Translations under genes and position numbers: made by a program
From: Corallococcus sp. EGB
GTDB lineage: Bacteria; Myxococcota; Myxococcia; Myxococcales; Myxococcaceae
Assembly (NCBI RefSeq): GCF_019968905.1
Contig: NZ_CP079946.1
Span: 9,149,356 to 9,213,355 of the forward strand
Length of the DNA: 64,000 nt
Direction of reading: 5' to 3'
Shown: positions 1 to 64,000 of the stretch, in pieces
Position numbering within the stretch: the first letter of the stretch is position 1
How the letters are laid out: every line of letters begins with the position of its first letter
Notes under the pieces: generated by a model
The model's database searches: none
The model's input: only the letters and a program-made list of their open reading frames with translations
What the model was told of the DNA's origin: nothing

Positions 1-506
1 AAGTCGCCAATGCCCATCAGGCAGTAGGCGAGCGCCTCCGGATCCATGCGGCGCACCTCGCCGGCCTCCATGGCCTGCGTGAGGCCGCGCACGTAGCCCT
101 TGGCGAAGCGGTCGTAGTAGCGGCGGTAGCAGTCCGCGTCCACGAACTCCGCCTGCCGCACCACGCGGTAGAGGTTGGGGTGCTGGCGCACGAACTCGAA
201 GAAGGCGCGCAGCCCCTCGCGCTCCACCTCGAGCCGGGTGGTGCACGAGGCCGTGGACTCCGCGATGAGGCGGCGCAGGCGCGCGCCCAGCTCGTCCACC
301 ACCTCCACGAAGATGGACTGCTTGTCCGGGAAGTACACGTAGAACGTGCCCAGCGCGACGCTGGCCTTGCGCGTGAGGTCCGCGATGGACGCGCGCTCGT
401 AGCCCTTGTCGCCGAACACCGCCTCCGCGGCCTTCAACAACTTCTGCCGCGTCCGCTGACCGCGCGGCGTGACGGGGACGCGTTCTGAAGTTGAAGGGCG
501 ATTCAT
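1..506 (-). CDS. TetR-family transcriptional regulator (3' end beyond window)
   Basis: The minus-strand frame opens with ATG at 506 and runs off the left edge after about 168 codons. Residues 10-60 form a TetR helix-turn-helix: RTRQKLLKAAEAVF, then IADLTRKASVALGTFYVYF, the usual recognition helix followed by the F-Y-x-Y-F turn. The rest is the helical ligand-binding domain, which includes FFEFVRQHPNLYRVVRQAEF. TetR proteins are about 200 residues, so most of the gene is present. It is a dimeric repressor whose ligand cannot be told from sequence. A TTGACA box and a small dyad lie just upstream, consistent with autoregulation. Its partner genes would lie left of the window. Confidence 0.9.
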   Translation of the reverse strand, partial: MNRPSTSERVPVTPRGQRTRQKLLKAAEAVFGDKGYERASIADLTRKASVALGTFYVYFPDKQSIFVEVVDELGARLRRLIAESTASCTTRLEVEREGLRAFFEFVRQHPNLYRVVRQAEFVDADCYRRYYDRFAKGYVRGLTQAMEAGEVRRMDPEALAYCLMGIGD

Positions 507-515
507 CTTTCAGGA

Positions 516-545
516 CGGGTAACACCCGGCCGACCGCCCTGTCAA
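516..545 (-). promoter_or_regulatory. Candidate promoter and operator of the TetR gene
   Basis: On the minus strand a perfect TTGACA (545-540) is followed after 17 bases by TTACCC, a poor -10, just before the TetR start at 506. The dyad CGGGT-AAC-ACCCG (516-528) overlaps the presumed -10. TetR repressors commonly bind such dyads in their own promoters, so an autoregulatory operator is inferred. The rest of the 507-854 gap holds the Lrp promoter region and no gene that I can support. Confidence 0.4.
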
Positions 546-778
546 AAGCGGACGGATGGCTCCCTGCGTCAAAGACAGACACGGACGCGAGGCGTCAAAC
601 ACTTCGCGTGACGCGCTCGGACCGGGAGCGCGGAGAGTGTCCACCGCCCCTGGCCTTCCCCTCGGAAGAAATGCCTCGGGGCCTTGCCACCACCACCTTC
701 TGCTCGACGGCGCGGGGGACCCGGGAGGTCAGGTGGACAACCCTCCGCCCGCTCCAACCCTTTTGGATGCAAACGGAC

Positions 779-840
779 TTGCACTTCCAACCAAGTGCAT
801 ATAACTTCACCGTCGACCGCCAAGACTGCTTATAAAAATA
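779..840 (+). promoter_or_regulatory. AT-rich promoter region with dyad upstream of the Lrp/AsnC gene
   Basis: A locally AT-rich stretch in otherwise GC-rich DNA precedes the Lrp gene at 855. TTGCAC (779-784) and TATAAC (800-805) form a possible -35/-10 pair with short 15-base spacing. A 7-bp inverted repeat TGCACTT-N6-AAGTGCA (780-799) spans that spacing, and a second AT-rich block, TTATAAAAATAA, lies near 830-841. Lrp-type proteins usually autoregulate through AT-rich dyads, so this is the likely operator; direct evidence is only the sequence symmetry. Confidence 0.45.
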
Positions 841-854
841 AGGTTTCCCACCCC

Positions 855-1325
855 ATGGACGCCCTGGATTATCGCATCGTCGACATGCTTCAGCGCGATG
901 GCCGAGCCACGCAGCTGGAGCTGTCACGTGGGGTGAAGTTGTCCCAGCCGGCGGTGGCGGAGCGCATCCGCAAGCTGGAGGAGAAGGGCATCATCACCGG
1001 CTACACGGCGCGCGTGGACGCGACGCAGCTGGGCAAGGACATCACCGCCTTCATCGGGGTGAGCATCGAGCACCCCAAGCACTTCGAGGGCTTCGCGCGC
1101 AAGGTGGCGGAGCTGCCGGACGTGCTGGAGGCCCACCGGGTCGCGGGGCAGGACTCGTACGTCTTGAAGGTGAAGACCGCGAACACGCGGACCTTGGACT
1201 CGCTGTTGGTGGAGACGCTGCGCACCATTCCAGGTGTCACCCGCACGAGCACCACCATCGTCCTGTCGACATTGAAGGAGGACACGCACGTGCGTGTCCC
1301 GGATGAGCTGTTGAACGGAGAATGA
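855..1325 (+). CDS. Lrp/AsnC family transcriptional regulator
   Basis: 156 residues, the standard Lrp/AsnC length. An N-terminal winged helix-turn-helix (residues 1-60: LDYRIVDMLQRDGRATQLEL, then QPAVAERIRKLEEKGII) is followed by the RAM/AsnC effector-binding domain. I chose ATG 855 because the protein then begins exactly at the HTH, with an AAGG at about ten bases; the longer upstream extension is low-complexity. Its TGA overlaps the next gene's ATG (ATGA), so the regulator is translationally coupled to the aminotransferase. A role as amino-acid-responsive regulator of that enzyme is inferred from the coupling. Confidence 0.93.
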   Translation: MDALDYRIVDMLQRDGRATQLELSRGVKLSQPAVAERIRKLEEKGIITGYTARVDATQLGKDITAFIGVSIEHPKHFEGFARKVAELPDVLEAHRVAGQDSYVLKVKTANTRTLDSLLVETLRTIPGVTRTSTTIVLSTLKEDTHVRVPDELLNGE

Positions 1326-2551
1326 ACATGAGCGCGGACGCGATGAGTGCCCCCCTGCCCCCTCCTACGGCCTACCGGCTGTCCAAGCGCATGTCCCGGA
1401 TGAAGACGTCCGCGGTGCGCGAAATCCTCAAGATCGCCGAGCGCCCGGACATCCTCTCCTTCGCTGGCGGCCTGCCCGCCCCGGAGCTCTTCCCGAAGGA
1501 CGCCATCGCCAAGGCGTTCGCGGAGACCTTCGCCAGTGACGCGGACGGGCGCTCCGCGCTCCAGTACAGCACCACGGAGGGCTTCGCCCCCTTGCGCGAG
1601 TGGATCGCCGGGCACCTGACCCGCAAGGGCCAGCGCGTCCACGCGGACCAGGTGCTCATCACCAGCGGCTCGCAGCAGGGCCTGGACCTGGTGGGCAAGG
1701 TGGTGCTCGACCCCGGCGACCTCGTCGTGGTGGAGGACCCCAGCTACCTGGCGGCGCTGCAGACCTTCGGCGGCTACGAGGTGGAGTTCGCCACCGTGCG
1801 CAGCGACGACGCGGGCATGGACACGGATGACCTGGCGGAGCTCTTGAAGAAGCGCCAGCCGAAGCTGCTCTACGTCATCCCCAACTTCCAGAACCCCAAG
1901 GGCACCACCCTGTCGCTGGAGCGCCGCAAGGCGCTGGTGCGCCTGGCCCAGCAGCACAACTTCCTCATCCTGGAGGACGACCCGTACGGCGAGCTGCGCT
2001 TCAAGGGCGTGCACCTGCCGTCGCTGGCGGCGCTGGATGACCAGGGCGTGGTGCTGTCGCTGTCCACCTTCTCCAAGACGCTGGCCCCCGGCCTGCGCCT
2101 GGGGTGGATCACCGGCCCCAAGGCGCTGCTCAAGCCGCTGACCATCGCCAAGCAGGCCACGGACCTGCACACCGCCACGCTCGCCCAGCGCGCCACCGCG
2201 CGGCTCCTGGAGACCTTCGACTACGCGGGCCACATCCAGGCGCTGATGCCCATCTACGCCCAGCGCGCCAACGCGATGCTGGACGCGCTGAAGGCCCACA
2301 TGCCCCAGGGCACCCAGTGGACCCGTCCGGACGGCGGCATGTTCCTCTGGGTGGAGCTGCCCCAGGGCCTGGACGCGGCCGCGCTCCTGCCCCGCGCCGT
2401 CGAACAGAAGGTCGCCTTCGTCCCCGGCGCGCCCTTCTTCGCCAACGACCAGAAGCCCCAGTTCATGCGCCTGAACTACTCCAACCGCCCGCCCGAGCTC
2501 ATCGTCGAGGGCATGAAGCGGCTGGGCTCCGTCATCGCCGACGCGCTGTAG
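1322..2551 (+). CDS. PLP-dependent aminotransferase, class I/II (2-aminoadipate/aromatic type)
   Basis: 409 residues, a fold-type I aminotransferase lacking the GntR domain of MocR regulators. Visible landmarks are the entry FAGGLPAPELFP (47-58), the cofactor-phosphate segment TSGSQQGLDL, the substrate-side VIPNFQNPKGTT (185-196), EDDPYGELRF and the Schiff-base lysine K252 in STFSKTLAPGLRLGW. The C-terminus carries GGMFLWVELP and an arginine-containing RLNYSN for substrate carboxylate. This pattern fits the LysN/2-aminoadipate and aromatic/alpha-amino acid transaminase group; the exact amino donor cannot be fixed. It overlaps the Lrp regulator by four bases and is presumably co-transcribed with it. 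Confidence 0.9.
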   Translation: MNMSADAMSAPLPPPTAYRLSKRMSRMKTSAVREILKIAERPDILSFAGGLPAPELFPKDAIAKAFAETFASDADGRSALQYSTTEGFAPLREWIAGHLTRKGQRVHADQVLITSGSQQGLDLVGKVVLDPGDLVVVEDPSYLAALQTFGGYEVEFATVRSDDAGMDTDDLAELLKKRQPKLLYVIPNFQNPKGTTLSLERRKALVRLAQQHNFLILEDDPYGELRFKGVHLPSLAALDDQGVVLSLSTFSKTLAPGLRLGWITGPKALLKPLTIAKQATDLHTATLAQRATARLLETFDYAGHIQALMPIYAQRANAMLDALKAHMPQGTQWTRPDGGMFLWVELPQGLDAAALLPRAVEQKVAFVPGAPFFANDQKPQFMRLNYSNRPPELIVEGMKRLGSVIADAL

Positions 2552-2562
2552 CGCCCAGCGCC

Positions 2563-2591
2563 CCGCCCCCAACGCACCGCGTCGGGGGCGG
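2563..2591. terminator. GC-rich hairpin after the aminotransferase
   Basis: CCGCCCCC (2563-2570) pairs perfectly with GGGGGCGG (2584-2591) around a 13-base loop, starting 11 bases after the stop codon. There is no T-run, so it may act as a transcript 3' end or pause site rather than a classical intrinsic terminator. Confidence 0.45.
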
Positions 2592-2706
2592 AGGCCTCAT
2601 GAGAAGTTGAAGCTTGATTCAGGTTTCAGCCTCCGCGGCGCTGGCCAGCGCCCGTGCGGTGTGCGTACCCTTGCGCGCGTTTTTTCCAGACGCCCAGGAG
2701 AGGCAC

Positions 2707-3453
2707 ATGCAGCTGAAGGACCTGAAGATCATCGTCACCGGCGGCGCGCAGGGCATGGGCGCGCACTTCGCCCAGCGCATCCACGAGGCGGGCGGCCAGG
2801 TGGCCGTTGGCGACGTCAACGAGGAGAAGCTCGCGGCGCTGCCGGCGGGCATCCACCGCCGCAAGCTGGACGTGTCCAACGAGCAGGACGTCACGGACTT
2901 CGTGCAGTGGGCGCACGGCGCCATGGGCGGCCTCAACGGCCTCATCAACAACGCGGGCATCCTGCGCGACGCGCTGCTCGTGAAGAAGGACCGCACCACC
3001 GGCCAGGTGAAGAAGCTGTCCACGGCGGATTGGAACGCCGTCATCGGCGTGAACCTCACCGGCGCCACGCTGATGGTGCGCGAGGTCGTCACCAAGATGG
3101 TGGAGACGGACCAGCGCCCCGGCGTCATCGTGAACATGTCGTCCATCGCGCGGCACGGCAACCGCGGCCAGTCCAACTACGTGTCCGCCAAGGCCGCGCT
3201 CGCCGCCAACACCGTCACCTGGTCGCGCGAGTTCGCGCCGTTCGGCATCCGCGTGGGCGCCATCGCCCCGGGCATGATTGAAACGCCCATGACGCAGGGC
3301 ATGAACCAGAAGGCCCGCGACGCGCTGGTGGCCGCCATCCCGGTGGGCCGCATCGGCGAGCCGGAGGACATCTGGCAGGCCGTGAAGTTCATCGTGGAGT
3401 GCGACTACTTCAACGGCCGCACCATCGACGTGGACGGCGGCCACAACTTCTAG
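2707..3453 (+). CDS. Short-chain dehydrogenase/reductase (FabG-like)
   Basis: 248 residues, typical for classical SDRs. The nucleotide-binding motif TGGAQGMG is at 11-18, NNAG at 81-84, the catalytic serine in NMSS (145-146), and the Y-x3-K pair at Y158 and K162. The end, GRTIDVDGGHNF, is the usual SDR C-terminal tail. ATG 2707 follows an AGGAGAGG ribosome site; a longer in-frame extension upstream is non-conserved in style. It most likely reduces a keto group with NAD(P)H, for example 3-oxoacyl chains, but the substrate is not determined. It stands alone, separated from the aminotransferase by a hairpin. Confidence 0.9.
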   Translation: MQLKDLKIIVTGGAQGMGAHFAQRIHEAGGQVAVGDVNEEKLAALPAGIHRRKLDVSNEQDVTDFVQWAHGAMGGLNGLINNAGILRDALLVKKDRTTGQVKKLSTADWNAVIGVNLTGATLMVREVVTKMVETDQRPGVIVNMSSIARHGNRGQSNYVSAKAALAANTVTWSREFAPFGIRVGAIAPGMIETPMTQGMNQKARDALVAAIPVGRIGEPEDIWQAVKFIVECDYFNGRTIDVDGGHNF

Positions 3454-3477
3454 GCCGCTCCACCCGCGCCCCGGACC

Positions 3478-3867
3478 TCAGGCGCTCTTGCGCTTCCGGG
3501 GCGCGGCCCGCGTGGACTTCACGCCCGCGGCCTTGGGCGCCGCGGGCTTCACGTCCACCCAGCGCTCCGCCCACCGGCCCAGCTCGTCGATGACCTTCCA
3601 GAACGCCTGCCCCTTCTCCGTCAGGCGGTACTCGGAGCGGATGGGCGGGCCCGGGTCGACGTGGCGCTCGATGATGCCCTCCGCCTCCAGCTCCTTGAGC
3701 CGCTCCGACAGGACGCGCTCGCTGATGGTGCCGATGCGCTCCGTCAGCTCCCCGAAGCGGCACGGCCCGTCCATCAGGATGCGCAGGATGATGCCCGTCC
3801 AGCGCCGGCCCAACAGCTCGGCCGCCGTCAGGAACCGGGCGCACAGCGGGCGCAGGTCGTCATGCAT
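3478..3867 (-). CDS. HxlR-family winged-helix regulator
   Basis: About 129 residues. The HxlR signature is clear: C-x-R-F-x-x-A-x-x-L-L-G-R-R-W-T near the N-terminus, then RFGELTERIGTISERVLSERLKELEAEGI and the wing EYRLTEKGQAFW. The single N-terminal cysteine is in the position used for thiol sensing in this family. Start M at 3867 gives MHDDLRPLC with a GGAG upstream; a start at 3918 would add 17 glycine-rich residues. The C-terminal tail is rich in lysine and arginine. It is divergent from the RutE-like reductase, a classic HxlR arrangement, so control of that gene is likely. Confidence 0.9.
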   Translation of the reverse strand: MHDDLRPLCARFLTAAELLGRRWTGIILRILMDGPCRFGELTERIGTISERVLSERLKELEAEGIIERHVDPGPPIRSEYRLTEKGQAFWKVIDELGRWAERWVDVKPAAPKAAGVKSTRAAPRKRKSA

Positions 3868-3918
3868 CGCGAGGTCGCCTCCACTCCGAGTATAGCGCCC
3901 GCCCCCTCCCATCCGCAC

Positions 3919-3957
3919 TCACTTACTTTTTGGAAGCAACTTGCGAAATAAAAGTGA
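3919..3957. promoter_or_regulatory. AT-rich divergent operator/promoter between HxlR and RutE-like genes
   Basis: TCACTT (3919-3924) and AAGTGA (3952-3957) form the ends of an imperfect dyad that also pairs T-rich and A-rich tracts (CTTTTT, AAATAAAAG). The stretch is AT-rich relative to its surroundings and lies between two divergent genes, as expected for an HxlR operator. The ribosome site GGAAGGA sits 8 bases before the reductase ATG. Function is inferred from position. Confidence 0.45.
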
Positions 3958-3999
3958 CGCGGATAGCCATGGGGTGTTCGCAACGGAAGGACGGCACGC

Positions 4000-4602
4000 A
4001 TGGCGACACAGAACACGGCCCTGGGGACGGACGCGCTGGAGCAGCTCTTCACCGAGGCCCGCACGTACCCGGCGTGGCAGGACCGGCCGGTGAAGGACGA
4101 GACGCTGCGCCAGGTCTATGAGCTGGCGCGCATGGCCCCCACCGCGCTGAACAGCCAGCCGCTGCGCCTGGTGTTCGTGAAGAGCCGCGAGGCCAAGGAG
4201 CGGCTCAAGCCCGCGCTGTCCCCGGGCAACGTGGACAAGACGATGCAGGCGCCGGTGACGGTCATCGTGGCGTATGACACCGCCTTCCACGAGCAGATGC
4301 CCAGGCTGTTCCCCTCGCGGGACCTGAAGAGCGTCTTCTCGGCCATGACGCCGGAGGCGCGCGAGCAGTCCGCGTTCATGAACGGCACCCTGCAGGCGGG
4401 CTACGTCATCCTGGCGGCGCGCGCGCTGGGGCTCGACTGCGGCCCCATGGGCGGCTTCGACAAGGCCAGGGTGGACGAGGCCTTCCTCCAGGGCACCGGC
4501 TGGAAGTCGAACCTCCTCCTCAACCTGGGTTACGGCGACACGGCCAGGCTCCTCCCGCGCAACCCGCGTCTGTCCTTCGAGGATGCCTGCCGGATGGATT
4601 GA
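4000..4602 (+). CDS. rutE: Malonic semialdehyde reductase RutE-like nitroreductase
   Basis: 200 residues, matching the RutE/HadB branch of the nitroreductase superfamily along its whole length: [70 protein letters not shown] and [12 protein letters not shown], ending [11 protein letters not shown]. RutE uses FMN and NAD(P)H to reduce malonic semialdehyde to 3-hydroxypropionate in pyrimidine breakdown. No other rut gene is nearby, so here the enzyme is more likely a stand-alone aldehyde or quinone/nitro reductase under the divergent HxlR regulator. Family assignment is firm; the physiological substrate is inferred. Confidence 0.85.
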
Positions 4603-4618
4603 GGTGTCCAATCACAGA

Positions 4619-4819
4619 CAATGCATTGGCCCCCCGTTCAATGGCATTAGCTGACCACAATCCTGATTTTCTATGCTAATCAGGAAGAAGCCGCTCCGCC
4701 GTCGGTTCCACAGGAGAAACTCCGGCAAGCAAGCGTCTTCCGGTGCGACAGCGCGAGCGCTCCCGACGTGGGCGCTGTCCTTCGAGAGGCGGTTTTTTTA
4801 GACCGCAGGAGGGCCGCCT
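4619..4819. other. AT-rich convergent intergenic region with several inverted repeats
   Basis: This gap (4603-4921) lies between two converging genes and holds no ORF that I can support. It contains the palindrome CAATGCATTG (4619-4628), an 8-bp inverted repeat TCCTGATT-N9-AATCAGGA (4661-4685), GACAGCGC/GCGCTGTC (4747-4754, 4772-4779), and AGGCGG/CCGCCT (4787-4792, 4814-4819) enclosing a run of seven T. One or more of these probably end transcripts from both sides. A small RNA ending at the T-run is possible but unproven. Confidence 0.4.
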
Positions 4820-4921
4820 TCCGTTCAACGGGGAGCGGGGCCCGGGAGGCTGACGGGAGCATGCCGGCCGCGCCGAACGGGTGCGGGGCTTGTGACGGGA
4901 GGCAATCGCGGTGCAGCGGAC

Positions 4922-5383
4922 CTAGTACAGCTGTTCGAGCGGCATCATGGTGCCCGCCTCGAACTCCGGCGCGCGGCGCAACTGGTCCAGCACGCGCGGA
5001 GCGCACCTGAGGTGGAGCATGGGCAGGGAACCGCCCGGCTCGCTCATGGCGCGCACGGAGCCCACCAGCTGGTGTGCCTCCAACCAACGCAGGAAGCTCT
5101 CGCGGAAGCGGGCGTTCTCCGCCTGGCCTTCCTTGTAGATCTCCGCACGCGAACGCATGGGTGCCCGTGAGGATGGGGCCGCGCTCCTGGGCGCGGCCGA
5201 CTCCCGCGGCATCACCGTGACGTCGATGTCGCCGCCCGGCTGCGCGTCACGCTCCTGGCCACCCGCGCCCGGCAACGCGCGCACCGCGCCTCCGCTGCCC
5301 GGCAGCGGACGCACGGCGGCGACGGAGGACATCCGGGCCGATATCTCTTGAGGTCCGCCCGGTACGCCGCTCTTCCTGCGCAT
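4922..5383 (-). CDS. Hypothetical protein, likely partner of the adjacent subtilase
   Basis: 153 residues with no family that I recognise. The first 70 residues are rich in Gly, Pro, Ser and Ala and look disordered. The second half (about 78-153) looks folded: EIYKEGQAENARFRESFLRW, then a hydrophobic/charged stretch with HLRCAPRVLDQLRRAPEFEA. A strong GGGGGAGGA precedes the ATG. It begins only 59 bases after the protease gene and is presumably in the same operon. The C-terminal half resembles in size a short inhibitor or chaperone domain, but that is a guess from context only. Confidence 0.65.
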   Translation of the reverse strand: MRRKSGVPGGPQEISARMSSVAAVRPLPGSGGAVRALPGAGGQERDAQPGGDIDVTVMPRESAAPRSAAPSSRAPMRSRAEIYKEGQAENARFRESFLRWLEAHQLVGSVRAMSEPGGSLPMLHLRCAPRVLDQLRRAPEFEAGTMMPLEQLY

Positions 5384-5442
5384 GGCTCACATCCTCCCCC
5401 AGGTCCGGTGCTCACGTGGCACCGGCCCCGGCAACTCCCCAG

Positions 5443-6855
5443 TCACCTGAAAACAGCCAGGCCCTTCCCCGTCCGGTGGTCCGCCGAGCGAGGAAGCTTG
5501 ATGGCATTGGCCAGAATCAAATCCCTCACTTCCAATGCCGTCAAGTCAGGGGCACGACAACGATACAACGCAGCGATGCCTGCGACATAGGGCGCCGCCA
5601 TGCTCGTGCCACTCATTCGTTCATAGAACGCCTGATTGTTGCAGCGGCGTTCAGTAGACGAATACACATTCACCCCGTAGCCCATGACGTCAGGGACGAC
5701 GCGCCGCCCCACGGCGCCACTGGCGGAGAAGGTGGCCACGTTGCGCTCGAAGTCGACTGCCCCCACAGCCAGGGCCTCGGGAAAGGCCGCTGGGTAACCA
5801 ACCGTATTGGGTCCACTGTTACCCGCCGCGACAATGGGCAGGATGTTGCTGTCCAACAGCCGACGCAACATGGCCTGCAGGGCGCGCTGGTTGAGCAGGT
5901 AGTCCGCCTCGGAGATGCCCGGGGGCGGCTGCAGCGGGAAGCCCAGCGACAGGTTGACGACGGCGGGACGCGACGCGTTCTCCGGACGGCTGAACTGGTG
6001 CAGCAGCCACTCCATGCCGGCGGCCACGCGGCCCAGGCTGGTGCGGATGGTCTCCGACTCGATGACGGACGCGGCGTAGAGGTCCACCTCCGGCGCGACG
6101 CCGTGGTGCACGCCCGCGGCGATGCCGCACACGTGGGTGCCGTGGCCGTCCGGGTCGAAGCCGCGCACGTCCCGCGCCGGGTTGTGCGGCGAGTTGGGGA
6201 AGAGCGAGACGTAGCGGAACTGGATGGTCTTGCTCGCGTGCTCGGGGTGGTCCGCGTCCACGCCGGTGTCCAGGATGCCCAGCATCACGCCGGCGCCCCG
6301 GATGCCCTGGGCGTGCGCCAGGGGGACGCCGGACTCGTCCGGCCACTCGCGCTGCGCGAGCGAGCTCATGCCGCGGTTGCGCGGCCCCGTCTGTCCGGCG
6401 GACACCGGACCGGGGAAGGACAGGGGCACCACGTCCGGGATGAACTCGAAATCCCCGGCCAGCTCACCCCGGGCCGCCTTCTCCGCGTCCGGGGAGTAGA
6501 AGTGCGCCATGGTGGCGCCGATGAGCGGCATGAACCGGTAGCTGCCGGCCTCCGCGCCGGTGGGCTCGGACACGGGCGCGCCGGGCATCGGGGTGGCGGC
6601 GGCCTGTTTCGCGGCCTTCTTGCCCCGGCCGCTCCTGCGGGCGCGCGGCTCCTGGCCGCTGACCGCGGGCTTCATGCCGGGCAGCGTGGCGGACCGCAGG
6701 CCGAGCGCGGTGAGGGCCTCCGGCGCCTTCTGGGCCGCGCTGAAGCGCAGCGCGGTGCTGCGGCTGAGGACGCGCTCGCCCTGCGCCGTGCCACGCACTC
6801 CGGGCCGGGCCTGCGTCTCGATGGACTCCTTGGGGACCAACAGGAACGACTTCAT
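5443..6855 (-). CDS. Subtilisin-like serine protease (peptidase S8)
   Basis: 470 residues from ATG 6855, which has AAGGAG upstream. The catalytic triad is visible: D196 in ILDTGVDADHP, H238 in DGHGTHVCGIAAG, S418 in MSGTSMAAPYVAG, with oxyanion N346 in AAGNSGPN. Residues 1-180 form a long N-terminal region with a basic, Ala-rich linker (around 68-90) and no hydrophobic signal sequence. The protease may thus act inside the cell or leave by a non-Sec route. It precedes the small gene at 4922-5383 in the same direction. S8 membership is certain; substrate and localisation are not. Confidence 0.92.
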   Translation of the reverse strand: MKSFLLVPKESIETQARPGVRGTAQGERVLSRSTALRFSAAQKAPEALTALGLRSATLPGMKPAVSGQEPRARRSGRGKKAAKQAAATPMPGAPVSEPTGAEAGSYRFMPLIGATMAHFYSPDAEKAARGELAGDFEFIPDVVPLSFPGPVSAGQTGPRNRGMSSLAQREWPDESGVPLAHAQGIRGAGVMLGILDTGVDADHPEHASKTIQFRYVSLFPNSPHNPARDVRGFDPDGHGTHVCGIAAGVHHGVAPEVDLYAASVIESETIRTSLGRVAAGMEWLLHQFSRPENASRPAVVNLSLGFPLQPPPGISEADYLLNQRALQAMLRRLLDSNILPIVAAGNSGPNTVGYPAAFPEALAVGAVDFERNVATFSASGAVGRRVVPDVMGYGVNVYSSTERRCNNQAFYERMSGTSMAAPYVAGIAALYRCRAPDLTALEVRDLILANAIKLPRSADHRTGKGLAVFR

Positions 6856-7034
6856 GGCTGTGCTCCTTGAACCGCTCAATCCGCGCCGGGCCCGAAGGGA
6901 GAGCACCCGCGCTACGACCGCGCCCACCTGGGGACCCTGACAAGCCCTTCGGATCCGGTGGGTCGGGCCCACGGGCGTCGCCCGGAGCCGTCTCATCGTC
7001 TGCCCTCCCCTCTCCCCCCGACCGGGGGCTTCAT

Positions 7035-7108
7035 CCGGGGGATTTGACCCCGGCCCCCTGACAAAAAATCACGGGATTCCCGTAATAGACACCCATTGTC
7101 TGGTGTCT
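7035..7108. promoter_or_regulatory. Cluster of three dyads between subtilase and Lgt-like genes
   Basis: In the 534-bp gap 6856-7389 I see no gene. Three perfect dyads lie together: CCGGGG-N7-CCCCGG (7035-7053), ACGGGA-T-TCCCGT (7071-7083) and AGACACC-N8-GGTGTCT (7087-7108), around a run of six A. Their density and the divergent flanking genes suggest a regulatory region for one or both. No convincing -35/-10 pair could be assigned. Confidence 0.4.
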
Positions 7109-7389
7109 CGGTCCTCGCTTGGCTTCCCCGAACCTCCGGAAACACAACGGATTCCCTCCGCGGGACGAGGGCAGTGGCACGGGGCGCACACGGGTTCTGT
7201 CGGCCAGCGGATGTGGGGATGGGGCAGGCAGGAGGGGCGGGGGCGCGAGAGGGCGTCCGGGCGGGGCTTGCGAGCCCGGCATGCGAGGGGGTGAAAAAGT
7301 GGTGGAGGGAAGCCCGGGATGCGCCGATTGTTCGTGTTCCATCCGCCCGGAGTCAGTCCGCGCGGGACGCTGGCCTTTCTGGAGCCCCC

Positions 7390-8193
7390 TTGATTCCCTA
7401 TTGGCACGCCCCCTCGTTCAAGCTGGGGCCCCTGGAGCTGAACCCCTTCAACGTCTTCGTGGCGGCCGGCATCCTGCTGGCCGCCCGGCTGCTGACGAAG
7501 CAGGCGGAGCGCGAGGGCCTGGATCCGAACCCGCTGGCGGACTTCGCGATGTGGGGGGTGGCGGCCGGCATGCTCTTCGGCCACTGGGTGCACCTGTTCT
7601 TCTACCACCCGGAGGAGCTGTCCAAGAGCCCGTACCAGATCGTCAAGTTCTGGGACGGCCTGTCGTCCTTCGGAGGCCTGCTGGGCGGCATCCTGGCGGC
7701 GGTGGTGTTCTTCCGGCTGAAGAAGCTGCGCTTCCGGGACTACGCGGACAGCTTCGCGCTGGGCGTGGCGCCGGGCTGGGCGGTGGCGCGGCTGGGGTGC
7801 TTCGCGGTGCACGACCATCCGGGAAAGCTGACGGACTTCTTCCTGGCGGTGCAGTTCCCCAACGGCAACCGGCACGACCTGGGCTTCTACGACGCCATCG
7901 TGCTCTTCGCGATCACCGGCCTGCTGTACGCGGTGCGGGACCTGCCGAAGATGAAGGGGCGGCTCTTGCCGCTGCTGGCGCTGCTGTACGCGGCGTGCCG
8001 CTTCAGCCTGGACTTCCTGCGGGCCACGGACCTGTCCTACGTGGACGCGCGCTACTTCGGCCTGACGCCGGCGCAGTACGGCAGCCTGCTGCTGGTGGTG
8101 TACGGACTGTGGGGCCTCTTGCGCAAGCAGGCGCCGAGCACGTCCTCCCAGAAGCCGCCCGCGCCGCAGGGCCGGGTGGAGACGGCGCGGTAG
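7390..8193 (+). CDS. Prolipoprotein diacylglyceryl transferase-like membrane protein (Lgt family)
   Basis: About 267 residues when started at TTG 7390 (product MIPYWHAPSF), which has GGAG six bases upstream; the 98 residues encoded before it are low-complexity and unlike the family. Several membrane helices are evident, with the family segments NPFNVFVAAGILLAARL, FWDGLSSFGGLLGG and ARLGCFAVHDHPG. Lgt moves diacylglycerol from phosphatidylglycerol to lipobox cysteines. Relative to canonical Lgt, the HGGL histidine is Phe94 and the asparagine of the R-x-G-N signature is Cys137; the arginine (R134) is kept. It may be a divergent or repurposed Lgt paralogue. The methyltransferase gene follows after 34 bases. 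Confidence 0.78.
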   Translation: MIPYWHAPSFKLGPLELNPFNVFVAAGILLAARLLTKQAEREGLDPNPLADFAMWGVAAGMLFGHWVHLFFYHPEELSKSPYQIVKFWDGLSSFGGLLGGILAAVVFFRLKKLRFRDYADSFALGVAPGWAVARLGCFAVHDHPGKLTDFFLAVQFPNGNRHDLGFYDAIVLFAITGLLYAVRDLPKMKGRLLPLLALLYAACRFSLDFLRATDLSYVDARYFGLTPAQYGSLLLVVYGLWGLLRKQAPSTSSQKPPAPQGRVETAR

Positions 8194-8227
8194 CAGCGTC
8201 CACGTTTCGCTCCAGGGGGGTTCACAC

Positions 8228-8800
8228 GTGAGGGCACTGGCGTACGACGCACTGATGGCGCCGCTGGGCTGGGTGGGGCTGAACGCCGCCCGGCGGCAGC
8301 TGGTGGAGGGGCTCTCCGGCAAGGTGCTGGAGGTGGGCGCGGGCACGGGCCTGGCGCTGCCCGGCTACCCGGACACGGTGTCGTCGGTGACGGCGGTGGA
8401 CGTGGACCTGGGCGCGCTGGTGCGGGCGCGGACGCGGCGCGGCGGCGTGGCGCTGCTCCAGGCGGACGCGCAGGCGCTGCCGTTCACGGACGGCTCGTTC
8501 GACGCGGTGGTGTCCAGCCTGGTGTTCTGCTGCGTGGACGCGCCGGCCACGGCGCTGGCGGAGGTGATGCGCGTCCTGAGGCCGGGCGGGGAGCTGCGCC
8601 TGCTGGAGCACGTGCGAGCGCCGAACCGGACCGTGGCCACCGCGCAGGACCTGCTGACGCCCGCGTGGCGGCGGCTGTCCGGCGGCTGCCGCCTCAACCG
8701 CGACACCTTCCGCCTGGTGGAGAGCGCCGGCTTCCACATCCTCAAGCGCGAGCAGCGCCTGGGCGGCGTGGGTGAGCTCATCTTCGCCCGGCGGCCCTGA
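8228..8800 (+). CDS. Class I SAM-dependent methyltransferase (UbiE/Methyltransf_11 type)
   Basis: 190 residues. Motif I is VLEVGAGTGLALPGY (about 37-51), motif II VDVDLGALV, motif III DAQALPFTDGSFDAVVSSLV and the later VLRPGGELRLLEHVRAPN. The size and the LLEHVRA segment resemble small methyltransferases of the METTL7/UbiE kind acting on lipids or small thiols. It follows the Lgt-like gene closely on the same strand and may be co-transcribed. The substrate is unknown. Confidence 0.88.
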   Translation: MRALAYDALMAPLGWVGLNAARRQLVEGLSGKVLEVGAGTGLALPGYPDTVSSVTAVDVDLGALVRARTRRGGVALLQADAQALPFTDGSFDAVVSSLVFCCVDAPATALAEVMRVLRPGGELRLLEHVRAPNRTVATAQDLLTPAWRRLSGGCRLNRDTFRLVESAGFHILKREQRLGGVGELIFARRP

Positions 8801-8958
8801 GAGCCGCTTCCCCGGACGGGGCGGGTCAGCTCCGTCCCGAGGGTCGCTTCCGACCTTTCAGGATGGATTCACAAACAGGATGTCAGAGGTCTCCCTAGGA
8901 TGGCATTCCTCGCGCGGCGGACCGACCCGCCGCGCCCCATCCCGTGAGGCCCTGACCC

Positions 8959-9891
8959 ATGCTGAGAGCCCTTCGTCCCCTCGTCGCAGTGCTGCTGTTC
9001 GCCGGCTGTGGATCCGACATCACGTCGGGGTCCTCGCCCGACCTCGTGAGTGCTCCGGCCGCGCTGGCGGACGCCGACCGCGCCGGTGGCACTACGCCGC
9101 GCGAGGGCTCCGTGCGGCTGTCCACCGGCGTCACGCTCCGCTACGTGGAGCAGGGCCGCCAGGACGGGCCCGTCGTCGTCCTGCTGCACGGCTATACGGA
9201 CTCGCATCACACCTGGGACCTGGACCTGCCCCGCTTCTCGCGCGACTTCCACGTGTACGCGCTGGACCAGCGTGGCCACGGGGACTCGTCCCGCCCGGCG
9301 TGTTGCTACACGCAGCAGGCGTTCGCGAAGGACGTGGTGGCGTTCCTCGACGCGAAGCGCGTGTCGCGCGCCGTGCTGATGGGCCACTCCATGGGCAGCT
9401 TCATCGCGCAGCAGGTGGCGCTGGACTTCCCCAGCCGCGTGAAGGGGCTGGTGCTCGTGGGCTCCGCGCCCACCGTGGCCGGCAATGAAGTGGCCCTGGG
9501 CCTCAAGGAGGTCGTCGACCTGCAGACGGACCCCGTGGACCCCGCCTTCATCCACGAGTTCCAGGCCGGCACCTTCTACGCGCCCGTGCCCGCGTCGTAT
9601 CTGGACACGCTCGTGTCGGAGAGCTCCAAGCTGCCCGCGCGCGTGTGGCAGGACACGCTGGACGGACTCATCGCGGAGGACCACTCCGCGCGCCTGGGCC
9701 GCGTCCGCGTGCCCACGCTGATCATCGGCGGGGACCATGACGGCTTCTTCTCCGTGGAACAGCAGCGCGCGCTGGCCCGCGCCATCCCCGGCGCGAAGTA
9801 CCTGCTCTATCCGGAGACCGGCCACGCGCCGCACGCCGAGCGCCCGCGCCGCTTCATGAGCGATGTGCAGCAGTTCCTCGAGCGCCTGTAG
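8959..9891 (+). CDS. Alpha/beta-hydrolase lipoprotein
   Basis: 310 residues starting with a lipoprotein signal (MLRALRPLVAVLLFAGC, lipobox LFAGC), so it is expected to be anchored to a membrane facing the periplasm or outside. The hydrolase fold is clear: LLHGYTDSHHTWD, ALDQRGHGDSSRP, nucleophile elbow GHSMGS, acid in GGDHDGFF and histidine in TGHAPHAERP. Such enzymes are esterases, lipases or haloalkane-dehalogenase relatives; the substrate is not readable. It stands alone between the methyltransferase and a convergent permease gene. Confidence 0.9.
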   Translation: MLRALRPLVAVLLFAGCGSDITSGSSPDLVSAPAALADADRAGGTTPREGSVRLSTGVTLRYVEQGRQDGPVVVLLHGYTDSHHTWDLDLPRFSRDFHVYALDQRGHGDSSRPACCYTQQAFAKDVVAFLDAKRVSRAVLMGHSMGSFIAQQVALDFPSRVKGLVLVGSAPTVAGNEVALGLKEVVDLQTDPVDPAFIHEFQAGTFYAPVPASYLDTLVSESSKLPARVWQDTLDGLIAEDHSARLGRVRVPTLIIGGDHDGFFSVEQQRALARAIPGAKYLLYPETGHAPHAERPRRFMSDVQQFLERL

Positions 9892-9905
9892 TCCCTGCGC
9901 GCGCT

Positions 9906-10793
9906 TCAGGCTCCGGCCGCCCCGGCCTCCGGGCGGCGTGAGTCGCTCCGGGCCAGCACCACCACCGCCACCAGGATGAGCAGGCCGCCCAGGCCCTGCC
10001 GGAGCGACAGGCGCTCGCCGAGGAAGATGGCGCCCAGCACCACCGCCATCACCGGCTCCAGCGTGGAGAGCAGCGACGTGTTCACCGGGCCAATGCGCTT
10101 GAGGCCCGCGAAGAACGTGAGCATGGCCACCACCGTGGACAGCAACGCCAGGCCCACCACCGCGCCCCAGCCGCCCAACGTCTGGGGAAAGGACGGGCCC
10201 TTCACCAGCATCAGCGTCCCGAAGGCGAGCCCCGCGGACAGCGGGACGACGGTGCTCGCCGCGAGCGGCCCGGCCGGCCCCGCCACCCTCGCGCTGGACA
10301 GGACGTAGAGCGCGTAGATGACCGCCGACAGCACGCCCAGGCCAATGCCCAGCGGCTCCGCGTCCGGCCCCGGGTCCACCGTCAGCGCCGTGCCGCACAG
10401 GGCCAGGGCCACCGCGAGCCAGCGCGGGCGGCTCAGGTGCTCGCGGCCCAGGGCCACCTGGATGACGGCCACCAGCGCGGGGAAGAGGTAGAGCAGCAGC
10501 GCCACCAGCCCGGCGGACGCGTGCTGGAGCGCGATGAAGTAGACGCTGCCCTCGGTGAAGTAGCCCACCGCGCCCAGCAGCATCAGGCCGCCCAGGAGGC
10601 GGCCCCGAGGCCAGGTGCCGCCCTTCGCGACCATCACGCCCGTGAGCACCAGCCCGGCCAGCGAGAAGCGCAGGAAGAGCAGCGTGGGCATGTCCGTGCC
10701 CGCCGCGTAGGCCAGGCGCGCGAACAGGCCCAGCGCGCCAAACGAGGCGCCGGACAGGGCGACGAGGAGGAATCCAGCGGTGCGGGTCTGCAT
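9906..10793 (-). CDS. EamA/DMT-superfamily exporter
   Basis: 295 residues with about ten hydrophobic helices arranged as two EamA repeats, starting LLVALSGASFGALGLFARLA and, in the second half, GLGVLSAVIYALYVLSSARV. The segment STLEPVMAVVLGAIFLGE before the last helix is the hallmark of this family. These are inner-membrane drug/metabolite exporters. The gene is followed, across a short gap on its 5' side, by the rhodanese gene on the same strand (17 bases), so the two are probably co-transcribed. Substrate unknown. Confidence 0.92.
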   Translation of the reverse strand: MQTRTAGFLLVALSGASFGALGLFARLAYAAGTDMPTLLFLRFSLAGLVLTGVMVAKGGTWPRGRLLGGLMLLGAVGYFTEGSVYFIALQHASAGLVALLLYLFPALVAVIQVALGREHLSRPRWLAVALALCGTALTVDPGPDAEPLGIGLGVLSAVIYALYVLSSARVAGPAGPLAASTVVPLSAGLAFGTLMLVKGPSFPQTLGGWGAVVGLALLSTVVAMLTFFAGLKRIGPVNTSLLSTLEPVMAVVLGAIFLGERLSLRQGLGGLLILVAVVVLARSDSRRPEAGAAGA

Positions 10794-10809
10794 GCGCCCG
10801 GGCGCGCGC

Positions 10810-11100
10810 CTACCAGTTCTTCACGGAGCCCAGGTCGAACACGTCCGGGAAGCCGCCCTTGCGCAAAAGCTCCGCGGCCACCGCGCTGCGGCCTCCCGCG
10901 GCGCAGTACACCACCACGGGCGTGCCCACCGGGCCGACCTCGGAGAGGCGCTGGGCCAGCACCTGCACGGGGATGTTGCGGGCGGCTTCCGGGTGTCCCT
11001 GCTGGAACTCCTCCGGGGTGCGCACATCCAGCAGCACCGCGCCCTGGGCGACGAGTTCGTGGGCCTTCTGAGAGCGTTCCTGAGGCGTCATGGTCTTCAT
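10810..11100 (-). CDS. Single-domain rhodanese-like protein
   Basis: 96 residues comprising one rhodanese domain: AVLLDVRTPEEFQQGHPEAA followed by the active-site loop VVYCAAGGRSA with the persulfide-forming cysteine. Single-domain rhodaneses transfer sulfur to cyanide or protein thiols. No signal peptide is present, so it is cytoplasmic. It precedes the EamA exporter in a likely two-gene transcript; a functional connection is not evident. Confidence 0.92.
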   Translation of the reverse strand: MKTMTPQERSQKAHELVAQGAVLLDVRTPEEFQQGHPEAARNIPVQVLAQRLSEVGPVGTPVVVYCAAGGRSAVAAELLRKGGFPDVFDLGSVKNW

Positions 11101-11178
11101 TCAACCCCAGCCCGGGGCCGTCCCGGGCTGAAAACTGGAGGCCGTCGCGCCGGGCGCTACAGTCCTGTATCGATACCC

Positions 11179-11694
11179 ATGCGACTCGACAAGCTCACCC
11201 TGCTCCACCAACTGGCCGAGCGACTCCAGCAGAGCGACCGGCTGGCCCACCGCGCGGAGGCCGACGCTCGCGAGGCCGCCCGCAGCCTGGCCACCGAGTC
11301 CGAGAAGAAGGAAGACGGCCGCGCCGCCATCGAGTACGGCAGCCTCGCCACCGGGCAGGCCCACCGCGCCCGCCGCCTCCAGGAGGAGCTCCAGGCGCTC
11401 AACGCCTTTGGCCAGAAGGAGCTGCCGCGCTTCCCGCGCCAGGGGCCCGTGGGCCTGGGCGCCCTGGTGGACGTCAGCACCGAGGACGAGGAGGGCTTCG
11501 CCGAGCGCACCTTCTTCGTGCTCCCCGCCGGCGCGGGCACCGAGCTCACCGGCCCCGGCGGTGACGGCTTCCTCTCCGTCATCACGCCCAACTCGCCCGT
11601 GGGCCGCGCGCTGCTGGGCAAGAAGGCCGGCGACACCGTGGAGGTGACGCTCGCGGGGGAGGTGCGCGAGTGGACGGTGCTGGAAGTGGCCTGA
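11179..11694 (+). CDS. GreA/GreB-family elongation-factor-like protein
   Basis: 171 residues from ATG 11179. The N-terminal half (1-90) is a charged helical hairpin, the C-terminal half a Gre-type FKBP-like domain: VGLGALVDVSTEDEEGF, TFFVLPAGAGTEL, VITPNSPVGRALLGKKAGD and VEVTLAGEVREWTVLEV. The last block (SPVGRALLGKKAGD) is the diagnostic Gre C-terminal motif. Gre factors enter the RNA-polymerase secondary channel and stimulate transcript cleavage. The coiled coil here lacks the obvious acidic tip pair of canonical GreA, so it may be a Gre paralogue (Gfh-like) rather than a cleavage factor. Confidence 0.8.
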   Translation: MRLDKLTLLHQLAERLQQSDRLAHRAEADAREAARSLATESEKKEDGRAAIEYGSLATGQAHRARRLQEELQALNAFGQKELPRFPRQGPVGLGALVDVSTEDEEGFAERTFFVLPAGAGTELTGPGGDGFLSVITPNSPVGRALLGKKAGDTVEVTLAGEVREWTVLEVA

Positions 11695-11706
11695 GCCGCT
11701 CCGGGC

Positions 11707-13461
11707 CTACGCATCCTGGAGGGGGCCCGGCGCCGCGTGCGCGGTGAGCCACTCCTCCGGGATGTCTCCGCGGGGCAGCTCCAGGATGAACGTGGCGCCC
11801 TCGCCGGGCACGCTGACGGCGCTCACCGTGCCGCCGAACGCCTCGACAATCTGGCGCGTGATGTAGAGCCCCAGGCCCAGGCCGCCGTAGTGCCGGTCGC
11901 TCACCGCGCGCTCGAAGCGCTCGAAGATGCGCGACAGGTCGCCCGGCGCGATGCCGATGCCGTGGTCCTTCACGGTGAGCCGCGCCAGCGGGCCGTGCGC
12001 CTCCACGCCCACGACGACGGGGCGGCCCGCGCCGTACTTGAGCGCGTTGGACACCAGGTTCGTCACCACCTGCTCCAGCCGCAGCCGGTCCCACCGGCCC
12101 ACCACCGGCACCGGCGCCTCCAGGCCCAGCTCCGTGCCGGCCTGCGCCGCCGCGGCGGAGAAGCGGTAGAGGATTTCGGCGGCCACGCTCGCCAGGTCCA
12201 GCTCCTCCAGCTCCAGCCGCAGCCGGCCCGCGGTGATGCGCGACACGTCCAGCAGGTTGTCCACCAGCCCCGACAGCCGGCGCACCTGGCGCTGCACCAC
12301 GTCCAGCGCCTCCGCGACGCGCTCGGTGGGCACGTCCTTGCCCTCGCGCGCGAGCGACACCACCTGCTTCTGCAGCAGCTGCACCTTGAGGCTCAGCGGC
12401 GTGAGCGGCGTCTTCAGCTCGTGGCTCGCGATGCCCAGGAACTCGTCGCGCTGGCGCACCGCCTCGCGCGCCTCGCGGTACAGCCTCGCGTTCTCCAGGT
12501 AGAGCGCGGTGCGGTGGGCCAGCTCCGTGAGGAAGCGCTCCTCGTCCGGACCAAAGGCGCGCAGCACGTTGGAGCGCAGCACCACCAACGCGCCCAGCAT
12601 GCCGCCTCGCGCGCCCAGCGGCACGCTCAGGCAGCCGTGCGGCCCCAGCTCGCGCAACAGCCGCGCGTGCTCGGCGTCGCGCGCGATGGCCGCCACGTGC
12701 TCCTCGGTCAGGATGGGCAGGCGCCCCACCCTTCCGGACACGAGCGCCGGGGGCACCCCGCCCGGCATGGACGAATCCGGTGGGTAGCGCGTGAGCAGGT
12801 CGCGCAGGAGCTCGTGCCGCCGCGCGTCCGCGTGCAGTGACGCCGCCACGCGCAGGACCTCTTCGCCCAGGGTGCCCGGCGTCCGGAGGATGAGCAGGGC
12901 CGCCTCGCCCAAGGCGGGCACCAGCAGCTCGAGCAGCGGCTCCAGCTGCGCCTCCGCGTCCACCGACGTGCTCAGCAGCGCTCCGGCCTCCGCCAGGAGG
13001 CGCGACGCATCCAGCGCCGGCGCCGGCAGCGGCTCCACCGCGTGCGTGCGCAGGAGCGCCGCCGCCACCTGCCCGTCCCTGGCCCGCACCGGCGCCGCCG
13101 TGCAGCGCAGCGCGACGCGCGTCCCATCCGGGCGGAGCACGTGCCACACGGAGGCCTCCACCGGCTCGCCCGCCAGCGCCCGCCCCAGCGGGGACTCGCG
13201 CGGCGGCAGCGGTGTGCCGTCATCACGCACCCATTCGCACCCAGGCAGCCGAGCGTGCTCGATGCGCAGGGGAACGGGGATGCCGAAGTGCGCCGCGGCT
13301 TGCGCGTTGAAAACAGTCACACGGCCCGTGGACTCGACGAGCATCATGCCTTCCGCGTCCATGACGCGCGTCGGCAGGGGTGGGTCATCCCCATCCGTCA
13401 CGCGGGCCTCCAAGGCAGGAGAGGTGATGCCGGACATGCCAGGGCTTTGCGCACGCATCAT
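11707..13461 (-). CDS. PAS-GAF sensor histidine kinase
   Basis: 584 residues, no membrane segments. A PAS-like domain spans about 36-145, a GAF domain about 155-325, then the HisKA helix with H347 in FLGIASHELKTPLTPL and a complete catalytic domain: NLVSNALKYG (N box), KDHGIGIAP (G1) and GLGLGLYITRQIVEAFGG (G2). It is a cytoplasmic kinase sensing a small ligand or redox state, lacking its own receiver. M at 13461 or the adjacent M at 13458 is the start, with GGAG upstream. The next gene, in the opposite direction, is another sensor kinase 206 bases away. No response regulator is adjacent, so it is an orphan. Confidence 0.93.
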   Translation of the reverse strand: MMRAQSPGMSGITSPALEARVTDGDDPPLPTRVMDAEGMMLVESTGRVTVFNAQAAAHFGIPVPLRIEHARLPGCEWVRDDGTPLPPRESPLGRALAGEPVEASVWHVLRPDGTRVALRCTAAPVRARDGQVAAALLRTHAVEPLPAPALDASRLLAEAGALLSTSVDAEAQLEPLLELLVPALGEAALLILRTPGTLGEEVLRVAASLHADARRHELLRDLLTRYPPDSSMPGGVPPALVSGRVGRLPILTEEHVAAIARDAEHARLLRELGPHGCLSVPLGARGGMLGALVVLRSNVLRAFGPDEERFLTELAHRTALYLENARLYREAREAVRQRDEFLGIASHELKTPLTPLSLKVQLLQKQVVSLAREGKDVPTERVAEALDVVQRQVRRLSGLVDNLLDVSRITAGRLRLELEELDLASVAAEILYRFSAAAAQAGTELGLEAPVPVVGRWDRLRLEQVVTNLVSNALKYGAGRPVVVGVEAHGPLARLTVKDHGIGIAPGDLSRIFERFERAVSDRHYGGLGLGLYITRQIVEAFGGTVSAVSVPGEGATFILELPRGDIPEEWLTAHAAPGPLQDA

Positions 13462-13667
13462 GGTGTCATCTCCGCCTCCCGGGATGAAAGGAAGACAGGA
13501 CCCGAAGCCCACCGCATCCTCAAGGACAGGGAATGCTCTCCGCCTCCACGCTCTTCCCGCGGGCCCCCTTGCCTGCATGGCGGCGATCCTCAATCGTTCG
13601 CCTGTCCACGTCCGCGTCCCGGCCGTTCCGCCCGCACGGCCAAGTTCTTCCACCGCGAGTCACCTGA

Positions 13668-16520
<2,853 letters not shown>

Positions 16521-16658
16521 CGCGGCGGGGCCGCCGCGGCGCGGATCCGCTCCATCGGTCATCGGGAGGAGGGTCCTCCCACTGACCGATGCGGCCGGGA
16601 GGGCGGTCTGCGAGCGTGGGCCCGTCCGCTCGAACCCTTAGGGGGAGGTCCGTCGCGC

Positions 16659-18182
16659 ATGAACCGCACCAAGCTGTTGCTGACCCTTGCCGGCCTGCTG
16701 TTCGTGGGCGCGCTCGCGCTCGACGCGCGCTCCTACTTCGGCAGGGCGCCGTCGCGCCCGCCCATCACCGAAGAGCGGCTGCCCAACGGGCACCTGCGCC
16801 GGGGCACGTCCATCCCACAGGAGGCCGTGCCCACCAGCGCCGTGGACCAGACGCACACCGTGGTGCAGCCGGGGGAGCTGCCCGTCGAGATGGTGCTGCC
16901 GGTCATCCTGGGGCAGTCCGCCTCCGGCAAGGCCGGCGCGGTGGAGCTCACCGGCAAGCTGTCCGGCGCGTACGTGAAGGCGGGCCCGGGTGAGGCCTTC
17001 GCCGTGTTCGAGCTGTCCGCGCGCGCGCCGGAGAAGCATCAGCGCGTGCCGGTGAACCTGGCGCTGGTGGTGGACCGCTCCGGCTCCATGGATGGCGCCA
17101 AGCTGGTGGACGCGAAGCGCGCCGCCCAGGAGCTGGTGAAGCAGCTTCAGCCGGGGGACCGGCTGGCGCTGGTGCACTACGGCTCCGACGTGAAGGTGGT
17201 GCCCAGCGTGGAGATCAACGAGCGCACGCGCCGCGAGCTCCTGAGCACCATCGAGGCCATCCAGGTGAACGGCGGCACGCACATGAGCGGCGGGCTGATG
17301 GCGGGCGCGGACGCGGTGCGTGCGTACTCGAAGCAGTACCGGGTGACGCGCGCCATCCTGCTGAGCGACGGCGAGCCCACCGAGGGCACGACGTCCCGCG
17401 ACGGCCTCTTCTCCCTGGTGGGCAAGCTGCGCGAGGGGGGCATCACCGTGAGCGCGCTGGGCGTGGGCGATGGCTTCAACGACACGCTGATGCGCGGCAT
17501 GGCCGAGCGCGGCGGCGGCTTCTCCGGCTTCGTCAGCGACTCCTCGCAGCTGGCCGCCATCTTCACCCGCGAGTTGGAGCAGGCCGCCAGCACCGTCGCG
17601 CGCGACGTGAGCCTGACGCTGACCCTCCCGCCCGGCGTGAGCGGCCTGGAGGTGATGGGCCTGCCGTCCGCGCGCGACGGCAACACCGTGCGCATCCCCC
17701 TCTACGACCTGACGGGCGGCCAGTCCGCGCGCGTGGTGGTGAAGCTCACGCTGGACGCGCCCGCGAACACGGCGTCCATGGGCGTGCTGGACGCCGCGGT
17801 GTCGTACGTGGACGTGGCGGCGGACCTGCCGTCGCGGGTGGCCCTGGCCCTGAGCGCGAAGGTGACGGACGACGCCCAGGTGGTGCACGCGAACCTGGAC
17901 CGCGACGTGCGCGTCCACGCCATCCGCGCGCTGGGCACCCAACAGTTGCGCGCGGCCGCGGAACAGATGCAGAGCGGCAACCGCGAGAGCGCGCTCAACC
18001 TCCTGAGCAACGCGCGTAAGCTGTTCGGCGCTTCGGCCGCCGCGCTCTCGGGCGAGCTTGCGGAGGTGGACCAGACCCAGGCAGCCTATGACAATGCCCT
18101 GAGCGACTCCGACGTCCGCCGCGAGGCGCTCAACCTGAAGAAGAAGACGATGAAGAACTTCGGGCAGAACAACAGCTACTAG
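16659..18182 (+). CDS. VWA-domain protein with N-terminal membrane anchor
   Basis: 507 residues. Residues 1-20 form a hydrophobic signal or anchor (KLLLTLAGLLFVGALAL). The von Willebrand A domain begins near 125 with LALVVDRSGSMDGAKLVDA, a complete D-x-S-x-S MIDAS, plus the threonine and aspartate loops NGGTHMSGG and LLSDGEPTEG. The C-terminal third is a beta-rich module and a helical tail ending KNFGQNNSY. These inter-alpha-trypsin-inhibitor-like proteins act outside the cytoplasm in metal-dependent protein contacts. It lies 30 bases upstream of the membrane coiled-coil gene, so the two probably form an operon. Confidence 0.88.
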   Translation: MNRTKLLLTLAGLLFVGALALDARSYFGRAPSRPPITEERLPNGHLRRGTSIPQEAVPTSAVDQTHTVVQPGELPVEMVLPVILGQSASGKAGAVELTGKLSGAYVKAGPGEAFAVFELSARAPEKHQRVPVNLALVVDRSGSMDGAKLVDAKRAAQELVKQLQPGDRLALVHYGSDVKVVPSVEINERTRRELLSTIEAIQVNGGTHMSGGLMAGADAVRAYSKQYRVTRAILLSDGEPTEGTTSRDGLFSLVGKLREGGITVSALGVGDGFNDTLMRGMAERGGGFSGFVSDSSQLAAIFTRELEQAASTVARDVSLTLTLPPGVSGLEVMGLPSARDGNTVRIPLYDLTGGQSARVVVKLTLDAPANTASMGVLDAAVSYVDVAADLPSRVALALSAKVTDDAQVVHANLDRDVRVHAIRALGTQQLRAAAEQMQSGNRESALNLLSNARKLFGASAAALSGELAEVDQTQAAYDNALSDSDVRREALNLKKKTMKNFGQNNSY

Positions 18183-18212
18183 TCACTCCCTTCGTCCGGG
18201 ACACGGTGTGCC

Positions 18213-19319
18213 ATGCCGCTCTCCATCCAATTCTTCCGGCGGGAGGACTTCGAGTCGCGCTGCCTGTCCGCGCTCGTGGGCGCCGGGGCCATGGCGATGG
18301 TGGCCGGCGTGGCGCGGCAGGTGCTGCGCGTGTCGGTGGAGCCGGGCTACTTCGCGCTGATGGCGGCGGCCGTCACCGCGGTGAAGCCCAAGGCGTCGGA
18401 GAACGTCCTGGTGCGCGCGGCGATGGTGCTGCTGCCCGGCCTGCCCTACCTGCTGGGGCTGACGGCGTCCTGGCGGGACGCGGTGGCGGGCGCCATCGCC
18501 GCGGGGTTCCTGGCGTGGCGGGGCAACGGGCGCGACAGCGTGGGCACGCCATCCCAGGTCGCGCTGAGCGCCGGGGCCGCCGCCGTCACCACCGCGCTGG
18601 GGCTGTACGTGGCGCAGGTGCTCCACGCGCGCTTCCTGCCAACGCGGGGCTACCTCCCGCTGCTGGTGGACTACGCCGTGGTGGCGCTGTTCTGGAGCAT
18701 CAGCACGCTGCCGGCGAACCTGGCCATGGACCTGGACGCGGTGACGGCCCGGGGCATGCGCCTGGAGGCCACGCTGTCCGGTGAGGTGCGCGACCTGGTG
18801 ACCCGGGCGCTCACCCTCTACCGCCAGTGCCAGGAGGAGGCACGCAAGGTGGCCCGGGGCCCGGGCCTGGAGAAGCTCCAGAAGGTGCTCGGAAAGCTGG
18901 CCCGGGACGCCTTCACCCTGGCCGAGTCCCACACCGAAATGGAGGCCCAGCTGTCCGCCGCGTCCCAGGGCAGCGTGGATTCCCAGGTGCAGGAGCTGAA
19001 GAAGCGCGCCCAGGACGCGCACGACGGCGTGGCCCGGCGCCAGCTGGAGCGCGCCGCCGCGTCGCTGGGCGAGGAGCTCAACCACCTGGACGCGCTGTCG
19101 CGCAAGCAGGAGCGCCTCTTCGCGCAGCTGCACGCACAGGTGGCCCTGTTGGAGCGGGCCCGCGTGTGCTTCATCGGCGCCCGGCCCATGTCCCCGCTGG
19201 CCGGCGACAGCGACCGCATCCAGGCGCTGGCGGACAAGCTCTCCGCCCTGGACCTGGAGTCCTCTGGAGGCGAAGGCCCGGCACCCCAGTCCGTGCGGGC
19301 CCCGGCGGTCCGCTCGTAG
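18213..19319 (+). CDS. Membrane protein with C-terminal coiled coil, function unknown
   Basis: 368 residues, family not recognised. The N-terminal half carries about six hydrophobic segments (for example ALVGAGAMAMVAGVARQVL, MVLLPGLPYLLGLTASW, AVVALFWSISTLPANLAM); the second half (from about 195) is a long, charged helical region rich in Glu, Gln and Ala, likely coiled coil and facing the cytoplasm. The layout loosely resembles an FUSC-like half transporter but no signature is visible. It follows the VWA gene by 30 bases. Confidence 0.7.
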   Translation: MPLSIQFFRREDFESRCLSALVGAGAMAMVAGVARQVLRVSVEPGYFALMAAAVTAVKPKASENVLVRAAMVLLPGLPYLLGLTASWRDAVAGAIAAGFLAWRGNGRDSVGTPSQVALSAGAAAVTTALGLYVAQVLHARFLPTRGYLPLLVDYAVVALFWSISTLPANLAMDLDAVTARGMRLEATLSGEVRDLVTRALTLYRQCQEEARKVARGPGLEKLQKVLGKLARDAFTLAESHTEMEAQLSAASQGSVDSQVQELKKRAQDAHDGVARRQLERAAASLGEELNHLDALSRKQERLFAQLHAQVALLERARVCFIGARPMSPLAGDSDRIQALADKLSALDLESSGGEGPAPQSVRAPAVRS

Positions 19320-19362
19320 GGACCGGCCGGGCCTGTGGGGCCTGGCGGCGTGTGCCCCTTCC

Positions 19363-19701
19363 CTACTTCGTCGACGTGCGCGTGGAGGCGCGGGTGCGCT
19401 TGCGCGCCGGGGCGGCCTTCTTCACGGCGACGCGGGGCGTGTGCAGCTGGTTGGCGATGCGCTCCTCGATCTCCTCGCGCGTGCGGCGGCTGACCTCCAG
19501 CGCGGCGTTGATGCGCTCGCGGACGACGTCCGCCTGCGCCTCCGCCGCGGCGCGGTACTCCGCGATGTCCCGGCGCAGCTCCAGGCGGCCCTCGCGGGCG
19601 TTCGCCGTGCCGGCCGCCTTCCGGGTGGCCGTCTTCCGCCGCGGCGGACGCTCCCCCGCCTGGGTCCCGCTGCCCTGCTGTCCCTGTTCCTTGCGCGCCA
19701 T
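19363..19701 (-). CDS. Small basic coiled-coil protein
   Basis: 112 residues from ATG 19701, preceded by GAGGGGG. It has a basic, Lys/Arg-rich N-terminus, an alpha-helical central region (residues 35-85: LRRDIAEYRAAAEAQADVV and RTREEIEERIANQL) and a strongly basic tail KKAAPARKRTRASTR. The tail resembles the histone-H1-like extensions common in this group and suggests contact with DNA or another polyanion. No known family is recognised. It converges on the membrane coiled-coil gene with a 43-base gap. Confidence 0.7.
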   Translation of the reverse strand: MARKEQGQQGSGTQAGERPPRRKTATRKAAGTANAREGRLELRRDIAEYRAAAEAQADVVRERINAALEVSRRTREEIEERIANQLHTPRVAVKKAAPARKRTRASTRTSTK

Positions 19702-19883
19702 CTGTCTGCCCCCTCGTGCGAACGCTCTCGCGTCCGTGGGCGGAAAGGTGGGGTGTGGGCATCCAGCACGGAAGTCCGGCCCCGGGTCGGAAGGGGAGCG
19801 GCCAGCCAGACAATGTGCGGGGGCGTCAACAGAGGGGCTTCTCAATGCTTCCAGGAAGACGCTAAGAGGGCCTTCACCGTTCT

Positions 19884-19914
19884 TGAGCCAGGAGCCCTCC
19901 GGGCTGATAGCTCA
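19884..19914 (+). promoter_or_regulatory. Nested hairpin in the leader of the desaturase-like gene
   Basis: TGAGC (19884-19888) pairs with GCTCA (19910-19914) and, inside it, AGCCC (19893-19897) pairs with GGGCT (19901-19905) around a 3-base loop. The structure is 103 bases before the GTG start at 20018. A transcript-leader role is possible, but short stems like this also arise by chance in GC-rich DNA. Confidence 0.25.
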
Positions 19915-20017
19915 GGAACCGCCGCATCACCCCAGGGCCGGGATGCGAGCAAGCCTTCGTGCCCTGCGTACCCGGCGGCCTGGGATATGCGCCGAAGCGA
20001 ACAGTGAGGAAATCTCC

Positions 20018-20812
20018 GTGGCGGTCTCTTTCCTGAACCGGAAACACAACCTGGACCGGATGTCGCTGCGCGACCTGGTCTACTCGTTCTTCACCTACTA
20101 CGCCGTCGTCGCCTACATCCTCATCGGCATCACCTGCATCGTGCTGTCGGTGAAGTGGTTCGAGGCGCCCGTTCGCATGGGCGCGGCGGTGCTGCTGGCC
20201 ACGGTGGCGTACCCGTTCGGGTGGTACCTCATCCACCGGTACATCCTGCACGGGCGCTTCCTCTACAAGTCCGCGGCGACGGCGGTGACGTGGAAGCGCA
20301 TCCACTTCGACCACCACCAGGACCCGCACGACCTGCGCGTGCTCTTCGGCGCGCTGCACACCACGCTGCCCACCATCGCGCTGGTGCTCACGCCCATCGG
20401 CTACCTCATCGGCGGCAAGGCGGGCGCGGCGGCGGCGCTGGGCTGGGGCATGGTGACCACGTGCTTCTACGAGTTCTGCCACTGCATCCAGCACCTCAAC
20501 TACGCGCCCCAGCAGAAGTGGCTGAAGGACATCAAGCGCCTGCACATGTCCCACCACTTCCACAACGAGCAGGGCAACTACGGCATCACGAACTACTTCT
20601 GGGACCGCGTGTTCGGCACGCTCTACGAGAAGGCGTCCGACAAGCCCAAGAGCGCCACCGTCTTCAACCTGGGCTACACGGCGGAAGAGGCGAAGAAGTA
20701 CCCCTGGGTGGACAAGCTCTCCGGCGGCACCCGCGGTGACGGTCACCCGCGCCGCTTCTGGGGCGCTGAAGGGCTGAGCGCGCCGGAGACCTCCGGCGAA
20801 CAGCAGTCCTGA
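20018..20812 (+). CDS. Sterol desaturase / fatty-acid hydroxylase family protein
   Basis: 264 residues. The histidine clusters of membrane di-iron hydroxylases are all present: HRYILHGRF, HFDHHQDPHDL and HMSHHFHNEQGNYG, set among about four hydrophobic helices. I start at GTG 20018 (MAVSFLNRKHN) because GAGGA lies eight bases upstream and the ORF before it is non-coding in character. These enzymes use two irons and O2 to hydroxylate or desaturate lipids, for example fatty-acid 2-hydroxylation in ceramide-type lipids, which some myxobacteria make. The exact lipid is inferred only. The gene ends at a strong terminator. Confidence 0.88.
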   Translation: MAVSFLNRKHNLDRMSLRDLVYSFFTYYAVVAYILIGITCIVLSVKWFEAPVRMGAAVLLATVAYPFGWYLIHRYILHGRFLYKSAATAVTWKRIHFDHHQDPHDLRVLFGALHTTLPTIALVLTPIGYLIGGKAGAAAALGWGMVTTCFYEFCHCIQHLNYAPQQKWLKDIKRLHMSHHFHNEQGNYGITNYFWDRVFGTLYEKASDKPKSATVFNLGYTAEEAKKYPWVDKLSGGTRGDGHPRRFWGAEGLSAPETSGEQQS

Positions 20813-20835
20813 GCGTCCTCCCCCGCTTCACCCCG

Positions 20836-20879
20836 GACCTCCCCGCGCGCTTCGTCGCCCGGGGAGGTCTTCGTTTTTC
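20836..20879 (+). terminator. Intrinsic terminator after the desaturase-like gene
   Basis: GACCTCCCCG (20836-20845) and CGGGGAGGTC (20860-20869) form a perfect 10-bp stem with a 14-base loop, followed by TTCGTTTTT. This is the best intrinsic terminator in the window. It also sits at the 3' end of the convergent amidinohydrolase gene, so it may insulate both transcripts. Confidence 0.85.
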
Positions 20880-21823
20880 TATGCGGACAGCGACCGGGCC
20901 TCGTCCTGTGCCTGTTCCTCGCGGAAGCGCCGGGAGGACATGGGAGGCAGGGTGTGCACGCGCGCCACGAGGCACGCCGCGCTGCCGCCGGCCAGGTGGA
21001 ACTGCTCCAACCGCACGCTGACGGGCCGGCGCCCCAGGCCGCGCAGCACCGCCTCCACGCGGGGCACGCGCGCGCCGATGATGACGGTGTCGCCCACCTC
21101 CACCAGGTTGAGCCCGAACGCGAGCGCGTCCTCGCGCGCGATGGGAATCACCTGCTGGATGCCCTCCGTGCGCGTCAGCACGCGCAGCGACTCCGGCGTG
21201 AAGGCCTCCGGACACACCAGCGCGGTGCCGTCCGACAGCACGGTGAGCGCGGTGTCCAGGTGGTAGAGGTACGGGTCGCACAGCTCCAGCGGCGTGACGG
21301 GCGCGGAGAGGAAGGCCTCCAACACCCCCGCCGCGCGCTGCGTGGAGCGCATGCCCCAGCCCAGGAGCGCGCCCCGCCCCGAGGGCAGCATGGCCACGTC
21401 GCCCCCTTCGATGTGCACGCGCGGAGGCTCGATGACGTCGAAGCCGCGCGCCGCCAGCCACCGGGCCCGCGCGAGCTGCTCACTGCGCCGCTGGCCGTGG
21501 CGCATGGTCGCGAGCAGCGCGCGCAGCTCCCCTTCCTGGGCGACGAGCACCGCGTTGTCCTTGGCGAACACGGAGTCGAACGCGCCATGGACGAAGGGCA
21601 GCTCGAAGAAGCTCGCGCCCGCGTCACGCAGCGTTCGCAGGAACTCGCGGTGCTGCGTGCACGCGCGCCGCCACGCGACGGCGCCGGGCTTCATATGCGG
21701 GTTGATGTTCCAGGCGACCTGATACGCGCAGTCGCGGGAGCGGACGTGGTCCTTCTCGCAGCGCACCTGACTGACAGCGAAGGTGGCGGGAGCGTTGTGG
21801 CCGGTGTGCAAGGTCATCCCCAT
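20879..21823 (-). CDS. Dimethylarginine dimethylaminohydrolase / arginine-deiminase-like hydrolase
   Basis: About 314 residues of the guanidino-modifying (amidinotransferase) superfamily. Recognisable blocks are FAKDNAVLV, IEGGDVAMLP (acid and Asp of the active site), YHLDTALTVL (catalytic histidine) and LAGGSAACLVARVH, where C284 is the nucleophile. Enzymes of this fold hydrolyse arginine, methylarginine or citrulline-like guanidino groups. I use ATG 21823; 21817 is almost as good, and the farther ATG 21880 would place the start inside the gene on the other strand. It is divergent from a haem-oxygenase-like diiron protein with a shared operator-like dyad, so the two may handle related arginine-derived compounds; that is inference. 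Confidence 0.8.
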   Translation of the reverse strand: MGMTLHTGHNAPATFAVSQVRCEKDHVRSRDCAYQVAWNINPHMKPGAVAWRRACTQHREFLRTLRDAGASFFELPFVHGAFDSVFAKDNAVLVAQEGELRALLATMRHGQRRSEQLARARWLAARGFDVIEPPRVHIEGGDVAMLPSGRGALLGWGMRSTQRAAGVLEAFLSAPVTPLELCDPYLYHLDTALTVLSDGTALVCPEAFTPESLRVLTRTEGIQQVIPIAREDALAFGLNLVEVGDTVIIGARVPRVEAVLRGLGRRPVSVRLEQFHLAGGSAACLVARVHTLPPMSSRRFREEQAQDEARSLSA

Positions 21824-21831
21824 ACATGAGA

Positions 21832-21855
21832 CCGGAAGGCACTCCCGCCTTCCGG
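21832..21855. promoter_or_regulatory. Perfect 9-bp inverted repeat in the divergent promoter
   Basis: CCGGAAGGC (21832-21840) and GCCTTCCGG (21847-21855) are exact inverted copies around a 6-base centre, lying in the roughly 55-bp gap between two divergent starts. Its position makes a shared operator likely; no regulator gene is adjacent to name the binder. Confidence 0.5.
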
Positions 21856-21878
21856 AACGTGTAGAGAGGGTGCGCACC

Positions 21879-22796
21879 ATGAGCGGGCCTGGCGAGGTGG
21901 CTGGGGTAACAGGGAGGGAGGACGCACGCCTGTCCGAGCGGCTTCACCGGAGCCTCTTGCGCTTCAACCGCGCGCGACTGGCTCCCGGGTTTCCCACCGA
22001 GGGCTGGCGAGCAGCCGTGCAGGAGGAGACGCAGTTGCGCCTGCTCGAGGGCGAGTACGTGGAGGCGGAGCGCCAGCGGGTGGCCGCCTGGGCCGCCGAG
22101 GCGCCGGAGGACACGGACGGGTTCATCGCGTGGTTCGAGGACCTGAAGGAGTCCGGTCCCGGACAGCATGATCCGCTGTTTCCGTGGCTGGCGACGCAGG
22201 CCACGCGTGAGCAGATGGACTGGTTCCTCACGCAGGAGGTCGCGGGCGAAGCGGGCTTCGATGACCTGGTGGCGCTGACGCAGTTGCAGCTGCCCACGCA
22301 GGCGAAGCTGGAGCTGGCGCGCAACTACTGGGACGAGATGGGCCGCGGGCGCGAGGACGCGATGCACGGGCCGATGCTCGCGGAGATGACGCGGAAGCTG
22401 GGGCTGAAGCCCACGGACGAGGACACCGTGTGGGAAGCGCACGCGCTGGCGAACCTGCTCTGCGCGTTCGCGTTCAACCGCCGCTACGCGTACCACGCGG
22501 TGGGCGCGCTGGGCATCGTGGAGGAGACGGCGCCGGGCCGCACCGCGTGCGTCAACGAGGGCCTGAAGCGCCTGGGCTTCGACATGCGCGTGCGGCGCTA
22601 CTACGCGCTGCACTCCACGCTGGACGTGAAGCACTCCGAGACGTGGAACAAGGAAGTGCTTCATCCGCTGGTGGCGGCGAACCCCGCGTGCGCGCGGCCC
22701 CTGGCGGAGGGCGCGCTGCTGCGGCTGACGGCGGGCGCGCGCTGCTTCGAGCGCTACCGCCATGAGCTGGGCCTGGACCTGAAGACGCTCAGCTGA
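21879..22796 (+). CDS. Iron-containing redox enzyme, haem-oxygenase-like diiron fold
   Basis: 305 residues, entirely helical in prediction by eye, of the Haem_oxygenas_2 / HDO type. Candidate metal ligands are spread as the family requires: E120 in DWFLTQEVAGE, E153 and H163 in YWDEMGRGREDAMHG, E215-216 in GIVEETAPG, and H245, D249 and H252 in ALHSTLDVKHSETW. HDO enzymes use O2 for N-oxygenation, decarboxylation or C-C cleavage of small molecules. ATG 21879 has GAGAGG ten bases upstream. The neighbour on the other strand is an arginine-type hydrolase. Ligand assignment is by pattern, not alignment. Confidence 0.8.
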   Translation: MSGPGEVAGVTGREDARLSERLHRSLLRFNRARLAPGFPTEGWRAAVQEETQLRLLEGEYVEAERQRVAAWAAEAPEDTDGFIAWFEDLKESGPGQHDPLFPWLATQATREQMDWFLTQEVAGEAGFDDLVALTQLQLPTQAKLELARNYWDEMGRGREDAMHGPMLAEMTRKLGLKPTDEDTVWEAHALANLLCAFAFNRRYAYHAVGALGIVEETAPGRTACVNEGLKRLGFDMRVRRYYALHSTLDVKHSETWNKEVLHPLVAANPACARPLAEGALLRLTAGARCFERYRHELGLDLKTLS

Positions 22797-22959
22797 AGAG
22801 CGCGGAGCCTGGCTGTCCTTCCCCTCGGGACCTTGCGCGTGTGCGCTGGCCCCGAGGGTGCGTTTCCGGGAGGACGGTCCGCGGGGAGGACGGGATGCGC
22901 CAGGGCCCGGGCGGACGTCAGCTTGGGGGGTTTTCCCCAGGCCGAGCCGGAGGTCCCCG

Positions 22960-23421
22960 ATGTCCCTGTTGCGAATCATCCCCGCGGCGGTGCTGCTCCT
23001 GACGGCGTGCGCTTCTCCGGGCACGTCCTTCGAGGAGGTGATGCGCCAGAACAATCCCCTGAAGCCGACGCGGCCGGATCCGCTCACCTACGGCACGCGG
23101 CCGGAGAACCCGGTGCGCGTGGGCTGGGGGGACAAGGGCGTGATGGCGTACTTCAAGCTCCTGCGCGGGCCGCAAGGCCAGCCGGTGGCGTGGCGCCGCA
23201 TGGGGGACTGCTGCGAGTTCACCCAGGTGGACGAACACGGCCAGGGGAAGGGCCGGCTGTCCATCTTCGAGGTGACCTACGAAGGGCTGGACACGCCGGT
23301 GGTGCTCTACCTGGACGCGTTCACGGGCGGGAGCGTGTACGCGCCCTGGGGCTTCGTGCTGGAGGGCCAGGGCGACGCGCCGCCCGCGTCCGGGACCGAG
23401 CCGGAAATCATCGACCTCTGA
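22960..23421 (+). CDS. Hypothetical lipoprotein
   Basis: 153 residues beginning MSLLRIIPAAVLLLTAC with a lipobox (LLTAC), so it is probably an envelope lipoprotein. The mature part contains GDCCEFTQVDEHG and a beta-rich stretch DTPVVLYLDAFTGGSVY. I do not recognise the family. ATG 22960 is chosen because it gives an intact signal sequence. It is followed by a 245-bp gap containing an inverted repeat (ACCTCCC/GGGAGGT, 23587-23609) and then the AsmA gene. Confidence 0.75.
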   Translation: MSLLRIIPAAVLLLTACASPGTSFEEVMRQNNPLKPTRPDPLTYGTRPENPVRVGWGDKGVMAYFKLLRGPQGQPVAWRRMGDCCEFTQVDEHGQGKGRLSIFEVTYEGLDTPVVLYLDAFTGGSVYAPWGFVLEGQGDAPPASGTEPEIIDL

Positions 23422-23666
23422 GGAGCTGGGGCGCCACGGCCCCGCTCGAATCCCGTGATTCATTGAAAGCGGGCGGACTTTTGCATCCCCGAGGATGTGG
23501 CCCCCTTCCGAGTGGAGCGGGTCGTGCGTAGATGCAGGGTCGACGGGAGTATGCCGTTCCCCCGGCGGTTGACCGTCGCGCTGACAACCTCCCCGTGAGC
23601 ATGGGAGGTGCGGCTCCCTTGGCGCTGCGCTAAGCGTTCGACCGCTCTCCCGACGGAGGAGGAACC

Positions 23667-26363
23667 GTGGCGGCTGTGAAGAAGAGGCGTTGGCCGTATG
23701 TGCTGGGAGGCATCCTCGTCCTCCTGATTGTCATTGTGGCGGTGGTGCTGTCGCGCCTGGACGCCATCCTGTTGAAGACGGCGCGGGACCAGGCCGCGAC
23801 GTACTCGCAGAAGCTGGGGCGCCCCATCGAGATTGGCGACGTCTCCACGAAGCTCTTTCCCTACGTGGGCGCTCGCATCCAGAACGTCAGCGTGGGCGCG
23901 GCCGAGGGCGAGGGCCTGCCGCTCGCGGAGCTGAAGGACGTGACGGTGAGCGTGCAGGCGATGCCGCTGCTCACGTCGAAGGGCAAGGACATCCGCGTGA
24001 AGAACGCGGAGGTGACCGGGCTCACCGTGAACGTCATCCGCCTGGCGGACGGCACCACCAACGTGCAGCGCCTCCAGGAGAAGCTGGCCGCGCAGCAGCC
24101 GAAGGAGGAGCCGCCGGAGGAGGAGAAGCAGCCCATGGACCTGTCGGGCGTGCACGTGGAGCGCGCGGCGCTCACCGACGGCGTCATCCGCTTCGTGGAC
24201 CGCGCGGGCGGCGCGCAGGCGCGCGAGCTGGCGGTGAAGGACCTGGACATCGAGGTGAAGGACCTGCGCGTGGGCCAGCCGCTGAAGGTGGACCTGGCGG
24301 CGGCGGTGCTCGCGGAGAAGCAGAACCTGAAGATGACGCTCGCGGCGGCGCCGCTGCCGGCGACGCTCATCCCCACGCCGGAGCAGGTGACGCTGAAGGC
24401 GGAGCACATCGACCTGTCGCCGCTGGGGCCGTTCCTGCCCCCGGACGTGGGCCTGCAGGCGGGCACGCTGGACGCGGACTGGAAGGCGGACCTGGGCGGC
24501 GCGGTGCCCGGCGGCAAGGGCCCCACGAAGCTGGTGGGCGTCATCAAGGCGCTGGGGATGAAGTTCGCGGGCTCCGAGGGCGGCAAGGCGCTGGACGTGG
24601 TGCTCGACACGGACGTGACGGGCGACATGGCCACGGGTGACCTGGCGCTGGACAAGCTGAACCTGGACCTGGGCCCCGCGGCCATCACGGGCAAGGGCAA
24701 GGTGAAGGGGCTGCTCACGGACAAGCCCGCGGTGGAGGGCTTCGAGCTGACGGGGCGCAACCTGGACCCCGCCGTGCTCGCCGAGTACTACCCGCCGCTG
24801 CGCAAGCAGCTCAACGGGATGATCGCCGGCCCCATTGGGCTGGACGTGCGCGGCAGCGGCACGCAGGACGCGCAGGCCCTCAACATCGCGGTGGACCTGA
24901 CGCCGGTGCGGCTGCGGGTGCCGGATCAGCTGACGAAGGATGCTGGCGGCGTGATGAAGCTGAACGCGAAGGTGACGGGCGCGGCGGCGAGCGGCGGCGC
25001 GCTGCGCTTCGACGCGAAGGCGGACCTGAACGGCGTGGACATGCGGCCGGGCCTGCTGGTGAACAAGGCGCCGGGGCAGCGGCTGGAGGTCGCGGCGGCG
25101 GGCACCTACGCGCCGGCGAAGACGGGCAGCGGGATGACGGTGAACGTCTCCAGCATGAGCCTGGGCGCGCTGGACGACACGGTGACGGGCACCGCCTCGG
25201 TGACGCTCGCGGGCACGGGCAAGAAGGCCACGACGACGTTCAAGGCGGACGTGAAGGCCGCGAAGCTGGATGCGGAGAAGTTGTTGATGAGCGAGGAGCA
25301 GGTGCTGGCGCGCACGGGCGGCAAGCCCCCGCCGGAGCCGCCGCCGGAGCCGCCCAACCGCTTCAACGGCTACCGGGGTGACATCCAGTTCAACATCGGG
25401 TCGCTGCGCTACACGGCGATGGACCTCACCAACGTGACGGGCGTGGTGAAGATGGTGGACGACCTCATCACGGTGGAGAAGTTCTCGACGGGCATCTACG
25501 GCGGCAAGGTGGTGGCGGACGGAACCACCATCCGCCTGGGGCCCGCGCCGGAGGCCCGGCCCTTCACGGCGAAGGTGCAGGTGCAGAACCTGGAGATGGC
25601 GCAGGCGCTGGCGCAGCGCACGCCCAAGCAGGTGCTGACGGGCAAGTTCAACGGCAACGTGGACGTGCAGGGCGTGGGCTACACGCCGGACAAGTTGAAG
25701 CAGACGCTGCTGGGCGGCATCAACGGCAACCTGCTGGGGGGCACGTTCCTGGGCAAGGACCTGGTGTCGTCCGTGACGGAGCCGTTGTCCAAGGCGCTGC
25801 CCTTCGCGTCGAAGGCGCTCAAGAGCGGCGAGGTGACGTCGCTGGGCGGGGACCTGCCCTTCAGCGTGACCATCAAGAACGGCGTGGCGCAGCTGAGCAA
25901 GCCCATCACCTGGACGCGGCCGGAGGCGGCGATGAGCTTCGACGGCGGCATCGGGCTGGACGGCACGCTGAACCTGACGGGCGGCGTGTCGCTGACGCCC
26001 TCGACCATCAAGACGCTGACGATGGGAAAGGTGACGCCGACGGAGTCCATCCCGGTGGGGCTGAAGATCGCGGGCAAGGCGTGGAGCCCGGACGTGACGG
26101 GCGTGGACGTGAAGCCGGCGGCGACGACCATCCTGAAGCTGGCCGGGGCGTCCGTGGCGGGCAACCTGCTCGGTGAGAAGGGCAAGGCCGTGCAGGACAT
26201 CATCACGGGCGGTCAGGACAAGGCCAAGGCCGAAGCGGAGGCGCGCGCCAACGAGCAGAAACAGAAGCTGGAGGACCAGGCCCGCGCCGAGCAGGAGAAG
26301 GCCAGGCAGCGCGCCGAGGAGGAAGCGAAGAAGCGGCTCAAGGGTCTCTTCGGCGGGAAGTAG
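23667..26363 (+). CDS. AsmA-family protein
   Basis: 898 residues starting at GTG 23667 behind an ideal GGAGGAGGAACC. Residues 8-30 form one membrane anchor (YVLGGILVLLIVIVAVVLS), followed by the AsmA N-terminal block RPIEIGDVSTKLFPYVGARI and a long periplasmic repeat-rich beta region, consistent with the bridge-like lipid-transfer TamB/AsmA clan. A Pro-rich linker (KPPPEPPPEPPN) lies near 555, and the last 60 residues are a charged, Glu/Lys/Arg-rich coiled coil. AsmA proteins move phospholipids to, or govern the assembly of, the outer membrane. The gene stands alone. Confidence 0.88.
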   Translation: MAAVKKRRWPYVLGGILVLLIVIVAVVLSRLDAILLKTARDQAATYSQKLGRPIEIGDVSTKLFPYVGARIQNVSVGAAEGEGLPLAELKDVTVSVQAMPLLTSKGKDIRVKNAEVTGLTVNVIRLADGTTNVQRLQEKLAAQQPKEEPPEEEKQPMDLSGVHVERAALTDGVIRFVDRAGGAQARELAVKDLDIEVKDLRVGQPLKVDLAAAVLAEKQNLKMTLAAAPLPATLIPTPEQVTLKAEHIDLSPLGPFLPPDVGLQAGTLDADWKADLGGAVPGGKGPTKLVGVIKALGMKFAGSEGGKALDVVLDTDVTGDMATGDLALDKLNLDLGPAAITGKGKVKGLLTDKPAVEGFELTGRNLDPAVLAEYYPPLRKQLNGMIAGPIGLDVRGSGTQDAQALNIAVDLTPVRLRVPDQLTKDAGGVMKLNAKVTGAAASGGALRFDAKADLNGVDMRPGLLVNKAPGQRLEVAAAGTYAPAKTGSGMTVNVSSMSLGALDDTVTGTASVTLAGTGKKATTTFKADVKAAKLDAEKLLMSEEQVLARTGGKPPPEPPPEPPNRFNGYRGDIQFNIGSLRYTAMDLTNVTGVVKMVDDLITVEKFSTGIYGGKVVADGTTIRLGPAPEARPFTAKVQVQNLEMAQALAQRTPKQVLTGKFNGNVDVQGVGYTPDKLKQTLLGGINGNLLGGTFLGKDLVSSVTEPLSKALPFASKALKSGEVTSLGGDLPFSVTIKNGVAQLSKPITWTRPEAAMSFDGGIGLDGTLNLTGGVSLTPSTIKTLTMGKVTPTESIPVGLKIAGKAWSPDVTGVDVKPAATTILKLAGASVAGNLLGEKGKAVQDIITGGQDKAKAEAEARANEQKQKLEDQARAEQEKARQRAEEEAKKRLKGLFGGK

Positions 26364-26540
26364 CCGCTGGGAGAACCGGGCATCACGCGCGCCGCGAGGT
26401 TCCTCCGGGAGCTTCGCGGCGTGGCTGTTTCAAGGGCTGACGTAGGCTCACGGCCCCTGCCCATCTGGCTCACTCGCATCCAGGCAGAGGGCTTCCGCCC
26501 ACTCCGCGACGCCGTGCTCCGGCCCCGGCGGCTGAAGCGG

Positions 26541-27320
26541 CTACTGCCCCCCGGCGGCGCGCGTGTCCCAGCCACCGCCGATGGGGCCGCCCCGGGGGCC
26601 GCCTGCGCCTCGCGGGCCCATGTCGTCGCGGCGCATCTCCTGATACTGCGTCATCTGCTCCGCGCTGAGCACCTTCTGCATCTCCGCGTCCGTCTGCGTA
26701 CGCAGGTCGCGCATCTGCTGGCGCATGTCACGCCCCGGCCGGCCTCCCGCCATCGACGCCGCCAGCTCCTGGCGCTTGGCGTCCTCGGCCTGCATCAGCT
26801 TCGTCAGCGTCTGCTCCTGCGTGTAGTTGAGCCGCGCGTTGGTGACGAAGGCCTTGAGGCGCTGGGCGCGCTCGGACTCCGCCTGCACGCGCATCTGGTC
26901 CACCTGCTGCTGCCACTGCTGGCGCTGCTCGGTGCGCTGCTCCTCCTGCACCGTGCGCATCAGGTCCTTCAGTGACTGCTTCGCGCTGTCGTTGCTCAGC
27001 GCCTCGCCCACCATCACGCCGCGCAGCTCCTCGCGCAGCTTCGCGACCTCCGCCTCCAGGCCCGCGGGCGGAGGACCGCCCGTGCCCGCCGAGGCCGTGC
27101 CGCCGCCCTGCTCGAAGGCCATCATCCGCCGGGAGAGCAGCTGCACCGTCTCCTCCAGCGCCTTCACGCGGTTCTGGAGCGCCCGGACGTCCGCCGTCGA
27201 GTCCTGCACGCGGGGCGCTTCCTGGGGAGCAGGGGCCTCCGCCTTGCCAGGCCCCCACAGGGCCACCCCGAGCGCCAGCGATGACAAACCCACCGATGCG
27301 ATGCCGAGAATGCGGTTCAT
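26541..27320 (-). CDS. Periplasmic coiled-coil protein, Spy/LTXXQ-like
   Basis: 259 residues with an N-terminal signal sequence (ILGIASVGLSSLALGVALW), then a coiled coil (47-75), and long helices rich in Gln, Arg and Glu. Segments such as TQEQTLTKLMQAEDAKRQEL and LSAEQMTQYQEMRRDD recall the LTxxQ repeats of Spy/CpxP periplasmic chaperones. The C-terminus is Gly-rich (GPRGAGGPRGGPIGGGW). A chaperone or envelope-stress role is inferred from this resemblance alone. It is convergent with AsmA. Confidence 0.65.
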   Translation of the reverse strand: MNRILGIASVGLSSLALGVALWGPGKAEAPAPQEAPRVQDSTADVRALQNRVKALEETVQLLSRRMMAFEQGGGTASAGTGGPPPAGLEAEVAKLREELRGVMVGEALSNDSAKQSLKDLMRTVQEEQRTEQRQQWQQQVDQMRVQAESERAQRLKAFVTNARLNYTQEQTLTKLMQAEDAKRQELAASMAGGRPGRDMRQQMRDLRTQTDAEMQKVLSAEQMTQYQEMRRDDMGPRGAGGPRGGPIGGGWDTRAAGGQ

Positions 27321-27496
27321 GATGCTCTCCCTGACGGAACTCCCGGCCGCCTATTCGATCGCGCTCCCGGGACCCGCCTCGCGCGCGCATCCTCCCACCC
27401 GGCCGCCTCCCGGGGAACCGTCCCGCCCCGCGCGCCTGCCTGCCCCCGTGTCACAAGCGTTGACCTGCTCCTGCGCGACACGGAGAGTCCCCGGCC

Positions 27497-29149
27497 ATGA
27501 CGCTCCGTCCCATCACTGAAGTCGGCGCCGAGCTGGGCCTCGCGCCGGAAGACGTCCTCCCCTGGGGCCGCGACCGCGCCAAGGTGTCCCTGGACGCCCT
27601 GGGCCGCCGTTCGCGCCAGGGCCGCATGGTGCTGGTGTCGGCCATCAACCCCACGCCCCCCGGCGAGGGCAAGACGACCATGTCCGTGGCGCTGGCCATG
27701 GGCCTGCGCAAGCGGGGCCGCAAGGCGGTGGCGGCGCTGCGCGAGCCGTCCCTGGGGCCCGTCTTCGGCGTGAAGGGCGGCGGCACCGGCGGCGGGCAGG
27801 CGAGCCTTGAGCCCGCGGCGGACATCAACCTGCACTTCACCGGCGACCTGCACGCCATCACCAGCGCGCACAACCTGCTGGCCGCGCTGGTGGACAACGC
27901 CGTGTACTACGGCCACCCGGTGGCGCTGGAGGGCACGCGCGTGCGCTGGCGGCGCGCGCTGGACATGAACGACCGGTTCCTGCGCAACGTCATCGTGGGG
28001 CTGGGCGGCAAGGCGCACGGCGTGCCGCGCGAGACGTCCTTCGACATCACGGCCGCCAGCGAGGTGATGGCCATCCTGGCGCTGGCGGAGAACCTGAAGG
28101 ACCTGGAGGCGCGGCTGGGGCGCATCGTGGTGGGGCAGGCGCCGGATGGCTCACCGGTGCGCGCGAACGACGTGAACGCGGCGGCGTCCATGGTGGCGCT
28201 GCTCAAGGACGCGCTGATGCCGAACCTGGCCCAGACACGCGAGGGCGGACCGGCGCTCGTCCACGCGGGGCCGTTCGGCAACATCGCGCACGGGTGCTCG
28301 TCGGTGGTGGGCACGCGGATGGCGCTCGCTTACGCGGACGAGGTGGTGACGGAGGCGGGCTTCGGCTTCGACCTGGGCGCGGAGAAGTTCCTGGACATCA
28401 AGTGCCGGAGCGCGGGCGTGTGGCCCCGGGGCGTGATGCTGGTGGTGACGCTGCGGGCGCTCAAGCACCACGGCGGCGCGGCGGCGGCGAAGGTGGCGGA
28501 TCCGGACCGCGAGGCGCTCTTGAAGGGCTTCAACCACCTGGAGAAGCACCTGGAGTCGGTGGCGGCGTTCGGCCTGCCGGCGGTGCTGTGCGTGAACCGC
28601 TTCCCGCAGGACACGGAGGCCGAGCTGGACGAGCTGCGCGCGTTCGCGAAGGCGCGGGGCGTGGGCATCGCTGTGTGCGACGGCTTCAGCAAGGGCGGAG
28701 AGGGCTCGCTGGAGCTGGCGGACACGGTGCTCGCCATGCTGGACGCGACGGACGCGGCGCCGCCGAAGCCGCGCTTCCTCTACGAGTTGGAGCAGACGCC
28801 GGAGGAGAAGATCCGCGCCATCGCGCGCACGGTGTACGGCGCGGACGACGTGGCCTTCACACCTGGGGCGCGCAAGGACCTGGAGACGGCGCGGGCGCTG
28901 GGAGGCGCGGGGCTGCCGGTGTGCATGGCGAAGACGCACCTGTCCCTGTCGGACGACCCGACGAAGACGGGCCGGCCCCGGGGCTTCACGTTGACGGTGC
29001 GAGAGGTGCGCCTGTCCGCGGGAGCAGGCTTCCTGGTGGCGCTGACCGGAGAGCTGCTCACCATGCCGGGCCTGCCACGCGAACCCGCTGCCCGCCGCGT
29101 CACCGTCCACCCGGACGGCAGCATCACGGGCCTGATGCAGGGCGAGTGA
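27497..29149 (+). CDS. fhs: Formate--tetrahydrofolate ligase
   Basis: 550 residues, the usual size, and family-wide similarity throughout: the ATP-binding INPTPPGEGKTTMSVALAMG, the block EPSLGPVFGVKGGGTGGGQA, HAGPFGNIAHGCSSVVGTR and the C-terminal EEKIRAIARTVYGADDV. The enzyme forms 10-formyl-THF from formate, THF and ATP in the cytoplasm, feeding purine synthesis and one-carbon metabolism. It is a single-gene unit here, ended by the CTCCCG/CGGGAG hairpin at 29172-29195. Confidence 0.97.
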   Translation: MTLRPITEVGAELGLAPEDVLPWGRDRAKVSLDALGRRSRQGRMVLVSAINPTPPGEGKTTMSVALAMGLRKRGRKAVAALREPSLGPVFGVKGGGTGGGQASLEPAADINLHFTGDLHAITSAHNLLAALVDNAVYYGHPVALEGTRVRWRRALDMNDRFLRNVIVGLGGKAHGVPRETSFDITAASEVMAILALAENLKDLEARLGRIVVGQAPDGSPVRANDVNAAASMVALLKDALMPNLAQTREGGPALVHAGPFGNIAHGCSSVVGTRMALAYADEVVTEAGFGFDLGAEKFLDIKCRSAGVWPRGVMLVVTLRALKHHGGAAAAKVADPDREALLKGFNHLEKHLESVAAFGLPAVLCVNRFPQDTEAELDELRAFAKARGVGIAVCDGFSKGGEGSLELADTVLAMLDATDAAPPKPRFLYELEQTPEEKIRAIARTVYGADDVAFTPGARKDLETARALGGAGLPVCMAKTHLSLSDDPTKTGRPRGFTLTVREVRLSAGAGFLVALTGELLTMPGLPREPAARRVTVHPDGSITGLMQGE

Positions 29150-29171
29150 CGTCAGAGCCAGGGCCTAGCGT

Positions 29172-29195
29172 CTCCCGCCGTTCACTCGACGGGAG
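29172..29195. terminator. Hairpin after fhs
   Basis: CTCCCG (29172-29177) pairs with CGGGAG (29190-29195), 23 bases after the fhs stop codon, with a 12-base loop and no T-run. It is a plausible 3' end for fhs. Confidence 0.35.
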
Positions 29196-29244
29196 TCCAC
29201 CCCCCTGCCCCACCGGAAGCGCACCCGATCATCTCCCCATCATC

Positions 29245-29275
29245 TTGACGAAATATCATCCAAGAATGATATTTC
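29245..29275 (+). promoter_or_regulatory. higBA promoter with overlapping perfect palindrome
   Basis: TTGACG (29245-29250) is followed after exactly 17 bases by GATATT (29268-29273), a good vegetative -35/-10 pair. A perfect 10-bp inverted repeat GAAATATCAT-N6-ATGATATTTC (29250-29275) covers the spacer and the -10. Antitoxins of the HigA type bind such palindromes to repress their own operon. The AT-rich block stands out sharply from its GC-rich surroundings. Confidence 0.75.
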
Positions 29276-29285
29276 ATCCTCACAG

Positions 29286-29668
29286 GTTGAAGTCGTTGGA
29301 ACTGACGAGTTCAGGGACTGGTTCCTCGCGCCCGACGATGACACTGCACGGTCCGTGGACCATGGGGTGGAGCTTCTGGCCGCGAAGGGGGCGCACTTGG
29401 GTACCCGTACTGCAGCCAGCTCAAGGGCACGCCCCAGCCGCTCCGGGAGCTCCGCATTCAATCCGGTGGGCGTCCCATCCGGGTCTTCTACGCCTTCGCC
29501 CCCACCCGCGACGCGGTCCTGCTCCTGGGAGGAGACAAGACCGGAGACGCGCGCTTCTACGAGCGGATGATCCCCCAGGCCGAGAAGATCTGGCTGCGCT
29601 ACCTCTGGGAAAGCGCCGCCGGACTCCACGACACTTCGAAGAACGACCGCGAGGAGACGGAGTCATGA
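29286..29668 (+). pseudogene. higB: HigB/Gp49-like (DUF891) toxin, frameshifted
   Basis: Frame 29286-29401 reads VEVVGTDEFRDWFLA and VDHGVELLAAKGAHLG; then the frame must drop back by one base at about 29402 to continue YPYCSQLKGTPQPLRELRIQ, then RVFYAFAPTRDAVLLLGGDK and PQAEKIWLRYLWE, ending at TGA 29668. Together these restore a full Gp49-family RelE-like mRNA interferase. The break is one missing base at the run GGG of 29399-29401. The usual start codon is also absent: GTT stands at 29286 where GTG or ATG would be expected. The stop overlaps the antitoxin ATG (ATGA). So the toxin seems inactivated while the antitoxin is intact; a sequencing error in the G-run is the alternative. Confidence 0.75.
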
Positions 29669-29970
29669 AGGTCCACAGCTGGAAGGGGATGCGCCGGGAG
29701 AAGTTCACGCCTGCGCAGCTCAAGGAACAGGACGAGCGCGTCCGGAAGGACCTCCTGGAGATGAGCCTGCGAGAGGTGCGCGAGTTCGCGGGGCTGACGC
29801 AGACGCAGCTCTCGGAACGGATGGGCATCTCCCAGGGTCAGCTCTCCCAGACCGAAGCCCGGGAGGACCACCGGCTCTCCACCCTCCGGCGCGCGGTCGA
29901 GGCCATGGGAGGAGAAATCGAAGTGGCCGCGGTCTTCGGCAACAAGCGAATCATCCTCAAGGGCGTCTGA
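29665..29970 (+). CDS. higA: HigA-like antitoxin, XRE-family HTH
   Basis: 101 residues. The middle holds a Cro/CI helix-turn-helix: LREVREFAGLTQTQLSERMG followed by ISQGQLSQTEAREDHRLSTL, then the strand EIEVAAVFGNKRIIL. Its ATG overlaps the stop of the damaged toxin frame, the normal toxin-first higBA order. It probably still represses the palindromic promoter at 29245-29275. A hairpin follows its stop. Confidence 0.88.
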   Translation: MKVHSWKGMRREKFTPAQLKEQDERVRKDLLEMSLREVREFAGLTQTQLSERMGISQGQLSQTEAREDHRLSTLRRAVEAMGGEIEVAAVFGNKRIILKGV

Positions 29971-29976
29971 TGCACG

Positions 29977-30009
29977 ACGGGCCGCCCCGGTGACTCCGGA
30001 GCGGCCCGT
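29977..30009. terminator. Hairpin between higA and the chemoreceptor gene
   Basis: ACGGGCCGC (29977-29985) and GCGGCCCGT (30001-30009) are perfect inverted copies with a 15-base loop, located just after the higA stop and before the convergent chemoreceptor stop. No T-run on either strand. Likely a bidirectional transcript end. Confidence 0.55.
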
Positions 30010-30037
30010 GGGCCCTGCTGGACGCCTACGCGGATGG

Positions 30038-31630
30038 CTAGACGCGGAAGGCGGTGGACAGCTCCTGGAGCTTGCCCAGGGACGCGTTGATCTGCCCCAC
30101 CGCCTGTTCGGCATTGCTGGTGGCCGCCACCACGTCGCTCATCATCTCCGACAGCTGCGTCACCACCTCCGTCATCTGCGTGATGCCCGCATTCTGCTGC
30201 GTCACGGAGGCGACGATCTGCCGCGCCGCCTGGCTGCTCTCCTGCACCACCTGGGTGATGTCCTTCAGCGTCGTCGCCGAGGCGAGCACCTGCTCGATGC
30301 CCTCCTCCATCTTCTGGCTGTCCCCCTCCGCGATGCCCACCGTCTCGCGGATGGCCTGGTTGATCTCCAGGAGGATCTTCCCGATGCGCTGCGTGCTCTG
30401 CAGCGACTGGCTGCTCAGCGCCCGCATCTCCTTGGCCACCACCGCGAAGCCCCGGCCCTCCTCGCCCGCCCGCGCCGCCTCGATGGCCGCGTTCAACGCG
30501 AGCACGTTGGACTGGTCCGCCAGGTCCTTCACGCTGCCGATGATTTCACCCGCGTGCACCGCCTGCTCGGACAGCACGCCAATGCTCCCCACCAGCGCGC
30601 CCACCCGCGCGCGGATCTGCTGCAACCCTTCCGCGCTGCGCTCGATGGACAGCTGCCCGGAGGAGCTGAACGCGTCCGCCTGCGCCGCCACCTTCAACAC
30701 CATCTCCGCGCGGCTGGCCGCCATGCCGGACGTCTGCGCGATCTCCGCGATGGTGGAGCTGGCCTCCGTCAGGCTGCGCGACTGGCTGGTCAGGAAGTTG
30801 AGCTGCTCGTGGCTCGCCGCGTTCAGCCGCGCCGCCGCCGCCGTCAACTCCGTCACCACCGAGTGCAGCGTCCCCGGCACCGACCCCAGCCGCGTCATCA
30901 GCGTCTGGATGCTGCGCGCCAGCTCACCCACCTCGTCCTGCGCGCTCGTGTCGATGCTCAGCGACAGGTCGCCTTCCCGCGCGATGCGCGTCGCCGTCGC
31001 CGTCAGCCGCGCCAGGGGCGTCGTCACCTCGCGCAGCAGCCACACCGTGGCCACCCCGAGCGCCGCGATGCAGCCCACCGCCAGCACCAGCACCCACGTC
31101 AGCGTCGTGCCGTGCAGCGAGGACACCTCCATGAAGGCCTCGCGCTGCGACGCCTCCTGCTGCGCCGTCACGGACTCCAGGCCGTCATGCACGGCGCGGT
31201 ACGTCGGCTCCAGCTTCGCGAGCGCGCTCTCCGCGGCCGCGTCATCGCGCGCCGCCAGCGCCACCACCTTCGACGCCTCCTGCCAGTAGCGAGCGAAGGC
31301 CCCCTGCAGCGCCTCCACCTTCGGGCCGTCCACGTCCGGCAGCGCACGCAGCGTCTCGAACTCCTTCTGGAGCGCCGCCACCTCCGCGTCCACCGTCTGC
31401 TGCTTCACCGCGCGCAGCGCCACCGCGTCGCCCACGTCCTGGTGCAACGCGGCGAACCCCGCGCGCGCGGTCTGCGCCTGACTCACCGACGGCGCCAGGC
31501 TGGAGCCGATGCGCTCCGAGGCGTTCCGCGTGCGCGCCCCCAGCACCACCGTCACCGCCACGATGGCCACCAGGAACACCGCCGCCACCGTCGGCAGCAC
31601 CATCATCTTCTGCTTGAGCCTCAAGGCCAT
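30038..31630 (-). CDS. Methyl-accepting chemotaxis protein
   Basis: 530 residues. TM1 is near 10-32 ([20 protein letters not shown]) and TM2 near 175-195 ([20 protein letters not shown]), enclosing a periplasmic helical sensor domain of about 140 residues (four-helix-bundle type). A HAMP domain follows ([20 protein letters not shown]), then the signalling domain with the hairpin [20 protein letters not shown]. It couples an external signal to a CheA/CheW array. There is no C-terminal CheR-docking pentapeptide and no che gene nearby. The ligand is unknown. Confidence 0.93.
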
Positions 31631-32015
31631 CGCACACCCCCTCGCGCGCCCACGTCACCCATCCCGATGAAGCGCGGTCGTGCTCCCGCGCCGGGCCTGC
31701 TGCGCCAGCTCATTGTCGCTCATCCTTCCGCGGCCCCCACGAGCACTCCCGGGGGCCGGGGCTCCGTCAGGACTCGTAGGATAGACAACACCTCACCCCC
31801 CGACTCAAGCCCGCGTCCCTTGAATTGTCTTGGAAACGGGTCAGCATTGCCCCTCAGGGTCACGCACGACACTTCGCCCTGTCAGGTGGGACTCGCGCTG
31901 GAGGACGCTTCACGTCCCCCGTGAGGCCACTTCAAGGCACCCTGGCGCGATCATTCCAGCGCCCCGGCAGGGCGGGTTCACTCCGGGTGATGGTGGTGAG
32001 GCGCGCGCCCCGCGC
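31631..32015. other. Intergenic stretch, no gene seen
   Basis: 385 bases upstream of the chemoreceptor. I see no credible ORF or promoter pair. The only symmetry noted is TCACG-N5-CGTGA (31910-31924), short enough to be chance. It presumably contains the chemoreceptor promoter. Confidence 0.3.
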
Positions 32016-32369
32016 TCAGACGGCGACGGCGACGCGTTCGCGGCCCACCAGCACGATGCAGGCCGCGAGCACCCGCGCGCTGAAGCGGTCGCGCTCGCTG
32101 TCCTCGAACGCCTGCGCCAGCACCTCCGGGTCGTCGTCGAGGAACAGCGTGGAGCCCACGCGCTCGAAGACGTGCGCCAGCAGGCCGCGGCAGCAGGTGC
32201 AGCGCCACGCCTTCTCCAGCGCCCGTGCGCCCTGGCGGCGGGCGTCCTCCAGCCCCCGCGCTCCCAGCATGCGCACCGCCTTGAGCGACCCTTCCGCCCG
32301 GCCCTGCTCGCGACGTACCGCGGGCCTCCAAGGCAGGGCCCACGTGTTCAAGATGGCGACGATTCCCAT
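32016..32369 (-). CDS. Small hypothetical protein
   Basis: 117 residues with an AGGAG about nine bases before ATG 32369. It is helical and charged, with a CxCC motif (RCTCCRGLLAHVFERVG) in the middle and a hydrophobic C-terminal stretch VLAACIVLVGRERVAVAV. No family recognised. The three clustered cysteines could bind metal. Coding status rests on ribosome site, codon bias and length only. Confidence 0.5.
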   Translation of the reverse strand: MGIVAILNTWALPWRPAVRREQGRAEGSLKAVRMLGARGLEDARRQGARALEKAWRCTCCRGLLAHVFERVGSTLFLDDDPEVLAQAFEDSERDRFSARVLAACIVLVGRERVAVAV

Positions 32370-32549
32370 GGTGTCTCACTCCTGGTTGCCGGCGTCCTTC
32401 CCGCCGGCCCCCCCTCCAGGAGCATCCCGCGTGCCTCCCTCCGGGCGCGCCAACCCATTGTTCTTGCTGGCCCGCCCTCGCGGCTCCCGCCGGGTCGGTT
32501 TCATTCTGCACCCTGACGCCTTGCAGGACGCGGTGCGGAAGCGGCCGCG

Positions 32550-32873
32550 CTACCGCCAGGGCTCCAGGCGAGCGCGGCAGGCGGCCTCGCACTCCGGAAA
32601 CTCCCGGAGGAAGCGGGCCTGCTCGCGGCAGCGCGGCACGAAAGCGCTGGCCCTCGGGCCCTCGCAGAGCGTGTGGAAGTGCTCCAGGGTCTGCTGGAAG
32701 AGGACGGCCCGCTCCTCGGCTGGAGCGCTCTGGAGCCCCCGGCGGTCGGAGCACGTGCTGACGAGCGCCACCGCAGCCAGGGTCCACAACAGCAGCCAGC
32801 CCGGCAGGTCCCGCCACCAGGGGCGGGCCAACCCTTGCTTCGCGACGACAGGGCGCGGTTTCAGAGCCACCAT
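32550..32873 (-). CDS. Small single-pass membrane protein with four-Cys C-terminal domain (copy A)
   Basis: 107 residues: a short N-terminal basic segment, one membrane helix (LPGWLLLWTLAAVALVSTC) and a domain of about 60 residues with cysteines in the contexts TLCEG, PRCREQARFL, FPECEA and ACRA. The same cysteine pattern and the words PRC..QA.FL..FPEC..ACRA occur in the neighbouring gene 32904-33278, so these are tandem paralogues. The domain faces outwards if the helix is a signal anchor, and two disulfides are possible. No known family recognised. Confidence 0.65.
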   Translation of the reverse strand: MVALKPRPVVAKQGLARPWWRDLPGWLLLWTLAAVALVSTCSDRRGLQSAPAEERAVLFQQTLEHFHTLCEGPRASAFVPRCREQARFLREFPECEAACRARLEPWR

Positions 32874-32903
32874 GCCCTCGCCCGGGGCAAGGGGCGTGCC
32901 GCG

Positions 32904-33278
32904 CTAGCGCTCGGGGTGGGGGACGAAGGGCCCCACCTCGGCGCGGCAGGCGTCGTCGCACTCGGGGAAGTGGCTGAGGAACTCCGCCTGCTTCGCGCAC
33001 TTCCGGGGCCAGCGCGAGGCGCCGCCATCCGCCAGGCAGAGCAGGCGGAACTCGTCGCGGGTGTCCGCGAAGAGGGCCTCCCGCTGCGAAGGGGACATGG
33101 CCTCCAGCGCGCGGTTCTCCCCGCCCTGGAGCCAGATGAAGGCGCCCACCAGCATCAGGAAGACGAGGCCCAGCCAGGTGCCCTTGCGCAGCCAGATGCT
33201 GGGCGGGGGGGCCAGCTCCTTCGAGAAGATGTTCTTGTCGTCGCCCCCGTTCTCCGGAGGCGTCCCTTCGTTGCCCAT
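32904..33278 (-). CDS. Small single-pass membrane protein with four-Cys C-terminal domain (copy B)
   Basis: 124 residues from ATG 33278, preceded by AAGGGAG; an earlier in-frame ATG at 33296 is less well placed. A polar N-terminal stretch, a membrane helix (GTWLGLVFLMLVGAFIWLQ) and a C-terminal domain with cysteines LLCLA, PRKCAKQAEFL, FPECDD, ACRA, matching copy A. Copy A follows 30 bases downstream, so the pair likely arose by duplication and is co-transcribed. Confidence 0.7.
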   Translation of the reverse strand: MGNEGTPPENGGDDKNIFSKELAPPPSIWLRKGTWLGLVFLMLVGAFIWLQGGENRALEAMSPSQREALFADTRDEFRLLCLADGGASRWPRKCAKQAEFLSHFPECDDACRAEVGPFVPHPER

Positions 33279-33468
33279 GGGCTCCCTTCCATCCATGGCG
33301 CGTGCCAGCCGCACGGCCGTGCCGCAGCAGACACCAGCCCGTTCCACGTTGCACCTTGCAACCGCCATCCGGGGCGCATCGTGCAGGATGCGATGCGCCC
33401 TCCATGGCTTGCGCCGCCCGGCATCCGACAGACGGGCCCGGCACACGGCGTGCTCTTAGACTGTGGCC

Positions 33469-34857
33469 ATGGAAGTGCGGACCAGTGCCGAGGCGGCGGA
33501 GCGCCCCATGCGGGTGCTCGTGGTGGACGACGAGCGAAACATCCGCCACACCCTGCGGGTGTGCCTGGAGGGCCTGGGCTGCGAGGTGCGCGAGGCCGCC
33601 ACGCCCGAGGCCGCGCTCGCGGCGCTCGCCCAGGGGCCGGCGGACCTGGCGTTCGTGGATCTGCGGCTGGGCAACGCCTCCGGCCTGGAGCTGCTGCCCC
33701 GCCTGCTCGCCGAGTCCCCCGCGCTGGACGTCATCCTCATCACCGCCTACGCGACCTTCGACACGGCCGTGGAGGCGGTGAAGCGCGGCGCGCGCGACTA
33801 CCTGCCCAAGCCGTTCACCCCCGCGCAGATCCGCCACGTGCTGGAGCGCGCGAAGGCGCAGCGGGAGCTGACCTCGCACCTGGGGGACCTGGAGGGCCAG
33901 CTGGCGCAGGCCGTACCGGAAGCGACGCTGGAGACGGCGTCGCCGGCCATGCACGCGGCCATCGGCTTCATCCAGCGCGCGGCCGCGTCCGACGCCGCGG
34001 TGCTGCTGCGCGGGGAGAGCGGCACGGGCAAGGGGGTGCTCGCGCGGGCGCTGCATTCGATGAGCGCGCGGCGCAAGCGGCCCTTCGTCACCATCAACTG
34101 TCCCACGCTGTCCGAGCAACTGCTGGCGAGCGAGCTGTTCGGCCATGCGCGCGGCGCCTTCACGGGCGCGGTGAAGGACCAGCCGGGCCGCGTGGAGCAG
34201 GCGGAAGGGGGCACCCTCTTCCTGGATGAAGTGGCGGAGATGAGCCCCGCGCTCCAGGCGCAGCTGTTGCGCTTCCTCCAGGAGAAGCAGTTCGAGCGGC
34301 TGGGCGAGGGGCGCACGCGCAAGGCGGACGTGCGCGTGGTGGCGGCCACGCACCGCGACCTGGAGAAGGACGTGGCGGAGGGCCGCTTCCGCGAGGACCT
34401 GATGTACCGGTTGAACGTCCTGGAGGTGAAGCTTCCCGCCCTGCGCGAGCGGCCGGAGGACCTGCTCCCGCTGGCCCGCCGCTTCATCGCCTTCTTCGCG
34501 AAGGCCGCGCAGCGTCCGGCCCCGGAGCTGTCACCCGCCACGGAGGCGATGCTGCGGGCGTACCCGTGGCCCGGCAACGTGCGCGAATTGCGCAACGCGC
34601 TGGAGCGGGCGCTCATCGTGGGGGCGTCCGGCGTGGTGGAGCCGCAGGCGTTCCCGGAGCGCATCGCGTCCTCGGTGGGGCCGGGGGTGACGCTGGGCGG
34701 GCCGCACACGCTGGAGGCGGTGGAGCGCGAGCACATCCTGCGGGTGATGGCCTCCGTGCCCACGCTGGATGAAGCGGCCCGGCTGCTCGGCATCGACGCG
34801 TCGACGCTGTGGCGCAAGCGCAAGAAGTACGAAGCGGACGCGAAGCCGGAGGCGTGA
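33469..34857 (+). CDS. Sigma-54-dependent NtrC-family response regulator
   Basis: 462 residues. Receiver: [17 protein letters not shown] with the phosphoacceptor in [12 protein letters not shown] and the lysine in [11 protein letters not shown]+ domain: Walker A GESGTGKG, the sigma-54 loop GAFTGA, Walker [10 protein letters not shown] and the sensor [14 protein letters not shown]-type segment [15 protein letters not shown]-terminal Fis-type helix-turn-helix [20 protein letters not shown]. It activates sigma-54 promoters after phosphorylation. ATG 33469 or GTG 33463 can be the start. Three genes away on the opposite strand is a transmembrane kinase of the Kdp operon; whether they pair is open. 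Confidence 0.94.
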
Positions 34858-34965
34858 CTGTGCGCCAGTGCATGCAGGCCCGGCACCGGGGGCCGGGGCG
34901 TCCAGGGGCGCTCGTCCTTCCGAGTGGATTGCACCCTTGCGCGCGCGTGCGAACCCTGGCCCGTC

Positions 34966-35430
34966 ATGAACCTCATCGACGTGCTCATCCAGCAGCATCG
35001 CGACGCCGAGGCCCTCTTCGAGGCCTGGCACCATGCGCCGGACGAAGAGAAGCAGAAGCTGTGTCTGCGTCTGGCCGAAACGCTCACCCTGCACAGCACC
35101 CTCGAGGAGGGCTGGGTGTATCCCGTCGCGCGAAGCGTCGTGGACGGGCCCCGCATCGACTTCGCGGTGGAGGAGCACGGGGAGATGACCCAGCTGCTCT
35201 CCGAGCTGCTGCACGTCCGCCACGACGCGCGCCGCCGCGAGGCCACGGTGCGTCAACTGGAGGCGGTGGTGGCCCAGCACACGTCGGAGGAGGAGCGCGA
35301 GGTGATTCCGCGCCTGCGCAAGATGGACGCGAGCGCGTTCGGCCTGTCCAGCGATGAAATCATCCGCTCCGCGTCCGACGCGCGGAACGAGGCGATGCGG
35401 CAGCTGGAGGCCCCCGCGTCACCGATGTGA
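34966..35430 (+). CDS. Hemerythrin HHE-domain protein
   Basis: 154 residues, one HHE cation-binding domain: [45 protein letters not shown] and [15 protein letters not shown] carry the histidine and glutamate ligands of a di-iron site. Such proteins bind O2 or handle NO/iron in the cytoplasm. It lies 108 bases after the NtrC-type regulator on the same strand and converges on the kinase gene at 35444, leaving only 13 bases between them. Confidence 0.9.
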
Positions 35431-35443
35431 CCCGCGCGGGCCT

Positions 35444-37279
35444 TCAGCCCTGCTCAGGCTGCGGCAACGTGAACCAGAAGGTGCTGCCCTGCCCGGGCGT
35501 GCTCACCACGCCCAGCTCGCCGCCGTGGGCCTGGACGATGTCGCGCGCGATGGACAGCCCCAGCCCCGCGCCTCCCGCGGGCGCGCCCGGGGCCCGGTAG
35601 AACTTCTCGAAGATGCGCGCCTGCTCCTGGGCGGGGATGCCCTCGCCGGTGTCGCGCACCTCGAAGCGCGCGTGGGTGCCCGCTCGCGACACGTGCACGG
35701 ACACCTCGCCGTCGTGCGGCGTGTGCTTCACGCCGTTGGCCACCAGGTTGCCCAGCACCAGCTGCAGCCGCTCTGGATCCACGCGCACCGTCTCCACGTC
35801 CGGTGACACGGTTCGCGACAGGCGCACGCCCCGGTCCTCCGCCAGCGTGCGCTGCGCGGCCAGCGCCTGCTCCACCAGGTCCTCCGTGCGCACCTCCCGC
35901 ACGTCCAGCTGGAGCTGCCCGGACTGGATGCGCGACAGGTCCAGCAGATCGTCCACGATGCCCTGCAACCGCTCGCAGTCCTCGCGCGCCGCGAAGAGCA
36001 GGTCCGCCTGCTTCTCCGTCACCGGGCCCACGACGCCCTCGGCCACCAGGTGGATGGCCATGCGCAGCGACGTGAGCGGCGTGCGGAACTCGTGCGCCAC
36101 CGTGGCCACCAGGTCGTTCTTCAGCTCGTCGAAGCGCCGCAGCCGCGTCACGTCCTGGAGGATGAGCGTGGCGCCCACCACGTCCCCCGTCTCTCCGTGG
36201 ACCGGGCTGCCTCGCGGCAGGAGCCACCGGTCGCCCTCCGAAGACACCTCCACCCGCACGGCCTCCTCGTAGCCCCGGGGCTGGTACGCGCCCCTTCCGC
36301 CCACGACGTGGGCGCGCACGCGCTCCAGCACGGTGCGCACCTCCGGCTCCACGCGGCCCAGCGCGTCTCCGCCCTCATCCAGCCGCAGGCGCAGCATCTG
36401 CTCCGCCGCGGCGTTCACGTTGAGCAGCCCGCCGTCCGCGCCCAGCACCAGCACCGGGTCGGGCAGACTGTCGATGGCCGCCTGGGACACCGCCTGCGCC
36501 TGGAGCAGCTCCCCCAGGCTGCTCTTGCGGTACTGCCCCAGCCGCTCCGCCATGGTGTTGAAGTCCCGCGAGAGCTGGGCGATCTCGTCCCGCCCCTCCA
36601 CCGCCGCGCGCGCCTCCACGTCGCCCTGCCCCAGGCGGCGCACGGCCTGCGACAGCACGGACACCGGCCGCAGCGCGCGCTGCACCAGCGACGTGGTGAA
36701 GAACAGGCCGAAGCCCAGCGCCGCCACCACGGCCAGCGCCATCAGCGTGTTCACGCGCTCGCTCTGCTGGCGCAGCTGGTCGTTCTTGCGCACCATCGCG
36801 TCCTGGTTCAGCGCGAGGATGGACGACGCGGCCGCCTTCGCCTCCTGGAAGTCCGGTGCGAGTGAGCCGAAGTAGCGCCTGCGCGCGGCCTCCAGGTCCC
36901 GCTCCTGGAGGAAGGCATCGAATGCCTCGCGGTACCTCCTCCACGCGGTGTGCAGCCGCTGCGTGGCCTCCGCTTCACCGGGCTCGGTGATGTTGCGCTG
37001 CTGGACGCCCAGCTCCCGCTCCAGCGCGGGGCGCTGCGCGGCCTGCTGGGCCAAGCCCCGCTCGCGCTCGCCCGCGATGATGAACAGCGCCGCGCTGTCC
37101 ATGCGCTCCAGCTGTTCGGTGATGCGCTGGGTGGCGAGCACGCTGCGGTAGTTGTCCTCCAGCACCTGCTGGCCGGAGCGCCCCACGCGCGCCAGGGTGA
37201 AGACGGCCGTGGCGCCCAGGAAGAGCAGCGCCAGCACCAGCGGCGCCTGGGCCAGCAGCAGCCGCGCGCGCAGGGTCAT
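35444..37279 (-). CDS. Transmembrane HAMP-PAS sensor histidine kinase, Kdp-linked
   Basis: 611 residues: TM1 (7-30), a periplasmic helical region (about 35-175), TM2 (177-198), HAMP (200-250), PAS (262-378), HisKA with H396 in [20 protein letters not shown], and HATPase ([41 protein letters not shown]). Its ATG overlaps the TGA of the short KdpD gene (ATGA), so they are translationally coupled. It may supply the kinase activity that the short KdpD lacks; that is inferred from linkage. Confidence 0.93.
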
Positions 37280-38439
37280 GGGCGCTTCTCCTCATGGGAC
37301 TCGAAGGATACGACGTGGATGTCGAAGCCCTCCGCCTCGCGCAGCAGGCGCGCGTCCGCGGTCAGCCCCAGCCGCTGGCGCCACTTCGCCTGGTTGGAGC
37401 GGCCGACGATGATGTGCCCCACGCCGTGCGAGCGGGCGAAGTCCAGGAGCGCCGCCACCGGGTCCCTGGCGCGCAGGCGCACCACCTCCGCGCCCAGCTC
37501 CTTGGCCATCTCGATGTTGTTCAGCAGGTGCCGCTGCGCCTCCGCGTCGATGAGGTTGGGCGCCTCGCGCGGCGTCTCCACGTACACCACGAACCAGTCC
37601 GTGTTGAGCCGGCCCGCCATGCGCGAACCGCGGCGCAGCAGTGTCGCCGCGCGCGGCGGGTAGCTGGAGAGCGCCACCAGCACCCGGCCCCACGCGCCGC
37701 CCTTCTGGGACGCGTCCTCGCCCGCCAGCGCCAGCCGTCCCGCGGTGGCGCGGTCCAGGCTCTCCGCCACCTCGCGCAGGGCCAGCTCGCGCAGGGTGGA
37801 GAGGTTGTCACCGGTGAAGAAGCGCTCCATCGCGTGCGGCACCTTGTCGGGTGCGTAGATCTTCCCCGCCTTGAGCCGCTCGTGCAGGTCCTCCACCGCG
37901 AGGTCCAGGTTCACCACCTGATCCGCTGACTTGAGGAAGCTGTCCGGCAGCGTCTCCCGCACGGTGACGCCGGTGTTGCGCTCCACCAGGTCGTTGAGGC
38001 TCTCCAGGTGCTGCACGTTGAAGGCGCCAATGACGTTGATGCCCGCGACCAGCAACTCCTGCACGTCCTGGTAGCGCTTGCGGTGGCGGCACATGGGCAG
38101 GTTGGTGTGGGCCAGCTCGTCCACGATGGCCACCTGCGGCTTGCGCGCGAGGATGGCATCCAGGTCCATCTCCTCCACGGTGACGTCGCGGTAGGTGACG
38201 CGCTGGCGGGGCACGACCTCCAGCCCCTCCACCAGCGCCGCCGTCTCCGGACGGCCGTGGGTCTCGATGAAGCCCAGCACCACGTCCACGCCGCGCGCCT
38301 TGAGCGCGTGCGCCTCCTCCAGCATGCGGAACGTCTTGCCCACGCCCGCCGCGAAGCCGATGTAGAGCTTCAGCCGGCCGCGCCGGCCGCGCTCCACCAG
38401 CTCCAGGAAGTCCTCCGCTCGCGGGCGCCGCGTCGTCAT
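37276..38439 (-). CDS. kdpD: Short KdpD: N-terminal sensor plus Usp domain only
   Basis: 387 residues, against about 900 for E. coli KdpD. The KdpD N-terminal domain occupies 1-230 with the Walker-like KLYIGFAAGVGKTFRMLEEA (P-loop at 28-36), AIVDELAHTN and YQDVQELLVAGINV; a universal-stress (Usp) domain follows (about 248-380) ending with GVGHIIVGRSNQAKWRQRL. The four-helix membrane domain, GAF, HisKA and HATPase parts of KdpD are missing. Such truncated KdpDs are known in some cyanobacteria and Deinococcus. It starts one base from kdpC and overlaps the kinase gene, so the signal input and kinase are split into two proteins. Confidence 0.93.
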   Translation of the reverse strand: MTTRRPRAEDFLELVERGRRGRLKLYIGFAAGVGKTFRMLEEAHALKARGVDVVLGFIETHGRPETAALVEGLEVVPRQRVTYRDVTVEEMDLDAILARKPQVAIVDELAHTNLPMCRHRKRYQDVQELLVAGINVIGAFNVQHLESLNDLVERNTGVTVRETLPDSFLKSADQVVNLDLAVEDLHERLKAGKIYAPDKVPHAMERFFTGDNLSTLRELALREVAESLDRATAGRLALAGEDASQKGGAWGRVLVALSSYPPRAATLLRRGSRMAGRLNTDWFVVYVETPREAPNLIDAEAQRHLLNNIEMAKELGAEVVRLRARDPVAALLDFARSHGVGHIIVGRSNQAKWRQRLGLTADARLLREAEGFDIHVVSFESHEEKRP

Positions 38440-38440
38440 G

Positions 38441-39094
38441 TCAGGGCCTCGGGCGGGGCTCCACGGCCTGCGCGGTCGGGGGCACGGGGACGCCGAACTG
38501 GCGGTCCATCGCCAGGTTCAACATCAGCACATTGACCCGGGGCTCGCCCAGCACCCCGAACGTGCGGCCTTCCACGCGCGAGCGCACCAGCGCCTCCAGC
38601 CGCGCCGGCTCCACGCCGCGCGCCCTGGCCACGCGGGGCACCTGCCACAGCGCCGCCTCCGGCGACACATGCGGATCCAGGCCGGAGCCTGTCGTGGAGA
38701 CCAGCTCGACGGGTACGGGCCCGGGAGCGTCCGGGTTCTCCCTGCGCAGCCGGTCCGCTTCCGCCATGGCGCGTTCCCGGAGCTTCTGGGAGGTGGGCCC
38801 CAGGTTGCTGCCGCCCGAGGCCGAGGCATCCCAGCCCGCGCCGGCGGCGGACGGGCGCGGCTGGAAGTAACCGGGTTGCGTGAAGCCCTGGCCAATGAGC
38901 TCGCTGCCCACCTCGCGGCCCTGGCCGTCCTTCGCCAGCGAGCCGTTGGCTTCATGGGGGAACAGCACCTGCGCCACGCCGGTGACGGCCAGGGGATACA
39001 GCACGCCCGTGAGGACCAGCGTGACGACGCTGGCGCGCAGGGCGACGAGCAGGGTGGAGACCATGGAAGGGTTCCTTTCTTCGTGCGCGCTCAT
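38441..39094 (-). CDS. kdpC: Potassium-transporting ATPase subunit C
   Basis: 217 residues. One N-terminal membrane helix ([20 protein letters not shown]) and the KdpC domain: [51 protein letters not shown] and [12 protein letters not shown]. KdpC is the periplasmic-side helper that increases ATP affinity of KdpB in the KdpFABC complex. The start at 39094 overlaps the kdpB stop (ATGA); a second possible start (39064, AAAGGA upstream) would remove 10 residues. Confidence 0.97.
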
Positions 39095-41151
39095 GCCAGC
39101 CCCACCGTGGTGAGCAGCACGTCGATGACCTTGATGCCCAGGAACGGGATGATGACGCCGCCCACGCCGTAGAGGAGCAGGCTGCGCCGCAGCAGCGCCG
39201 CCGCGCCCAGCGGGCGGTAGCGCACGCCCTTCAGCGCCAGCGGGATGAGCGCCACGATGATCAGCGCGTTGAAGATGACGGCGGACAGGATGGCGCTGAA
39301 CGGCGACTTCAGCCCCATCACGTTGAGCGGGGCGATCTGCGGGAAGACGCCCATGAACAGCGCCGGGAGGATGGCGAAGTACTTCGCCACGTCATTGGCG
39401 ATGGAGAAGGTCGTCAGCGTTCCGCGCGTCATCAGCAACTGCTTGCCCACCTCCACCACCTCCAGCAGCTTGGTGGGGTTGGAGTCCAGGTCCACCATGT
39501 TGCCGGCCTCCTTGGCGGCCTGGGTGCCGGTGTTCATGGCCACGCCCACGTCCGCCTGGGCCAGCGCGGGCGCGTCGTTGGTGCCATCACCCGTCATGGC
39601 CACGAGCTTGCCCTTGCCCTGCTCCGCGCGGATGAGCGCGAGCTTGGCCTCCGGGGTGGCCTCCGCCAGGAAGTCGTCCACGCCGGCCTCGCGCGCGATG
39701 GCCGCCGCGGTGCGCGGGTTGTCGCCGGTGATCATCACCGTGCGGATGCCCATGGCGCGGAAGCGGTCGAAGCGCTCCTTGATGCCGCCCTTCACCACGT
39801 CCTTCAGGTGGATGATGCCCAGCACGCGAGCCCCCTCCGCCACCGCGAGCGGCGTGCCGCCCGCGTCGCCAATGCGGCCCGCCGTCTGCGTCAGCGCCTC
39901 CGGCACCGTCCCGCCCTGTGCCTGCGTGTAGCGGACGATGGCGTCCACCGCGCCCTTGCGGATGCACCGCGCATGCGGGTCCACCAGGTCGCAGCCGCTC
40001 ATGCGCGTCTGCGCGGTGAAGGGGACGAAGGTGGCCTGGTGCGCGCGCAGCTCGCGCGGGCGCATCTTGTACGTGTCCTTGACCAGCGTGACGACGGAGC
40101 GCCCTTCCGGGGTCTCGTCCGCGAGGCTCGCCAGCTGCGCGGCCTCCGCCAGCTCCTCCATGCGCACGCCGGGCATGGGCACCAGCTCCGTGGCCATGCG
40201 GTTGCCCAGGGTGATGGTGCCCGTCTTGTCCAGCAACAGCGTGTCCACGTCGCCCGCCGCCTCCACCGCGCGGCCGCTGAGCGCGAGCACGTTCTTGCGC
40301 AGGAGCCGGTCCATGCCCGCGATGCCGATGGCGCTCAAGAGGCCGCCGATGGTCGTGGGGATGAGGCACACCAGCAGCGCCACCACGGCCGTGCCGGACA
40401 GGGGCACGCCGGAGTACAGCGCCACGGGCACCAGCGTCACGCACGCCAGCAGGAACACCAGCGTCAGGCCCACCAGCAGGATGTGCAGGGCGATTTCGTT
40501 GGGCGTCTTCTTGCGCGCCGCGCCCTCCACCAGGCCGATCATCCGGTCGAGGAACGACTCGCCCGGATCCACGCCGATGCGGATGACGATGCGGTCGGAC
40601 AGCACCTTCGTGCCGCCCGTCACGGCGGAGCGGTCGCCGCCGGACTCGCGGATGACGGGGGCGGACTCGCCGGTGACGGCGGACTCGTCCACGCTGGCGA
40701 TGCCCTCGATGACCTCGCCGTCGCCGGGGATGACGTCGCCGGCCTCGCACACCACGCGGTCACCCTTGCGCAGGGCGGGGGCGCCCACGCGCTCCTCGCG
40801 GCCGTCGTCGGTGAGCCGGCGGGCCTGGGTGTCCTGGCGCATGCGGCGCAGCGCGCTCGCCTGGGCCTTGCCGCGCCCCTCCGCCACCGCTTCGGCGAAG
40901 TTGGCGAAGAGGACGGTGAACCACAGCCACAGCATCACCGACACGGTGAACCACACCGGCGCGCTGTCCGGCTGGCGGGCCACCAGGTCCTTGAGGACGA
41001 ACACGGTGGTGAGCAGGCTGCCGGCCCACACCACGAACATCACCGGGTTACGGGCCACGTCGCGGGGGTGGAGCTTCTTGAGGCTCTCCCAGACAGCGGG
41101 CTTGAGCAGCGCCGGATCCAACAGGGAGGCCGGCTTGGAGGCGGGAGCCAT
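39091..41151 (-). CDS. kdpB: Potassium-transporting ATPase ATP-binding subunit B
   Basis: 686 residues, P-type ATPase of the Kdp class. The phosphorylated aspartate D308 is in [10 protein letters not shown], with TGES at 160-163 (actuator), the ion-path segment [20 protein letters not shown] and [20 protein letters not shown] (hinge). KdpB hydrolyses ATP to drive K+ uptake through KdpA. It lies between kdpA (2-base gap) and kdpC (4-base overlap) on the minus strand. Confidence 0.98.
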
Positions 41152-41153
41152 GG

Positions 41154-42872
41154 TCAGTACACCTTTCCGGCCGCGCCGAGGAAGTGCTCGACGATGGGAC
41201 CGAGGGACAGGACGGGGAAGAACGTCAGCGCGCCCACGATGACGACGACGCTCACGAGCAGGCCGGTGAAGAGGGCGCCCTGGGTGGGGAAGGTGCCCGG
41301 CCCGGGGGCCACGACCTTCTTGCCCACGAGCGAACCCGCGAGCGCCAGCACCGGCACCATCATCAGGAAGCGGCCGGCGAGCATCGCCATGCCCAGGCTG
41401 ATGTTCCAGAACGGGGTGTTGGCGTTGAGGCCCGCGAAGGCGCTGCCGTTGTTGGCCACGCCGCTGGTGAACGCGTAGAGGATCTCCGACAGGCCGTGCG
41501 GGCCCGCGTTGTTGAGCGACGACGTGCCCTGCGGAATCACGGCCGCCACGGCGGACAGGCCCAGGATGACGAGCGGGAAGATGAGCACGTACAGCATGGC
41601 GAGCTTCATCTCGCGTGCTTCGATCTTCTTGCCGAGGAACTCCGGGGTGCGGCCCACCATCAGGCCCGCGATGAAGACGGCGAGCACCGCCATCACGAGG
41701 ATGCCGTAGAGGCCCGCGCCGACGCCGCCGAAGATGACCTCGCCCAGCTGCATGTTGACCAGGGGCACCAGCCCGCCCAGCGGCGTGAAGCTGTCATGCA
41801 TGGCGTTGACCGCGCCGCACGACGCGTCGGTGGTGACGGTGGCGAACAGCGTGGAGGCCGCGACGCCGAAGCGCGTCTCCTTGCCCTCCAGGTTCCCGGC
41901 CTGCGCGACGTTCGCGGCGGCGAGCGCGGGGTTGGGCTGGACTTCCGCGGCGTAGCTGACGGCGGCGCCCGCGAAGAAGAGGACGGACATGGCGGCGAAG
42001 AGGGCCCAGCCCTGCTTCGTGTCGCCGGTCATCTTGCCGTAGGTGTACGTGAGGCCCGCGGGCAGCACGAAGATGAGCAGCAATTGGATGAAGTTGGTGA
42101 GCGGCGTGGGGTTTTCGAAGGGGTGGGCGCTGTTGGCGTTGAAGAAGCCGCCGCCGTTGGTGCCCAGCATCTTGATGGCCTCCTGGGAGGCCACGGGGCC
42201 GAAGGCGAGCGTCTGCTTCGCGCCCTCCACGGTGGACACGTCGTGGTAGGGGGCCAGGTTCTGGAGCACGCCCTGGGACACGAAGAACAGGGCCACGACG
42301 AAGCTCAGGGGCACGAGCACGTAGAGGGTGCCGCGCACCAGGTCCACCCAGAAGTTGCCCAAGGTCTTGCGGCCTTCCGGGCCGGGGCGGCGGGTGAGGC
42401 CACGCGCGAAGACGAGCGCGACGCCCAGGCCCACGGCGGCGGACATGAAGTTCTGCCACGTCAGCCCCAGCATCTGGGTGGCGTAGCTCATGGTGGATTC
42501 GCCCGCGTAGGACTGCCAGTTGGTGTTGGCGGTGAAGCTGGCGGCGGTGTTGAAGGCGAGCTCCGGGCCCACCGCGGGCAGCCCCTGCGGATTGAAGGGG
42601 AGCACGTGCTGGAGGCGCTGGAGCGCGTAGACGCCCAGCACGCTGAACAGGCTGAAGGCGAGCAGGGAGGCCGCGTACTGGCCCCACCGCTGCTCCTGAT
42701 GCTGGCTCACGCCGCACAGGCGCAGGAGGACGCGCTCCACGGGACCGAGCACGCGCGGCAGGGGCGGCGTCCCGGATTCGAAGACGCGGAAGAGGTAGGT
42801 GCCCACGGGCTTCGTCAACGCGAGCACCAGGGCGAAGAACAGCAGGGTCTGCAACCAGCCGACGAGGGTCAT
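41154..42872 (-). CDS. kdpA: Potassium-transporting ATPase potassium-binding subunit A
   Basis: 572 residues, a K+-channel-like membrane protein with ten or so hydrophobic segments and the four conserved selectivity-type loops ([58 protein letters not shown]). These bind K+ and feed it to KdpB. It is preceded by kdpF at nine bases and followed by kdpB at two. Confidence 0.98.
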
Positions 42873-42881
42873 GGCGGGGTC

Positions 42882-42971
42882 CTAGAAGCGCTCGGGCTGG
42901 AGCAGGGCGTAGACGAGATAGACGGACAGCAGCACCGCGAGCGCGATGCCGGCGACGTATTCGAAGGTCAT
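42882..42971 (-). CDS. kdpF: Potassium-transporting ATPase subunit F
   Basis: 29 residues, too short for routine ORF calling: MTFEYVAGIALAVLLSVYLV, then ALLQPERF and stop. One membrane helix ending in the conserved LLQPERF of KdpF, which stabilises the KdpABC complex. GAGGAG lies eight bases before the ATG. It is directly upstream of kdpA, its normal place. Confidence 0.93.
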   Translation of the reverse strand: MTFEYVAGIALAVLLSVYLVYALLQPERF

Positions 42972-42984
42972 GACGGGGGACTCC

Positions 42985-43065
42985 TCACAGGCGCTCGCAG
43001 CCGTGGGTGTAGGCCGCGCAGAGCGCGAAGAAACCGATGGTCACCAGGATGAGGACGAGGTCCAT
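42985..43065 (-). CDS. 26-residue membrane microprotein upstream of kdpF
   Basis: The frame encodes MDLVLILVTIGFFALCAAY, then THGCERL and stop, with GCGGAG about nine bases before the ATG. It is one hydrophobic helix ending in a charged CERL. It sits 13 bases from kdpF and 19 bases or so past the porin stop, inside the operon. Similar short helices ending in GC(D/E)RL are, from memory, often found upstream of kdp genes but rarely annotated; that needs a search. It could be a further Kdp subunit or assembly peptide. Confidence 0.65.
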   Translation of the reverse strand: MDLVLILVTIGFFALCAAYTHGCERL

Positions 43066-43088
43066 GAGTGAAAGCTCCGCTTCAGGGT

Positions 43089-44174
43089 TCAGAAGGTGGC
43101 GACCGCTCCGACCACGACCAGCGTCTGGTGTTGGCGCGGGAGGGGTGACTGCTCTCCGCGCGCCGGACCGTCGAAGACGTTCTGGGTCGAGTGGTCGTGG
43201 CGGGCCTCGGCCTTGAGGACGAGGTGTTCAGCGGGCCTCACTTCCAGGGTGAGCGTGCCCTCCGCGAGGGTCTGCGCGGTGCCGCTGAGCAGGCCCTCGC
43301 GGTCGCGGTACACCTCCGCGCGCGCGGTCACGGCCACGGGCTCCGCGACCTGGATGCGTACGTTGGCGCCGGCCGCGTACCAGAGGGCGGCGGAGGTCCC
43401 CGGGCGGGCCTGCCGGCCCCCGTCCGCGGTGGCGGCGATGCTCACGGCGTCGGTGACCTTCAGGGTGACGACGGTGTCCACGAACAGGCGCAGGGCTTCC
43501 GCTTCACCGGAGCCCTCGTTGCCCACGAAGGTGTTGAGGGCCGCGCTCAGCCGGTCGCCCGCGTAGGCGACCTGGGTGCCCAGGGCCATGCCGCCGTTGT
43601 TGTCTCCGATGGTCTGCCAGCCATTGAGCAGGTGGAGCTGCGCGCTCCAGTGGTCATCGAAGCGCCAGGTCCCCTTGAGGCCTGTCTGGTAGTAGGGCGA
43701 GAACTCGCCCATCCACGACCGGGTGTAGGTCCAGTTGAGCTGGGATTGGAAGGACTCGAAGCCGATGTGGCTCGGGTAGATGCCCGCCTCCAGGGTGAGC
43801 GGGCCTCGCGCGAAGGACAGCGAGGCCTGCTGCACGTAACGCCAGACGTCGGGGCCGGTGGCGTCCTCCTCGGGCTCCGCGCGGTGGAGCACGTCCATGC
43901 CGGTGCCGAAGCCGAGCAGGACGCGGAAGCCCACGGGCTCCGGCGCCAGGCTCACGCCCAGCGACGCGAGGTTGACGGTGATTTCATCGTGCCGCCGGGC
44001 GGTGGTGCCGGTGCCCGGCAGGAAGTTCACATCGCTGTCGGGGCGATTGAGGTTGTAGGCGTAGTAAGCGTCCACGCCGCCCTCGACGTGAAGTCGGGAG
44101 AGCGGCGAGGGCGCTTCGGGTGAGGCCTGGGTGAGCAGCAGGTGAAGCAGGTGGGGAGCGAGGTCGGGAGCCAT
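43089..44174 (-). CDS. Outer-membrane beta-barrel porin, first gene of the kdp operon
   Basis: 361 residues, rich in alternating aromatic and polar strands (RLHVEGGVDAYYAYNLN, RVLLGFGTGMDVLH, HWSAQLHLLNGWQTIGDNN, LRLFVDTVVTLKV) and ending in F, the hallmark of outer-membrane barrels; it resembles the putative porin family BBP2 (OmpL-like). The signal segment is short (HLLHLLLTQASPEA). Its stop is only 23 bases before the microprotein start, so it is probably co-transcribed with kdp. A job as the outer-membrane K+ entry route for the Kdp system is inferred. Confidence 0.8.
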   Translation of the reverse strand: MAPDLAPHLLHLLLTQASPEAPSPLSRLHVEGGVDAYYAYNLNRPDSDVNFLPGTGTTARRHDEITVNLASLGVSLAPEPVGFRVLLGFGTGMDVLHRAEPEEDATGPDVWRYVQQASLSFARGPLTLEAGIYPSHIGFESFQSQLNWTYTRSWMGEFSPYYQTGLKGTWRFDDHWSAQLHLLNGWQTIGDNNGGMALGTQVAYAGDRLSAALNTFVGNEGSGEAEALRLFVDTVVTLKVTDAVSIAATADGGRQARPGTSAALWYAAGANVRIQVAEPVAVTARAEVYRDREGLLSGTAQTLAEGTLTLEVRPAEHLVLKAEARHDHSTQNVFDGPARGEQSPLPRQHQTLVVVGAVATF

Positions 44175-44278
44175 ACCGGGCTCCCTTCATGAGCATCCGG
44201 CGTACCGGAGCGGGCCGCCATCAGGCCCAGGCGTTCCGCGGGGTTGCGGGGGTCCGCCTCCGGTCCGGATTGCAATGT

Positions 44279-44297
44279 GCACGAACCGGCTTCGTGC
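44279..44297. promoter_or_regulatory. Dyad upstream of the porin-kdp operon
   Basis: GCACGAA (44279-44285) and TTCGTGC (44291-44297) are exact inverted copies with a 5-base centre, about 105 bases upstream of the porin start. A GTGCAC self-complementary hexamer overlaps its edge. It is a candidate binding site for the kdp regulator. A -35/-10 pair is not evident. Confidence 0.4.
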
Positions 44298-44344
44298 GCC
44301 CCTGCGAGGTGAAAGGGGGCGACGGCGGACGGGTTGCCGTACGC

Positions 44345-44698
44345 TTACGGCGTGTGGGACACGGATGAATCACAGTCCGAGGTGCACCTCCCGGAGCAGG
44401 CGACCTGGCCTGGGTACGAGTCCAGGATGGCGCACTCGGTGCCTCCCGTGCAGGACACGAGCTCGCTGCAGACCTTGGACGCGTCCACGCAGCGCGCCTT
44501 CGACGCGCCGTCCAGCTTGAGCACGAGGCAGGACAGGCCTTGCGGACACTGGGGCAGGTCCACGCCGCACTCCTGCGCCAGGTCCAGCGACTGCCCCTCC
44601 CGCAGCTTCAGTCTCCCCTGCCCTCCCCCACCGTCCGACCCACACGCCACGAGGGCCATCACCGTCAGACCACCGCCCAGCATCCGCATCCAGCGCAT
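44345..44698 (-). CDS. Small Cys-rich lipoprotein
   Basis: 117 residues from ATG 44698 with AAGGAG seven bases upstream. The signal MRWMRMLGGGLTVMALVAC ends in a lipobox (ALVAC) and the mature part starts with GSDGGGGQG. Ten further cysteines occur in short contexts (QECGVDLPQCPQGLSC, KVCSELVSCTGG, CSGRCTSDCD), suggesting a disulfide-rich surface module. Family not recognised; such lipoproteins are frequent in myxobacteria. Confidence 0.8.
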   Translation of the reverse strand: MRWMRMLGGGLTVMALVACGSDGGGGQGRLKLREGQSLDLAQECGVDLPQCPQGLSCLVLKLDGASKARCVDASKVCSELVSCTGGTECAILDSYPGQVACSGRCTSDCDSSVSHTP

Positions 44699-44831
44699 CG
44701 TGGCTCCTTGCGAGACTTGAAGCTTCACGCCTGGAGCAAGGCATGGACCAGGAGCGCGTCGTAGGGATTCCGCACGATTGGCGGATGGAGGCCGCCTCGG
44801 AAATCTGATGCCGCCTCGAATCCCTGGCGGC

Positions 44832-45542
44832 TCACACCGCGCGGTGCGCGAGGAAGACCTTGTACTGGAGCGAGACGAAGAGCGTCTTCGGCTCCACGAA
44901 GCCGGTCCGCTCGAACATCGCGAACAGGGCGGCGTCGGACGCGATGGGCTGCATCTTCGCGGTGGCCTGACGCCGGGCCTCCAGCTTCTCCTGCGTCACG
45001 CCATAGGCCCGCAGCCGCCGGAACTCCACCTTCGTCAGCTCGGGGTCCTGGCCGATGCGGCACCCCAACACCAGGGGCGCTCCGGGCTTCAGCCGCCTCG
45101 CGACCTCTCGCAGCAATTCGAGCCGGGCCTCTTCGCCCTCCACGTGGTGCAGGACGCCCATCAACTGCGCGCCAGCGAACGGCGCGCCTTGCGGCAGGGT
45201 GCGCAGCTCGCCTTCGTGCAGTTGCGTGCGCGAGAGCAGCCCCTCCTCCTCCAGACGCTTGCGCGCGACGGCGAGCATCGGCGCGGAGGGCTCCACTCCC
45301 GTGAAGCGCCAGCCCGGGACGTTGAAGCGCTCGTAGGGCAACAGCTCCGCGCCCGTGCCCAACCCCACGTGAAGCAGTGACGCCGTGTCCTGGCCGTCCA
45401 GGAGCGCAGCCAGGGCACTGATGCCCAGCTCGTAGGCCGCCTGGTAGCCAGCGAGGTTCACCGCCGCCTGGGCGTCGTAATGGGGCGCGCGGTCGGCGCC
45501 AAAGCCATGCACCGCCGCATGCGCGAGAGGGTCGTGGGTCAT
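44832..45542 (-). CDS. Class I SAM-dependent methyltransferase
   Basis: 236 residues. Motif I SLLHVGLGTGAELLPYE (about 55-71), acidic loop FTGVEPSAPMLAVARKRL, and motif IV-like AQLMGVLHHVEGEEARLELL with the carboxylate after LREVARRLKPGAPLVLG. A typical small-molecule methyltransferase (Methyltransf_25 type); substrate unknown. It is the last gene of a minus-strand run with the Imm33-type gene, from which it is separated by 80 bases. Confidence 0.88.
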   Translation of the reverse strand: MTHDPLAHAAVHGFGADRAPHYDAQAAVNLAGYQAAYELGISALAALLDGQDTASLLHVGLGTGAELLPYERFNVPGWRFTGVEPSAPMLAVARKRLEEEGLLSRTQLHEGELRTLPQGAPFAGAQLMGVLHHVEGEEARLELLREVARRLKPGAPLVLGCRIGQDPELTKVEFRRLRAYGVTQEKLEARRQATAKMQPIASDAALFAMFERTGFVEPKTLFVSLQYKVFLAHRAV

Positions 45543-45622
45543 GATGCCTGGAAGATGCTCCCGGCCTCCGCGGAAGGACAGGGCGGGAATTCAGACGGAG
45601 TCGGCGGTTCTTTCGATGCGGC

Positions 45623-46933
45623 CTACTCCTCCGGCACGAACCCGTTCCCCTCGCGCCGGAACACCGCGCCCACCGGCGCGTCCAGGATGGCGTCCAATTC
45701 CTTGTACCGGCTCAACAACGGCCGCAGGGGGACAATCACCGCGTTGTCGCTGTCCTCCATGTACTCCTCGGTCTCCAGCCCCGAGGTGAAGAGCCAACCG
45801 CTGTCCTCCTCCGCCGCGGGCTCCACGCGCTCCGCGAAGCGGATGGGCTCCCCATTCTCCGAGATGAACCGCGTGACCAGCGCCTTGCGCTGACGCAGCC
45901 GCAGGCCGCGCATCATCCGCTGCCGCTCCTCCGTGCCCAGCTCCACCCGGACGCGCACCGTGCGCCCTTCCGCGTCCAGGTGCCGGCTGACCGTGAAGAC
46001 TCCGTCTCCCCAGCGGTTCCCGCACCCCACCGCGCGCGCCCCCTCCAGCACGAGCGACGCCGCGTCCTCCTCGCTCGCGCGCAGCCCCGCGTTCAACCTC
46101 TCCAGGTCGCAGTGCGGCCGGTAGTCCACGCCCACCGCGAGCCCCTCCCGGTCGATGCGCTCCTGCAACGGCGTCGCCTTCTCCCCCACCCGCTCCATGG
46201 GCAGGTCCTTCCACCCATACAGCCCGTCGCCCAGGTCGCTCGCGCCCAGCTCCTTCGCGAGCTTCGGCGCGTCCCGGCCATGAAACACATAATCCGCCAG
46301 GCCGTCCTCCGGCTCCCACATGCGGAACCGTCCCATCGGGCCCAGCCCGGTGAACAACAGCTGGCCATGGTCCACCATCACCCCGGCCACCTCCTCCGAC
46401 CGGACCGCCTCCGCCCCTTCCTCCACGACGACGTCAATGGACCGCCAACGCCCGCCGAACTCGCCCGGTGGCATGGGCATTCCAATCACTTTCAAACCGC
46501 GACTCGAGGGCAGGTCTCCCACCACCACCGCCCACAGTCCGTTGTACTTCACCACCCCCAACCCCCTTCCATGCTCCAACGCCAGCCGCGCCCGCTCCGT
46601 GTGGGGAAGCCGCGCGGACAACACCTCCGCCCGCGCGTCGAAGCCGCGCTCCCGGGCGAACTCCGCGAAGTGCGCCGCCGCGTCCGCCGCGTCCTTCCGG
46701 TCGAAGAGGAAGCGTGGGTCGAACTCCCGGTCGTAGGCCTTGCCCGCCGCGTCCGCGTCCGGCCCGACGATGCGCAGGTCATGCTCCGGCGGGTCCTTCT
46801 TCCGGGGCGACGCCGGCTCACCGTCGTGCCTCCAGAAGCGCCCCAGCCCCGGATCCAGGATGAGCAACTCCCCTTCCGGCAGGTCGAGCTCCCCCAGCAG
46901 CACGGGCTTCGGTGTCTTCGCGGTTCGCGCCAT
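45623..46933 (-). CDS. Protein with C-terminal Imm33-type (DUF2185) domain
   Basis: 436 residues from ATG 46933. The last 90 residues match the Imm33/DUF2185 pattern: LVTRFISENGEPIRFAERVE, DSGWLFTSGLETEEYMEDSD, NAVIVPLRPLLSRYKELDA and APVGAVFRREGNGFV. The middle (about 290-360) contains GCGNRWGDGVFTVSRHLDAE, resembling DUF4241-type barrels. The first 280 residues hold a lineage-specific part with GKAYDREFDPRFLFDRKDAA. Imm33 proteins protect against polymorphic toxins; here the domain is at the end of a larger protein, so a stress or immunity role is inferred only. Confidence 0.65.
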   Translation of the reverse strand: MARTAKTPKPVLLGELDLPEGELLILDPGLGRFWRHDGEPASPRKKDPPEHDLRIVGPDADAAGKAYDREFDPRFLFDRKDAADAAAHFAEFARERGFDARAEVLSARLPHTERARLALEHGRGLGVVKYNGLWAVVVGDLPSSRGLKVIGMPMPPGEFGGRWRSIDVVVEEGAEAVRSEEVAGVMVDHGQLLFTGLGPMGRFRMWEPEDGLADYVFHGRDAPKLAKELGASDLGDGLYGWKDLPMERVGEKATPLQERIDREGLAVGVDYRPHCDLERLNAGLRASEEDAASLVLEGARAVGCGNRWGDGVFTVSRHLDAEGRTVRVRVELGTEERQRMMRGLRLRQRKALVTRFISENGEPIRFAERVEPAAEEDSGWLFTSGLETEEYMEDSDNAVIVPLRPLLSRYKELDAILDAPVGAVFRREGNGFVPEE

Positions 46934-47067
46934 GGCGAGGACCCTATGCGACGCGGCGGCCCCTCGCGACGCGCCACACCACGACCTGCCGGACAAGCCT
47001 CCGTCGGGGCCGGCAGGCGTCACGCACCGACGCTCCAAGGCACGGCGCCGGCCTATGCTCCCGCGCC

Positions 47068-47646
47068 ATGCCTTCACATCCGTATGTCGTGAGGTCCGTG
47101 CAGTCGCGCGAGGAGCTGGAGCAGGTGCTGGCCCTGCAGCGCCGCAACCTGCCGCCCTCGCTGTCGCCCGAGGAGCAGCACGCCCAGGGCTTCGTCACCG
47201 TCCAGCATGACCTGGCCACGCTGGAGCGCATGCACGCGCTCATCCCCAGCATCATCGCCGTGCAGGGCGCCGACGTGGTGGCGTACGCGCTGGTGATGCC
47301 GCGGGAGTGCCGCCCGTGGGTCCCGGTCCTGGACCCGATGTTCGCGCTCCTGGAAGGGCTCGAACACCGGGGCCGGCCGCTCAGGGACCAGCGCTTCTAC
47401 GTGATGGGGCAGGTCTGCGTGGACAAGGCCCACCGGGGGAAGGGCCTGTTCGACGCGCTCTACCACCAGCACCGCGAGCAGCTTCGCTCGCGCTTCGACT
47501 GCGTCGTGACGGAGGTCTCGGTGCGCAACGCCCGCTCCCTGCGCGCGCACGCGCGGGTCGGGTTCGAGACCATCCACACCTACCGCGACGCCAGCGACAC
47601 CTGGGCCGTGGTGCTCTGGGACTGGGGCGCGGACACGTCGCGCTGA
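47068..47646 (+). CDS. GNAT-family N-acetyltransferase
   Basis: 192 residues from ATG 47068. The acetyl-CoA-binding motif is in YVMGQVCVDKAHRGKGLFDA (A-box RGKG preceded by V-x-K-x-x), followed by VVTEVSVRNARSLRAHARVG, the usual motif B. Substrate unknown. Its last 67 bases overlap the 3' end of the convergent response-regulator gene, so the C-terminus of each protein is encoded on opposite strands. Confidence 0.85.
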   Translation: MPSHPYVVRSVQSREELEQVLALQRRNLPPSLSPEEQHAQGFVTVQHDLATLERMHALIPSIIAVQGADVVAYALVMPRECRPWVPVLDPMFALLEGLEHRGRPLRDQRFYVMGQVCVDKAHRGKGLFDALYHQHREQLRSRFDCVVTEVSVRNARSLRAHARVGFETIHTYRDASDTWAVVLWDWGADTSR

Positions 47647-48065
47647 AGCAAGGGGTCCACGCGCGCCGCCGGCGTAGGCCGGTTCGCCATCCGCTTGTGG
47701 TGCATGCCGGACAGCTTCAGCGCCAGCTCCGGCCCCGTGACGCCCTTGGGGATGTAGCCGTCCGCGCCGGACGCGCGCACCAGCTCGCGCAGCCGCGACT
47801 CGTCCATGGACGAGTACAGGATGAACAGCGTGTCCGGCCCCGCGAACTGGCGCACCACGCCCAGGATGCGGTCGCCGCTCAGCGCCGGGATGTTCACGTC
47901 CAGGAGCACGATGTCCGGCTGCTCGGTCCTCAGCAGGTTGGCCACCCCCAGCGCCGCGCGCGTGGTGACCACATCAAAGCCGTAGCGGCTGATGGACCGC
48001 TCCACCAGCTCCAGCACCAGTGGGTCATCATCCACCACAAGCGCCTTCAACTTGCCTTCCGCCAT
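47580..48065 (-). CDS. Single-domain response regulator (CheY-like)
   Basis: 161 residues. Receiver fold: KALVVDDDPLVLELVERSIS, phosphoacceptor D53 in QPDIVLLDVNIPALSG, then ILYSSMDESRLRELVRASG, and the lysine in GYIPKGVTG. The last 30 residues after HHKRMAN are polar and likely disordered, and are encoded over the overlap with the GNAT gene. No output domain, so it acts through protein contact in a phosphorelay. A good promoter lies 67 bases upstream. Confidence 0.88.
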   Translation of the reverse strand: MAEGKLKALVVDDDPLVLELVERSISRYGFDVVTTRAALGVANLLRTEQPDIVLLDVNIPALSGDRILGVVRQFAGPDTLFILYSSMDESRLRELVRASGADGYIPKGVTGPELALKLSGMHHKRMANRPTPAARVDPLLQRDVSAPQSQSTTAQVSLASR

Positions 48066-48131
48066 CGCGTCTCCGCCTTTCAGGACCTCGGGGGAAAGGT
48101 CTGAAGTGCCTTACGTCCAGGTAGGCTGTGC

Positions 48132-48161
48132 AATATACGTCATAACTGTATTCATGCACAA
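48132..48161 (-). promoter_or_regulatory. Vegetative promoter of the response regulator
   Basis: On the minus strand TTGTGC (48161-48156) is followed after 18 bases by TATATT (48137-48132), five of six matches to the -10 consensus. Start of transcription would be near 48124, giving a leader of about 60 bases to the ATG at 48065. The block is AT-rich in otherwise GC-rich DNA, which supports it. Confidence 0.6.
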
Positions 48162-48247
48162 TGCCCCTAGGCCTGAAGACCTGGGAGAACCGGACTCTGA
48201 GTGCGGATGTCGGCTTTTGCGGTCACCCGCCCCTGGGGCAAAAAGCC

Positions 48248-49810
48248 TCACGCGGCTGGGGCCGTCAAGACCTCGGATTGAGACTCGTGGTGAAGTGTTG
48301 ACTGTTGGGAACGAGGGGCGGGACGGGCGTCGAAGCGGCCTTCGGCGCGGGCGCGGCAGTTGTCGCAGCGGGCGCAGTCGTCCTCCAACGGCTCGTCGAA
48401 GTACGCGCCCAGCACCTTCCAGCGGCACGCGGTGGTGCTCCCGTAGCGCATCATCGCGTCCAGGCGCTCGCGGTCTCCCTGGTGGCGCTCTTCGTACGCG
48501 CCCAGGTACGCATCCAGCTCCTCGGGCGTCTCGAAGGCGCGCAGCTGCTTCACGCCTCGCGCGCCCTTCTCCAGCACGCCCGCGGCCACCAGCTGCGCCA
48601 CCAGCACGCGGGTTCGCTTGTCGCCCAGGCCGCTCGCTTCCGACAGCCGCTTGAGGGCCACGCTCCGGCCTTCCGCGCACAGCGAGCTCGCGGCCTGGTA
48701 GAGGCGCCGGCTTTCGTCGCGGCGCGGGTACTTGCCTCCGAGGAAGAAGCCCTGGATGCGCCGGTCCTCCAGCCGGTACAGCAGCGCCGCCTTCGCGGGT
48801 CGCCCGTCCCGGCCCGCGCGGCCTGCCTCCTGGTAGTAGCTCTCCAGCGAGTCAGGGAAGTGGTAGTGCACCACGAGCCGCAGGTCCGGCTTGTCGATGC
48901 CCATCCCGAAGGCCTTGGTCGCCACCACCACCGGCGTGGTGCCGTCCATGAAGCCGCGCTGGTTCTCCTCGCGCTCGGTGGCCTTGAGCTTGCCGTGGTA
49001 GCGGCCCGCCTCCAGTCCTTCCGCGCGCAGCCAGCGCCACAGCTCGTCCGCCCTGCGCACGGTGGCCGTGTAGATGATGGCGCTGCCGTCGTTGGCGCGC
49101 AGCAGCTCCAGCAGCTTCTGGCGCTTGAGCTCCGGGTTCACCGTGCGGTGGACCTCCAGCGTGAGGTTGTCGCGCTGGATGCCGGTGCACACCACCACCG
49201 GAGCCTTCAGGCCCAGCTGCGCGCGGATGTCCTCGCGCACGCGGGGCGTGGCGGTCGCCGTGAGGGCGAGCACCCGGGGCCGGCCGAGCGCGCGGATGGC
49301 GTCCCCCAGCGCGAGGTACGCGGGCCGGAAGTCGTGGCCCCACTGCGAGACGCAGTGCGCTTCGTCCACCACGAAGAGGCTCACGTTCGCGCGCTGGAGC
49401 AGCGCCAGGCGCTCCGGGTTCTCCAGCTGCTCGGGGGTGACGTAGATGAACTCGTGCTCGCCACGGCGGATCTGCATCTGGAGCGTCTTGAGTTCGCGCG
49501 CCTTCAGCGTGGAGTCCAGCTTCGCCGCGTCCAGGGCGTAGCGCTCCGTGAGGTGCTCACGCTGGTCACGCATCAGCGCGAGCAGCGGGCTCACCACGAC
49601 GGTGGCGCCGGGCACGAAGAGGGCGGGCAGTTGGAAGGTGAGGCTCTTTCCCGCGCCCGTGGGCAGCACGCCCAGCACGTCGCGCCCCGCGAGCACCGCC
49701 TCGATGATGTCCCGCTGCCCGGGGCGGAAGTCCTCCACGCCGAAGCGCTCGCGCGCCTCCTGCTCGAGCTGGGGCCAGAGGGGAGAGCGCTCCTGCGTCG
49801 CGATGGACAT
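48248..49810 (-). CDS. recQ: RecQ-family ATP-dependent DNA helicase
   Basis: 520 residues. Helicase motifs in order: FRPGQRDIIEAVLAGRDVLG, PTGAGKSLTFQLP (I), VSPLLALMRDQ (Ia), DEAHCVSQWGHDFRPAY (II), LALTATATPRVREDI (III), the second RecA domain with AIIYTATVRRADEL, VATKAFGMGIDKPDLRLVVH, YYQEAGRAGRDG (VI). The RQC zinc cysteines are in CRWKVLGAYF and DCARCDNCR. There is no HRDC domain, so it is shorter than E. coli RecQ. It unwinds DNA in recombination and repair. Confidence 0.92.
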   Translation of the reverse strand: MSIATQERSPLWPQLEQEARERFGVEDFRPGQRDIIEAVLAGRDVLGVLPTGAGKSLTFQLPALFVPGATVVVSPLLALMRDQREHLTERYALDAAKLDSTLKARELKTLQMQIRRGEHEFIYVTPEQLENPERLALLQRANVSLFVVDEAHCVSQWGHDFRPAYLALGDAIRALGRPRVLALTATATPRVREDIRAQLGLKAPVVVCTGIQRDNLTLEVHRTVNPELKRQKLLELLRANDGSAIIYTATVRRADELWRWLRAEGLEAGRYHGKLKATEREENQRGFMDGTTPVVVATKAFGMGIDKPDLRLVVHYHFPDSLESYYQEAGRAGRDGRPAKAALLYRLEDRRIQGFFLGGKYPRRDESRRLYQAASSLCAEGRSVALKRLSEASGLGDKRTRVLVAQLVAAGVLEKGARGVKQLRAFETPEELDAYLGAYEERHQGDRERLDAMMRYGSTTACRWKVLGAYFDEPLEDDCARCDNCRARAEGRFDARPAPRSQQSTLHHESQSEVLTAPAA

Positions 49811-49962
49811 GGCCTGAAGGTAGGGATGACGCCCGCTCCGTCACGCGCGGGTGCGCCTGTCCGCCTGCCGGGCGGGGAAGGAGTGCCGTCCCGGGCGTTC
49901 GCCTCGCGAACCCGCGCAAGGAAAGCCGTGCGCGGAGGGGCGTGGCGAGGCACGTTTGGGGG

Positions 49963-51675
49963 ATGGCTTCGGGAATTCCTGTCGACCCTGACTTCGACCT
50001 GCTGGTGGCGGTCCTGCCGCCTCCGCTCCAGGAGGCGGTGCGGGCACTGCCCCAGGTGGAGTTGCTGGAAGTGGTGATGGACCTGGGGCGGCCTCCGGAG
50101 GCGCGGCTGGTGCACGGCGTGGCGCGCCTTTCGGAAGCGCCCGTGGAACAGGACGCGCTCCAGGCGGTGCTCTCCCGCGTTGGCGAGGTGGGCGGCGACA
50201 ACCGCGCGGGCATCGAACGCACGCTCCACCGCGTGTCGGTCATCCGCAACCGTCAGGGCCGCGTGGTGGGGCTCACGCTGCGCGTGGGGCGCGCCATCCA
50301 GGGCACCATCGACATGCTGCGCGACCTGGTGGAGTCCGGGCGCAACCTGCTGCTGCTCGGGCGGCCGGGCGTGGGCAAGACGACGAAGCTGCGCGAGGTG
50401 GCGCGCGTGCTCGCGGACACGCTGGGCAAGCGCGTGATGGTGGTGGACACCTCCAACGAGATTGGCGGCGACGGGGACATCCCGCATCCGGGCATTGGCG
50501 GCGCGCGGCGCATGCAGGTGAGCCGGCCGGACCGCCAGCATGACGTGATGATCGAGGCGGTGGAGAACCACATGCCCGAGGCCATCGTGGTGGACGAGAT
50601 TGGCACCGCCGCGGAGGCCGCCGCCGCGCGCACCATCGCGGAGCGCGGCGTGCAACTGGTGGCCACGGCGCACGGCAACACGCTGGAGAACCTGGTGTTG
50701 AACCCCACGCTGTCGGACCTGGTGGGCGGCGTGCAGACGGTCACGCTGAGCGACGACGAGGCCCGGCGCCGGGGCACGCAGAAGACGGTCACGGAGCGCA
50801 AGGGCACGCCCACGTTCGACATCGTGGTGGAGATGGTGAGCCGCGACGAGGTGCGCGTGCACCGCGACACGGGCGGCGCGGTGGACCGGCTGCTCACGGG
50901 CGCGGAGGTGGGCGGCGAGAAGCGGCGGCAGCAGGACGGCGCCGTGCACGTGGAGGCCGCGCCCGAGGTGGTGGAGGCCACGCCCCCGGGAGGCCATGTG
51001 CCCCGGGGGACGCCCGCGCTGGGAGCCCCCCGGCCCGGCCCCACGCGCATCGCCGCGCACTCGGTGAGCCGCGAGCTGTTGGAGCGCGTGCTGCGCGACC
51101 TGCCGATAGAAGCCGTGGTGGTGGGCCGCCCGGAGAACGCGGAGGTGGTGCTCACGCTGCGGAGCCGCGCGAACTCACCTCGGCTGCGCCGCGCGGCGGA
51201 GCGCGTGGGCGCGCGGGTGGTGGCCATCAAGCGCAACAGCTCCTCGGAGATCCGCCGCGCGCTGCGCACGGAGTTCCACCTGCTGGAGGGCGTGGATCCC
51301 GCGGATGTGCACGCCGCGGTCGCGGATGCGGAGGAGGGCATCCGGCGAGTGCTCGAGGAGGGCATCCACCTGCCGCTGGCGCCGCGCCCGTCGCGCCTGC
51401 GGAAGGTGCAGCACACCCTGGTCGTGAAGAACCACCTGGAGGCCGTGAGCGTGGGCAGCGAGCCCCTGCGCCACCTGGTCATCTACCCGCTGGGCACCGC
51501 CCTCACGGAAGTCTCCAGCACCGAGCCGGAGGACGAGGACGCGCCAGAGCCGGAGGATGACGACCTGGAGGATGACGGCGTCCTGTCCGCGGATGAAGAA
51601 GCCGGGGATGACGAGGACTCGGATCCAGCGGCGCCTGCCCCGGCTGAAGGTGAGGCTCAGCCCTCTCGGAACTGA
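49963..51675 (+). CDS. SpoIIIAA-like AAA ATPase with R3H-type C-terminal domain
   Basis: 570 residues. N-terminal ATPase resembling SpoIIIAA and plastid Ycf45: P-loop LLGRPGVGKTTKLREVARVL (133-140), EIGGDGDIPHPGIGGARRMQ, Walker B EAIVVDEIGTAAEAAAARTI and AHGNTLENLVLNPTLSDLVGG. The C-terminal region (about 350-480) looks like a single-strand nucleic-acid-binding R3H module, followed by a highly acidic tail (STEPEDEDAPEPEDDDLEDD). Family function is not settled. I choose ATG 49963; GTG 49942 is possible. The gene is followed 34 bases after its stop by the palindrome array. Confidence 0.8.
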   Translation: MASGIPVDPDFDLLVAVLPPPLQEAVRALPQVELLEVVMDLGRPPEARLVHGVARLSEAPVEQDALQAVLSRVGEVGGDNRAGIERTLHRVSVIRNRQGRVVGLTLRVGRAIQGTIDMLRDLVESGRNLLLLGRPGVGKTTKLREVARVLADTLGKRVMVVDTSNEIGGDGDIPHPGIGGARRMQVSRPDRQHDVMIEAVENHMPEAIVVDEIGTAAEAAAARTIAERGVQLVATAHGNTLENLVLNPTLSDLVGGVQTVTLSDDEARRRGTQKTVTERKGTPTFDIVVEMVSRDEVRVHRDTGGAVDRLLTGAEVGGEKRRQQDGAVHVEAAPEVVEATPPGGHVPRGTPALGAPRPGPTRIAAHSVSRELLERVLRDLPIEAVVVGRPENAEVVLTLRSRANSPRLRRAAERVGARVVAIKRNSSSEIRRALRTEFHLLEGVDPADVHAAVADAEEGIRRVLEEGIHLPLAPRPSRLRKVQHTLVVKNHLEAVSVGSEPLRHLVIYPLGTALTEVSSTEPEDEDAPEPEDDDLEDDGVLSADEEAGDDEDSDPAAPAPAEGEAQPSRN

Positions 51676-51708
51676 GCGCTGCCCCCTGCCGGCGGCGGAC
51701 CCCGCGGA

Positions 51709-52019
51709 CCGGTCCGACTGTCGGATAGGGTTGGACCTGGGCCGGCGGGAGGCGGACCGCTCCAACTTGTCCGACTGTCGGACAAGTTTTGGAGCAGGGC
51801 TGGCGGGAGGCGGGCCACGTGAACCGGTCCGACTGTCGGACAGGTTTTGGCCCGGAGCCGGGCGAGATGCGAACCGGGTGAACCGGTCCGACTGTCGGAC
51901 AGGTTTTGGACCAAGCCGGGCGGACGATGGCCCTACCCGAACCGGTCCGACTGTCGGACAGGTTTGGACCAGGGCCGGCGGGAGGCGGACCGCTCCAACT
52001 TGTCCGACTGTCGGACAGG
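51709..52019. repeat. Six-copy array of a 15-bp odd-centred palindrome, 57-59 bp apart
   Basis: The core GTCCGACTGTCGGAC (perfect 7-1-7 palindrome) occurs at centres 51719 (last base T), 51776, 51834, 51893, 51952 and 52009. Flanks are CCGG/CAGG in copies 3-5 and CTTG/CAAG or CTTG/CAGG in copies 2 and 6; copy 2 is self-complementary over 21 bases. Each core is followed by AGGTTTTGG or close. Inter-repeat segments are themselves related (GGACC..GGGCCGGCGGGAGGCGG), and copies 1-2 and 5-6 are near-identical units, so the array grew by duplication. It fills most of the 532-bp gap after the R3H ATPase gene. Function unknown. Confidence 0.9.
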
Positions 52020-52160
52020 TTTGGACCAGTCGGGCCCGGACAGGGGCGCCATCGAGTGCGCAGCACGCTGCACATGCCGCATGAGGTCATGGGTGCCCCT
52101 TTCCCTGGGGATTCGCGGGGTTGTGGGGGGCATGACGGTTGCTGAAGGCCCGGGGTCCGG

Positions 52161-52182
52161 TCCCTCGCGATGGCGCGAGGGA
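52161..52182 (+). promoter_or_regulatory. Hairpin in the leader of the lipoprotein gene at 52208
   Basis: TCCCTCGCG (52161-52169) and CGCGAGGGA (52174-52182) form a perfect 9-bp stem around ATGG, ending 25 bases before the ATG at 52208. No T-run follows. It may be an RNA leader structure or the end of a transcript from the array. Apart from it and the array I see nothing in 52020-52207. Confidence 0.5.
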
Positions 52183-52207
52183 GCCGCACCGCCTTTCGGA
52201 GCCCTTC

Positions 52208-53014
52208 ATGCGCCGCATCGCCTGCCTTGCCCTCGCCGCCCTTGCCACCGCCTGTGGGGACAACCTGCCCACCCCGGAGGAGATCGACGACGCGAAGGCC
52301 CGTGTGGAACGCCTGGCGGCCTCCACGCACCAGGTGCGCGGCGCATTGGAGATGCTGGGCCTGATGCCCGTGTACACGTGCGGCGAACCCCGGCGCTCGT
52401 TCCTGAATCAGGCCGTGGCAGGACTGTCCTCCACGGTGGCCTGCGCGACCGCCCGCGTGGAGGCCGTGGACGCCGTCACCGACGCCGTCGTCGTGTCCTT
52501 CCCGTCCAGCGGCTGTGACGTGCACGGCCTGCGCTTCACCGGACGCGCGGTGCTGGAGTACCGCGGCGGCGAGGACCTGCTGGAGATGCAGGCGGACCTG
52601 CGCGAGCTGGCCGTGGACGGCCGGACCCTCCAGGCGAAGGTGGGCTACGGCACGTGTTCGGATGAGACACGCCTGTTCGCGGACGTCGAGGGCCAGGTCC
52701 CAGGCCGCGAGGAGCACTCCTTCCACATCAACAGTCGCGTCGGGAAGCGCGACGGATTGCCCATCATCGGCGGCACGACGCTGGTCTTCGATGGTCCGGG
52801 AGAATTGAAGGGGCCGAACGGCACGGACCGCATCACGCTCACGTCGCTGCTCTATGAAGTGGGCAACTACCTGCCCAAGGAAGGCACGGCCCTGGTGGAG
52901 ACCGCGGACGGACACCGCCTGAGCCTCTCGTTCCAGCCCGTGCTGTGGCGCGTGGGCAAGGTGGAGGTCACCGTGGATGACAAGGACCCGGTGACCGTGC
53001 CCGTCGTGCGCTGA
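52208..53014 (+). CDS. Hypothetical lipoprotein
   Basis: 268 residues beginning MRRIACLALAALATACGD with a lipobox (LATAC), so it is membrane anchored. The mature protein is beta-rich with paired cysteines (YTCGEP, VACAT, SSGCDVHG, GTCSDE) and motifs EEHSFHINSRVGKRDGLPI and TLTSLLYEVGNYLPKEGTA. No known family recognised. It converges on hflX with a 3-base gap between stop codons. The longer upstream frame is rejected because it would spoil the signal peptide. Confidence 0.78.
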   Translation: MRRIACLALAALATACGDNLPTPEEIDDAKARVERLAASTHQVRGALEMLGLMPVYTCGEPRRSFLNQAVAGLSSTVACATARVEAVDAVTDAVVVSFPSSGCDVHGLRFTGRAVLEYRGGEDLLEMQADLRELAVDGRTLQAKVGYGTCSDETRLFADVEGQVPGREEHSFHINSRVGKRDGLPIIGGTTLVFDGPGELKGPNGTDRITLTSLLYEVGNYLPKEGTALVETADGHRLSLSFQPVLWRVGKVEVTVDDKDPVTVPVVR

Positions 53015-53017
53015 GGC

Positions 53018-54493
53018 CTACTCCTGGAATGACCGGGTGAGCCTGGCGATGGCGCCCGGCAGTCCTCGCACGCGCAGCCGGCTGCCCATCTCATCGTAGG
53101 CCTGGGACACCACGGTGGTGTGCTCGTACACCTCACCGATGCGGGCCTGCCGCGCGTAGGGAATCACCAGGTCCGCCTCCACCATCGAGGCCTCGAAGAA
53201 GGCGATGATCTCCCGGCGCAGCAGGGCCACGTCGTCCGGCCGGTGCGCGGACAGGAGGATGGCTTCGGGGTGTTCGGTCCGGAGCGCTTCCTGGGCCGCC
53301 TCGTCCAGCCGGTCCACCTTGTTGAAGAGCAGCTTGCCCGGCACGACGTCCGCGCCAATCTCCCGGAGCACCGTGCGGGTGACCTCCAGCTGCGCGGCCC
53401 AGGTGGGGTCGGACGCGTCCACCACGTACAGCAGCAGCGACGCCTCCAGCGCCTCGTCCAGCGTCGAGCGGAAGGACGCCACCAGGTCGTGCGGCAGCTT
53501 CTGGATGAAGCCCACCGTGTCGGAGACGAGGATGCGCGGACGGGTCTCCGGCTGCATCGCGCGCACCGTCGTATCGAGCGTGGCGAAGAGCTGATCCGCC
53601 ACCAGCACCGCGCTGCCCGTCAACGCGCGCATCAGCGAGGACTTGCCCGCGTTCGTGTAGCCCACCAGCGCCACGCGCAGCTGATCACGACGTGCGTAGC
53701 GGCGCTGGTCCTGGTCCTTCTGGATGGCCGCCAGACCCTCGCGCAGCTCCGCCAGCCGGTCGCGGATGCGGCGGCGGTCCAGCTCCAGCGCGGAGTCGCC
53801 AGAGCCTCGGCCCTGCTGGCGCTCGCGGCCGCCGGGGGCTTCACGCAGGCGCGGGGCCAGGTAGTTGAGCCGGGCGATCTCCACCTGCATGCGCGCCTCG
53901 TGGCTCTTCGCATGCCGGTGGAAGATGTCCACGATGACGCCCGCGCGGTCCAGCACCTGCACGCCCGTGGCGCGCTCCAGGTTGCGCAGCTGGCTGGGCG
54001 ACAGCTCGTGGTCCACGACCACCACCGTGGGCCGGGGACCGGGCTCGATGGCAGGGGCCTCCGCGCCCGTGTCCGCGTCCGCGTCCGTGTCCAGCGCCAT
54101 GTCCGCGTCCGGGAGGTCGCCGTCGTCCTCGTCGGGCGCAGCGTCCGCGCCCGCGTCATCGGGAGCGTTCAGGGCGTCGGAGGCTTCGTCCTCGGATTCG
54201 GATTCGGCCTCCCACTTCTCCCGCGCCTTCGACGTCTTGCTCTGGGCGCCGGAGGGGATGACGCCCGAGCCGCCAGTGAGCGCGGCCAGCTCCTTGAGCT
54301 TTCCGGAGCCGAGCACCGTGCCGGTGGCCAGCCGCTGCCGGCGCTGAGACACGGTCGCCACCGCGTCGAAGCCCAGCGTGTGCACCAGCCGCTTCAGCTC
54401 CGCGAGGTCCGCGGCATGCGCCTCGTCCGTCACCCCGGGAAGCTGGACACCGACGAGGACGGCGCGCGGGCGCTCGGGAAGGGTTTTCGCCAT
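53018..54493 (-). CDS. hflX: GTPase HflX with an acidic insertion
   Basis: 491 residues; HflX is usually about 430. HflX domain: AVLVGVQLPG, GSGKLKELAAL, DHELSPSQLRNLERATGVQV, GVIVDIFHRHAKSHEARMQV. G domain: G1 GYTNAGKSS (278-286), G3 VSDTVGFIQKLPHDLVASFR, G4 NKVD. HflX binds the 50S ribosome and rescues or splits stalled ribosomes under stress. Between the first beta strands and the DHELSPSQ block lies an insert (about 74-153) very rich in Asp, Glu and Ala. It is disordered in appearance and unlike the rest of the protein. Confidence 0.94.
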   Translation of the reverse strand: MAKTLPERPRAVLVGVQLPGVTDEAHAADLAELKRLVHTLGFDAVATVSQRRQRLATGTVLGSGKLKELAALTGGSGVIPSGAQSKTSKAREKWEAESESEDEASDALNAPDDAGADAAPDEDDGDLPDADMALDTDADADTGAEAPAIEPGPRPTVVVVDHELSPSQLRNLERATGVQVLDRAGVIVDIFHRHAKSHEARMQVEIARLNYLAPRLREAPGGRERQQGRGSGDSALELDRRRIRDRLAELREGLAAIQKDQDQRRYARRDQLRVALVGYTNAGKSSLMRALTGSAVLVADQLFATLDTTVRAMQPETRPRILVSDTVGFIQKLPHDLVASFRSTLDEALEASLLLYVVDASDPTWAAQLEVTRTVLREIGADVVPGKLLFNKVDRLDEAAQEALRTEHPEAILLSAHRPDDVALLRREIIAFFEASMVEADLVIPYARQARIGEVYEHTTVVSQAYDEMGSRLRVRGLPGAIARLTRSFQE

Positions 54494-54687
54494 GCCTGGG
54501 CTCGTAACACGTCGGGCGCCGGGATGAGCGGGTGGGTGGAGCCGTTCACGGGCCCTGCTCGGGCCCCAGGGAAGCGGCGGGTGGCTATCCGCTGTTCGAC
54601 GCTCACGACGGAAAGGACCGGGACGCGCCTTCGTGCGACGGTATGCATGCGAGAAAGCGCGTCCGCTTCGACGCCCGCCGAGAACTC

Positions 54688-55605
54688 ATGACGCCCCTGC
54701 GTGGTGATGTCGCTGTCCTGCTGGAGAATGCCCCTCCCAAGCGCCAGGCGCTGGCGGAGGCCGCGTTCGTGTTCTTCGCGGTGCTGGGGCCGTCGTCCGT
54801 GGCCCGGCTGGGCCGTGGAGCGGCCCTGGCCGTGGAGCTGGCCCTCCTGGCGTGGGGGTTCATGCTCCTGCGGCCCTGGGAGTCCTCGCGCCGTGGGGCG
54901 TGGTGGGGCGTGCTGGGCCTGGTGGTGGCGCTGTCCGGCGCGGGCGCGGGCGCGTGGGTGGCGTCGGACGCGGAGATGACGAAGGGCTTCTCGCTGTCCA
55001 TGGCGCCGCTGGTCGTCCGGGCGCTGGGCATGTGCCTGCTGGTGGCGGTCCTCCTGTGGCGTAACGGCCAGGGCCCCGCGCAGGTGGGCCTGGTGCGCGA
55101 GGGCTGGGCGCGAGAGCTGCTATTGGGCGGGCTGGTGCTCGTGGGGACGTACGTGGTGCACCTGGCGGCATCCGTGCCGCTGGCGGCGGTCGCGGTGGCG
55201 TTGAAGCTGGCGGGCCAGGAGCTGGAGGCACGCAAGGGCGTGGCGACGGCGCTCCTGGACACGGGCCTGGGCATCCCGGCCTTCGCGGCCATCATGGTGG
55301 TGGTGACGGGCTTCGAAGAGTTCGTCTTCCGAGGCTTCCTGGTGCCCCGGCTGAAGGTGGTGCTGGGAGGCTGGGTGCCGGCGGTGTTGGGCGCCGCGGT
55401 GCTCTTCTCCGTGGGCCACTTCTACGAGGGCACGCTGGCCGTCTTCCAGACGTTCGTGATGGGCGCCTGGCTCGGCTTCGTCCTCTGGTACCGGGGACGG
55501 CTGCTGCCGCTCATCGTGGCCCACACGGCCTTCAACACCATCAGCTTCGCGCTGATGCTCTGGCTGACGCGCTCCGGCCTGCTGGAGAAGCTGCCGTCCC
55601 TCTGA
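54688..55605 (+). CDS. CPBP-family intramembrane metalloprotease
   Basis: 305 residues from ATG 54688 (54643 is also possible). About eight membrane segments. The ABI/CAAX signature is complete: E210 and E211 with R215 in TGFEEFVFRGFLVPRL, a histidine in LFSVGHFYEG and the last motif VAHTAFNTISF. These membrane proteases (or prenyl-processing-like enzymes) often act in immunity or bacteriocin self-protection, but their partner is not encoded nearby. It converges on the ferritin-like gene. Confidence 0.88.
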   Translation: MTPLRGDVAVLLENAPPKRQALAEAAFVFFAVLGPSSVARLGRGAALAVELALLAWGFMLLRPWESSRRGAWWGVLGLVVALSGAGAGAWVASDAEMTKGFSLSMAPLVVRALGMCLLVAVLLWRNGQGPAQVGLVREGWARELLLGGLVLVGTYVVHLAASVPLAAVAVALKLAGQELEARKGVATALLDTGLGIPAFAAIMVVVTGFEEFVFRGFLVPRLKVVLGGWVPAVLGAAVLFSVGHFYEGTLAVFQTFVMGAWLGFVLWYRGRLLPLIVAHTAFNTISFALMLWLTRSGLLEKLPSL

Positions 55606-55631
55606 AGTGAGGAACGGCATTGGCCCGCGGA

Positions 55632-56597
55632 CTACGCCAACACTCCGGGCATCAGCTCGGACGCCAGCTCTCGCACCAGCCTCTGGGCCACCTCCGCAGA
55701 GGGCAGTCCCGACACGCGGGCCACGTCGTCCGGGAGGTGGCTGGCCGCCGCGTCCTGCTCCAGTTGACGCCAGGCTTCGCGCCTCGCCGATTCCACGCGC
55801 TCGCGGGCCTCGGGGGACAGTTGTGCCAGCGCCCACGCGTCGATGGCCCAGGACAGCTCCGCGTGCCTCAGCTCGTCCGGGGCGATGGTGCCCAGGGACT
55901 CGCGCACCTGCGCGTCCTCCGCGCTCCTGGCCTGCCAGCCCGCCAGGAGCGCGCCGTAGGTCTCTCGCACGCAGCCCTCCACCGCGTTCTCCATCGCCAG
56001 CGCCTCCAGCGAGCGGGCCTGGAACGGCGCCACGTTCAGCTCCGGCATGGGCGCCCCGTGACGCCGGGCCAGGGACTCCATCGCTTCCGCGTGGCGCACC
56101 TCGTCCTTCGCGGAACGCTCCGCGGCCCGCACCAGGTGCTCGGGGGCCCCGTGCGCGGCCAGCTCGTCCGCGAGCCTCTCGAAGGCCGGCACGGACGCGG
56201 CCTCCAGGTGCGCCATCCTCGCGAACAGCGCTCCCAGCACAGGCGTCCCCTGGGCCACCGCGCCATCACTGCACAGCCCTTCCGGCCTCCGTCCCTCACA
56301 CATGAACGGCGCCTCGCAGCTCACCATCTCGACGACGCCGCCATCATCTCCTGGCTGCGTGACGCGGGAGCACGGCGCCCTGGCCCCGCTCCCGACCGCG
56401 TCGCATAGCGCCTCGCAGGAGGTGTCCTGCGTGGGGACGCTTCCGTCCCGCAGCCTGTCGGGAAGGTAGAAAGGCCGCTGCTCCCAGTTGTCATCCGGGT
56501 CACAGCCCCACGTCGAGGAACACCCCACCCCCAGCGTGGCCACGGGCGCGAGCAACCACAGACGCTTGAACACGGGGCGCAACCTGCCGCGAGACAT
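55632..56597 (-). CDS. Ferritin-like domain lipoprotein
   Basis: 321 residues from ATG 56597, AGGAG five bases upstream. The N-terminus is a lipoprotein signal (LLAPVATLGVGCSS), followed by a Cys-rich region (TWGCDPDD, TSCEALCDAVG, APCSRV, VSCEAPFMCEG, GLCSDG). A ferritin-like four-helix bundle follows with paired ligand helices AHLEAASVPAFERLADEL and KDEVRHAEAMESLARRHG, then ENAVEGCVRETYGALLAG and APDELRHAELSWAID. A secreted, membrane-attached diiron or ferroxidase protein is suggested. Such a combination is unusual. No known gene partner. Confidence 0.8.
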   Translation of the reverse strand: MSRGRLRPVFKRLWLLAPVATLGVGCSSTWGCDPDDNWEQRPFYLPDRLRDGSVPTQDTSCEALCDAVGSGARAPCSRVTQPGDDGGVVEMVSCEAPFMCEGRRPEGLCSDGAVAQGTPVLGALFARMAHLEAASVPAFERLADELAAHGAPEHLVRAAERSAKDEVRHAEAMESLARRHGAPMPELNVAPFQARSLEALAMENAVEGCVRETYGALLAGWQARSAEDAQVRESLGTIAPDELRHAELSWAIDAWALAQLSPEARERVESARREAWRQLEQDAAASHLPDDVARVSGLPSAEVAQRLVRELASELMPGVLA

Positions 56598-56663
56598 GCG
56601 GACTCCTGCTTCCATCATGAACCCGCCGGCCCTCGGGCCCCGGCAGCCTAACACGCTCGCGCG

Positions 56664-57461
56664 TCAGGCCTGGGGCGCCTGCGCCTGCGCGGAACGCCGC
56701 CGCAGCCAGTTGCGCAGGAAGGCCTTCACCTCCGGGTGCTGCGACTGACGGAAGTGGTCCGGCGGGCCGTACTCCACCACGCGCCCCTCGTGCATCAGCG
56801 CCAGGTGGTCCGCCATGCCGAAGGCGGATGCCACGTCCGGTGTAATCACCAGCGACGTGGCGCCCAGCTGCTGCTTGCCCGTGGTGATGATCTCATTCAC
56901 CGCCGCCGTGGTGAGCGGATCCAGACCCGCCGTGGGGTCGTCGTAGAGGAGGATCTTCGGCTGGAGGATGGTCGCGCGCGCGAAGCCCACGCGCTTCTGC
57001 ATGCCGCCGGACAGCTCTCCCGGAAAGCGCGTGGCCGCGTGCGACAGGCCCACCTTCGCCAGCGTCTCATTCACCGTCTTGGTGATGTCCGGCTCGGACA
57101 TCTTCGTGCGCTCGCGCAGCGGGAACGCCACGTTGTCGTAGACGTTCAGCGAGTCGAACAGCGCGTTCGCCTGGAAGAGGATGCCCAGCTTGCGGCGCAT
57201 CTGGTTGAGCTCGGGCTCGTTCATCTTCGCCACCTCCACGCCCTCCACCAGCACCACGCCCCGGTCCGGCCGCATCAGGCCCATGATGTGCTTCATCAGC
57301 ACCGTCTTGCCCGAGCCGGACACCCCCATCAGCACGCAGGTCGTGCCCTCCGGCACCACCAGGTCCACGCCCCGCAGCGCCGGCTGACCGCCAAACGACT
57401 TGTGCAGGTCCCGCACCTCGAGGGTCAGCTTCGGCGCCGGCTCACGGCTCGCGTCACTCAT
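56664..57461 (-). CDS. ABC transporter ATP-binding protein, MlaF-like, with altered catalytic residues
   Basis: 265 residues. Walker A GVSGSGKT (46-53), Q-loop FQANALF, signature LSGGM (150-154). In Walker B the sequence is LLYDDPTAGLDP: the catalytic Glu is Asp (D175). The H-loop reads VITPDVASAF: the usual histidine is Pro208. Both changes are in the nucleotide sequence itself (GAC, CCG). Sequence similarity (LKHIMGL-type segments, Q-loop) is to Ttg2A/MlaF of MCE lipid transporters. No permease or MCE gene is adjacent; ATPase activity may be reduced or lost. Confidence 0.85.
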   Translation of the reverse strand: MSDASREPAPKLTLEVRDLHKSFGGQPALRGVDLVVPEGTTCVLMGVSGSGKTVLMKHIMGLMRPDRGVVLVEGVEVAKMNEPELNQMRRKLGILFQANALFDSLNVYDNVAFPLRERTKMSEPDITKTVNETLAKVGLSHAATRFPGELSGGMQKRVGFARATILQPKILLYDDPTAGLDPLTTAAVNEIITTGKQQLGATSLVITPDVASAFGMADHLALMHEGRVVEYGPPDHFRQSQHPEVKAFLRNWLRRRSAQAQAPQA

Positions 57462-57507
57462 CGCCCCGGCACCCTAGTGCGAGCCCTCCCGGCACGCGAG
57501 ACCTCCC

Positions 57508-57792
57508 TCAGTGCGGCGCCGGCCCCAGCCCCGCTGGCTCCACGTGCCCGCCTGCCTGCCCGGGACGCGCGCTCGACAGGACGTCGATGCGCAGCCGCAG
57601 CCAGTCCATGCCTTGCGGTCCCTCGTAGTCGTGCGCCGGGAAGTAGGCCGTCACCGTCCCCGCGCGCAGCGCGAACCGCGCCTCGCGCCGCTGGTACGTG
57701 ACGCGGAAGCCCCGGGACCGGCCCACCTCCACCAGGTCCCGCGTCATCGCCTTCGCTTGCCGCTCCGCTTCCTCCGCCCAATCCGAAGCCAT
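57508..57792 (-). CDS. Small hypothetical protein
   Basis: 94 residues from ATG 57792 (GGAGGG upstream). It looks like a compact mixed fold: helix DWAEEAERQAKAMTRDLVEV, then GFRVTYQRREARFALRAG, VTAYFPAHDYEGPQGMDWLR and a tail rich in Ala, Gly and Pro. No known family recognised. It lies 29 bases after the sensor kinase gene and 46 bases before the ABC gene, on the same strand. Confidence 0.6.
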   Translation of the reverse strand: MASDWAEEAERQAKAMTRDLVEVGRSRGFRVTYQRREARFALRAGTVTAYFPAHDYEGPQGMDWLRLRIDVLSSARPGQAGGHVEPAGLGPAPH

Positions 57793-57821
57793 GGTCCTGC
57801 CCTCCAAGAACCGCGTCCGCG

Positions 57822-59066
57822 CTACCCCGCCACCACCGGCAGCGACAGCCCGAAGCACGTCCCAGCCCGCGACGTGGAGACCACCTCCAGCGTGCCGCCA
57901 TGCGCCTCCGCGAGGCGCCGCGCGAGGAACAACCCCAGCCCCAGGCCCGAGGAGCCCGTCCCCCGCGTGAAGCGCTCGAAGAGCGTGGGCAGCTGCTCGG
58001 CCGGAATGCCCGGCCCCTGGTCGCACACCGTCACCTCCACCCACTCCCCTTCCGGACGCGACCGCGTTCGCAGGGCCACGTCCACGGGCCGGCCCGGCGG
58101 CGAGTGCCTGCGCGCGTTCGCCACCAGGTTCTCCAGCACCTGCCGCACGCGGGCGGGGTCCACCACCGTCACCAGTTCCTCGGGAGCCTCGACGCGCACC
58201 GGATATTCCGGCGTCGTCGCGGTGGCAGCCAGCTCCCGGGCCAGCCCCGCCAGGTCCACCGGCTGGGGACGCAGGCTGAAGAGCCCCTGGTCCAACCGCC
58301 CCACGTCCAGCAGGTCGTTGATGAGCCGGGTGAGGGAGCGCAGCGATTGAGTCGCGGCCTCCGCGTCCCGGTGGTCATCCACGGCCTGCTGCCGCTCCGC
58401 CCGCCGCTGGATGAGCAGCAGGCGGGCCTCCAGCGGCCGCAGGTGGTTGGCCAGGTCGTGCGCGAGCACGGTGATGAGCTCCTCGGCCGCCTTGCGGCGC
58501 GCCTGCTTCACGGCCAGCTTCGTCAGCTCCTGCACCAGCTCCACCCGGTGGGCCACCATGCCCACCCAGCGCGCCACGGCCTGGAGGAAGCGCAGGTCGT
58601 GCTCGGTGAAGAAGTCCTCGCGCGCCGACACGACGTTGATGACGCCGCGGATCTCCATGCCGATGGGCAGGGGGACAATCAGGGAGGAGCGCGCGCCCAG
58701 CCGGTGCTTGATGCCGGGGAGTTCCTCCGGGTCGTCCTTCAAGTCCCCGGAGAGGAAGGGCTGCTCCGTCTCGTACGCCTGCACGGCGCGGCCGCCGTTG
58801 GCCAGCTGCAGCCGGTCCAGTCCCAGCGACTTCTGCAGGCGGGCCATGGGCGTGTCACTCGTGCCCTGCGCGACCAGGCACTGGGTGGCGTGCTCGATGA
58901 TGAAGACGTCCACCTTGTCCGCGCGCAGCAGCTCCGCGATGAGCTGTCCCGCGAAGTCCAACGTGGGCCGCAGCTCGGCGGCAGGGAGCGCGAGCAGCTG
59001 CTCCAGCGCCCGCAGCCGCAGGTCGCCCCAGGCGCTCCCGTCCGGTCCTGACTTCGCATCCCCCAT
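57822..59066 (-). CDS. GAF-domain sensor histidine kinase
   Basis: 414 residues, soluble. GAF domain (about 20-185) with KVDVFIIEHATQCLVAQG and ARSSLIVPLPIG; a coiled linker; HisKA-like helix with H203 in LITVLAHDLANHLRPLE (H followed by D rather than the usual E); HATPase with NLVANARRHSPPG (N box), CDQGPGIPAEQ (G1) and GSSGLGLGLFLARRLAEAHGG (G2). Orphan kinase; the next genes downstream are of unknown function and the ABC ATPase. M at 59066 is chosen since upstream residues are low-complexity. Confidence 0.9.
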   Translation of the reverse strand: MGDAKSGPDGSAWGDLRLRALEQLLALPAAELRPTLDFAGQLIAELLRADKVDVFIIEHATQCLVAQGTSDTPMARLQKSLGLDRLQLANGGRAVQAYETEQPFLSGDLKDDPEELPGIKHRLGARSSLIVPLPIGMEIRGVINVVSAREDFFTEHDLRFLQAVARWVGMVAHRVELVQELTKLAVKQARRKAAEELITVLAHDLANHLRPLEARLLLIQRRAERQQAVDDHRDAEAATQSLRSLTRLINDLLDVGRLDQGLFSLRPQPVDLAGLARELAATATTPEYPVRVEAPEELVTVVDPARVRQVLENLVANARRHSPPGRPVDVALRTRSRPEGEWVEVTVCDQGPGIPAEQLPTLFERFTRGTGSSGLGLGLFLARRLAEAHGGTLEVVSTSRAGTCFGLSLPVVAG

Positions 59067-59158
59067 GTGGCAACAGTGGGGACGCCCTTCGCCTGCAACC
59101 ACCCCCGGCGGGCCACGCCCCCAACGCCACCCGGGCCCTCGTCCGCGCGGTCAGACGC

Positions 59159-59914
59159 TCACACCATGCCGCCATTGGCACGCAGCGTCTGGCCGTTGAT
59201 CCACCCGCCCTCCGGCCCGGCGAGGAACGCGACGGACGCGGCGATGTCCTCCGGCGTGCCCAGCCGCTCCAGCGGGTTCAGCCTCGCCATGCGCTCCACC
59301 AGCTCCGGGGACTTGCCGTCGAAGAAGAGCTCGGTGGCGGTGGGGCCCGGCGCGACGCAGTTGACCGTGATGTTCCGGCCGCGCAGCTCCTTGGAGAGGA
59401 CGCCGGTCATCGTCTCCACAGCCGCCTTGGTGGCCGAGTAGACGCCGTAGTTCTCCATCCGCATCCCCAGGACGCTGGTGGAGAAGTTGATGATGCGTCC
59501 CCCGTCGCGCAGCCGGCGCGCGGCCTCACGCAGGCCGTTGAACGTGCCCTTGATGTTGACGGCCACATGCTGGTCGAACAGCGCGTCGTCGAAGTCCGCG
59601 AAGCGGATGAACTTCCCGACGCCCGCGTTGTTCACCAGCACGTCCACGCCGCCGAACACCTCCTGCGCCAGGTCGAACATCCGGGGGAATGCGGCCGGAT
59701 CCGCGACATCCGCCTGGATGCTCAAGGCACGGCCTCCCGCCGCTTCAATCCTGCGCACCACGGCCTCCGCCGCGTCGCGGTTGCCCGCGTAGTTGACGAT
59801 GACGTTGAAGCCATCGCGAGCGAGCCGCTCCGACACCGCGGCGCCAATGCCGCGCGAGCCGCCCGTCACGAGAGCCGTCTTCTTCTGCTGGGTCTGGGTC
59901 GTCGTCTGGATCAT
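59159..59914 (-). CDS. SDR-family oxidoreductase
   Basis: 251 residues from ATG 59914 with GGAGGAGAAG upstream. TGGSRGIG at about 18-25, NNAG around 95, catalytic serine in NFSTSVLG, tyrosine-lysine in YGVYSATKAAVE, and NPLERLGTPEDIAASVAFLA with GGWINGQTLRANGG at the end, a typical FabG/BacC-like short-chain dehydrogenase. It is divergent from the LysR regulator 123 bases away, which is the usual arrangement for a regulated SDR. Confidence 0.9.
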   Translation of the reverse strand: MIQTTTQTQQKKTALVTGGSRGIGAAVSERLARDGFNVIVNYAGNRDAAEAVVRRIEAAGGRALSIQADVADPAAFPRMFDLAQEVFGGVDVLVNNAGVGKFIRFADFDDALFDQHVAVNIKGTFNGLREAARRLRDGGRIINFSTSVLGMRMENYGVYSATKAAVETMTGVLSKELRGRNITVNCVAPGPTATELFFDGKSPELVERMARLNPLERLGTPEDIAASVAFLAGPEGGWINGQTLRANGGMV

Positions 59915-60036
59915 GGGGTCTTCTCCTCCGGGGTCCGCCTCCGTCCGAGCCGGGGCGTCAGGTGAGGACAAGATGGACCTTTCCACGTCGCGGATAATCA
60001 GCTCTGTTCCGGCATCACTGTTCGACAGGGCGGACA

Positions 60037-60927
60037 ATGGACCGGTTCGACGCCATGAAGGCCTTCACGCGCATCGTGGAGCGCCGGAGCTTCACCCAGG
60101 CCGCGAAGGACCTGGGGCTGCCGCGCTCGTCGGTGACGGACGCGGTGAAGCAGTTGGAGGAACGGCTGGGCGTGCGGCTGCTCCAGCGCACCACGCGGCA
60201 CGTGAGCCCCACGCTGGATGGCGAGGCGTACTACCAGCGCTGCGTGGCGCTGCTCGCGGACCTGGAGGAGGCGGACGGGGCGTTCGCGGGCACGCAGCCG
60301 AAGGGGCTGTTGCGCGTGGACGTGCAGGGGACGCTCGCGCGCCGCTTCGTGCTGCCCCGGCTGCCGGAGTTCCTGGAGCGCTACCCGGGCATCGAGCTCT
60401 ACATGAGCGAAGGCGACCGGCTGGTGGACCTGGTGCGCGAAGGCATCGACTGTGTGCTGCGCGCGGGCGAGCCCCGGGACAGCGACATGGTGGCCCGCCG
60501 GGTGACGCTGATGGAGGAGGTGACGTGCGCGTCGCCGGCCTACCTGGCGCGGCACGGGGTGCCGGAGAGCCTCGACGCGCTCCAGCGCGGGCACCGCATG
60601 GTGGGCTTCCGCTCCTCGCTGACGGGGAGCCTCATCCCGCTGGAGTTCCAGGTGGGCAGCGAGGTCCGCTACGTCGTGCTGCCCACCCCCATGACCGTGA
60701 ACGGCGCGGAGAGCTTCGTCGCGGCCGCGCGTCTGGGCCTGGGCCTCATCCAGGCGCCGCGCTACCGCCTGGAGGAGGACTTCGGGCGCGGCACGCTGGT
60801 GCCCGTGCTTCCCCAGCACCCGCCGACGCCCACGCCCGTGTCCCTGATGTACCCGCGCAACCGGCAACTGTCCCCGCGCGTGCGCGTCTTCATCGACTGG
60901 GTGTCGCGGGTCTTCACCACGCCTTGA
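60037..60927 (+). CDS. LysR-family transcriptional regulator
   Basis: 296 residues. N-terminal winged HTH (MDRFDAMKAFTRIVERRSFT, then PRSSVTDAVKQLEERLGVRL) and the C-terminal effector domain with RLVDLVREGIDCVLRAGEPR. The family regulates a divergent gene in most cases; here that is the SDR at 59159-59914. Effector unknown. Confidence 0.94.
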   Translation: MDRFDAMKAFTRIVERRSFTQAAKDLGLPRSSVTDAVKQLEERLGVRLLQRTTRHVSPTLDGEAYYQRCVALLADLEEADGAFAGTQPKGLLRVDVQGTLARRFVLPRLPEFLERYPGIELYMSEGDRLVDLVREGIDCVLRAGEPRDSDMVARRVTLMEEVTCASPAYLARHGVPESLDALQRGHRMVGFRSSLTGSLIPLEFQVGSEVRYVVLPTPMTVNGAESFVAAARLGLGLIQAPRYRLEEDFGRGTLVPVLPQHPPTPTPVSLMYPRNRQLSPRVRVFIDWVSRVFTTP

Positions 60928-60930
60928 GCT

Positions 60931-61503
60931 TCAGCGCAGCTTCATGCACTTGGGACGCGCCATCAGGCGGTCCACGTAGGCCTCCAGCCTGGGCCGGCCC
61001 GTCGCACCGCCCAGCATGCGCTGGTAGATGAACATGGAGCCGATCATCACGTCCGCGGCGGTGAACCAGTCGCCGAAGAGATACGGCCCGTCCCCCAGCT
61101 CGCGCTCCACGGCATCCAGCGCCTGCGGGTACTCCACCCACCCGCGCTGCGGCAGCAGGGGAAGCTTCGCCATGTGGTCGCCCATGGACGGCTCCAGCTG
61201 CGACGTCGAGTACACCATCAGCGACAGGTACCGGCCGCGCTCCGGCGCATCAATCCCGGGCGCCAGCTTCGCCTGCGGATACCTGTCCGCGATGTAGAGA
61301 CAGAGGGCCGTGTTCTCGAACACGCGCGCAGCTCCGTCCACCAGCGCGGGCAGCTTGCCGGCCGGGTTCACCTTGAGGAACTCCGGCGACTTCTGCTCCC
61401 GCTTCTCCAGGTCGATGGGCACGATTTCATACTCGACCCCCGCCTCGTCGAGCATCCACTTGCCAATGACCGCCCGGCTGCGCGGATTGAAATAGAGCTT
61501 CAT
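60931..61503 (-). CDS. Glutathione S-transferase family protein
   Basis: 190 residues from ATG 61503. Thioredoxin-like N-domain: MKLYFNPRSRAVIGKWMLDE and the glutathione-binding NPAGKLPALVDGAARVFENT, followed by a helical C-domain with YLFGDWFTAADVMIGSMFIY. No bound serine or tyrosine is obvious by eye, so the class is not assigned. It converges on the LysR gene with a 3-base gap. Confidence 0.88.
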   Translation of the reverse strand: MKLYFNPRSRAVIGKWMLDEAGVEYEIVPIDLEKREQKSPEFLKVNPAGKLPALVDGAARVFENTALCLYIADRYPQAKLAPGIDAPERGRYLSLMVYSTSQLEPSMGDHMAKLPLLPQRGWVEYPQALDAVERELGDGPYLFGDWFTAADVMIGSMFIYQRMLGGATGRPRLEAYVDRLMARPKCMKLR

Positions 61504-61589
61504 GCAGGCACCTCTCGTCAGCACCACGTGGGACCGCCCCCCGGACACGACGCCCGGGGCGCGGGCCGCATTCGCTCACATCCGGCGCG

Positions 61590-63077
61590 TCAGGGCACGG
61601 CCTTCGTCGCGGGCTGCCCTGAAGTCTCCCCCAGCTTCTGGAGCACGGCCGCCGCGTTGGTGTTCTTCGGGTCCAGCTCCACGGCCTTGCGGTAGTTCAC
61701 GCGCGCCTGATCCCTGTCACCGACGGCGAGGTACGCCTCGCCCAGGCTGTCGTAGACGTTGCCCACCTTCGGGAACATCTCCACGTTGAGCTTGAAGATT
61801 TCGACGGCGTCCGCCGCGCGTCCCTTCCGCAGCAGGTCGTAGCCCAGGCTGTTGAGCTCGCTGTCGGAGAAGTCATACGCATCCGGCTTCGTGGCCTTCA
61901 GCTCGCGGTAGTGCGCGACGGTCTTCGCGATGGGCTCCTGGGAAAGCCGCATGCTCAGCAGCTCCCGGATGCCCTGCCGGGGCGCCTTGGGCGCAATACC
62001 ATGGAGCACGCCGAGGAGGCCCGCGGACAGCTCCCTGAGCTTGTCGCCGCGCGACGTGTTGTCCAGGAGGATGACCACCTCCCGGCCCTCCGGCACGCGG
62101 TAGATGCGCGAGCTGAACCCGTTGATGCCGCCGCTGTGACCGATGGTGGCGAGCACCGTCTTGCCGTCGTTCAGCGGCAGCGGGTCCATGGACAGGCCGA
62201 GGCCGTAGTTCTCCAGGCCGGGCGTGAACATCTTCTGCTTCAGGGCCTCCGGCAGCAGCTTGTTCTCATAGAGCGCGCGGTCCCAGCGGTAGAGGTCCTC
62301 CACCGTGGAGTACAGCGACCCGGCGGCGTACGGCAGGGACATGTCCAGGTAGGCGGCGTTCGCGTAGCCGCCCGGCGTGAGCTCGTAGCCGCTGGCGCGC
62401 TTGGGCAGCACCGTGGCGGCGACGTCGTAGCCAGAGTCCTTCATGCCCAGCGGCGTGAAGATGCGCTCCTGCACCGCCTGCGCGTAGGTCTTGCCGGTGA
62501 CGCGCTCGATGATGGCGCCCAGCAGGTAGTAGCCGGAGTTGCTGTAGGCGAACTTCGAGCCGGGTTCGAACTCCAGGTCCCCGCTGGCGAACTGCTTCAC
62601 GAAGTCCGCGACGGCGTAGGGGTTGCGCGACACCTTGGGGAAGAAGTCCGGCGCGCTCGTGTAGTTGGGGATGCCGGACGTGTGGTTGAGCAGGTGGGTG
62701 ATGGTGATGCGCGAGCCCGTGTCCTTGCGGTAGTCCGGCAGGGCCGACACCAGCGTGTCGTCGAGCTTGAGCTTCCCCTCCGCGACCAGCTGGAGGATGA
62801 CCATGGCGGTGAACTGCTTGGTCATGGACGCGATGCGGAACTTCGTGTCCGGCGTGTTGGGCACGTTCCACTCGAAGTTGGCCTGGCCGTAGGCCTTCTT
62901 CAGGACGATGCCCTTCTCATTGGCCACGAGCGCCGCGCCGTTGAACTGGCGCAGCTGGTGGTACTGCGTCAGCAACTTGTCCAGCTCCTGCTGCCGCGTC
63001 GCGGCGCCCGCGGCGACAGGGACGCACAGCAGGGCCACGGCCAGCACGCCCAGGAGGCGCGACGGGTTCCAGGTCAT
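61590..63077 (-). CDS. Beta-lactamase-related serine hydrolase with C-terminal TPR
   Basis: 495 residues when started at 63077 (63095 is also possible). Sec signal LLGVLAVALLCVPVAAGAA, then a penicillin-binding-like domain: S84-x-x-K in RIASMTKQFTAMV, YSN in AYSNSGYYLLG, and GHSGGINGFSS as the third element. The C-terminal region (from about 405) is a TPR: LRKGRAADAVEIFKLNVEMF, then AYLAVGDRDQARVNYRKAVE. This is an exported class C / esterase-type hydrolase with a protein-interaction tail. Peptidoglycan or small-ester substrate is undetermined. Confidence 0.88.
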   Translation of the reverse strand: MTWNPSRLLGVLAVALLCVPVAAGAATRQQELDKLLTQYHQLRQFNGAALVANEKGIVLKKAYGQANFEWNVPNTPDTKFRIASMTKQFTAMVILQLVAEGKLKLDDTLVSALPDYRKDTGSRITITHLLNHTSGIPNYTSAPDFFPKVSRNPYAVADFVKQFASGDLEFEPGSKFAYSNSGYYLLGAIIERVTGKTYAQAVQERIFTPLGMKDSGYDVAATVLPKRASGYELTPGGYANAAYLDMSLPYAAGSLYSTVEDLYRWDRALYENKLLPEALKQKMFTPGLENYGLGLSMDPLPLNDGKTVLATIGHSGGINGFSSRIYRVPEGREVVILLDNTSRGDKLRELSAGLLGVLHGIAPKAPRQGIRELLSMRLSQEPIAKTVAHYRELKATKPDAYDFSDSELNSLGYDLLRKGRAADAVEIFKLNVEMFPKVGNVYDSLGEAYLAVGDRDQARVNYRKAVELDPKNTNAAAVLQKLGETSGQPATKAVP

Positions 63078-63110
63078 CCGGTTTCTCCCACGCATGAGAC
63101 TCCAGACGGC

Positions 63111-64000
63111 TCAGGCGCGGGGCGATTGCGTCACGGACACTTTCGGAGGCAGGGAGGGCACGAAGAAGAACGCGGGCAGGGCCAGCAGCCCCGCGGCGAG
63201 GCAGGACACCTCGCCCAGGGTCGCCAACAGGCCGAAGCCCGCCAGGGCCTGGTTGTCGGAGAAGAGGAGCGACGCGTAGCCGATGATGGTCGTGGAGGAG
63301 CACAGCGCCACCGCGCCGCCCGTGTCGTCCATCACCCGGGTGAACGAGCCCGGTCCCTCGCGCCGGTAGCGCAGCACCAGGTTCGCCGCGTAGTCCACGC
63401 CGATGCCGAAGGTGATGGGCAGCACCACGAAGTTGAGGAAGTTCAGCCGCAGCCGCAGCGCCGCGGCCAGCCCCACCAGCCACACCACCCCCATCAGCAG
63501 CCCCAGCAGCACCGCCCCCGCGAACGCCGGCTGCCGCACGACCGCGAACACCAACACCGTCACCGCGATGAACGCGAGCAGCGTGGCCCGGGGCCCGTCG
63601 TGCAGGACGGAGTCGTTGATGTCCACGATGAGCAGCGGGCGCCCCGTGGCCAGCGCGGGCACGCCCGCGTCATGGATGGCGCCCCGGACGAGGTCCGTGA
63701 GCTGGCGCCCGTACGTCGCGTCGATGGTGCCCACCTGCCGGGGGAAGGCGAGCGCGACGAGCCCCACGGTGCCGTTCCGTTCGGTGAGCGGCTGCCGGAG
63801 CACGGCGGGCAGGTCCTCCCACGTGGGGGGACGCGCATCCGCGGGGGGCAGGAAGCGAGCGGCCTGGTCGCGGTCCGCCGGGGACAGCCGCGCCACCCGC
63901 TCTTCCGGCAGCAGCCGCCGCAGCTCGTGGATGAGCGGCAGCTTCGCGCCCACGTCCCGCGGCATCAGCGTCTCCGCGGTGCGCACCTCGCCCAGCGGAG
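63111..64000 (-). CDS. RND/MMPL-type membrane transporter, partial (N-terminus beyond window)
   Basis: About 296 C-terminal residues; the frame continues past the right edge. Membrane segments include LLAFIAVTVLVFAVVRQPAF, LLGLLMGVVWLVGLAAALRL, and the family block FGIGVDYAANLVLRYRREGP, then ALCSSTTIIGYASLLFSDN. MMPL and hopanoid-type RND exporters move lipids or hydrophobic compounds. The serine hydrolase gene follows on the same strand, 33 bases on. Lipid export is family knowledge only. Confidence 0.85.
   Translation of the reverse strand, partial: PLGEVRTAETLMPRDVGAKLPLIHELRRLLPEERVARLSPADRDQAARFLPPADARPPTWEDLPAVLRQPLTERNGTVGLVALAFPRQVGTIDATYGRQLTDLVRGAIHDAGVPALATGRPLLIVDINDSVLHDGPRATLLAFIAVTVLVFAVVRQPAFAGAVLLGLLMGVVWLVGLAAALRLRLNFLNFVVLPITFGIGVDYAANLVLRYRREGPGSFTRVMDDTGGAVALCSSTTIIGYASLLFSDNQALAGFGLLATLGEVSCLAAGLLALPAFFFVPSLPPKVSVTQSPRA

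Follow-up and report, generated by a model that had tools for sequence, protein, structure and literature searches.

Directly downstream of a SpoIIIAA-like ATPase gene, the window (the whole 64,000-nucleotide stretch of DNA that was analysed, from Corallococcus, a predatory soil bacterium) carries six closely similar palindromes in near-regular succession, which raises the question of what such an array is and how it came to lie there. All six elements proposed by a first-pass annotation were recovered where it had placed them, at centres 51719, 51776, 51834, 51893, 51952 and 52009, and the core starts (Table 1) give the same intervals of 57, 58, 59, 59 and 57 bp. Each repeat is a palindrome of odd length, AAACCTGTCCGAC-T-GTCGGACAGGTTT, whose core GTCCGACTGTCGGAC is exact in five of the six copies, copy 1 having T as its final base and not C. 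Allowing up to two mismatches, the window holds 12 matches (six places, both strands), as against a mean of 0.32 and a maximum of 2 in 100 shuffles. The segment spanning copies 1 and 2 (51705–51789) is 94% identical to that spanning copies 5 and 6 (51938–52022), a block duplicate; the inter-repeat segments are thus related, as had been argued when a CRISPR array was set aside.

Table 1. Coordinates of the palindrome array and its neighbours in the window.
Feature	Position	Strand	Remarks
Whole array	51676..52040	.	outer limits approximate
Copy 1, 27-bp odd palindrome	51706..51732	+	core 51712-51726, one mismatch
Copy 2	51763..51789	+	core 51769-51783; matched arms AACTTG/CAAGTT
Copy 3	51821..51847	+	core 51827-51841
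Copy 4	51880..51906	+	core 51886-51900
Copy 5	51939..51965	+	core 51945-51959
Copy 6	51996..52022	+	core 52002-52016
SpoIIIAA-like ATPase gene, neighbour	49942..51675	+	TIGR02858, 66.9 bits, below its cut-off
Downstream neighbour gene	52208..53014	+	lipoprotein-like start (by eye)

The array occupies the space between the stop codon of the ATPase gene and sequence shared with congeners that have no array. The ATPase also gave a weak Jag/EloR match at 468–515, and its R3H label follows the first-pass annotation; the gene on the far side, which found no match in an NCBIfam search, is the downstream gene of this locus in congeners with kept gene order. When copies were counted at up to two core mismatches across 16 genomes of the genus, the R3H locus held six in the window's own genome (G000, a single contig of 9.43 Mb) and six in G069, three in G058, two in each of G059 and G063, and one in G061; an array was not found there in the other 10. 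The next gene comes after the R3H gene with no array between them in a more distant clade of seven genomes, a different sequence follows in G057 and G060 (in the latter, at L020, insertion-sequence-like DNA after the R3H stop codon), and in G070 one copy stops after GTCCGACTG, with the contig ending soon after. Altered cores, GTCCGACTGTCCTAC and GTCCTACTGTCGGAC, occur at the locus in G069 (L023), G058 (L017) and G063 (L021), and GTCCGACTGTCCTAC is common to three neighbouring copies in G069. The gene is therefore incidental to the array, as the annotation had suspected from the sequence, and a tie between the two is ruled out also by the 49 other clusters located elsewhere in G000.

A search of that genome for the exact 15-mer with a free centre returned 128 places, with none for the reversed control, so that the repeat does not occur at chance frequency. 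The 124 exact cores centred on A or T group into 50 clusters, and the loci fetched around these (3 kb on each side) contain 259 copies when degenerate ones are included. Two forms can be told apart. The P form, GTCCGACTGTCGGAC, accounts for the 124 copies; the D form, GTCCGACTGTCCGAC, differs by a G-to-C change at +4, by which its right half repeats the left directly and not in inverted form, and numbers 45 copies in the fetched loci, 58 in the whole genome and 80 in G059. A single exact core is present in 22 of the 50 clusters, several arrays are of mixed orientation, and neighbouring copies lie mostly about 36–40, 48–54, 57–60 or 65–73 bp apart. According to composition-based gene prediction, 47 of the 50 clusters fall outside genes and, among the 48 with both neighbours called, 19 lie between convergent, 22 between tandem and 7 between divergent genes. 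The window array is an ordinary member of this dispersed repeat family.

Several loci have features of their own. Eight of the 50 clusters are packed into 0.25 Mb, at 1.78–2.03 Mb. The arrays at L055 (G000 4360800; copies at 2943–3630 of the locus) and L051 (G000 2696701) fall within genes that were identified by eye, on the basis of their translations, as NRPS and PKS; there all intervals are multiples of three (11/11, compared with 69/191 elsewhere), and the array in the NRPS gene encodes in-frame 19-residue repeats of the type EPVGQSDRF. Two copies of a 1,277-bp insertion sequence, 94% identical to each other, are inserted in or beside arrays at L049 (3759–5035 of the locus) and L054 (3394–4670), each flanked by a 9-bp direct repeat; the L049 copy matches an IS4 family model.

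We then compared orthologous loci, placed by a joined DNA query assembled from stretches of 48 of the 50 loci in G000, which located 38 in G059 and 40 in G069; presence and absence were read at loci with anchors, which several loci lacked. Copy number varies widely: across G000, G059 and G069 it runs 1/8/7 at L032 and 1/4/5 at L078, and L066 has four copies in G000 and seven in G059. L071 is empty in both relatives, where 15 bp stand in place of the roughly 1,050 bp of G000, and G069 has further empty sites at L053, L049, L043, L033 and L069. Together with the block duplicate in the window, these differences indicate that arrays appear, disappear and are remodelled by duplication of blocks. 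The first-pass annotation had proposed that the core is held more firmly than its surroundings. Seven comparisons, drawn from three single-copy loci that are shared, show 0–3 base differences in the 27-bp core and 50–78% identity in the adjoining 40 bp on either side, so that drift of the core as fast as that of the spacers was not seen; since these loci were picked for a found core, the contrast is biased towards conservation and represents an upper bound.

Within the order, the exact 15-mer is found in 24 of 145 genomes, a scan that diverged versions would escape: all 16 sampled genomes of the genus hold it (4–158 places), as do five of six in a sister genus (0–19 places) and three other genomes of the order. 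In a scan with named sources, the 80 stretches listed, out of at least 120, comprise 76 from Corallococcus, one from Hyalangium versicolor and three from a Myxococcaceae MAG. A phage origin was rejected, a 21-mer having no match in viral_contigs. Among the matches listed in searches of the open-licence literature for the sequence, for repeat families of the group and for replication-oriented palindromes, we found no description of the family.

Of the roles originally offered for the array, a mobile REP-like family fits best, given 50 mostly intergenic clusters and their presence or absence at orthologous sites. We conclude, with a probability of roughly 60% for the explanation including its inferred steps, that a dispersed palindromic repeat of the REP/MITE class, itself non-autonomous, has been amplified locally to give the array; the best reading of the family is one of the palindromic-repeat or MITE kind without a REP transposase.

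The sister genus offers a lead to how such repeats may arise from an IS630-type transposon. There the palindrome lies at the centre of a dispersed imperfect-palindrome element of about 160 bp with ends AAGCCAG...CTGGCTT, four copies of which in G043 share 95–99% identity across about 157 bp and break off sharply into unrelated surroundings. A query made of both element ends gave 35 matches in G043, 14 in G048 and 7 in G047, and none in G000 and G059 at E values up to 1. G043 also carries, at L353 (2258–3071), an 814-bp IS630-type relic bounded by 33-nt inverted ends that are 97% complementary; its transposase is truncated and scores 99.4 bits against a cut-off of 100, the relic is not intact, and the palindrome is not inside it. 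The 33-nt ends of the relic are 87% identical to the ends of the 160-bp repeats, and by virtue of these shared inverted ends the sister-genus element is, by structure, a MITE. IS630 elements duplicate a TA target; in the sister-genus element TA is a common flank but not a universal one, standing beside the right end of 8 of 12 G043 copies and the left end of 5 of 12, as counted by eye.

From these observations, we infer that the family would have spread in the past through transposition in trans, and that ends of the sister-genus type may have been lost, or never been present, in Corallococcus, where we saw neither a transposase nor a transposition event for the family. Slippage at replication and unequal recombination among copies would now account for most change in copy number.

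The central base of the palindrome reveals a further property of the family. Replichores were defined by dnaA, which is found at the beginning of the G000 and G059 sequences and near 2.03 Mb in that of G069, and by a terminus assumed to lie opposite. Of 23 clusters on the right replichore of G000, 18 have the T centre on the ‘−’ strand, and on the left 19 of 23 have it on the ‘+’ strand, four ties being left out; put differently, among the 46 clusters in which one strand predominates, 37 have the A form on the leading-sense strand (p=4e-5). The association persists when ties are assigned to their first copy (40/50 clusters, p=2.4e-5), when ties and the dense stretch at 1.78–2.03 Mb are both excluded (31/40), and in clusters with a single exact core (18/22). 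Gene direction was a poorer guide: in tandem-gene contexts without ties the T strand fits the replichore in 17 of 19 clusters and the gene strand in 11 of 19 (20/22 and 12/22 with ties). The D forms of G059, a second species, agree with the replichore in 24 of 28 clusters (39/41 and 37/39 copies). Arrays in the fetched loci, each scored on the replichores of its own genome, agree in 44 of 57 cases in G000, 27 of 32 in G059 and 20 of 23 in G069, the latter two counts not being independent, since the loci are orthologous to G000 clusters and share their ancestry. In the sister genus, dnaA was sought in the opening 6 kb of G043, G047 and G048 and not found.

We asked whether the arrays themselves are oriented, using a conserved outer module, ...GCGCCGCCGACGGGG...TTCTCACCTTCTCATCC, which occurs at one array end only and which we call end A. 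It is present in 30 arrays of G000, G059 and G069 (16 of them in G000), and a recognisable version is absent from 84 of 116 arrays. Of 15 arrays that have both end A and a predominant strand, 12 agree with the replichore in their T strand (p=0.04), and the side on which end A lies shows no association with the replichore (p=1); end A is on the 3′ side of the T strand in eight arrays and on the 5′ side in seven. On this small sample, the asymmetry seems to be a property of each palindrome and not of the inserted array, and array polarity was discarded as the source of the bias. Base-composition skew was rejected as well, the intergenic AT skew being weak (0.02–0.04) and of opposite sign. Thus the central base, together with the G-to-C change at +4, takes its orientation from the replichore and not from gene direction nor, apparently, from the polarity of the array.

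This orientation led us to entertain, tentatively and as a possibility short of an even chance, that the replication machinery edits the palindromes where they stand, fork direction setting the centre base and one half-site independently of the orientation in which an array was inserted and of transcription. If so, the palindromes would constitute a natural record of replication direction, or sites from which a replication-coupled protein reads direction. The cause that we favour, on slender grounds, is strand-biased template switching. Two studies describe template switching that perfects quasipalindromes and is strand-biased in E. coli (PMC7202029, PMC6357072). In Corallococcus, palindrome-associated switching of this kind during replication might re-template the arms and flip the centre in place, and such flipping could allow one centre orientation to accumulate; a symmetric flip alone would lead to 50:50, so that an additional difference in rate between the two loop states must be assumed. 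At L075 the orthologous single copy in G059 shows both a flipped centre and a joint change of the two outer arm bases, which is the signature expected of a template switch but is a single flip, and one towards the minority orientation. The lack of outer-arm covariation in G000 speaks against template switching.

The main rival for the polarity is a protein that reads direction. On this explanation, which is unlikely but the most serious of those that remain, the palindrome would be a candidate DNA target for a protein dimer (a nucleoid, segregation or regulatory factor), clustered by selection, with its centre giving a direction that the replication or segregation machinery may read. A dyad core that is nearly invariant and far above chance is what such a site would present, as are outer arms that vary independently in the manner of half-sites, arm bases that shift symmetrically between genera, and a replichore polarity independent of genes. 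The distribution of the family argues otherwise: a single genus spans 4 to 158 copies, the exact 15-mer is missing from 121 of 145 genomes in the order, and whole arrays are missing at orthologous loci.

The arms themselves deserve closer inspection, as the earlier annotation had taken the paired change in copy 2 as a sign that symmetry is kept. The change is real, with both arms altered to AACTTG...CAAGTT, but a matched T/A pair at ±9 occurs in only one of 124 exact genomic copies, namely this one, and copies 3–6 vary unpaired: copies 3–5 have G at −8 opposite A at +8, and copy 6 is changed in its left arm alone. Because positions within 7 of the centre are fixed by the search, covariation can be read only at ±8 to ±12, and there the paired counts in the 124 copies lie near independence (at ±9, for example, 75 against 80.9 expected); with one copy per cluster, the largest excess is at ±8 (47 pairs against 43.3 expected). 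Between genera the arms do shift symmetrically, −8/+8 being mostly T-A in Corallococcus and G-C in the 12 G043 copies shown, as would be expected of a dyad site or of a founder change.

These outer arms without covariation make a kept RNA hairpin unlikely, and we regard as improbable the proposal that the palindromes are hairpins or bidirectional terminators maintained at the 3′ ends of genes. The predicted fold of copy 2 is strong (z of −5.9 and −6.8 on the two strands), and convergent contexts outnumber divergent ones by 19 to 7 (n=48). Against this stand, besides the arms at the testable positions, the 58 copies in G000 and 80 in G059 of a D form that disturbs the predicted stem, an orientation that ignores gene direction, the occurrence of arrays within the NRPS and PKS genes, and a search of Rfam in which no family exceeded its gathering score, the four matches all being to microRNA families and far below theirs.

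Quite improbable, too, is that orientation is set on insertion, by a REP-type or IS200/IS605-type transposase acting on single-stranded lagging template. Replichore polarity would be its natural outcome, and the precedent of IS608 and ISDra2, which insert into the lagging-strand template, is documented (PMC6006769). The corresponding transposase domain, PF01797, however, is found in none of the 16 genomes of the genus, G000 included, and only the centre is oriented by replichore, array end A not being so. Least credible of all is the annealing of a retron-type ssDNA to the lagging template, converting cores genome-wide: the polarity fits a T-form donor and G000 encodes two reverse transcriptases (PF00078) that read as retron-type, but within 1.5 kb on either side of both matches the palindrome was not found, the best similarity there having 3–4 mismatches in 15 and lying in coding sequence, and retron msDNA was dismissed as the donor. 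The reverse transcriptases are located at L161 (946–2394; G000 9.25 Mb), where a long inverted repeat lies upstream of the gene, and at L162 (1264–2628, minus strand; G000 2.04 Mb).

The array and its family can finally be set beside known systems. REP and BIME sequences are short intergenic palindromes of high copy number that form dimers and tandem clusters (PMC3733652). The Corallococcus palindromes resemble them in occupying many intergenic places (47 of 50 clusters outside predicted genes) and differ in having no GTAG or CGTC tag beside the palindrome in a position profile of 124 copies, and in the absence from all 16 genus genomes, the window's own among them, of the Y1 transposase PF01797, a search that gave matches in 5 of 14 control genomes; REP elements mobilized by a RAYT were excluded on this last ground. 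RUP and Correia elements are MITEs derived from IS630 transposons. The sister-genus form of about 160 bp, with inverted ends of some 30 bp shared with an IS630-type relic, is alike; the window array differs from them in being without these ends (neither G000 nor G059 gave a match at E up to 1), and the Corallococcus arrays repeat the central palindrome only. ERIC is, by description, likewise a long imperfect intergenic palindrome with no known mover; we know of no array formation of this kind in ERIC.

CRISPR arrays share regularly spaced palindromic repeats, and differ in that the spacers here are related, which rules CRISPR out, in that 22 of 50 clusters have one exact core, and in that several arrays are mixed in orientation. 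KOPS are replication-oriented sites, and the orientation of the palindrome centre follows the replichore in like manner, the difference being that the palindrome is not conserved across the family, the exact 15-mer occurring in 24 of 145 genomes of the order. To our knowledge, it is new for a palindrome to carry at its centre a one-base asymmetry that tracks replication direction when the array around it does not. This replichore-oriented centre is the part of the family worth following: the genus has many sequenced species, and through this polarity either strand-biased template switching or a polar site of replication could be observed from sequence alone.
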